Source: a virus. Taken from it: a stretch of DNA of 34,204 nucleotides. Both the position numbers and the translations under genes were made by a program. The stretch spans positions 1 to 34,204 of IMG/VR virus record IMGVR_UViG_3300009124_000049. One strand, 5' to 3'. Each line of letters starts with the position of its first letter. Position 1 is the stretch's first letter. The notes under the pieces were generated by a model. That model did no database searches. It saw only the letters and a list, made by a program, of their open reading frames with translations, and had not been told where the DNA came from. Of the stretch, positions 1-34,204 are shown piece by piece.

Positions 1-306
1 GACGCCGTAGCGGCGGACGGGCGCACCATCATCGAGACCCGGCGGCTGGCGTTCTGCTACTACATGCACAGCGAGCCTAAGATGTTCAACGGCGGCGCGC
101 TCGAGTTCCTCGACGGCACCAGCGTGACGCCCAAGAACAACCGGATCGTCTTGTTTCATCCCGTGCAGCAGCATCGCGTGCTCGCCGTGGAATGCTGGAG
201 CTCGCACGTGCTGCACGGTCGCTGGGCGATCGTTGGATGGCTGCACGGCGACGCGCCGGCGGGATACCGCGAGCGTCTGCCGGCGATGCGCGGCGTGCTA
301 GGATAA
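1..306 (+). CDS. 2OG-Fe(II) oxygenase (prolyl-4-hydroxylase-like), 3' part only
   Basis: The reading frame is already open at base 1 and stops at 304-306, so only about the last 101 codons are present. The visible part is the C-terminal half of a double-stranded beta-helix 2-oxoglutarate/Fe(II) dioxygenase. It has a strand reading FNGGALEFLDG, then NNRIVLFHP, then QQHRVLAVE carrying the second iron-ligand His, then GRWAIVGWLHG with the Arg that would bind 2-oxoglutarate. The HxD motif holding the first two iron ligands should lie about 20-40 residues earlier, outside or at the edge of the window. Such enzymes are common auxiliary genes in environmental phages, where they may hydroxylate a virion or host protein; the substrate cannot be read from the sequence. 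It is followed by a hairpin and then a control region, so it probably closes the preceding transcription unit. Confidence 0.8.
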   Translation, partial: DAVAADGRTIIETRRLAFCYYMHSEPKMFNGGALEFLDGTSVTPKNNRIVLFHPVQQHRVLAVECWSSHVLHGRWAIVGWLHGDAPAGYRERLPAMRGVLG

Positions 307-386
307 AGGGCGAGTCAGCCGTCCACCTGCTGACCCGCCCACGCTGGCGTCCCTTCCAGCACCTCTCGAGGTCGCGAGCATAAAGA

Positions 387-418
387 AGGCCGCCGCAGCG
401 GTCAAACTGCGGCGGCCT
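387..418. terminator. Strong 12-bp hairpin in the 307-598 gap
   Basis: AGGCCGCCGCAG (387-398) and CTGCGGCGGCCT (407-418) are perfect inverted repeats around an 8-nt loop. The hairpin lies 81 nt after the oxygenase stop, a sensible place for transcription of that gene to end. There is no T-run on the + side; the - strand reading is followed by TTCTTTA. It is therefore a stable stem but not a textbook intrinsic terminator. It could also be a Rho-dependent stop or an RNA-processing stem. Confidence 0.5.
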
Positions 419-488
419 AGGAAAGCAGGGCGCGGCTGCTGGTGGTGTTGAGCTAGGGAGGGAGCATCAAGGGCACCACGCGCCCGCC

Positions 489-496
489 GCTACAGT
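489..496 (+). promoter_or_regulatory. Candidate -10 element upstream of the replication operon
   Basis: The sequence CGCTACAGT has TACAGT at 491-496, the same GCTAC(A/T)(G/C)T core found in the gaps before 2538, 4682, 8313 and 14728. No convincing -35 hexamer is visible 16-18 nt upstream. If it is used, transcription would start near 503, giving a leader of about 95 nt before the initiator gene at 599. Apart from this element, the hairpin at 387-418 and the palindrome at 547-570, I see nothing in the 292-nt gap. Confidence 0.35.
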
Positions 497-546
497 AGGA
501 CATCTGCGCGATGTTTCAAGGATTGTCGCCGGCGCGCTTTCGCTTC

Positions 547-570
547 GGTAGCGCACGCGCTACCGTAGCG
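547..570. promoter_or_regulatory. GTAGCG palindrome upstream of the initiator gene
   Basis: GGTAGCGC (547-554) and GCGCTACC (557-564) are perfect 8-bp inverted repeats with 2 nt between them. A third GTAGCG follows directly at 565-570. The array is centred about 40 nt before the start at 599 and would lie in the mRNA leader if the element at 491-496 is the promoter. It resembles an operator or initiator-binding site. A variant of the same hexamer (GTAACG) recurs inside the downstream gene, which is compatible with autoregulation by the initiator. Confidence 0.4.
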
Positions 571-598
571 GGAGCACCTGAGAGCGCACGGAAAGCAG

Positions 599-1420
599 AT
601 GGCAGGATGGACCAAGCTACACAGCCGGATCGTCAAGAGTTCGATCTGGAGCGCGCCGGACCACGTTCGGATCTTGTGGATCACAATGCTGGCCGAGGCC
701 AACGCGGAAGGATTCGTGGACTCAAGCGTGCCCGGCCTCGCGCGCACGGCCAACCTCGAGCTCAGTAAGACCGAGGACGCGCTAGAGGTCTTGCAAAGCC
801 CCGACCCCTACAGCAGCGACCAGACGAGCGGCGAGCGCATCGAAGCAGTGCCGGGCGGCTGGTTTATCAAGAACCACAAGGACTACCGCGACGTGCGGAC
901 CAAGAAGCAGGAGCTGACAGCCGCGCGCACGCGTAAGTGCCGAGCGCGCAAGAAGCAGAAGCTAGAGCAGGCCGACGGCGCTACATGTAACGATGTAACG
1001 CAGGGTAACGCTCCGCAACAGAAAGTAACGAGCGGTAGCGTTCCGGCTTCTTCTTCTTCTTCTTCTTCTTCTTCTTCTTCCTCTGCTTCTGCTTCTGCCT
1101 CTGACTCTGCAGAGAAGGAGACGACGAGCAAGCGGTCAAAGCCGGCGACTCGGCCCGACGACATCCCCGAGCAGCTCTGGCAGGACTGGTGCGACCATCG
1201 CCGGCGCAAGCGCGCGAGCATGTCGCAGACGGTCGTCGACAGCCTGCGCCGCAAGGCCGAGCAAGCCGAGATCACGCTCGCGCAGGCGCTTGAGATCCAG
1301 CTGACGAACGGATGGCAGGGCTTCGAGACGCACTGGCTGCCGGGCCGGCGTCAAGGTGGAAACATTCCGAAAACTACACCGCCGCAGACCTACGATGGCC
1401 CGACGATCGACGAGCTGTAA
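599..1420 (+). CDS. Phage replication initiator (O-like / replisome organiser)
   Basis: A 273-residue protein. The N-terminal 90 residues are a winged-helix region of the phage replisome-organiser type (WTKLHSRIV, DHVRILWITMLA, SVPGLARTANLE). A basic linker follows (about 100-125), then a Gln/Asn-containing stretch and 12 consecutive Ser residues leading into Ser-Ala repeats (about 145-175). The last 80 residues form a conserved helical module ending in GWQGFETHWL, as in many phage initiators. The expected role is to bind the phage origin and recruit the helicase loader encoded directly downstream, 2 nt away. The start at 599 is the first ATG in frame and has a weak GGA ribosome-binding site. 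The Ser tract comes from a TTC microsatellite, and iteron-like repeats lie just before it, so the gene may contain the origin as lambda O does. Confidence 0.75.
   Translation: MAGWTKLHSRIVKSSIWSAPDHVRILWITMLAEANAEGFVDSSVPGLARTANLELSKTEDALEVLQSPDPYSSDQTSGERIEAVPGGWFIKNHKDYRDVRTKKQELTAARTRKCRARKKQKLEQADGATCNDVTQGNAPQQKVTSGSVPASSSSSSSSSSSSASASASDSAEKETTSKRSKPATRPDDIPEQLWQDWCDHRRRKRASMSQTVVDSLRRKAEQAEITLAQALEIQLTNGWQGFETHWLPGRRQGGNIPKTTPPQTYDGPTIDEL
987..1040. repeat. Iteron-like GTAACG direct repeats inside the initiator gene
   Basis: GTAACG occurs at 987-992, 995-1000, 1005-1010 and 1025-1030, with the variant GTAGCG at 1035-1040. The copies starting at 995, 1005, 1025 and 1035 are in 10-bp register, about one helical turn. 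The codons used here (GTA, GGT, GCT, ACA, TGT, AAA, CAA) are unlike the G/C-ending usage around them, suggesting selection on the DNA itself. By analogy with origins embedded in phage O genes, these could be initiator-binding iterons. Confidence 0.5.
1048..1080. repeat. (TTC)11 microsatellite
   Basis: Eleven uninterrupted TTC units form a 33-nt polypyrimidine run on the + strand, followed by imperfect CTC/TTC/TGC triplets to about 1095. In the reading frame of the initiator gene this encodes poly-Ser, so unit gain or loss changes only linker length. Homopurine-homopyrimidine tracts can form triplex DNA. Its position directly after the GTAACG repeats makes it a possible part of an origin. Confidence 0.9.
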
Positions 1421-1422
1421 CC

Positions 1423-2460
1423 ATGACCGATCAAACCATTGACCAGACTCTCGCGCAGCGCATGGCGTTCGCGCTCATCTACGTCGACCAGATCGACACG
1501 GACCGCGCCGCCCGCGAGCTCGACACCAGCCGCGAGGAGGTCTTGCGCATGGCTAGGATCGAGCTCGAGCGCCGGCAGCAGGCCGCGGCTCTGGACGGCG
1601 AGACCGCGCGCTGGAAGCGGCGCGACGAGCTGCAGCGCAAGCGCACGACCGTAGGCGAAGAACCGCGCACGTGCGTCGCGCACGGCCCTTACATCGCAAT
1701 ATGGACGCGCCTAGACCCGAAGCCGAAGCCGCACGCGGCGCACGCGCAGATGAACGAGGAGGACTTCTGCCTCGGCGCGAAGCCGTCATCGTGCCCAGAG
1801 TGCGACCGCGAGCTCCAAGCGATCGCCGACGCGCGCGACGCTGAGATCCGCGGTGGCATGTCCGCGGCCGATCAGCAGAACCTGCAGCGCATCAAGCACG
1901 CGAACATCCCGAAGCGATACCACGGCTCGACGATCGGAAACTGGCAGCACGGCTCGGACCGGCAGGAGCGCGTCTGGCGATGGGCGAGCGACTACGCTGC
2001 GGACTGCGAGACCGTCGTCAGCACGGGCCGCTCCGCGGTCCTCGTCGGCGGACCCGGCACGGGCAAGACGCACCTCGTCATCGGCGTGCTCAAGCAGTTC
2101 ATGAACCAAGGCGCGACCGGCTACTACACGACGGCGATGGACATGCTGGGCCGGATCAAGGCGACCTACAACGAGCAGGCCGTCGAGACCGAGACGCACG
2201 TCATCGAGCGGCTCACCAGCGTCGACCTGCTGGTTATCGACGAGATCGGCCGGCAGCTCGACACCAACTACGAGGTGGCGCAGATGTTCCGCGTGCTCGA
2301 CCGCCGAAGCTCGGAGTGCCGGCCGACTCTGCTGGTCAGCAACCTCGGCGTCGCCGACTTCAAGAAGTTCGTCGGCGACCACGTCGTCGACCGGCTACGG
2401 CAGCACGGGGGCAAGATGCTGCAGCTAGATTGGGAGAGCCACCGCCGGACCGCCCGGTAG
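1423..2460 (+). CDS. DnaC/IstB-like helicase loader ATPase
   Basis: A 345-residue AAA+ protein. The N-terminal third is helical with a likely zinc site (C84-x2-H87, C116, C124-x2-C127). The ATPase core has Walker A GGPGTGKT (209-216) and Walker B LLVIDEIG with D273/E274, followed by a sensor-like LLVSNLG. This is the arrangement of DnaC-type loaders, which place the replicative helicase on DNA opened by an initiator. It lies 2 nt after the O-like gene, and no phage replicative helicase is seen, so it probably recruits the host DnaB. The start at 1423 is preferred over an in-frame ATG at 1312 because the upstream extension would lie inside the initiator gene in another frame. Confidence 0.85.
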   Translation: MTDQTIDQTLAQRMAFALIYVDQIDTDRAARELDTSREEVLRMARIELERRQQAAALDGETARWKRRDELQRKRTTVGEEPRTCVAHGPYIAIWTRLDPKPKPHAAHAQMNEEDFCLGAKPSSCPECDRELQAIADARDAEIRGGMSAADQQNLQRIKHANIPKRYHGSTIGNWQHGSDRQERVWRWASDYAADCETVVSTGRSAVLVGGPGTGKTHLVIGVLKQFMNQGATGYYTTAMDMLGRIKATYNEQAVETETHVIERLTSVDLLVIDEIGRQLDTNYEVAQMFRVLDRRSSECRPTLLVSNLGVADFKKFVGDHVVDRLRQHGGKMLQLDWESHRRTAR

Positions 2461-2473
2461 CACCAGGGCGGAA

Positions 2474-2537
2474 GATTCTGCGGAAAAACAGAGGAAAGGC
2501 GCTGGACGTAGCCGATAGGTCTGCTACAGTAACGCCC
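2474..2537 (+). promoter_or_regulatory. Duplicated 64-bp promoter, copy 1 (leaderless)
   Basis: This gap matches 4618-4681 at 57 of 64 positions with no indels, and the identity continues into the first 10 bases of both genes (ATGGAAAGCA). A -35-like TGGACG (2503-2508), a 16-nt spacer and -10 TACAGT (2525-2530) are visible. Seven nt separate the -10 from the ATG at 2538, so transcription should start at or next to the start codon. There is no Shine-Dalgarno sequence in those 7 nt. A near-palindrome TTCTGCGGAA lies at 2476-2485. Confidence 0.7.
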
Positions 2538-2810
2538 ATGGAAAGCAACGCACCCGTCAAGTTCATCGCTGGCCGCACCTACCGCACGCGCTCGGCCTGC
2601 TCGCACGAGACCGTGTTCGGTTTCGAGATCGTCCGCCGCTCCGAGAAGAGTGTCTGGTTCCGCGAGGAGGGCAGCGAGAAGGTTCAGCGCCGAGCCATCT
2701 ACGTCTATGAGGGCAGTGAGAAGTTCAACCCGTTCGGCGTCTACTCGATGTCGCCGGTCATTTCCGCAGATCGCCCGGTCTGGGCGGTCGTCATGGAGGC
2801 CGCACAGTGA
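2538..2810 (+). CDS. Small protein of unknown function (90 aa)
   Basis: I do not recognise this protein. It is 90 residues, predicted mostly beta-stranded, with the segments FIAGRTYRTRS, FGFEIVRRSEKSVWF and AIYVYEGSEKF, and no membrane segment. This is compatible with a small DNA- or RNA-binding beta-barrel fold, but that is only an impression. It is the first gene behind the copy-1 leaderless promoter and shares its first ten nucleotides with the gene behind copy 2, although the two proteins are otherwise unrelated by eye. Its stop overlaps the GTG of the next gene by 4 nt, so it heads a translationally coupled early operon. Confidence 0.7.
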   Translation: MESNAPVKFIAGRTYRTRSACSHETVFGFEIVRRSEKSVWFREEGSEKVQRRAIYVYEGSEKFNPFGVYSMSPVISADRPVWAVVMEAAQ

Positions 2811-3010
2811 GCGGCTACGGCGACATCGGCTACCGCTCGCTCGGCACGCCCGAGCTGCGGCCGACCGACTACGAGACCGACACCGACTACTGCGACGACT
2901 GCGACCAGCAGGCGTTGCTGATCGACCTAGAGCACGACGAGATCAAGACCGGCGGACGGCGCTGCGCCGACTGCCAAGAGAACCAACCGACAAGGGAGAA
3001 CCAATGCTAG
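2807..3010 (+). CDS. Small zinc-ribbon-like protein (67 aa)
   Basis: A 67-residue acidic protein starting with GTG inside the GTGA overlap with the upstream stop. It has two Cys pairs, CDDC near residue 30 and CADC near residue 55, about 22 residues apart, which is the spacing of a small zinc ribbon. The rest is rich in Asp, Glu and Tyr. It lies in a run of four short genes before the PD-(D/E)XK nuclease. Small zinc proteins in such early clusters often bind nucleic acid or host proteins, but nothing more specific is supported. The following gene begins inside its last codons. Confidence 0.65.
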   Translation: MSGYGDIGYRSLGTPELRPTDYETDTDYCDDCDQQALLIDLEHDEIKTGGRRCADCQENQPTRENQC

Positions 3011-3237
3011 ACGAGACGCTTCAAGAGCTCGAGACATGGCGGCGCGACCTGCGCACTAAGATGCACGAGCTACTCTCCGACCGCTACGCCGACGACCCGC
3101 TGCCGTTGCTGCAGGTCTCGGCCGCTCTCAGCTACCTGGAGAGCTCGATCATGGCCGTCCGCGGCGTGCAGAACGCGCTCGACGAGTGCCGCGACATCGT
3201 CGAGCAGATCGACGCCGACCGCGAGGTGACGGCATGA
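3004..3237 (+). CDS. Small helical protein (77 aa)
   Basis: A 77-residue, almost entirely helical acidic protein, with heptad-like spacing of Leu, Met and Val through LDETLQELETW and YLESSIMAVRGVQNAL. It is likely to form a coiled coil or helical bundle. The start at 3004 is supported by AGGGAG about 7 nt upstream, one of the clearer Shine-Dalgarno sequences here. A longer in-frame extension from 2650 is rejected because it would overlay two other genes. The stop overlaps the next ATG (ATGA). Function unknown; co-transcribed with the nuclease gene. Confidence 0.65.
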   Translation: MLDETLQELETWRRDLRTKMHELLSDRYADDPLPLLQVSAALSYLESSIMAVRGVQNALDECRDIVEQIDADREVTA

Positions 3238-3383
3238 GCTACCGCGACAAGGCCGGCCGATTCCGCAAGCGCACCGGCCTCGACGTGCTCGACGAGGTCG
3301 GCGCGCTCCTCGCGCTGCCGGCGATCATCTGGGCGACCCCGTGGCTCTACGGTCTCGCGCAGGCCATGGAGGCGACGCCGTGA
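3234..3383 (+). CDS. Small membrane protein (49 aa)
   Basis: A 49-residue protein with a basic N-terminus (MSYRDKAGRFRKRTG) and one hydrophobic segment around residues 22-44 (GALLALPAIIWATPWLYGLA), so probably a single-pass inner-membrane peptide with a cytoplasmic N-terminus. It overlaps the upstream stop (ATGA) and the downstream GTG start (GTGA). It lies in the early region, far from any late lysis cassette, so a holin role is not supported. An early host-takeover or exclusion peptide is possible but is inference only. Confidence 0.6.
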   Translation: MSYRDKAGRFRKRTGLDVLDEVGALLALPAIIWATPWLYGLAQAMEATP

Positions 3384-4216
3384 CCGAGACGAAGACGACG
3401 ACCGTGGCCGCCGAGGGCGGGCACTGGTATCTGCCGGGCACCGGCGAGCAGGTCATCAGCGTGCCGCGCGCGAAGGGCGGCGGCGAGCGCGCGCCGACGC
3501 TCCGCGACGCTAGGAAGCACGGCTGGCTCCCTGGCTGCACCTCTGTGATCCGCGCCGGCGGCGCACCGTGGCAGCTCGTTCGCTGGCAGCAAGAGCGCGC
3601 CGTCGAGGCGGCGCTCGAGCTCGACGAGCAGCCCGACGAGGATCGGCCGGCCTACCTGCGCCGAGTCATCAGCAAGGCGTCCGAGATCGCCGCCGAGGCC
3701 GCGGCGACCGGCACCGAGATCCACAAGCAGCTCGAGCTCTACTGGCGCGGCGAGGCGTTCGATCCGTTCTGGAAGGATCACGTCCTGGCCGCCGCGGACG
3801 CGCTCGAGCAAGCGGTGCCGACCGCCGACACCCTGCACCCGTGGCTCGCCGAACAGAGCTGCTCGCACAGTAGCGGCTACGGCTGCCGCGTGGATCTCCA
3901 CAGCGAGATCATGGTGGTCGACGTGAAGACCAAGAAGGGCACGCCAGAGGATTGGGCCGGGCGGTCCGGGCGCATCACGACGTTCCCCGAGCACTGGATG
4001 CAGCTTGCGGCCTGCCGCGCGGCGCTCGTCGAGCGGTTCGGCTGGGAGCCGGACCAGCAAGATGCGGGCATTCTCTACGTCAGCCGCGACGAGCCGGCGG
4101 CGGTCTTCTGCCCGGTGACGCCAGAGCAGCTCGAGCAGGGCTGGGCGATGTTTCAGGCGATGCTCGCTTTCTGGAAGGCGAGCAACCGCTACGACCCGAC
4201 GGAGTGGCGGGCATGA
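3380..4216 (+). CDS. PD-(D/E)XK nuclease, RecB/Cas4-like exonuclease
   Basis: A 278-residue protein starting with GTG in a GTGA overlap. The PD-(D/E)XK signature is complete: E113 and H115 in GTEIHKQ, D172 in GCRVDL, D181 and K183 in VVDVKTKK, and Q208 in WMQLAACRAAL. This places it in the RecB/Cas4/lambda-exonuclease-like superfamily of metal-dependent nucleases. In phages such enzymes resect double-strand ends to load a single-strand annealing protein. Here the ERF annealing gene lies about 700 nt downstream, so the two probably form a recombination pair. The N-terminal 60 residues look like a separate cap region and carry no recognised motif. No Cys cluster typical of Cas4 iron-sulfur proteins is seen. 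Confidence 0.8.
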   Translation: MTETKTTTVAAEGGHWYLPGTGEQVISVPRAKGGGERAPTLRDARKHGWLPGCTSVIRAGGAPWQLVRWQQERAVEAALELDEQPDEDRPAYLRRVISKASEIAAEAAATGTEIHKQLELYWRGEAFDPFWKDHVLAAADALEQAVPTADTLHPWLAEQSCSHSSGYGCRVDLHSEIMVVDVKTKKGTPEDWAGRSGRITTFPEHWMQLAACRAALVERFGWEPDQQDAGILYVSRDEPAAVFCPVTPEQLEQGWAMFQAMLAFWKASNRYDPTEWRA

Positions 4217-4617
4217 GCGCGCGCGACGATGTGTTGTATGCGGCGGGCAAGGTCGTCTCCGCGTGGCGGCGCGAGCGGCAGTTCATCCCCGAGGAGCTTG
4301 AGGACCAGATCATCATGCTGATGCGAGCCATCGAGGCGATGAACGCCGAGCCGCACGCTCGGAACACGGACCCCGACACAAGCCGCCAGGGGCCGTCTAC
4401 GGTCCGCATCGCCGGCAACCGCCTCGAGGTGCTCGCGCTCCTACGGCAGCGGCCTCGGACCGACGAGGAGCTCGTAGCGTGCCTGAGCGGGCAGATGTCC
4501 GCGAGCGGCGCGCGCACGCGGCGGGCCGAACTGGTGCGGGCCGGACTAGTCCGCAAAGCCGGATACCGGCGCAAGAGCGCGACGGGCCGGGCGATGACGG
4601 TCTGGGCCGCGGTCTAG
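4213..4617 (+). CDS. Winged-helix DNA-binding protein (134 aa)
   Basis: A 134-residue protein. The first 45 residues are helical. A linker follows with the phage-type motif NTDPDTSRQGP, then a C-terminal winged helix at about 67-134 (NRLEVLALLRQRPRTDEEL, TRRAELVRAGLV, wing RKSATGRAMTVWAAV). Proteins of this kind are frequent in phage early regions and are presumed regulators, though the same fold can serve in replication. It overlaps the nuclease stop (ATGA) and ends 1 nt before copy 2 of the duplicated promoter, so it is a candidate repressor or activator of that element. That link rests on position alone. Confidence 0.65.
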   Translation: MSARDDVLYAAGKVVSAWRRERQFIPEELEDQIIMLMRAIEAMNAEPHARNTDPDTSRQGPSTVRIAGNRLEVLALLRQRPRTDEELVACLSGQMSASGARTRRAELVRAGLVRKAGYRRKSATGRAMTVWAAV

Positions 4618-4681
4618 GATTCCGCGGAAAAACAGAGGAAAGGCGCTGGACGTAGCCGATGGATGCGCTACTGTAACACCC
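4618..4681 (+). promoter_or_regulatory. Duplicated 64-bp promoter, copy 2 (leaderless)
   Basis: Second copy of the 2474-2537 element, starting directly after the upstream TAG stop. It has -35-like TGGACG at 4647-4652, a 16-nt spacer and -10 TACTGT at 4669-4674, with the ATG 7 nt later at 4682. The upstream palindrome is perfect here (TTCCGCGGAA, 4620-4629). Differences from copy 1 cluster in the spacer, while the upstream 40 bp are nearly invariant, as expected if a protein binds there. Confidence 0.7.
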
Positions 4682-4924
4682 ATGGAAAGCACCCAACTCA
4701 ACGCCCGCGCGATGCGCGCGGCGGTCTCTAAGATCCCGGCGCAGATCGACGCCATCAGCCGCACGCTCGAGGAGTATCTCGGCAGCTACCCGTTCGACAT
4801 TGACACGCCGGACAACCTCATCAACGAGGTCATCGACGGGCACTCCGAGGCGCAGCAACTCCTCGACAAGCTCGCCGCGACGGTTGCGGCGCTGCCGCAG
4901 ATGCCGCAGGGGGGTGTGGCGTGA
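4682..4924 (+). CDS. Small helical protein before the ERF gene (80 aa)
   Basis: An 80-residue helical protein with no recognised domain; a central FDIDTPDNLINEVIDGHSEA stretch joins two helices. It is the first gene behind promoter copy 2 and has no Shine-Dalgarno sequence, as expected for a leaderless message. Its stop overlaps the GTG start of the ERF gene (GTGA). It could be a partner of the annealing protein, since small helical proteins often precede phage recombinases, but there is no motif to support a specific role. Confidence 0.6.
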   Translation: MESTQLNARAMRAAVSKIPAQIDAISRTLEEYLGSYPFDIDTPDNLINEVIDGHSEAQQLLDKLAATVAALPQMPQGGVA

Positions 4925-5547
4925 GCGTTGACCACCAGAACATCACGGCGGCCTTGGCCGCATTCCACGCCGAGGTCGGCACCATCGAGAAGACCGCTCG
5001 AGCTCAATACGGCTCGTTCGCGGATCTCTCGACCGTGCTCTCGGCGGTGACGCCGGCGCTGTCACGTAACGGCCTCGCGCTCGTCCAGACGTTCGACATC
5101 GACGGCGACGCCGACGTGCTCGTCACGACGCTCTACCACACCAGCGGCGAGACGATCACCAGCCGCGCGCGACTCGTCCGCGTCGAGGGAAGCGGCGGCC
5201 GGCAGAACCCCCTGCACCTCTGGGGCGGGAGCGTAACCTACGCCCGACGCTACACCGCGCTCGCGCTCATCGGCCTCGCCGCCGGCATGGACGACGATGA
5301 TGGCGACATCGCCGACCCTCCGAAGAAGGTCCGCGTCGCGCCGGCCGCCAAGGTCACGCCGAAGAAGGTTGAAGGCTGGGACAGCCGCGAGCACGCCGAG
5401 CAGGCGCTCGACCTCTGCGGCACGAGCGACGAGCTGCAGGCATGGGCGATCAAGACGAAGGCGAGCGGATTCCAAGGACTCGACCGCGACGAGCTCCTCG
5501 AGGCGTTCCGCGAGCGCAAGGCGATCGTCGAGGAGTCCGTCGAATGA
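4921..5547 (+). CDS. erf: ERF-family single-strand annealing protein
   Basis: A 208-residue protein starting with GTG. The N-terminal 125 residues match the ERF superfamily pattern: an AQYGSFADLSTVLSAVTPAL segment, the strand GLALVQTF, and the family signature GGSVTYARRYTALALIGLA followed by an acidic MDDDDGD. ERF proteins bind single-stranded DNA and anneal complementary strands, supporting phage recombination and genome circularisation or repair. The C-terminal third is a Lys/Ala linker and a short helical domain. Partners in the window are the PD-(D/E)XK nuclease upstream and RusA downstream. It overlaps the helicase-methyltransferase gene by 4 nt. Confidence 0.85.
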   Translation: MSVDHQNITAALAAFHAEVGTIEKTARAQYGSFADLSTVLSAVTPALSRNGLALVQTFDIDGDADVLVTTLYHTSGETITSRARLVRVEGSGGRQNPLHLWGGSVTYARRYTALALIGLAAGMDDDDGDIADPPKKVRVAPAAKVTPKKVEGWDSREHAEQALDLCGTSDELQAWAIKTKASGFQGLDRDELLEAFRERKAIVEESVE

Positions 5548-12340: not shown

Positions 12341-14359
12341 ATGGCAGACGTTCCAGCAATCGCATACATCGGCAGCGCTATGGTGCAGGGCGGCGCGAAC
12401 CCGAACGCCGAATACACGAGCTCTGGCACCTACGAGACCGAGCACCTGCGCGACAAGGACGCGCACCGAGTCTGCCCGGACAACGCGAGCACGGGCGCAC
12501 CGACCGCAAGTAGCCTGAGCTGGTATCCGTGGTTCGACGGCAACGCCGGCACCGTCTACACGATCAGCGGCGCGACCAGCACGACCGTGACGGTGACCCC
12601 GGACCCCGGTTGGACGACGAACGAGTGGGCCGGCTACAAGGTCACCAACAACAACCTGAGCGGCCTCGGATTCCGCAACAAGAACATCGCCGTCGTCAGC
12701 AACACGTCCGACACGGTCACAGTCAGCGCGTGGACCGCGACGCCTGAGACCGGCGCGGGCGTCTGGTTCAACGAGGGCCAGTGGAAGGACGTGTCGATGG
12801 TCGGCGCGTGGCGCACCTATACCGAAGTGCTCGCGAGCGTCGTGCCGACGCGCAGCGGCGCGAGCTACGCGCAGGGCAACAACGGCGCGGCACCCGACCA
12901 GATGCTCGTCCGGCAGCTCTGGGACAACGTCTACAAGGCCAGCCCCTACTTCCAGCTCTGGAAGTATGCACACGCGGCGGCGACGACCGGCGGATGGAAC
13001 GACGGCGGCACGGCGCGCACGGCCTACACGACCGAGAAGGCGCGCGTCGACGCCGCCTGGACGGCGCTCGCGACCGGCAACACGCTGCGGTGGGACTACG
13101 CAATCATCGACCAGTCCGACCTCGACGTGTATAGCTGGCGCACAAGCGGCGGCACGCCAGCGAACGCGCTGCTCTACCAAGACGACCTCGCCGAGATGAT
13201 CGCGTGGCTGCGCAGCGCCAGCGTCTTCAACAACAGCAGCCTCAAGGTGATCTTGCTCAGTCACGACGCCAAGATCCGGGCGACGCAGACGCCGGCGGGC
13301 ATCGCGGTCGCCAACCGCTACCACCAAGCGATCGCGCTCGCTGACAGCAACGTCCGCGTCTGCAACCTCGACGGCCTCGAGCTCGCGCTACGCGGCCAGG
13401 ACGCCGCGGTGCCGACGTGGCAGGGCGAAGACCCCTACTACTACTCGGCCAGCGTCTACCAGCGCGAGTATCCGCAGGAGATCCGCAAGACCATCGACCT
13501 CTGGCAGCAAGGCGCAGCGCCCAACGTCCAGAACGCGATACCCGTCTACATCTTCATCGGCGACAGCCTCGCCGTCGGCACGCACTGCGACGAGACGTTC
13601 ACCGGCGCGCTCGAGAGCCCGACGCTGACGAACACGGTGCGCAACAGCGCGCAGAAGATCTACAACCGCAGCACGGGCAACGTCGAGGCATACAACGCGC
13701 ACGACAACAGCAACACCAGCGGCAGCGCGCCGGCAGCACCGCACGCGGCTGGGCCAGAGTTTAGCCTGACCGCCGAGCTCTACGCCCGGCACCCCGACAC
13801 GGGATTCGTCATCATCAAGCGCGGCAGCAACAGCAGCACGCTCGTCGCGAACGGCACGGCCTACAGCAGCGGCACCGGCGGGCGCTGGTCCAAGAGCTAC
13901 GCCTCGACCGAACACTACGACGAGATGCGCGCCGACATCGAGAACGCGCTGCAATACATCAACGTCACGCTCGAGAAGCAGGCCGAGGTGATGGGCTTCT
14001 TCGTCAGTCTCGGCACCAACGACCAAGCCGTCAGCGGCGGCGGAGATCTGTTCACGACCGAGCTGCAGGTCTTCGTCCGCAACCTGCGCACCGACTTCGG
14101 CACGCATACGAGCGGCAAGGACACGCCGATCATCTGGCGCAAGCCGCAGCTCAACGCCGGCACGGCGATCAACGCCGAGGCCCTCAAGGTCCGAGCGGCG
14201 CTGGTCGCGCGCGCCGCGGCCGACAAGCAGTTCCGGCTGATGGATGTCGACGACATCGAGATCAGCACGGACAACGTCCACGAGACCGCGCGCGGCACGA
14301 TCATCATCGGCCAGCGGTTCGACGCCGAGCTCAACTACGTGGCCCTGCCTAACTGCTAA
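12341..14359 (+). CDS. Two-domain SGNH-type hydrolase (putative esterase)
   Basis: A 672-residue protein. The C-terminal domain (about 400-672) has the SGNH/GDSL blocks: IFIGDSLAVG with nucleophile S409, SLGTND with N560, and DNVH with D644 and H647. This is a full catalytic set for an esterase or deacetylase of the sialate/acetylxylan type. The N-terminal domain (1-390) begins in a similar way (AIAYIGSAMVQGG) and has an equivalent-looking ILLSHDAK and final helix, but lacks the nucleophile and clear Asp-His, so it looks like a degenerate copy, with a beta-rich insertion at about 60-140. Phage SGNH domains typically deacetylate capsule or O-antigen. It probably sits on the virion; it stands between terminase and portal rather than with the fibre. 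Confidence 0.75.
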   Translation: MADVPAIAYIGSAMVQGGANPNAEYTSSGTYETEHLRDKDAHRVCPDNASTGAPTASSLSWYPWFDGNAGTVYTISGATSTTVTVTPDPGWTTNEWAGYKVTNNNLSGLGFRNKNIAVVSNTSDTVTVSAWTATPETGAGVWFNEGQWKDVSMVGAWRTYTEVLASVVPTRSGASYAQGNNGAAPDQMLVRQLWDNVYKASPYFQLWKYAHAAATTGGWNDGGTARTAYTTEKARVDAAWTALATGNTLRWDYAIIDQSDLDVYSWRTSGGTPANALLYQDDLAEMIAWLRSASVFNNSSLKVILLSHDAKIRATQTPAGIAVANRYHQAIALADSNVRVCNLDGLELALRGQDAAVPTWQGEDPYYYSASVYQREYPQEIRKTIDLWQQGAAPNVQNAIPVYIFIGDSLAVGTHCDETFTGALESPTLTNTVRNSAQKIYNRSTGNVEAYNAHDNSNTSGSAPAAPHAAGPEFSLTAELYARHPDTGFVIIKRGSNSSTLVANGTAYSSGTGGRWSKSYASTEHYDEMRADIENALQYINVTLEKQAEVMGFFVSLGTNDQAVSGGGDLFTTELQVFVRNLRTDFGTHTSGKDTPIIWRKPQLNAGTAINAEALKVRAALVARAAADKQFRLMDVDDIEISTDNVHETARGTIIIGQRFDAELNYVALPNC

Positions 14360-14694
14360 TGGTCCTGTATTTCGCGAAGACATACCGCCCGCCCGCCGGC
14401 GCGCAGGGCAACGCTAAGAAGGTCATCCGCTGGCGCGAGGAGCACGGCGACGAGGTCGCCGGCATGACCCGCGTCGGCTGGGTCCGGGCGCGGCAGCTCG
14501 CGAGCGGCCGGCCGATCAGCGCCGAGACCGTCAAGCGCATGGCGGCATTCAACCGGCACCGCAAGAACGCCGAAGTCGCCGCCGAGCATAAAGACGAGCC
14601 GTGGAAGGATGCCGGATACGTCGCGTGGCTCGGCTGGGGCGGCACGACCGGCATCGAGTGGGCTATGCGCACCAGCGCATCCATGCAGGACTAG
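14359..14694 (+). CDS. Conserved phage protein of unknown function (111 aa)
   Basis: A 111-residue basic protein with GMTRVGWVRARQLASG, ISAETVKRMAAFNRHRKNAE and the C-terminal YVAWLGWGGTTGIEWA. I recall this combination as a small module found near head and structural genes in diverse phages, sometimes fused to larger proteins, with no firm function. The start overlaps the upstream stop by one base (TAATG). It is the last gene before the candidate portal promoter. The RVGWVRARQLASG segment looks like a helical DNA- or protein-binding element. A role in head assembly is suggested by position only. Confidence 0.65.
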   Translation: MVLYFAKTYRPPAGAQGNAKKVIRWREEHGDEVAGMTRVGWVRARQLASGRPISAETVKRMAAFNRHRKNAEVAAEHKDEPWKDAGYVAWLGWGGTTGIEWAMRTSASMQD

Positions 14695-14699
14695 CGTGC

Positions 14700-14720
14700 T
14701 ACACTACGCGCACCAGAAGG
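14700..14720 (+). promoter_or_regulatory. Candidate promoter and ribosome-binding site for the head operon
   Basis: The 33-nt gap before the portal gene contains TGCTACACT, with -10 TACACT at 14700-14705, and AGAAGG at 14715-14720, 7 nt before the ATG at 14728. Unlike the early promoters this would give a short leader with a Shine-Dalgarno sequence. No -35 hexamer is evident, so a phage- or host-specific activator may be required. Confidence 0.45.
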
Positions 14721-14727
14721 CGACAGC

Positions 14728-16284
14728 ATGACCACCGAGCTACGACTCCAGAACCAGAGCCAAAACCTCTACGTCCGGGCGCTGTCTACCGCCTACCGCA
14801 GCGGCATCCAGGTCCACGACCCGAGCCTGTGGCTGCTCCGCGAGCCCGAGCTCGAGGAGAAGATGCTGCGCGACGCCGACATCGCGCACGCGGTCGGCTA
14901 TCGGCGGCACCTCATCGCCGGCCAGCGGTGGAGCTGCATCCCGCGCATCACGGGCAGCCCGCGCGCCGACTTGTCGGTCGGCATCGCCAACGAGCTCCTC
15001 GACGGCATCCAAGACTTCACGCAGGCGCGGCTCAACCTCGCGCGCGCGTTCTTCTCCGGTGCCCGGTTCGGCACGATCCACGGCAAAGTGCGCACGCTGA
15101 CGATCGGCGACGGCAAGCCTCGTCGCTGGTGGTGCCCGATGCGCATCGAGGACCACGACAAGCGGCTGTTCCGCATCGTGCCGCAGCACGGCGAGACGCT
15201 GACCGCCAACTGGGAGCGGTGGGACGTATACGGTCAAGAGTGGCAGACGCAGAGCGTGCAGGACGCCGCGCACACGATCCGGCATGTCTACCAGGACGAC
15301 GAGGGCACGCTGGGCCACGGGCGCGGGCTGCGCGAGGCGCTGGGCTGGTGGTGGTATGCCAAGACGCAGGTGTTCCAAGAGAGCCTGCAGGCCGTCGAGC
15401 GGTTCGCGCAAGGCATCCTCACGGCCAAGGTCGACGGCGCGCGCGACGCCGAGACCGGCCTGCCGAACACGGAGCTGATCAACCAGTGGCGCGACGTGCT
15501 CGAGGATCTGCGCAGCCGGCACGTCCTAGTCTACGACAGCAGCGACACGGTGGAGAGCGTAAGCGTCAGCGGCGAGGGCTGGCAGCTTATGAACACGATC
15601 CGCGACGAGCTGCGGTCAACGATCTACACGCTGATCATGGGCGCGAATCTGACGACCTCGGCGAACGATGGCGGCAGCTACGCGCTCGCGCAGATCCAAG
15701 AGAACAGCACCGAGGCGCTGATCCAATACGACCGGGAGACGCTCGAGGACACTCTTACGGACGACCTGCTGGGCTGCATCTGGTGGAAGAACCACGCCAA
15801 CCTGCAAGAGCTGGGCATCGCGCAGGAGAAGCCGCGGTTCAACATCACGCAGGAGAAGCGCGAAGACCCGCAGGAGCGCGCCGCGGTCGCGCAAGTGCTG
15901 GCAGGCATGGGCGTCGAGCTGTCGCTTGAGGACGTGCTCGAGCAAACCGGATTCCGCAAGCCTGAGCAGGGCGAGGACGTCGTGCAGAAGGCGGCGGACC
16001 CAGGCGCAGGGCTGTTCGGCGGATTCGACCTGCCGACACCAGAGCCGCGCGCAGAGACTGAGGACGTGCAGCAGCCCGAGCCGGTAGACATCCAAGAGAC
16101 CGCGCTCAACGGCGCGCAGGTTCAAGCCGCGGCCGAGATCATCGACCGCGTCGTGCGCGGCCAGATGCCGCCAGGGACGGCCGTGCGGATGCTCACGAGC
16201 ATGTTCAACCTGCCCCCAGCCGAGGCCAAGGCGATGGTAGATGAGGCAGATGCGTTCACGCCGGCGCTCACACCCGAGGCATAG
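14728..16284 (+). CDS. Portal protein, DUF935 (Mu gp29-like)
   Basis: A 518-residue protein of the Mu-like portal family. Recognisable parts are the N-terminal LREPELEEKMLRDADIAHAV and RRHLIAGQRW, the wing region with WWWYAKTQVFQESLQ and ERFAQGILTAKV, and the later LIMGANLTT with a following helix DGGSYALAQIQENSTEAL. The C-terminal 100 residues are acidic and Pro/Glu-rich. The portal is a dodecameric ring at one vertex of the head, through which terminase loads DNA and to which the tail binds. Length agrees with the family. It opens the head operon behind the candidate promoter at 14700. Confidence 0.85.
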   Translation: MTTELRLQNQSQNLYVRALSTAYRSGIQVHDPSLWLLREPELEEKMLRDADIAHAVGYRRHLIAGQRWSCIPRITGSPRADLSVGIANELLDGIQDFTQARLNLARAFFSGARFGTIHGKVRTLTIGDGKPRRWWCPMRIEDHDKRLFRIVPQHGETLTANWERWDVYGQEWQTQSVQDAAHTIRHVYQDDEGTLGHGRGLREALGWWWYAKTQVFQESLQAVERFAQGILTAKVDGARDAETGLPNTELINQWRDVLEDLRSRHVLVYDSSDTVESVSVSGEGWQLMNTIRDELRSTIYTLIMGANLTTSANDGGSYALAQIQENSTEALIQYDRETLEDTLTDDLLGCIWWKNHANLQELGIAQEKPRFNITQEKREDPQERAAVAQVLAGMGVELSLEDVLEQTGFRKPEQGEDVVQKAADPGAGLFGGFDLPTPEPRAETEDVQQPEPVDIQETALNGAQVQAAAEIIDRVVRGQMPPGTAVRMLTSMFNLPPAEAKAMVDEADAFTPALTPEA

Positions 16285-16286
16285 GC

Positions 16287-16832
16287 ATGGCAACCGTCTA
16301 CGAGCGCATCGACGACGACAAGCAGTTCCTGAATCGCCACCTCGACACGGTGGGCGACGGGACCGGAGCGCACGACGCAAACGTCGACGGCAGCCGAGGC
16401 GAGGGCGAGGGCGGGCCTGTTCTGTTCCGCATCAACGCGCCGACCGAGGGCACGCATGTCATCCACAGACTGCACGCCGTCGTCGAGGATCAGGGCAACT
16501 TCCAGACATCCACATACGGCGCGCTCGCGGAGCTGACGAACGGCCTGCGCATCGGCTATTTCAACACGACAACCAACGCGATCGTCGATGATCTGACCGC
16601 AGGCCACCCGATCAAGACCAACTTCGACTGGTCGCTGCACGCCTACCCTGCGACGCTGCAAGCCTGGGGCGGCGGCAACCAGCACCTCGTCGCGATCTGG
16701 GACTTCGCCGAGGACGGATGCAGCCTACACGTCAACTCGCTACAGCCCGACCGATGCTTCGGCGTGGAGGTCCGCGACGACCTAACCGGCCTGATAGCGC
16801 AAGAGTTCATCGTATACGGCTACACAGTATGA
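16287..16832 (+). CDS. Virion-associated protein of unknown function (181 aa)
   Basis: A 181-residue, mostly beta-stranded protein with no recognised motif. Features seen are a Gly/Asp-rich loop (DGTGAHDANVDGSRGEGEGG), strands such as GPVLFRINAP and HLVAIWDFAED, and a C-terminal QEFIVYGYTV. It lies between the portal and the gpF-like gene with 2-nt and 4-nt junctions, so it is expressed with head genes. A jelly-roll-like structural or decoration role is plausible. Similar small beta proteins occur beside Mu-like portals in environmental phages, as far as I recall, without a known role. Confidence 0.6.
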   Translation: MATVYERIDDDKQFLNRHLDTVGDGTGAHDANVDGSRGEGEGGPVLFRINAPTEGTHVIHRLHAVVEDQGNFQTSTYGALAELTNGLRIGYFNTTTNAIVDDLTAGHPIKTNFDWSLHAYPATLQAWGGGNQHLVAIWDFAEDGCSLHVNSLQPDRCFGVEVRDDLTGLIAQEFIVYGYTV

Positions 16833-17737
16833 ACACCGACAAGCTGCTAGAGGACGTATCCGGCCGCTATGCCCGGCTCTACTTCGCGGCCATCCACGAG
16901 CTCTACGTGGCGAAGGTCAGCGGCGACAAGCCGAGCGCGGCAGCGGCGCGCCGGCAGCTCGCGCAGGTCATGCAGCAGACCATGGGCGTGGGCGAGGTGC
17001 TGGGCGCGTCGCTGTTGCTTCAGAACCTCAAGAGGACCGCACAGTTTGCAGCCGAGGAGCCGACGCAGACCCTGCTGCCGCGCGTGACGTTCGAGGAGGC
17101 GCTCGACGACATGGTCGAACGCGCGCCGGTCACGTTAGTCGACGCAGCCGAGCGCACCGCGCAGCGGATCGCGCAGCTCTACAGCGAGGACGCGGTCATG
17201 GCGTTCGTGCGATCGGCGGAGGAGACCGTCACCCGCGAGGCGTCCGAGTTCATCCAGCGCGCGCTACGTTCGGGCGTCGCCGAGGGCGAGGCCGGCCGCA
17301 AGCTCGCCATGAAGGTCGACGACATCCGCAAGGCATCGCAGGCGTGGTCGGAGGGCTATGCGCGCATGGTGTTCCGCACGAACATCAACACGGCGATCAG
17401 CGCCGGCCGATTCCGGCAGGCCCAAGACCCGGACATCCAAGAGGTCGCCCCAGCGTTCCGGTTCGACGCCGTCGGCGACGGCGACACTCGCAACAATCAC
17501 GACGCCGCGGACGGGCTGATCATGTCGGTCAACAACCCGGAGTGGCGCAAGATCGCGCCGCCGCTCGGCTACAACTGCCGGTGCCAAGTGGTGCATGTCA
17601 CGCGCTACGAGCTCGAGCGCATGGGCCGAATCCGTAAGGACGGATCGCTCATCGAGGACAAGGTGCCGGCTGGGGCCTTCTCTGACCCCGGATTCCGACA
17701 CGGAGGCCGCCCGGATCTGGCGCAGTCCGGTCGATGA
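16829..17737 (+). CDS. Mu gpF-like head morphogenesis (minor capsid) protein
   Basis: A 302-residue protein. The N-terminal 160 residues are helical. The C-terminal domain (about 180-270) is the Phage_Mu_F type: RMVFRTNINTAISAGRF, then FRFDAVGDGDTRNNHDAADG, and APPLGYNCRCQ with C250 and C252, the conserved end of the domain. In Mu and SPP1 (gp7) such proteins are minor head proteins attached to the portal and needed for head assembly or DNA delivery. The start at 16829 overlaps the upstream stop (ATGA). The tail RHGGRPDLAQSGR looks disordered. It is followed by an overlapping small helix-turn-helix gene. Confidence 0.85.
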   Translation: MNTDKLLEDVSGRYARLYFAAIHELYVAKVSGDKPSAAAARRQLAQVMQQTMGVGEVLGASLLLQNLKRTAQFAAEEPTQTLLPRVTFEEALDDMVERAPVTLVDAAERTAQRIAQLYSEDAVMAFVRSAEETVTREASEFIQRALRSGVAEGEAGRKLAMKVDDIRKASQAWSEGYARMVFRTNINTAISAGRFRQAQDPDIQEVAPAFRFDAVGDGDTRNNHDAADGLIMSVNNPEWRKIAPPLGYNCRCQVVHVTRYELERMGRIRKDGSLIEDKVPAGAFSDPGFRHGGRPDLAQSGR

Positions 17738-17967
17738 TGCCTGAGGACTGGCAAAACGTGCGGCAGAAGTTCCGCCGCATAGCGGCCCGCGAGGGAGTCA
17801 GGCGGATTGCCAGCGAGGTGCCGGCGAGCCACACTACCATCTACCGCATTATCAGCGGCGACACGTCGCAGCCGAGCCGCGCGCTGCGGGCGGCCATCGA
17901 GCGCATCGTAGACGACAGGACGACCGACCATGGACTACAGAACAGAACTGGCGACGATCACGGCTAA
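17734..17967 (+). CDS. Small helix-turn-helix protein nested in the head operon (77 aa)
   Basis: A 77-residue basic protein starting at ATGATG in an overlap with the gpF-like stop. Residues about 14-60 form an XRE-like helix-turn-helix: EGVRRIASEVPASHTTIYRI, then SGDTSQPSRALRAAIERIV. The last 13 residues overlap the next gene by 38 nt in another frame. A transcription-factor-like protein is out of place among head genes. It may regulate the late operon, or be a structural protein that uses the fold to bind DNA or a portal. The helix-turn-helix reading is fairly strong; function is not established. Confidence 0.65.
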   Translation: MMPEDWQNVRQKFRRIAAREGVRRIASEVPASHTTIYRIISGDTSQPSRALRAAIERIVDDRTTDHGLQNRTGDDHG

Positions 17968-18241
17968 CGCCACGGTTGCGCAGAACACGGACTTCTTCGG
18001 CTCGGACTTCTCCGTGCAGCGAGCCGGCAACCTCGTCCGCATCAGCATCCAGGCCACGGCGGCCATCGCCATCAACATCGTGCCGAGCTCCGGCGCTGTG
18101 ATACACCTGGGCACACTCTCGGCAGACGCCGTCAGCACCTACACGATCGCGCTCGACGCCGGGCGCACGTTCAACCTGCAGACCTCGGCGGCTGGAGAGA
18201 GCACGGTCGAGTTCTGCTGCGTGCAGGAGGTGCAGCAGTGA
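17930..18241 (+). CDS. Small beta-rich structural protein (103 aa)
   Basis: A 103-residue protein of alternating short strands (VQRAGNLVRISIQATA, AIAINIVPSSGAVIHLG, VSTYTIALDAG, TFNLQTSAAGES) and few charges, typical of small phage virion or head-completion proteins. It has no signal or membrane segment. It starts inside the previous gene's 3' end and its stop overlaps the GTG start of the protease gene. I do not recognise the family; position between the gpF-like and protease genes suggests a minor head component. Confidence 0.6.
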   Translation: MDYRTELATITANATVAQNTDFFGSDFSVQRAGNLVRISIQATAAIAINIVPSSGAVIHLGTLSADAVSTYTIALDAGRTFNLQTSAAGESTVEFCCVQEVQQ

Positions 18242-19602
18242 GCCACGACGTGAGCGGATACCGGGCAACGCGCAACGGCCAAGGGCATCTCACGATCCAC
18301 GACGTGCCGATCTTCGTCGAGTGCGAGCGCGGCGAGACGTGCTTCGACGCCGGCTGGATCGAGACCGCGGTTGCCAAGGCCCGGCAGGCGGCGGTCGAGG
18401 GCTATCTGCCGCCGCTGCACATCCGGCACCACGACGACGGGCCGGTGCCTGAGCCGGCGGGATTCTTCCGCATCACGCGCACGGCACCGATCACCTTCAA
18501 GGGCAAGACCCGCACGGCGATCTTCGCCGACCTTGTTATCACCCGGCCATGGGTGGAGGAGGACGTGCTGGCCGCGCGCCTGCCCTATCGCAGCGTGGAG
18601 ATATTCAACGTCGACAAGCCGGCGATCGACAGCCTCGCGCTGCTCGACCACGAGCCTCCATACCTCGAGCTGCCCATGCTGATGGTCGCCGACGTTGAAG
18701 AACCTTCGACGCTGAACGTGGCGACCAGCGGGCAGACGGTCCGTGTTGCAAATGCAACATTCGCCAACCCCTACCTTGCAGAAAGCGCACGCGCCGAGGA
18801 TGGCGTGGTAGCGTGCTTCCGGCGCGGGCATTCCGCGCACCTACTCACGCAGGACGAGCTCACCATGACCACCAAGATCGACGACAAGGCCGCCGCCGCT
18901 TCGTTCGCCTACGACGAGGACGAGGAGAAGATGGGCGACAACCCCGAGAAGAAGGAAGAGATGGCCGAGGAGTCGGAGGACTCCGACGAGAAGATGCAGG
19001 ACGGCATGAGTGCCGAGGCCGTCTGCGAGGCGATCAAGGCTGGGACGTTCGACATGGAGCAGCTCGCCATGATCGTCGCCGACGCGACCGAGGTCATGGA
19101 GGAGAAGGGCGACGCTATGGAGCCGGCGCAAGCGCCCGTTCCCGGCGAAGCGATGCGGCGCATGTCGAAACTCGAGGGCGAGAACGTGGCGCTCAAGGCG
19201 CGTCTGGACGAGCGAGATGCTTGCGACCTGCGCAAGACGGACGTGGCCCAGGCGCTGAAGCGTCTTGAGGACCGCCCGCTGGGCAGCGACCTCGAGGCCA
19301 AGCTGCAGAGCTACCACAAGACGCACGGCGCGGCTGCGTTCAGGGACTACATCGACAGCATGGTGCAGACCTTCGGAGCTCTGAGCCACAGCGACACGGC
19401 TGCGGTCGCGTTCGCCGCTCAGGCTAACAAGACGCCCGGCGTTGCCTTGAACTACACCGAGCAAGGCACGGAGGCCGTCGAGCGCGCTGCGCAGTTCGCT
19501 CGCGAGCACGTCGAGCTCATGAGGCACGGCGCGACTCGCATGAGCGAGGACCGCTACGTCGCCGTCAACATGCAACGCGCCGGCTTTGCGGCCGACGCCT
19601 AA
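18238..19602 (+). CDS. Mu gpI-like prohead protease fused to scaffold
   Basis: A 454-residue protein with GTG start. Residues 1-170 resemble the Mu gpI head-maturation protease: LHIRHHDDG supplies the candidate catalytic His (H64 or H65) and YRSVEIF the Ser (S119), in the order and spacing of phage prohead Ser proteases. The remainder is scaffold-like: very acidic (residues about 218-255, rich in Glu, Asp, Met), then a coiled coil around SKLEGENVALKARLDERD. Such proteins form the core of the prohead and cut themselves and the scaffold during maturation. An in-frame ATG at 18865 would release the scaffold alone. It precedes decoration and capsid genes, as in Mu. Confidence 0.8.
   Translation: MSHDVSGYRATRNGQGHLTIHDVPIFVECERGETCFDAGWIETAVAKARQAAVEGYLPPLHIRHHDDGPVPEPAGFFRITRTAPITFKGKTRTAIFADLVITRPWVEEDVLAARLPYRSVEIFNVDKPAIDSLALLDHEPPYLELPMLMVADVEEPSTLNVATSGQTVRVANATFANPYLAESARAEDGVVACFRRGHSAHLLTQDELTMTTKIDDKAAAASFAYDEDEEKMGDNPEKKEEMAEESEDSDEKMQDGMSAEAVCEAIKAGTFDMEQLAMIVADATEVMEEKGDAMEPAQAPVPGEAMRRMSKLEGENVALKARLDERDACDLRKTDVAQALKRLEDRPLGSDLEAKLQSYHKTHGAAAFRDYIDSMVQTFGALSHSDTAAVAFAAQANKTPGVALNYTEQGTEAVERAAQFAREHVELMRHGATRMSEDRYVAVNMQRAGFAADA
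18744..18759. promoter_or_regulatory. TGTTGCA palindrome inside the protease-scaffold gene
   Basis: TGTTGCA (18744-18750) and TGCAACA (18753-18759) are perfect inverted repeats separated by AA. The five codons across it (GTT GCA AAT GCA ACA) all end in A or T, against the local trend. It lies about 105 nt before the internal scaffold start. It could be a protein-binding site or a small RNA stem; chance is possible. Confidence 0.3.
18865..19602 (+). CDS. Nested scaffold protein from an internal start
   Basis: An in-frame ATG at codon 210 of the protease-scaffold gene begins a 245-residue product containing only the acidic and coiled-coil scaffold part. AGGA at 18851-18854 lies 10 nt upstream, a usable ribosome-binding site. 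Nested scaffolds sharing the C-terminus of the protease are known in Mu (I and Z) and lambda (C and Nu3). Here the start falls exactly where the protease domain ends and the scaffold composition begins. The product itself is inferred. Confidence 0.55.
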   Translation: MTTKIDDKAAAASFAYDEDEEKMGDNPEKKEEMAEESEDSDEKMQDGMSAEAVCEAIKAGTFDMEQLAMIVADATEVMEEKGDAMEPAQAPVPGEAMRRMSKLEGENVALKARLDERDACDLRKTDVAQALKRLEDRPLGSDLEAKLQSYHKTHGAAAFRDYIDSMVQTFGALSHSDTAAVAFAAQANKTPGVALNYTEQGTEAVERAAQFAREHVELMRHGATRMSEDRYVAVNMQRAGFAADA

Positions 19603-19631
19603 CCCACCCCGACACGGACGAGGACTGAAAG

Positions 19632-20105
19632 ATGGTAGATGTCACTGCACGCAAGACGCTCGCGACGAAGACTCGCAGCGGTCGGAGCGCCTACCCGATC
19701 GCCGATGGCGTGACGCTCTTCGAGGGCGCGCTCGTCGGTCTGGAAGGCGGCTATCTCAACCACTGGGCCGACGGTGCGAACGACGTGTTCGTGGGCATCG
19801 TGCTTGGCGACGCGCTCGGCGTCTCGCCCGGCGCAGCTCTGACCGGCGACACGAGCGGCACCCCGGTGCCAGAGGCGCGCGTCGATGACAGCGGCGTCAC
19901 GCTGCTGGGTCTGGATAGCGTTGACGGCACGCCCACTGCGGCCAACGTCGGCGACGTCGTCTACTGCACGACGAGCAACACCGACGACCTGACGCTGACC
20001 CCCGGCACCCACCCGATCGGGTTCCTGAGCGGCTTCCGTTCGGCAACCGACGTCGACGTGACGCTGTTGACGACCGCCGAGATGCTCGCCCAGGCCACCG
20101 CCTGA
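19632..20105 (+). CDS. Head decoration / stabilisation protein (putative)
   Basis: A 157-residue, beta-rich, weakly charged protein. KTRSGRSAYPIADGVTLFEG at the N-terminus and GDVVYCTTSNTDDLTL with HPIGFLSGFRSATDVDVTL near the C-terminus recall small capsid decoration proteins of the DUF2190 / gpD-like type, in which a hydrophobic barrel forms trimers on the head surface. Position supports this: it lies between protease-scaffold and major capsid, where Mu-like and lambda-like phages keep the decoration gene. The short 5' gap has no promoter signature that I trust. Confidence 0.65.
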   Translation: MVDVTARKTLATKTRSGRSAYPIADGVTLFEGALVGLEGGYLNHWADGANDVFVGIVLGDALGVSPGAALTGDTSGTPVPEARVDDSGVTLLGLDSVDGTPTAANVGDVVYCTTSNTDDLTLTPGTHPIGFLSGFRSATDVDVTLLTTAEMLAQATA

Positions 20106-20142
20106 TCGACACCCTACACCCTGACCAGAGAGAGACAGACAG

Positions 20143-21138
20143 ATGAGCACTGTGATCGCCAGTCAAGTTCTTGCGAACGGGCTGCGGACGGAGTTCGCCG
20201 ATACCTACTCGGCCATCCAGAACAGGCAGGCGGATTCCCGTCTGTCTCTGGTCATGGACCTGAGCATCGGCGCGACCAACCGCGAGCACGAGTTCGCCTA
20301 CTTCGAGGCCGCGCCGCACATGGCGCAGTGGACTCGAGGCAGCAGCATCCCCGAGGATGCGTTCGACTCCGTCAGCTTCACGACCCCGGTCTACACCTGG
20401 GGTCGCCGCATCAAGTGGCACAAGGAAGACCGGAAGGACGACCAGACGCAGAGCCTCATGGACATCGCTCGCATGGCGGGCCAGTCCGCGGCGCGGCTGC
20501 CTGAGCGGTTCTTCTTCAACCTGCTGACGGGCGGGACGGACACGCTGCCGGCGGTGCCGAACGCTCCCGACGGCGCTGCGTTCTTCGCCACCACGGCGGG
20601 CGGCGCAAACCGCTTCGGCGTGAGCTCCGGCAACCTGCTGACCGGCAACGGCATCGCCAGCGTGTCGGCTATCCGCACGGACTACTACAACGCCATCGAG
20701 CAGTTCAAGCAGATGCAGGACGGCAAGGGTCAGCCGCTGCTCTCGGACGAAGTGATCGACAGCGGCGTGATCTGCGTCCACAGCGCAGCGGATACCGAGG
20801 CGATGGAGGAGGCGTTCTTGCAGCGCCGGCAGGGCGAGGTCTACGGCAGCAACACCGCCGCCGCGACGCCCAGCAACCTCGTCCAAGATGCCAGCCGCAA
20901 CGTGACCCTCTGGGGTTCGCAGCGTCTCGCGACGGGCGACTGGTATGTCTTCCTGCGCAACCCGGCCAAGCGCGCGACGTTCATGCTCGACCGCGAGGGC
21001 ATCCAGGAATACTCGAGCCTCGAGGGCGACAACAACAGCGACCACACGCGCAACACGGGCGAGGAATACGTCCAGTGGGAGCGTCGCGCGGGCGCTGGCA
21101 TCGCGCTCCCCTACAGCGCGATCAAGATCAACAACTGA
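20143..21138 (+). CDS. Major capsid protein, Mu gpT-like
   Basis: A 331-residue protein matching the Mu gpT family. It has an N-terminal helix (SQVLANGLRTEFADTYSAIQ), WGRRIKWHKEDRKDD, RLPERFFFNLLTGG, a central TAIRTDYYNAIEQFKQMQ-like helix, and the C-terminal strands YVQWERRAGAGIALPYSAIK. Length is close to Mu T (about 305). The family has the HK97 fold and forms the icosahedral shell. A purine-rich leader with GAGAGAGA directly before the ATG gives the strongest ribosome-binding region in the window, fitting a highly made protein. An intrinsic terminator follows. Confidence 0.9.
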   Translation: MSTVIASQVLANGLRTEFADTYSAIQNRQADSRLSLVMDLSIGATNREHEFAYFEAAPHMAQWTRGSSIPEDAFDSVSFTTPVYTWGRRIKWHKEDRKDDQTQSLMDIARMAGQSAARLPERFFFNLLTGGTDTLPAVPNAPDGAAFFATTAGGANRFGVSSGNLLTGNGIASVSAIRTDYYNAIEQFKQMQDGKGQPLLSDEVIDSGVICVHSAADTEAMEEAFLQRRQGEVYGSNTAAATPSNLVQDASRNVTLWGSQRLATGDWYVFLRNPAKRATFMLDREGIQEYSSLEGDNNSDHTRNTGEEYVQWERRAGAGIALPYSAIKINN

Positions 21139-21170
21139 TCGAGCGCGGCCACGAGCCGGCAGAGAGCTAC

Positions 21171-21209
21171 GGGCCGGGCGTTCATCGGGAACGCTTGGCC
21201 CTTTCTTTT
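21171..21209 (+). terminator. Rho-independent terminator after the capsid gene
   Basis: GGGCCGGGCGTTC (21171-21183) pairs with GAACGCTTGGCCC (21189-21201) over 13 bp, including two G-U pairs, around a 5-nt loop, and is followed by TTTCTTTT (21202-21209). It is the only textbook intrinsic terminator in the window. It would cap head-operon transcripts so that tail genes are reached only by read-through or a promoter I cannot see. Confidence 0.85.
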
Positions 21210-21235
21210 GTAACCATGAAACGGAGATGACCCGT

Positions 21236-21901
21236 ATGGCAACCCGCAAGAAGATGATCCCCGACCTCAACCCTGACGTCGGCCAACCCGCGACCCTCAC
21301 GGCGCAGAACACGCCGCAGCCGGCCCAGACGCATATCGCCGGCAGCGACCTTGTGCCCGACCTTGATGCACACAAGGCGCAGACCGGCGTGGCGCGCAGC
21401 TACAAGTATTGGGTCGGAGTCACCCCGTCCTGCCCGCGCGAGAGCGTGACGCTCGCGGGCATCAACTTTTCCAAGGTCAACGAGCGGCTCGTGCAAGACC
21501 CGATGCGCACCGGCAACAAGCGCCGCGTCCCTGTGATCGGCGGCATTGTCGACATCGACGAGCGGCGCGTGCAGAAGATGCGCGACAAGCTGAAGCGCAC
21601 GGTCATTCGATTCCTAGACGACGGCGGGCAGACCGAGGAGCCGGGCACCGGGCAGAACGTCGGTGACAACCACGTGCGCCCGCGTCGCGGCCAGATCATC
21701 ACGATCCCGACCGCGGAAGAGATCAATCAGCGCCGTCAACGCGGCAAGCCGACCAACGAATACCGACCGCACCCCAACGACGTGCCCGCCGCGCGCTACA
21801 TGTTCGCCCAGATCTGCGATGACCAAGACAAGGGCAGCCGTGGCGAATACTACCCTGACACCCTCGAGACGACCGGCCTGAGCTGGCCCGACGAGCTGTA
21901 G
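21236..21901 (+). CDS. Structural protein of unknown function after the terminator (221 aa)
   Basis: A 221-residue basic protein. The Pro/Gln/Thr-rich N-terminus (about 1-60) looks disordered. The middle holds YKYWVGVTPSCPRESVTLAG and the helix VDIDERRVQKMRDKLKRTV; the C-terminus includes EEINQRRQRGKPTNEYRP and ARYMFAQICDDQD. No family is recognised. ATG 21236 is preferred over ATG 21227 because CGGAG at 21222-21226 is 9 nt from the former but touches the latter. Its place between capsid and connector genes suggests a head-completion protein. Confidence 0.6.
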   Translation: MATRKKMIPDLNPDVGQPATLTAQNTPQPAQTHIAGSDLVPDLDAHKAQTGVARSYKYWVGVTPSCPRESVTLAGINFSKVNERLVQDPMRTGNKRRVPVIGGIVDIDERRVQKMRDKLKRTVIRFLDDGGQTEEPGTGQNVGDNHVRPRRGQIITIPTAEEINQRRQRGKPTNEYRPHPNDVPAARYMFAQICDDQDKGSRGEYYPDTLETTGLSWPDEL

Positions 21902-21919
21902 ACATAGACCGGAGCAACC

Positions 21920-23272
21920 ATGAGCGGCACGCCTACCGAGGCAGAGATCCAGACCCAATGGCGTAACGCCATCGACATCCTCGAGACCTTTCGCGCGCAT
22001 GTCGACGGCACGCACGCCGGCAGCGGCGGTCTCTGGGACACCTTGCTACAGAGCCTCGAGGGCGAATACACGCCGACCGAGCTCGCCAACTGGGCTGCTC
22101 AGTTCCGCGCCGGTTGCTCCGATCTGCTGTCTGGCTCGATCGGATCGCAGGCCATCACGCCGATCCTGTTCGAGTATGCCAACGTCATCGACGGAGCCGC
22201 TACCGCCACGCAGGGCTTCGGCAGTGGCTTCCGCACCGCGCCGCAGATATTCCGCGCGCTCTACGACTGGTTCGTGGATACCAGCCTGACGGTGCAGAGC
22301 CGCGACATCACGTTCGACACCTCGGCGACGGCGGGCGGCTCCAACATCGGCAACGGCGCGTGCGGCCGGCTGACCGTCGATGAGAACGCCTTTGCGCTCG
22401 AGGCAGTCCACGTCGAGAAGAAGCTGCTCAAGTGCATCGCCGACCAGAACACAGGCGTGCAGGAGCAGGCCGAGGTGTTCGAGGTGCTCGGCCAGCCCAG
22501 CAGTTTCGACGCGATCTTGCGCAGCAGCTTCGGCAGCGGCGCAGATGCCAACTCTACGATGGTCAGCAAGCACGCCGGCCAGGGCAGCGGCGGCAGCCTG
22601 CTGACGAATAGCAGCTTCTCCGAGTTCGACAACACGGCCACGCCCAAGTTCACCGGATGGACCGAGACGAGCGGCAGCGCCAACATCGACCAGGACACGT
22701 CGACGATCTACCGCAGCCACCCCGGAGCTCAGACCGATGCCAGCCTCAAGCTCACGGGCAGCGCGCTGATCAAGCAAACGCTGCCCAACATGCGTATCCG
22801 GCGGCTGGACGTAGACACCCCATACCAGTTCCGCGTGATGGTCAACAAGGCGGCGGGATCAGGCAGCGGCGGCAACATCGTCATCCGCATGGGCAGCACG
22901 TCTAAGACGGTGGCGCTCACCGCGCTCACCTCGACGTGGAACGAGGTGGTGCTCGACTTCGACGAGAACCTCTGGGCACGCAGCTTCAACGAAGACCCCT
23001 TCGACATCGAGATCGAATGGGAGAGTGCCAGCAGCGGCTACGTGCTCATTGATGACGCGATCTTTGCCCCGCTGGATCAGGTCGACGGAACCTACTGGTG
23101 GCTGCGCGGCAACAACACGTCGCACACGCCATGGCTCATCGACGACATCCTGAGCTTCCAGGACACCGGCGGCGCGCCGGCGACCGGCAAGATCCAATAC
23201 TGGCTCTGGGTATCCGGCTTTGGCTACTTGCCGAGCACCACGGGCGTGCCGACGTTTACTGACCCGACCTAA
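21920..23272 (+). CDS. Virion protein with a carbohydrate-binding-like jelly roll (450 aa)
   Basis: A 450-residue protein. The first 200 residues are helical with no known motif. Residues about 226-385 look like a galactose-binding / CBM_4_9-like jelly roll: an opening LLTNSSFSEFDN and FTGWTET, then DASLKLTGSALIKQTL, PYQFRVMVNKAAG, and a closing YVLIDDAIFAPLDQVDG. This order is common in surface-exposed sugar-binding modules. The protein could decorate the head or head-tail joint and help adsorption to polysaccharide. The domain call is by pattern, moderately sure; the role is inferred from it. Confidence 0.6.
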   Translation: MSGTPTEAEIQTQWRNAIDILETFRAHVDGTHAGSGGLWDTLLQSLEGEYTPTELANWAAQFRAGCSDLLSGSIGSQAITPILFEYANVIDGAATATQGFGSGFRTAPQIFRALYDWFVDTSLTVQSRDITFDTSATAGGSNIGNGACGRLTVDENAFALEAVHVEKKLLKCIADQNTGVQEQAEVFEVLGQPSSFDAILRSSFGSGADANSTMVSKHAGQGSGGSLLTNSSFSEFDNTATPKFTGWTETSGSANIDQDTSTIYRSHPGAQTDASLKLTGSALIKQTLPNMRIRRLDVDTPYQFRVMVNKAAGSGSGGNIVIRMGSTSKTVALTALTSTWNEVVLDFDENLWARSFNEDPFDIEIEWESASSGYVLIDDAIFAPLDQVDGTYWWLRGNNTSHTPWLIDDILSFQDTGGAPATGKIQYWLWVSGFGYLPSTTGVPTFTDPT

Positions 23273-23274
23273 TC

Positions 23275-23739
23275 ATGGCAGCCAACGACGACCTCTGGGC
23301 CTACGTCGAGAGCGTTTACGACGCCGACGGACTGGTGACGTTGACCAACATTCGCGACCGCACCGCCACGGCCGTCGACGATGCCGTCGGCCTCGCCGCG
23401 GCGCAGTCTGTGATCTACCTGTGGCCGGCCTACGCGCAAGTCGCATTCGATCCGACGGACGGGCTGCACCTCGAGGTCGGCGCGGTCGGTGTGATCAGCG
23501 TGCTGTGGCGACGAGGCGGCGCGAGCTCGGCGATCGAGGAGGTCAAGTGGGATCAGGTCTGGGGGCCGGATGGCATGATCCAGAAAGTGCGCCGCACCGA
23601 CCCTCGAGGACGAGCTAAACCGAAAAGCAACAGCGGCACGATCACCAGCACCGAGAGCGGCACGCAGTATGGCTGGAGTGATCTGCGCAGCCTGCCGGCC
23701 GGCTACATGCCCAGCGGGACGGATACCCGGCAGGACTAG
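23275..23739 (+). CDS. Head-tail connector-like protein (154 aa)
   Basis: A 154-residue protein: an N-terminal helical part with VTLTNIRDRTATAVDDAVG and AAAQSVIYLWPAYAQVAFD, as in head-completion/connector proteins of the Mu gp36 or HK97 gp6 kind that count residues from early helices, then a Gly/Ser-rich tail. These form a ring below the portal to which the tail attaches. Identification relies on helix pattern and position right before the gpG-like tail-completion gene. No single motif is decisive. Confidence 0.5.
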   Translation: MAANDDLWAYVESVYDADGLVTLTNIRDRTATAVDDAVGLAAAQSVIYLWPAYAQVAFDPTDGLHLEVGAVGVISVLWRRGGASSAIEEVKWDQVWGPDGMIQKVRRTDPRGRAKPKSNSGTITSTESGTQYGWSDLRSLPAGYMPSGTDTRQD

Positions 23740-23742
23740 GCC

Positions 23743-24330
23743 ATGGCTCGCGTCACCTACGAGCCCGGCGCGAAGGTCAAACGACTGCAGGCCAACCTCG
23801 CCGACCCGTCAAAGGCGCTCAAGCAGATCGGCGTGATGATGGTCGCCGAGTCTCAGGCTGCGTTCAAGGCGCAACGATTCGGCAGCACTCAGTGGCGTCA
23901 GCGTAACAACCCAAACGTCTTCGGCATCATCAGCGACTTCACGCAGGGACGTCGCAAGCCGCCGGCTCGCCGGTTCGAGAGTCGGCCAGCCCTACGCGAC
24001 ACAGGCCGCCTCGCGAACAGCATCGCGTTTCAGGTGAAGGGCAAGATCGTCGAGGTCGGCACGAACGTCGAGTATGCGTCGCTGCACAACTTCGGCGGCG
24101 TCAGCAAGAGCGAGAAGATCACCAGCACCGTGCAGAAGAGCTTGTGGTCTTGGCTCAAGAAGCAGGACGAGAGCCTCAAGGAGCGGCTCGGCTGGTTACT
24201 CAATGACGACATGGTCAATGAGCAACTAGAGCAGCGCGTTCCCAAGCGGCAGTTCGTCGGAATCACGATGGAGACTCGCAAGCAGATTCGCGCGACGATC
24301 GGCATGGAGATCATGGAGGTCGGCAAGTAA
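23743..24330 (+). CDS. Mu gpG-like tail completion / virion morphogenesis protein
   Basis: A 195-residue protein of the Mu gpG / P2 gpS-like virion morphogenesis family. The conserved core is RPALRDTGRLANSIAFQVKG, then VEVGTNVEYASLHNFGG, and near the C-terminus PKRQFVGI. The N-terminal helix (ANLADPSKALKQIGVMMVAES) also fits. These proteins join heads and tails or cap the tail tube. It starts 4 nt after the connector-like gene, and its stop shares a base with the next start (TAATG). Confidence 0.8.
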   Translation: MARVTYEPGAKVKRLQANLADPSKALKQIGVMMVAESQAAFKAQRFGSTQWRQRNNPNVFGIISDFTQGRRKPPARRFESRPALRDTGRLANSIAFQVKGKIVEVGTNVEYASLHNFGGVSKSEKITSTVQKSLWSWLKKQDESLKERLGWLLNDDMVNEQLEQRVPKRQFVGITMETRKQIRATIGMEIMEVGK

Positions 24331-24890
24331 TGGCGAGCGGCAATGTTTCCCGAGTGCTTCGAGCTCCTGGCCGGCTGGTCGTCAACCCGACGGGTCTGGG
24401 CGTCACCTTCCCCTACGGCGGCACCGAGGTGGGCAAGACTCGGCTCGTAGTGCTCACGTCTTTCAACACTAGCATCCGCATCGAATGCGAGGGACTAGGC
24501 AACGAGGCCAGCGACGTGCTGGAGCGGACCAGCCGCTATGTCTTCTCGTGCTTTGTCCGGGCGTGGGATGACGACGCCATCGAACAGTTCTTCGCGAGCA
24601 ACTTCGTCCAGGGCAGCACGAGCGGTCACTCCTTGCTGCGCGAGCCGGGCAACCGCGTCGCCGGCGCGTCGGCGCTCGAGCGTGCGGTCAAACTGCTCTA
24701 CGTTCCAGACGACCCGATCAGCAACCCCGCGGTCATGATCTACCGCGGCGTGCCAGACTGGTCGGAGAACGCCGAGCTCGCCTTTCAACGGCAAGAGGAG
24801 CTGGGGCTGCCGTTGGCGGTCGAATGCGTCCGAGGCAGCAGTGGCGACATCCTCGAGGTCGGCCGCCTCGCTGACATCACGATCGCATAG
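24330..24890 (+). CDS. Possible tail protein (186 aa)
   Basis: A 186-residue protein, beta-rich at the N-terminus (RLVVNPTGLGVTFPYGG, TRLVVLTSFNTSIRIECEG) and mixed afterwards, with YVFSCFVRAWDDDAIEQFF and LAFQRQEELGLPLAVECVRG. The position after the gpG-like gene is where a tail-tube or tail-terminator gene usually lies. A tail tube would need two facing beta-sheets with a long loop, which is compatible but not proven. No family motif recognised. Confidence 0.5.
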   Translation: MASGNVSRVLRAPGRLVVNPTGLGVTFPYGGTEVGKTRLVVLTSFNTSIRIECEGLGNEASDVLERTSRYVFSCFVRAWDDDAIEQFFASNFVQGSTSGHSLLREPGNRVAGASALERAVKLLYVPDDPISNPAVMIYRGVPDWSENAELAFQRQEELGLPLAVECVRGSSGDILEVGRLADITIA

Positions 24891-24899
24891 AATCCGCTC

Positions 24900-25319
24900 A
24901 TGTTCTGGAACAAGCGCAAGCCCGACCTGACCAACGAGGCATACGAGCGGTGGCTGCGCGCGCAGCGGCCACCCTTCGATTGGTTCCTAGCGTTGTCTCA
25001 GGTCGAGCAGGAGCAGCTCGCCATCCTCGGCGACGCGCAGATGCAGGATCTGGCCGTGGCTCTGGGCTATGCCATCCGCGACCCCGAGGCCGCCGACGCC
25101 GGCATGTCGGCGATGAATGGCGACACCGGAGCCGAGGCGACCCTAGCCACCAAGCTCGCGCAGGGATTCGCCGAAAAGCTGATGAGCATGCAGCAGCACG
25201 CACAAGCGCCGCAGCAGACGTCTGCGCGCACCATGAGCGGATTCGGCGACCGACAGCGGCAGGAGGAGAATCGGCCCGCAGAGGCGAGCCTGTGGGGCGT
25301 GGAGGCGTCCGAGGCATGA
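24900..25319 (+). CDS. Helical protein, possible tail assembly chaperone (139 aa)
   Basis: A 139-residue helical protein with Gln-rich low-complexity C-terminus (MQQHAQAPQQTS). It lies between the putative tail-tube gene and the tail/tape-measure region, where tail assembly chaperones are usually found; no slippery heptamer or -1 frame extension is visible, so the usual G/GT frameshift is not supported. There is no Shine-Dalgarno sequence. TAGAAT (24888-24893), formed partly by the upstream stop codon, lies 6 nt before the ATG and could be a -10 for a leaderless message, but no -35 is seen. Coupling across the 9-nt gap is equally possible. Confidence 0.5.
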   Translation: MFWNKRKPDLTNEAYERWLRAQRPPFDWFLALSQVEQEQLAILGDAQMQDLAVALGYAIRDPEAADAGMSAMNGDTGAEATLATKLAQGFAEKLMSMQQHAQAPQQTSARTMSGFGDRQRQEENRPAEASLWGVEASEA

Positions 25320-26101
25320 ACCCGTGGCAGATGGCGCAGCAGCTCAAGCACGAGCTCGCGACAGTGACGTGGCCGGGAACCTCGGCGACCGTCTTCGGCA
25401 CCCGTAGCGTCTTCGTCTACGCCGGCGCGCCGCCGAGCGATGAGGAGCACCCGCCAGCCTTCCCGTTCTGTCTGGTAACGATCGGCACGGGCACGCCGGA
25501 CGAGGACCACCCCGAGCTCATCACGCAATCCTTCAACGTCGTAACGGCGGTGGAGGTCGCCGGCGATCCGCTGGGCGAGCAGGCAGTGATTGGCAGCGCG
25601 CGTGCATCGACGGGCCGCAGCAGCGGCGCGGGCATCGCTCAGGTCGCCGAGCGCGTCCGGTTCGCCATCCAGAACCTGACGACCTACGACGGCGCGAGCA
25701 TCATCGTCAGCGGCAGCGGCATCGGTAGTCCGAGCACGCTCGGCCGCGGCCGGCAGGTAGTCTTTGACGAATACACCGTCGAGGCGCTCTGCACGTCGCA
25801 GCCCAACTACGCGGCACCGCAGCAGCTCACGGCGAGCGGCGAGACCTTCAGCTGGGAGGCTGCGCTGTCGGCCAACCGCTACGACCTGACCCGCTACACG
25901 CTGGCCTACCGCAACGGCGACGTGCCCGGCAAGACGATCGCCGACATGGACGCGACGGTCTACCAAGGCACGGATCTCGAGACAGTTCACCTAGCCGCGT
26001 CTGGTCGCGTCTACCACATCTTCGCGGAATACAACTCAACCGGACTGACGGGCTTGCAGGACTACAGCACGGCCGAGCTGGGGAGTTATCTGCGGCTGTG
26101 A
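25316..26101 (+). CDS. Tail-terminator-like domain plus fibronectin-like domain (261 aa)
   Basis: A 261-residue protein. Residues 1-160 (QMAQQLKHELATV, FPFCLVTIGTG, VTAVEVAGDPLG, RVRFAIQNLTTYDG) look like the small alpha/beta fold of phage tail-completion proteins. Residues about 167-255 look like a fibronectin type III domain (PQQLTASGETFSWEAA, YTLAYRNGDV, HLAASGRVYHIFAEYN). Such Ig-like or FN3 domains are often appended to tail proteins and bind sugars weakly. The start at 25316 overlaps the upstream stop. The order of the two parts is clear; the names are pattern-based. Confidence 0.5.
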   Translation: MNPWQMAQQLKHELATVTWPGTSATVFGTRSVFVYAGAPPSDEEHPPAFPFCLVTIGTGTPDEDHPELITQSFNVVTAVEVAGDPLGEQAVIGSARASTGRSSGAGIAQVAERVRFAIQNLTTYDGASIIVSGSGIGSPSTLGRGRQVVFDEYTVEALCTSQPNYAAPQQLTASGETFSWEAALSANRYDLTRYTLAYRNGDVPGKTIADMDATVYQGTDLETVHLAASGRVYHIFAEYNSTGLTGLQDYSTAELGSYLRL

Positions 26102-26847
26102 CCCTACGCGACGACATGGTGTTCCAGGTGGATCTGGGACCGAGGCAGAAGCCGAGCGCCCGCACTCGAGCGCGCGAGGATCGCGAGCTTGCGCGTCAGC
26201 AGCGCCGCGGCGGCATGTTGGATCGGCTGCGCCGAGCTCATCGCATCAATCGGCGACGCAAAGCCATGCAGCGCATCCGGGCAGAACGCCGGCGTGGCGC
26301 AGTCTCTAGAATGGGACGCCGAGGCATGGGCACCGCAATCCGATCGGCCGGTGCGGGCATCGCCCGGCGCGTCGGTGGCGCGCTGGTGAAAAACCCGATC
26401 GGCGCAATCGTCGCCTTGCTCGTTGTCGGCGGCGTGGTCGCACTGCGTCTGGGCACTGGCAAGAGCTTCGAGCAGATGGGCAGCGAGCTCAACCACATGT
26501 TCTTAGGGGACATGGACGACGATGCGCGCGCTCGCATGACGGTCCGGCATCGCTTCCAGGGCGATCAAATGCTGACCCGCATCCGCAGTCAAAGCGGCGC
26601 GACGAACGCCCAGATGAACCGCATCGCCGACGACTTGTTCAATCACGAGCGACAACTTGAGCGCGGCAAGTCACTCATCGAAAGAGAGTTCGGCGTCAAT
26701 GGGACGTGGGACATGCTGATCTTGCGGTTCGCCGAGGGCTTCAAGAAGGTCTGGTCGCAGAACGGCGGGCACGATAAGTGGCAGCAAGTGATCGACGCCG
26801 CTGGCGCGCATGAGCTCCGACGTGGCAGCAAAAGGATGGGCCGCTGA
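26098..26847 (+). CDS. Basic membrane-type tail protein (249 aa)
   Basis: A 249-residue protein starting with GTG (GTGA overlap); an ATG at 26116 is the alternative. Residues about 20-75 are extremely Arg-rich. A hydrophobic, Gly-rich segment at about 100-120 (GAIVALLVVGGVVALRLG) could cross a membrane. The rest is helical. In small-tailed phages, proteins with a membrane segment beside the tape measure often help DNA entry through the inner membrane. It and the next protein together may replace a longer tape measure. No family recognised. Confidence 0.6.
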   Translation: MTLRDDMVFQVDLGPRQKPSARTRAREDRELARQQRRGGMLDRLRRAHRINRRRKAMQRIRAERRRGAVSRMGRRGMGTAIRSAGAGIARRVGGALVKNPIGAIVALLVVGGVVALRLGTGKSFEQMGSELNHMFLGDMDDDARARMTVRHRFQGDQMLTRIRSQSGATNAQMNRIADDLFNHERQLERGKSLIEREFGVNGTWDMLILRFAEGFKKVWSQNGGHDKWQQVIDAAGAHELRRGSKRMGR

Positions 26848-27419
26848 TGGCGCAAGAGACCAAGGTCAAGGTCCGGCTCGATACGAGGCAGGCCAAGGGA
26901 GAGCTGAACAACCTGTCGCGCGACAGCAAGCGCACAGCAGGCAAGCTGGGCCAGAACATCCGCAGCGTCGTCGGCCGCGGCATGTCGGCGGTCGGCCTGG
27001 GCGCTGGTATCGGGGCCGGCATCAGCGCGGTCAAAGGCGCGGCCGCGAGCGGCGTCGGCGACATCATCAGCGAGTCAACCGGTGCCTATGCCGAGATGGC
27101 GCAGCAGATGATCTTCGGCGACATGCGCGAAGGTGCTCGAGCATCGCGCAGTGCTCGCGAGGAGACCATTCAAGCATTCGGAGCGATCGCTGGATCGCGC
27201 AACGAGATCCCGCCTGAGGCCCGGCAGTTCTACAACTCGATCAAGAGCCTGCGCATGGACGAGGAGAAGGGTCGGACGTTGTTCGAGGCCGACCCGATGA
27301 TGCGCGGGCCGGGCGTCGAGAAGATCATCGACCGCATCACCAGCGGCCTCGGCGAGATTCTGAACGATGCGATGACCCGTCTGCTCGGCGCGCTCAACCC
27401 TTTCAGCGAGAGCAAGTAG
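26847..27419 (+). CDS. Miniature tape-measure-like protein (190 aa)
   Basis: A 190-residue protein whose N-terminus looks like the start of a tape measure: KVRLDTRQAKGELNNLSRDS, an amphipathic helix, then the Gly/Ala hydrophobic GMSAVGLGAGIGAGISAVKG around residues 45-65. Tape measures are normally 600 residues or more; this one stops after a short helical part. If it does set tail length, the tail would be very short (about 30 nm by the usual 0.15 nm per residue). It starts with a TGATG overlap and is followed by baseplate genes. Confidence 0.5.
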   Translation: MAQETKVKVRLDTRQAKGELNNLSRDSKRTAGKLGQNIRSVVGRGMSAVGLGAGIGAGISAVKGAAASGVGDIISESTGAYAEMAQQMIFGDMREGARASRSAREETIQAFGAIAGSRNEIPPEARQFYNSIKSLRMDEEKGRTLFEADPMMRGPGVEKIIDRITSGLGEILNDAMTRLLGALNPFSESK

Positions 27420-27420
27420 C

Positions 27421-28875
27421 ATGGCAATCGAGAACCCGATCGAGATCACCTACGGCGACAGCGCGATCGGCGGCGCGTCGGCGCAGTATCAGATCGTCGG
27501 ACCCTACGTGCTCGACAAGAGCTACGACTCGATCAGGCTCGTCGTCGACGTTGTAGTTGTCGCCGAGGACGTCGACACGCTGCAGGTCGCGTGCGAGACG
27601 CTGGAAGGCAACTTCCGCAAGCGGCTAGCGGATGGTGACACGTTCGTGATCCGCATGGACAGCAAGAGCTGGACCTACACCGTCGGCGAGACCATGCTGC
27701 GGGCGCGGTCATCCATCGCGAAGAGCGGCAACCAAGACCTCGATCGAGCGGCCAGCCGCGGCTACACGATCACCGTCGAGGGCGAGCTGCCGGCAGATGA
27801 CAGCGTCGACGCCGGCCTGAGAGACATCGAGGTGCTGGTGGACTTCGAGGCCGGCCGGCAGAAGGTCGTCACCATGCGCGGCACCTATACCGCGACGACG
27901 GCCGGCGACGCCAAGGCGCGCTACGAAGCCGACGCCGACACGCGCTGCACGTCCTATCTGGATGTCGTCGACAGCGAAGCGACGTTCGAGCTCGTCGACG
28001 AGACGTTCACCCTAGACCGCGAGGGCGGCAGCACGCCGGCGGCGCATCTGCTCAACTTCACGAGGCAGTTCGTCGAGCTCTTGGAGAACCAGACGCAAAG
28101 CCAACTCGACGACGGGCAGATCAAAGATCACCGAATCACGTTCACCAACGTCAACCAGTATCCGGGCGACAGCCGCGACGACGTGACGCGATTGCAGCGC
28201 GTGATCGGCAGCTACGACTGCGCCGTCGACATCGAGCAGACGACCGATCTGCAGGCCGTCTATCGCAGCAAGGTCAAGACGCACATCCGCCAGCTCTTCC
28301 AATCCAACTTTCAGCCGACGGTATTCGGCGTCGAGGAGGAGCGCGTCAGCTACGACGAGACCGCCAAGCGGATCAGCGTGTCCTTTCAGTTCATCTTCCA
28401 GCCGAGCGGCGGCGAGGCGCTCGTTGAGATGAGCCAAAGCGTCGCGTTCCGCGAGACGCGCAGCATTGACTACACGCCGACGCACAGCGACGACGAGCTC
28501 GCAGCGTTCGCAGATGTGGGGTTTGGCGTGCTCGAGCGCATCTGGAATCGCACCGCGATCGCGATTGGGGCCGAGGCACCCAAGCTACGCATCCGCGAGC
28601 GTGCGCGGCAAGACGGACCCGTTGGCCGGTTCAACGACAACATCCGCGGGCAGCAGGGGCCGGACAATCGCAACACTAGCGAGATCGAGCAGAGTGGGTG
28701 GAACGTCGTGGCGAGCACGAGTCAAGTCACGCCTCGCATCATCGGCGACCCCGCCGGCGAGCAGTTCATCACCGTCACCGTGCTGACCGAGACCGTGACG
28801 GAACGCTACAACGCGAAGCCTGGGAATCGGACCTTTGTGCCGATCCAGCGAGCACCGACTACCGGGAGCGCCTAA
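27421..28875 (+). CDS. Tail / baseplate protein (484 aa)
   Basis: A 484-residue, beta-rich protein without a family I can name. It begins PIEITYGDSAIGG and has repeated strand-helix units such as LQVACETLEGNFRKRLADGD and YTITVEGELPADD; a later unit (AKRISVSFQFIFQPSGGE) resembles the first, suggesting an internal duplication. It is placed between the tape-measure candidate and the hub-like gene, where distal tail proteins are encoded. The C-terminal 60 residues are Gly/Asn-rich. The start lies 1 nt after the upstream stop. Confidence 0.55.
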   Translation: MAIENPIEITYGDSAIGGASAQYQIVGPYVLDKSYDSIRLVVDVVVVAEDVDTLQVACETLEGNFRKRLADGDTFVIRMDSKSWTYTVGETMLRARSSIAKSGNQDLDRAASRGYTITVEGELPADDSVDAGLRDIEVLVDFEAGRQKVVTMRGTYTATTAGDAKARYEADADTRCTSYLDVVDSEATFELVDETFTLDREGGSTPAAHLLNFTRQFVELLENQTQSQLDDGQIKDHRITFTNVNQYPGDSRDDVTRLQRVIGSYDCAVDIEQTTDLQAVYRSKVKTHIRQLFQSNFQPTVFGVEEERVSYDETAKRISVSFQFIFQPSGGEALVEMSQSVAFRETRSIDYTPTHSDDELAAFADVGFGVLERIWNRTAIAIGAEAPKLRIRERARQDGPVGRFNDNIRGQQGPDNRNTSEIEQSGWNVVASTSQVTPRIIGDPAGEQFITVTVLTETVTERYNAKPGNRTFVPIQRAPTTGSA

Positions 28876-28878
28876 GCG

Positions 28879-31107
28879 ATGCCCACCGCGCAGAAGCCGG
28901 TCGTCAAGCTGGGCGGCGTCGAGCTCGCCGCGACGTCCGGCATTGCGTGGCGATTCATCAGCGGCGTCGCGCCCTACACGACCACCATGAGCGTCCACAA
29001 GACGCGCTGGGATCGTCTGCAGGGCAAGCTAGGCAAGCCGCTCACGCTAGAGATCACGGACAGCCGGGCGGTCAAGACCACCATCGAGCAGGTCTACATC
29101 CTGCACCTTGCACCTAGCGACAGCCCGCACCGTGTTTCTTTCGTCGTCGCCGACAAGCGTTGGCTGTGGCCCTACAAGCTCGTCGCGCGTGACTTCAACA
29201 TGCCTCGCAAGACGGGCGACCGGAACGCTCTGGGCGAGGCCGTGCCGGTCGAGCTGCAGCAGTTCGTCGATGAATACGACTATCTGCCCTACAGCCTGCA
29301 GCCGCAGCGCACGAAGTGGACCGCACAGACCGCGCTGGAGGCCGTGCTCGAGCTCGTCGACAGCGATGGCTGGCAGGTCGAGAGCTGGCCCATCAAAGAC
29401 ACGACGGGGCAAGGCGACAGCGGGCAGTTCAGCTTGCAAGGCGTCACGCTGCGCGACAGCGGCGACGTCGCGCTGCAGCGTCTGATCAGCTACATCCCCG
29501 GCGCGGCGATCTACGTCAACGAGAAAGGGCAGACCGTAGTCTTCGACGCAAGCGATCTGGACGCTACGGAAGAACACTTCCGGCAGCTCCCAGTCGGCAC
29601 CTACGCCGGCGAGCGCGGCGCGTGGATCGACCGCAAAGCTATCCGGCCTAGCAAGGTGATCGTCCACTACCAGAAAGAGGTCGAGGTGCTCCTCGAGTTC
29701 GAGGACGACTACAGCGGCGGCACCAGTTCGCAGCCGGTCGCGAACGATCTATACGTCGACAACGTCATACCGACGACAGACCCCGAGACGACCATCACGG
29801 AGTTCGATCCGGGGCAGGGTCGGACGGTGACGAAGAAGGTGCCCCCTGGCACGTTCGTCCGCGTCGACAACTGGCTGAACGCCATGGACGCCGACCGGCC
29901 TGAAGGATCGTTGCCGTGGACGTGGGACACCGTCAAGATCCACTGGTTCAAGGGCGACCTCGATGCGGTCTGGGTCCGCGGCAAAGACCTAGACCCCGAG
30001 GGCAACGCCGCGATGCGGCTGCAGGCATTCCGCCAGCACTTCCGGCAGACGTTCCGGCTCAACCGCCGATACATGGAGCGCATCCGCAACCTGCGCCCGA
30101 TCCGCGTCGCGCTGCTTGATCCGGTGACGGGCGCGCGCGCGCCGGCGGCGGTCTGGGGGCAGGGCTGTATCGTGCCCAGCAGCAAGGGGCAGCTCATGGC
30201 GAAGCGAGGCGACGACAGCGTGGCCGGTAGCAAATACCTGCGCAACGTCGACTACCTCAACCCCTACTACGCGCAGAACGTGCCGCTGTTGAAATCGCGA
30301 CCCGGACCGCAGCGCGTCAACATCGTCGACGAGGAGCTCGGCGTGTTTCGCCTCGAGTGGATCGTCAGCCCCTACGGCATCGTCGACAGCTTTCTGCCGT
30401 GCAAGCTCGTCAACGAAAACAACGAGGACGGCATCAGCATCAGCCGCGATCTGAAGTATCAGGAAGACGAGCCGATGGGCGCAGGCATGATCATCGAGGG
30501 CGGGACGAATGGCATATTCCTCGACGACAGCCTTGAGTGGAAAGCGATCCTCACCGCGGTTCCGTCGTCGCCGAACACGCGGCAGCAGTTCCACCAGATC
30601 GAGGTCGAGGCCACGGACATTCAGAGCTTGTTCCAGCGGGAGTTTCGCATCAAGGACGGCGACGGCCCGCCGCTCGAGGTCTTTGTCAGTCCGGGCGAGG
30701 TGACGGCGCGCTTTGGAATCACGGACGCGGCCGAGGCATACCAGACGCAGCAGCTACTGTTCGGCCTCGTGAACCCTGAGCCGGGCGAGGAGCCCGAGGA
30801 GCTACCCGGCTACACGATCATCAACGAACAGCGCGAGCTCACGCCTCATGCCCGGAGCCTAGCGGCCGAGGTCATTGCTCCGTTTGCCGACAACGTGCAG
30901 GGCATTATCAACACCAGCATCCCGCGCGACGGCGTCAAGCTCGTCGGCAACATGACCAGCGCGACGGTCCGCGTGGGCGCTGCTCCGGCCGCGCGCGTCG
31001 ACGCCATGCACGAGTTCCCTGGGCAGCAGCGTAGTATCCCGAGGCACGCGCTCATGCCAGAGAGTGCGCGTCAGCTGATTCTAGGTATCGTCCCCTTCAA
31101 GGCATGA
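28879..31107 (+). CDS. Baseplate hub-like tail protein (742 aa)
   Basis: A 742-residue protein. The first 400 residues have the general build of phage hub proteins (Mu gp44, T4 gp27-like, late control gpD): two beta domains (GVELAATSGIAWRFISG; VYILHLAPSDSPHRVSFVVA) and a helical-beta segment GDVALQRLISYIPGAAIYVN with EKGQTVVFDASDLDA. The rest forms a tail module with no recognised enzyme motif; I see no lysozyme. It would sit at the tip of the tail, carrying the fibre encoded next. The fibre gene starts inside its last codons (ATGA). Confidence 0.6.
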   Translation: MPTAQKPVVKLGGVELAATSGIAWRFISGVAPYTTTMSVHKTRWDRLQGKLGKPLTLEITDSRAVKTTIEQVYILHLAPSDSPHRVSFVVADKRWLWPYKLVARDFNMPRKTGDRNALGEAVPVELQQFVDEYDYLPYSLQPQRTKWTAQTALEAVLELVDSDGWQVESWPIKDTTGQGDSGQFSLQGVTLRDSGDVALQRLISYIPGAAIYVNEKGQTVVFDASDLDATEEHFRQLPVGTYAGERGAWIDRKAIRPSKVIVHYQKEVEVLLEFEDDYSGGTSSQPVANDLYVDNVIPTTDPETTITEFDPGQGRTVTKKVPPGTFVRVDNWLNAMDADRPEGSLPWTWDTVKIHWFKGDLDAVWVRGKDLDPEGNAAMRLQAFRQHFRQTFRLNRRYMERIRNLRPIRVALLDPVTGARAPAAVWGQGCIVPSSKGQLMAKRGDDSVAGSKYLRNVDYLNPYYAQNVPLLKSRPGPQRVNIVDEELGVFRLEWIVSPYGIVDSFLPCKLVNENNEDGISISRDLKYQEDEPMGAGMIIEGGTNGIFLDDSLEWKAILTAVPSSPNTRQQFHQIEVEATDIQSLFQREFRIKDGDGPPLEVFVSPGEVTARFGITDAAEAYQTQQLLFGLVNPEPGEEPEELPGYTIINEQRELTPHARSLAAEVIAPFADNVQGIINTSIPRDGVKLVGNMTSATVRVGAAPAARVDAMHEFPGQQRSIPRHALMPESARQLILGIVPFKA

Positions 31108-34100
31108 CGAGCTTTACCGACTTCACCGACCTCGGCTTCTTCCCGCTGCAAGACCACGCGGCGGCGCAGGATGGCACGCCGATCAGCCGGCGCATGATGC
31201 TGGCCGGCGGGCGCATCATCCAGATGACGGACCCCGGCACGGCGGCGACGGCGGCCGATGCGCAGATCCGCTACGGCCGCGAGCACGGCCTGGGCACACT
31301 CGGCGACGTCCACCCGTGGATGTTCTGGCAGACCCGCGAGCGCGCGGTCCGCGGCATGGGCTCATGGGCGCAATCGTTCGCGTCGGTGGCCGTCGACGCA
31401 GACCCCTACTACGGCAGCATCAACGCGCAGCCGATTCGCGACCGGGCATTCCAGAACGACACCCGATACCGGCCGCTCGACGCCGCGTGGCCGGCGGGCT
31501 TCCAACGTGTTCCACGTGGAACACTGCTGACCGTCATGCCCGGCACCGAGGAGTCAGGGCAGCAGGCCGTGGCAATGTGGGCCGATCCGAGACTGGTCGC
31601 GCCGAACGCTGCCGGACCGGGCGAATGCGGCACGCTGGTCGTCGACCTGGGGCCGGACCGCGAGCTGTGCATGGACGGCAGCGACACGCCGGGCATCGGC
31701 GGCCGTCATGCGCGGCTGCAGAGCCTCCTGCGCGTCATCCCCGTCCCGCCGAACCAATCATTCGCCGATCTGGGCGGCCGTGGCAACACGCTCGCGCTCA
31801 ACTTCTCGACGTCGGGCAAAGACAACATCCCCAACTTCGGAGCGTTCTGGGCGCGCACAGCCGGCGGTGGAGGTGGCGGCCCGACGACTGGCGGCGGCGG
31901 CCCGATCACCGGCGGCCCGAGCTCGTCGACTCCCAGCGGACCCATCACCGGCGTCCCCAGCAGCGGTACCGACGGCCCGAACCGCAGCACGTTTGGCACG
32001 CTACAGGTCGGCGGCGGCGCATTCGGTGCCGGCGTCGATGCCGGAGAGGACGAGAAGCAGCCCAAGGACTATGGGCAGTTCGGGCAAAACTTCGTCGGCG
32101 GCCACGCTGTCGCGCTCATGTCGTCGATCGGCGGCGACGGTCCGTTGCATGCTGGCAGTAATAACGACAAGCACCGGCACGGCACAGATCGCGACGGGCA
32201 CCCGATCAACGCCGCGCACATCAGCACGTCGGCCTACTTCTACCAGAACGAAAGCCAGGACGCGCCGATTGAGTTTGGCGGTGGCTACCCGAACCCGGAG
32301 CCTCTGCCGATCCCTGCGCCGGCGCACCTGAGCTACGACGCCGGCAGCATCCACGGATTCAGCCGCGGGCTGAGGAGCGGCCTGTGGCGCTTCTGGTGCG
32401 AGACGCCGGACATTAGCCCACCGCCGGATATTCCATACGATCCGCCCCCTGGGTATCCGGGGCCGCCGGGGCCTCCGGGGCCTCCTGGGCCTCCTGGGCC
32501 GCCAGGACCGCCAGGGCCTCCTGGGCCACCGGGCGGACCTACGACCGGCCGACCGGGCGGACCTACGACGGGCGGACCTAATCGACCCAACCGAACGCCG
32601 GGAGACACGGTGCCGACGACGCCGACCTATGGTCGGCCGATCACGCCTAACCCAGGCGGCAAGCGGTTCCCTGGTTATCCGTCCACAGGACCAACGACCG
32701 GACCGATGACCGGACCCGGCACTGGCGGCACGCCGGCGGGACCGACCACAGGCGGCGGCGGCGGGCAGCCATCGGTCCCGTGCAAGACCAACCCCATCAC
32801 GCCCGGACCTAGCAGCGGCCCGACTACCGGAGGGCCTCGAGGCCCTAGCGATCAGGTGCCGCCCGGCCAGCGATCGCAGCCGGTCTGGACGCCTCGAGGC
32901 CGCGGCATTGGCGGCGGTCGCGGCACCGTCCCAGGCGGCGGCGAGCAGCGAAGCGAACGCTCGACGATGATGCCGACCGGCGCGGCCATCTTCGGATTCG
33001 GTGGCAGCCACATCCTGCCGCTATCGGGCAGTCTCGGAGGACGAGGCGACCAAGGCACGCGCGGGCAGGACGTGCGCACGAACCTGATGCGGCTGTCTGG
33101 GCGTAACCCGTTCAACAACGAGCCGCACGTCATCTCCGGCGTCAGCGAGCGCATCGGCAGCGCGACGCGCGAAGACCAACAGCTCTACACGCTGTTCAGG
33201 CCGATGGCGCAAGGATTCGCGTCGATCAACTTCCGGCCGCAACTGACCATCAACGGGTTCCCCAACTTCGAGCACAACCCGCAGATGCCGCTGTCGATGT
33301 ATCTCAACGACGAGCGCACGCGGCCTCAGGTGCTGACGATGCGCGCGTGGGGAGCTCAGAGCGCATCGGATTCGGACTGGCGATACGTGCAGCAGCCGAG
33401 CGGCAGCCGAGCTCGAGGCGGAACCGGCGACGGCGGCATATTGCTCGCGCCGCCGCGGTTCGAGCTGTCGGACTACTACGGCATCGGCGGCGACGTCATG
33501 GACGTCACCGACACGACGAGCGCGCAGGCGACGGCGAACCACGTCCTGCACGCGCCCGGCGTGAGTCTGAGCTACGGCCTACCCAACGCCAACGGCAGCC
33601 TGCAGCTTGGCAGCTCGAGCACGACCTACGGCGGCACCACGCAGCCGCAACTGACCCGCGTGCATACGAGCTCCGGCACGGTCAACGCTTGGACGTTGAA
33701 CTACAACAGCACCGGAGACGAGGTAGTGGTGGCGTTCGGCCAGACGCAGGCCGTGCAGATCCCATCGGGAACGACGGCACAACGGCCCAGCAGCATCGCG
33801 CCGGCGGCCGGCATGATCCGGTTCAACACGACCAACACTGAGGCCGAGGTCTACAACGGCAGCTCGTGGTCGGCGCTTGGCGGCGTCAGCGGATCGCTGG
33901 TCAGTCTTGGACTGACGGCATCGGCCGAGCGCCTGATCGGCAACACACAGATCGCCGACGGCAACCTTGAAGAGATCAGCCTCGACGCCACGCTCGAGTT
34001 CAACCCGAGCGGCGTGACGCTAGGAATCGCAGGCAAGAGCCTGGGCGCTTCACAGATCGCTGACGGTTCGATCACGGACGCGCTCCTCGCATCCGGCGGG

Positions 34101-34204
34101 CAATACCACGGAGCCTACAACACCGAAGCAGAGACCCAGCGCAGCGGCGCGACCGCGACGACGGAGATCTACTACACGGCGCGACCGGACGGCGACGGCT
34201 ACGC
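31104..34204 (+). CDS. Collagen-like tail fibre, 3' end beyond the window
   Basis: The frame from ATG 31104 stays open to the last base, more than 1,030 codons. In order: a beta-rich N-terminal part (1-250) that would attach to the hub; Gly-Pro-Thr low-complexity (about 255-300); a His/Asp/Asn-rich segment (GSNNDKHRHGTDRDGHP) around residue 355; a collagen-like Gly-Pro-Pro tract (450-476); more Gly/Thr/Pro repeats (to about 620); a beta-structured region; and the fibre motif AGMIRFNTTNTEAEVYNGSS from about 902. The last motif is widespread in phage receptor-binding fibres. It overlaps the hub gene stop by 4 nt. A parS-like palindrome lies at 31507-31524. Confidence 0.85.
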   Translation, partial: MTSFTDFTDLGFFPLQDHAAAQDGTPISRRMMLAGGRIIQMTDPGTAATAADAQIRYGREHGLGTLGDVHPWMFWQTRERAVRGMGSWAQSFASVAVDADPYYGSINAQPIRDRAFQNDTRYRPLDAAWPAGFQRVPRGTLLTVMPGTEESGQQAVAMWADPRLVAPNAAGPGECGTLVVDLGPDRELCMDGSDTPGIGGRHARLQSLLRVIPVPPNQSFADLGGRGNTLALNFSTSGKDNIPNFGAFWARTAGGGGGGPTTGGGGPITGGPSSSTPSGPITGVPSSGTDGPNRSTFGTLQVGGGAFGAGVDAGEDEKQPKDYGQFGQNFVGGHAVALMSSIGGDGPLHAGSNNDKHRHGTDRDGHPINAAHISTSAYFYQNESQDAPIEFGGGYPNPEPLPIPAPAHLSYDAGSIHGFSRGLRSGLWRFWCETPDISPPPDIPYDPPPGYPGPPGPPGPPGPPGPPGPPGPPGPPGGPTTGRPGGPTTGGPNRPNRTPGDTVPTTPTYGRPITPNPGGKRFPGYPSTGPTTGPMTGPGTGGTPAGPTTGGGGGQPSVPCKTNPITPGPSSGPTTGGPRGPSDQVPPGQRSQPVWTPRGRGIGGGRGTVPGGGEQRSERSTMMPTGAAIFGFGGSHILPLSGSLGGRGDQGTRGQDVRTNLMRLSGRNPFNNEPHVISGVSERIGSATREDQQLYTLFRPMAQGFASINFRPQLTINGFPNFEHNPQMPLSMYLNDERTRPQVLTMRAWGAQSASDSDWRYVQQPSGSRARGGTGDGGILLAPPRFELSDYYGIGGDVMDVTDTTSAQATANHVLHAPGVSLSYGLPNANGSLQLGSSSTTYGGTTQPQLTRVHTSSGTVNAWTLNYNSTGDEVVVAFGQTQAVQIPSGTTAQRPSSIAPAAGMIRFNTTNTEAEVYNGSSWSALGGVSGSLVSLGLTASAERLIGNTQIADGNLEEISLDATLEFNPSGVTLGIAGKSLGASQIADGSITDALLASGGQYHGAYNTEAETQRSGATATTEIYYTARPDGDGY
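31507..31524. promoter_or_regulatory. parS: parS-like ParB-binding palindrome inside the fibre gene
   Basis: GTGTTCCACGTGGAACAC is a perfect 18-bp palindrome. The inner 16 bases (31508-31523) match the bacterial chromosomal parS core, GTT-N-CACGTG-N-AAC with flanking T and A. Across it, seven successive codons (CAA CGT GTT CCA CGT GGA ACA) end in A or T, whereas codons on both sides end mostly in G or C. That suggests the DNA, not the peptide, is conserved. No parB gene lies in the window, so host ParB would be the reader. Confidence 0.6.
32451..32531 (+). repeat. Collagen-like Gly-X-Pro repeat in the fibre
   Basis: Nine codon triplets encode one Gly-Tyr-Pro then eight Gly-Pro-Pro. The triplets use mixed Gly and Pro codons (GGG, GGA, CCG, CCT, CCA), so the array is not a recent exact expansion. 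Gly-Pro-Pro repeats form a collagen triple helix, giving a thin rigid stalk in trimeric phage fibres. Confidence 0.9.

Follow-up and report, generated by a model that had tools for sequence, protein, structure and literature searches.

A promoter-like element duplicated at two operon starts of an uncultured high-GC phage and its probable role in leaderless expression

Introduction

Phage transcripts are often leaderless, as one report puts it (PMC5312081). In a second, the mRNAs of PY54 cI and cro were mapped by RACE and found to be leaderless, and likewise that of the lambda prophage repressor gene (PMC4488713). Leaderless genes are marked by TA-like signals about 10 bp before their starts, which take the form TAnnnT in high-GC groups, and lambda is named in this context (PMC3160421). 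The start-associated repeats of the cluster K mycobacteriophages contain a ribosome-binding site (PMC3203893).

Here, we analyzed a 34,204-base IMG/VR record from a high-GC, uncultured phage, used in its complete length and referred to as the window, in which a promoter-like sequence of 64 bp stands before two operons. Like lambda cI and PY54 cI and cro, the locus has phage promoters placed for an AUG-initial mRNA with no Shine-Dalgarno sequence; those units are switch genes that have been mapped experimentally, whereas the starts described here are predicted, belong to recombination and replication operons, and use one promoter twice. The locus also resembles the TAnnnT leaderless genes of high-GC bacteria (PMC3160421) in having, in DNA of high GC content, a TAnnnT core roughly 10 bp ahead of the start, but it lies in a phage. 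With the SAS and ESAS of the cluster K mycobacteriophages it shares the position of a repeated element immediately before the starts of non-structural genes; the SAS, however, is a 13-bp sequence with a ribosome-binding site, whereas the present unit is 64 bp long, promoter-like and without one (PMC3203893). Identity with the SAS was rejected by eye, no GGGATAGGAGCCC-like 13-bp AGGAG sequence lying 3–7 bp before either ATG under the definition given in that paper (PMC3203893). A literature search limited to openly available papers found no repeated leaderless phage promoter. An earlier note on this DNA had called leaderless translation in a phage notable; this was overstated, given that leaderless phage mRNAs were already established (PMC4488713; lambda in PMC3160421).

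Results

The two copies of the element, both on the plus strand and each comprising an upstream box, a -35-like and a -10-like hexamer, occupy positions 2474–2537 (W1, start at ATG 2538) and 4618–4681 (W2, start at ATG 4682). W1 has a DnaC-like gene on one side and a 90-aa gene on the other; W2 begins directly behind the stop codon of the gene at 4213–4617 and runs to a gene designated here as gene b. The gap-free match of 57 of 64 positions up to the ATG, reported in the earlier note, was confirmed by a list of the mismatches (element positions 6, 44, 46, 48, 49, 55, and 61) and by a repeat search, which returned a gap-free 74-nt direct repeat (2474–2547 and 4618–4691; 91% identity). Most of the differences lie within the spacer or affect one unconserved -10 position. 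BLAST against the whole 34,204-base record retrieved the second copy with an E-value of 2.5e-25, far exceeding chance, and no third copy; two more scans found no further copies, with none expected from shuffles. The first ten coding bases, ATGGAAAGCA, are identical behind W1 and W2, and no relation between the first proteins of the two operons was detectable, so that this observation of the earlier note also stands.

In W1, the -35-like TGGACG (2503–2508; 4/6 to TTGACA) is separated by a spacer of 16 nt from the -10-like TACAGT (2525–2530), which is preceded by TG plus one base as in an extended -10 and lies 7 nt before the ATG. In W2, TGGACG (4647–4652), again with a spacer of 16, is followed by TACTGT (4669–4674), also 7 nt before the ATG. 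Both -10-like boxes fall within the 5–8 nt before the start codon expected of a leaderless transcription unit. The duplex energies of the 20 nt upstream, -2.7 kcal/mol for W1 and +0.6 kcal/mol for W2, indicate no Shine-Dalgarno sequence before either start, which bears out the note's claim that the ribosome-binding site is lacking. The ATG is preceded by C in both window copies and in the related records L003 and L083; C before ATG is a usual pyrimidine-purine start context. The hexamers score 8/12 (W1) and 7/12 (W2) against the E. coli consensus, and a promoter scan at a threshold of 9/12 listed neither copy. Only 23 sites on both strands combine a score of at least 7/12 with TAnnnT, and three distinct ones adjoin gene starts. 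GGA recurs every 11 bp at 2482–2506 and 4626–4650, upstream of and into the -35-like hexamer, and could represent phased binding sites.

A structured RNA or riboswitch leader was considered and rejected, since the window gave 0 Rfam matches and the plus strand showed no stable fold (z-scores -0.47, 0.16, and 0.81). On the minus strand of 2474–2547, by contrast, copy 1 gave a more stable fold than its shuffled versions (z -2.66). A search of positions 1–11000 returned no plus-strand terminator-like site.

Operon 1 (2538–4617) comprises four small genes without assigned function, a PD-(D/E)XK exonuclease-like gene (3380–4216), and a winged-helix gene (4213–4617). Its first gene (2538–2810), encoding the 90-aa protein without assigned function, has weak relatives in three phage records. 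The winged-helix-like domain of its last gene, a candidate regulator, is predicted in the C-terminal half of the product; a model built on eight sequences had PadR-like and other transcription factors as its top PDB matches, the best with an E-value of 1.3e-3 and none at or below 1e-3. Operon 2 starts with gene b (4682–4924) and continues with an ERF single-strand annealing protein gene (4921–5547) and a helicase-methyltransferase fusion (5544–7760). Judging from gene functions only, both operons would be early. Elsewhere in the window, a serine-coding TCT-type run lies within an O-like replication gene (1046–1100), and the last open reading frame contains a collagen-like Gly-Pro-Pro repeat (32444–32533).

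When related phages were compared for further copies, as the earlier note had proposed, the element was found before the ERF/helicase operon, i.e., at the place of W2, in two related virus contigs, L003 and L083, with the -35 and -10 kept. These two are identical over the element and therefore count as one lineage. Their layout is TGGACA, 17 nt, TACGGT, 6 nt, and ATG, so that the total distance from the -35 to the ATG equals that in the window. Between W2 and L003, 22 of 28 positions are identical in the upstream box, 6/6 in CTGGAC and 5/6 in the -10, whereas only 8 of 15 aligned spacer positions agree, with five gap columns. Conservation of the box (22/28) is not above that of a nearby gene (303/350) but is above that of the spacer and of the adjacent 52 bases (35/52). 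In the window, the upstream winged-helix gene terminates ahead of the element, whereas in L003 (1163–1618) it reads across the element in another frame and ends in the spacer; the match between W2 and L003 is therefore not kept as coding sequence.

Searches beyond this lineage returned no further members. The exact whole-element pattern was absent from the viral contigs, and among the stretches returned by two looser patterns (11 and 5, respectively), only L096 and L100, from the same contigs as L003 and L083, fit, the others being judged by eye to be chance matches. A DNA search of phage records and a search with the DnaC-like protein as the query both gave no hits, and the best non-member score in an element scan of 172 records, a set that included duplicates or fragments of the window, was 23/33. 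Similar repeated starts in other loci amounted to 189 pairs; the 60 listed were mostly low-complexity or terminal repeats. The element is also absent at the distant ERF relatives L084, L089, and L122, where a different, palindrome-bearing region is found: ERF is preceded by a box, TTGAAA or TGGAAA, with a GCCGC/GCGGC inverted repeat behind it (L084 9945, L089 9957, and L122 5680), possibly an operator-bearing promoter.

L003 and L083 also provide a comparison of gene b with and without a leader. There, the element is followed by an extra gene, gene a, and then by gene b, which has acGGAGGaaacc with the Shine-Dalgarno sequence GGAGG before its ATG. The Shine-Dalgarno energies are -9.5 kcal/mol for gene b of L003/L083, +0.6 kcal/mol for gene b of the window, and -3.1 kcal/mol for gene a of L003, and the gene b proteins are 84% identical between L003/L083 and the window. 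Relatives of gene b among the viral contigs scanned with a gene b alignment were only L003 and L083. Gene b has a Shine-Dalgarno sequence when internal and lacks it when first behind the promoter, as leaderless initiation predicts, and the relatives would show the gene switching between a leaderless and an ordinary start mode. The coding sequences of gene a, gene b, and the 2538 gene each open with ATGGAAAGCA, although, among the loci compared, neither the gene a protein nor the 2538 protein found a match outside its own records. The promoter and the first codons thus seem to travel together. Gene a may have been lost from the window lineage by deletion between the two ATGGAAAGCA repeats.

In addition to what the earlier note described, a third leaderless-type site was found at 8275–8312 on the plus strand. 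It consists of TTGCGG, 18 nt, TACACT (8299–8304), and 8 nt before ATG 8313, the start of a gene (8313–8657) for a protein like DnaA domain IV (Bac_DnaA_C; Pfam E-value 3.5e-19). L003 and L083 have TTGCGT, 18 nt, TACACT, 8 nt, and ATG at the counterpart, and the site is absent in L122 and L123. Upstream of this ATG, the nearest 40 bases are identical at 25/40 positions between the window and L003, a match reached in 0 of 5000 shuffles, and the next 30 at only 8/30; the DnaA-like proteins of the two are 47% identical. Ahead of the DnaA-like gene in L084 and L089, and near position 2065 of L086, TGTGGATA, close to the reverse complement of a DnaA box, overlaps a -10-like box, possibly allowing self-control.

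TAnnnT lies 5–8 nt before 5 of 39 gene starts of the window, the boxes clustering at 6–8 nt, compared with a mean of 0.65 in dinucleotide shuffles of each upstream stretch, none of 2000 of which reached 5. The 39 starts were picked by hand from the ORF table, with the off-frame 16826 and 21237 left out, and may include wrong starts. With W1 and W2 being copies of each other, the number of independent cases falls to 4. Two of the matches, at 9048 and 24900, overlap coding sequence or a stop codon and may be accidental; the former is not kept in L003, and the latter matched nothing beyond the window. Outside the listed starts, TAnnnT precedes 1 of 353 plus-strand ATGs. Weak Shine-Dalgarno sequences are found at many window genes.

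Among the deduplicated starts of relatives with GC above 58%, the signal peaks at a gap of 6 (11/677), although six of the 11 represent a single orthologous gene. Gaps 5–8 together give 16, below the mononucleotide-shuffle mean of 22.2; a class-wide leaderless enrichment in the wider helicase relatives is not convincing. The automatic gene caller was crude, starts 2538 and 8313 being missing from its matches. In another phage group (L033, L050, L069, L073, L078, and L082), CTACCCTTGG stands directly before the ATG of one orthologous gene in a leaderless-like layout.

A search for the host via prophages gave no relative among genome contigs with the terminase as the query; the helicase yielded 17 loci, 16 of them from MAGs of mixed phyla, and no host was assigned.

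Discussion

We consider it likely that the repeat is a duplicated promoter of the housekeeping-sigma type with the RNA start at or near the A of the ATG, making both operons leaderless. The copied unit would begin roughly 60 bp upstream and include the first ten coding bases, and would thus carry promoter and start together. Copy 1 would drive the exonuclease operon that closes with the winged-helix protein, copy 2 would drive the operon of ERF and the helicase-methyltransferase, and both mRNAs would begin with AUG and be translated as leaderless messages. That the element acts as a promoter, where exactly its transcripts begin, that these are translated, and that the box upstream of the -35 serves to regulate both operons together are all inferred here. 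The promoter and leaderless reading of the earlier note is supported in part: the element is kept at the operon of W2 in the relatives, the -10 lies 6–7 nt from the ATG, and the ortholog of gene b has a Shine-Dalgarno sequence only when it is not first. Counting against it are the weak hexamers and the single lineage of L003 and L083, and read-through from upstream genes could also give longer mRNAs.

Such read-through might even predominate, or a real promoter might start transcription further upstream, with translation proceeding without a Shine-Dalgarno sequence from a leadered mRNA. The lack of plus-strand terminator-like sites in 1–11000 and the weak Shine-Dalgarno sequences of many window genes would suit this explanation, but it is unlikely in view of TACnGT at leaderless spacing in W1, W2, and L003 and of the DnaA-like site, which repeats the layout with another sequence. 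We regard it as still less probable that the repeat is mainly a binding site for an operator or activator protein, or a recombination patch, to which the promoter match is incidental. The box kept upstream of the -35 in the relatives, the 11-bp recurrence of GGA, and the winged-helix gene adjoining W2 speak for this, yet a box alone leaves the kept -10, the ATG, and the first ten coding bases unexplained. That the repeat is what remains of a duplicated gene start and plays no part in expression, as two copies in one record with the same first ten coding bases might suggest, is very improbable, because W1 and W2 differ chiefly in the spacer and at the unconserved -10 position, and because a relative has retained the element despite a diverged spacer.

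Extending the preferred reading of a duplicated leaderless promoter, we tentatively propose, as a possibility well short of an even chance, that a portable start unit of promoter, AUG, and first codons spreads in the phage genome and makes its recipient genes leaderless, that the winged-helix protein of operon 1 controls both copies, and that gene b of the window once had a Shine-Dalgarno sequence and was captured when a deletion occurred between the two ATGGAAAGCA repeats that are still in L003.

Other phages are already known to use this start mode; the element is probably a leaderless duplicated promoter, for which the natural comparison is unusually clear, related phages offering one gene both with a leader and, probably, without it. 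The locus suggests that phages use leaderless starts beyond repressor genes, that such starts can also serve operons for recombination and replication, and that they can be moved as one unit.

Follow-up and report, generated by a model that had tools for sequence, protein, structure and literature searches.

An exact host-type parS sequence in a virion gene of a tailed phage: a recent lineage-specific gain as judged by sequence comparison

In most bacteria, parS serves as the DNA address tag for chromosome segregation. The virulent phage phi29, which has no par genes of its own, reportedly uses the host ParB (Spo0J) for the movement of its genome, in the form of entrapment in spores. ParB is loaded at parS in a CTP-dependent manner and then spreads (PMC12704722). 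The parS consensus is TGTTTCACGTGAAACA (Livny et al. 2007, as cited in PMC7383237), and the ParB of Pseudomonas aeruginosa prefers the half-sites GTTCCAC and GTTTCAC (PMC10419367). The phage-plasmids P1 and N15 and cyanophage Mic1 (PMC7156551) also carry parS on a phage genome, but these phages encode their own ParA/ParB and use a cognate, often divergent parS. The mobile element SGI1 carries parS-like sites for the ParB of another replicon and is stabilised thereby (PMC10954446).

Here, we describe a parS sequence in a 34,204-nt linear fragment that constitutes an entire IMG/VR record (hereafter, the window). An 18-bp perfect palindrome, GTGTTCCACGTGGAACAC, is visible by sequence inspection at positions 31507–31524, and it includes the 16-mer TGTTCCACGTGGAACA at 31508–31523. 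The 16-mer shows no mismatch to the parS consensus TGTTYCACGTGRAACA and is, by sequence, an exact host-type parS. The coordinates and sequence of this palindrome, and its fit to parS, had been given correctly in a first-pass annotation of the window. A whole-window scan for further copies, as that annotation had proposed, yielded one additional site at ≤3 mismatches, which has 3 mismatches, and shuffled sequences contained on average 0.07 matches at this threshold. The only other 18-bp palindrome in the window, at 10816–10833, is entirely G/C-rich.

Like the parS sites of chromosomal ParABS systems, the site in the window is a 16-bp palindrome that matches exactly, given the C/T degeneracy found in nature, and has two perfect GTTCCAC half-sites; unlike them, it is phage-borne, single and located in a late coding gene, in a record without ParA/ParB. 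The likeness to phi29 lies in the presence of a host-type parS on phage DNA, in the case of the window a fragment, in which no par genes are found. However, the window phage is unrelated to phi29, has a high G+C content and a single site, and has no known link to sporulation. In contrast to the sites of P1, N15 and Mic1, that of the window is of the host chromosomal type. SGI1 differs from the window in that its target is the ParABS of an IncC plasmid and in that an integrative mobilizable element, and not a virion gene, carries the sites.

The gene set of the window is that of an ordinary tailed phage and includes genes for O-like and DnaC-like replication proteins, an Erf-like annealing protein, a helicase/methyltransferase, RusA, TerS, TerL, portal, head proteins and virion proteins. 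ParB_N (PF02195), parB_part (TIGR00180) and ParA-type AAA_31 (PF13614) domains were all absent from the 34,204-nt record, which is a fragment; a par gene or additional par sites may lie in the rest of the genome. The earlier statement that no ParB is encoded therefore holds for this fragment, and a self-encoded ParABS of the phage-plasmid type, comprising parA and parB, is not present on it. PF00589 integrases were found neither in the window nor in its relatives, and searches for relatives of the window among isolated phages (DNA or protein) and in bacterial genomes found none. The window also contains 74-nt direct repeats (91% identical) at 2474–2547 and 4618–4691, each running into an ATG, which probably represent a duplicated leader or promoter segment.

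A parS inside a structural gene of a phage had been regarded as unusual in the first-pass annotation, a view that the database counts do not support, because exact parS, in many cases intragenic, is present in hundreds of phage records. In IMG/VR, TGTTCCACGTGGAACA and TGTTTCACGTGAAACA each have at least 120 exact matches, whereas control palindromes of similar make-up match 2, 1, 10 and 1 stretches. Among isolated phages (INPHARED), the C, T and mixed variants of parS match 58, 286 and 147 records, respectively, and three control palindromes match 0, 0 and 0. Thus, parS is over-represented in phages relative to matched palindromes in both collections. One of the controls, TGTACCACGTGGTACA, is likewise translated as VPRGT in the reading frame used by the window and is nearly absent (1 match in IMG/VR and 0 in isolates), so the peptide is not the cause of the enrichment, and an explanation of the abundance of parS by peptide or codon usage was rejected. 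Contamination by host chromosomes, considered as a source of the IMG/VR matches, cannot account for the matches in isolates. The records are partly redundant, the isolates including series of related Listeria and Arthrobacter phages; however, the 120 listed IMG/VR loci still form 84 groups, and redundancy alone therefore does not explain the IMG/VR count. A comparison that avoids ascertainment bias agrees: contigs selected because they carry a given parS variant were found to hold 9 and 21 further sites of the other variants, whereas the controls averaged 0 and 0.33. Conservation within parS-bearing phage protein families was left out as evidence, because the members had been picked for having parS. 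In one contig (L243), which has a T variant, the mixed variant also occurs 11 times within about 5 kb; these copies possibly form a centromere array. Within the limited collection of literature that was searched, we came across no description of phages with a chromosomal-type parS but no parB. Orphan parS in phages is a known kind of site, apparently under-recognised, to which the window adds one more case; the enrichment is evidence that parS is retained by phages at large and does not reveal the role of the copy in the window.

The best-represented hosts of the isolates with parS are Pseudomonas, Listeria, Microbacterium, Arthrobacter, Gordonia and Bacillus, which are genera with ParABS, and Lactobacillus. 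Escherichia and Salmonella, whose phages are among the most sequenced, are missing among the top host names. An exception to this host pattern is found in Klebsiella phages, of which 10 records, mostly RaK2-like, carry TGTTCCACGTGGAACA; Enterobacterales are not known to have chromosomal ParABS. No match to the TIGR00180 ParB was detected in 49 of 50 parS-bearing contigs, many of which are fragments. Similarly, none of 17 parS-bearing isolates had a ParB above the curated cut-off, 2 of them giving weaker partial matches. A host-type parS on a genome without a ParB of its own, as seen in the window (a fragment), is therefore also the situation in most of the tested isolates. Because many phages carry parS without ParB, they probably borrow that of the host.

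Among the matches listed, the C and T variants account for 87 coding sites in 62 protein groups (ORFs of ≥200 aa), and most coding copies have the reading phase in which xVPRGT or xVSRET is encoded; they are often found in linkers of low complexity or disordered structure. The RVPRGT of the window shares the preferred xVPRGT frame. One marine phage protein family has both C and T variants. In the phi29-like phages of Bacillus subtilis (∼19 kb), two exact parS sites are present in B103 and four in BSTP4, a phage of the phi29 species; the two sites examined in these phages are coding and stand in an xVSRET/xVSRGT frame, in the same phase as in the window. In the genus Kochitakasuvirus (KPP25 and R18), the position of parS is shared, next to the gene for the major head or structural protein. 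Pseudomonas phage phiPsa374 carries parS in its direct terminal repeat and Vibrio phage phi 3 in its terminal repeat, so that both ends of each virion genome have the site. Many carriers, such as P100-like Listeria phages, phi29-like phages and KPP25, look lytic; therefore, partition during lysogeny is not the general benefit.

We consider it fairly probable (roughly 0.6) that the host-type parS lets the phage DNA use host ParB for its positioning or retention, without par genes of its own. This reading is favoured because of the analogy with phi29, in which the reported involvement of Spo0J in spore entrapment offers a precedent. In a host with chromosomal ParABS, host ParB would bind to the phage parS, close as a CTP clamp and spread on the phage DNA, which it would couple to host ParA and probably also to SMC. 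The phage DNA would in this way be tethered to the nucleoid and be positioned, or shared between daughter cells, in slow, dormant or carrier-state infections. No phage par gene would be needed, and the site was written into a coding gene almost wholly by synonymous changes. Binding and spreading of host ParB, and a benefit from positioning, would be expected in the window phage by analogy with the described systems.

The main rival to positioning is that the sequence is a real ParB-binding site used offensively, either titrating ParB (and SMC) from the host origin and thereby stalling segregation or division, or modulating the transcription of nearby late genes through ParB spreading. Such titration accounts for the lytic carriers and for parS copies that are often single and lie anywhere in the genome, coding sequences included, and the parS mimics of SGI1 indeed both stabilise SGI1 and destabilise its helper plasmid (PMC10954446). 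However, one site per genome would be a weak sponge before the copy number is high, and we regard an offensive use as unlikely, if worth keeping in mind.

The gene that carries the site (31104–34202, plus strand; open at its 3′ end) encodes a virion or tail protein, the C-terminal part of which matches PHROGs of phage virion structural and unknown proteins. The protein has a conserved N-terminal domain of ∼250 aa followed by a collagen-like, Gly-Pro-rich linker; a collagen-like Gly-Pro-Pro repeat is encoded at 32444–32533. Codons ending in A or T make up 18% of this ORF, but all seven codons at the parS site (CAA CGT GTT CCA CGT GGA ACA, encoding Q R V P R G T; 31503–31523, plus strand) end in A or T, which confirms the earlier description of seven consecutive A/T-ending codons in a gene of G/C-ending codons. 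Runs of at least seven such codons are expected 0.026 times across the listed ORFs, and the few other long runs that exist are in ORFs with a doubtful start or frame. Given the peptide RVPRGT, the probability of the six parS codons under the codon usage of the phage itself is ∼7e-8.

Relatives of the N-terminal domain are encoded on 12 IMG/VR contigs. The four close relatives (84–87% aa identity, two of the four being near-identical to each other) read CGTGCCTCGAGGCGCG (CGC GTG CCT CGA GGC GCG), after CAG, at the homologous position and keep the peptide RVPRG(A); more distant relatives have other codons, mostly G/C-ending, or different residues at the site. An exact parS was found nowhere in the 12 related records. 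The nearest parS-like sequence, TGTTGCACGTGGAACT in G058, has one mismatch to the looser consensus TGTTNCACGTGNAACA; this weak site in a distant relative sits in a head gene. The closest relatives without the site reach 96% aa identity in TerL, and the site is therefore dispensable to the group. Relatives thus keep the VPRG peptide without the palindrome, which is literally the pattern that the first-pass annotation had said would refute its proposal, and the site is not conserved. Three distinct relatives (L122–L125) share an identical eight-codon run, in which the six codons above are followed by CTG CTG; it contains a shorter palindrome, GCCTCGAGGC, centred as the parS of the window is, and eight-codon identity runs among the relatives occur at other places too.

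In the tree, the window lineage is nested within the group without the site, and the palindrome is therefore derived. Among 1,477 aligned codons from three genes (∼4.4 kb), we defined a codon as window-private if it was identical in the three close relatives but different in the window; such codons account for 8.7% of the total. All six parS codons are private, and CAA, the seventh codon of the tract, is likewise not shared with any of these three relatives. The parS tract is the densest private cluster in the 1,477 codons; elsewhere in the window lineage, no more than 4 of 7 consecutive codons are private, and the three other lineages, when taken as focal, have maxima of 3–4 per 7. When private codons were shuffled among the agreeing positions, a run of six arose anywhere in 0.12% of shuffles (permutation P = 0.0012), a value that is descriptive because the tract was chosen before the test. 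Stronger evidence is that the changes arrived at parS exactly. Within the 16-mer, the window differs from the shared sequence of the relatives by exactly seven bases, all of which are changes to the parS base found in the window only. Only one residue is altered: at a position where Ala is encoded by the VPRG-bearing relatives, the window has Thr (GCG to ACA), and six of the seven differences keep the residue or share the codon with this replacement. The changes are confined to 31505–31523, and the flanking codons are the same as in L122. The codon alignment thus gave no third-position conservation across relatives, which had been suggested as the signature of selection, but revealed instead a clustered gain directed to parS. 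By this comparison, the parS of the window is a recent, clustered and lineage-specific gain, which was probably selected; the pattern of change points to such a gain rather than to an absence of function.

Chance, in the sense that codon drift in the VPRG-encoding stretch made a parS that was noticed because the motif is famous, is disfavoured by these data. The relatives lack the site, and the peptide PRG already gives CCNCGNGG, half of the core palindrome, both of which are as drift would have it. However, the likelihood of the codon set (∼7e-8), the clustering of the private changes (P about 0.001) and the scarcity of the VPRGT-encoding control (1 match in IMG/VR and 0 in isolates, vs at least 120 and 58 for TGTTCCACGTGGAACA) make such an origin improbable, and the earlier judgement that selection on the DNA is likely is thereby supported.

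It is also very improbable that a single templated mutational event, such as a template switch or microconversion, replaced a tract of 19–21 bp in the absence of selection for parS: the confinement of all changes to 31505–31523 between codons identical to those of L122 and the pre-existing, identically centred GCCTCGAGGC in the relatives suit it, but a blind event is not expected to produce the 16-bp parS exactly and at the same time leave six of seven residues as they were, and the donor would have to be parS itself. As to the number of steps, the sequence data fit both a single templated event and several selected steps.

An operator for another DNA-binding protein, for instance a repressor of the phage or a ParB-like protein whose gene lies beyond the fragment, has a similarly slim chance: perfect dyads are typical of operators, the record is incomplete, and two relatives (G001 and G003) encode a ParB_N–DNA methyltransferase fusion between rusA and terS, but these two lack the palindrome, whereas the palindrome-bearing window, from which the fusion is absent, goes directly from rusA to terS, the site is a single copy inside a late gene, and the joint enrichment of all three parS variants (C, T and mixed) fits the known ParB/parS degeneracy and not an unrelated operator. 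The ParB_N proteins of the relatives were likewise rejected as the cognate binder, as they are methyltransferase fusions present where the palindrome is absent.

Within a group of closely related phages, the window appears to offer a rare view of how a putative protein-binding site came to be written into a coding sequence. The chances seem evenly divided that phages whose hosts span many phyla make general use of orphan parS to capture the host segregation protein, by a strategy in which sites in virion genes are synonymously written in a preferred frame (VPRGT/VSRET) and are quickly gained and lost between close relatives, one such gain having been caught in the window. If host ParB is indeed loaded onto phage genomes at orphan parS, ParABS and SMC would be host factors of infection in many bacteria, beyond phi29 and sporulating Bacillus, and the phages that use them would be predictable from sequence. 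A few synonymous changes would abolish the parS and leave the virion protein unaltered.
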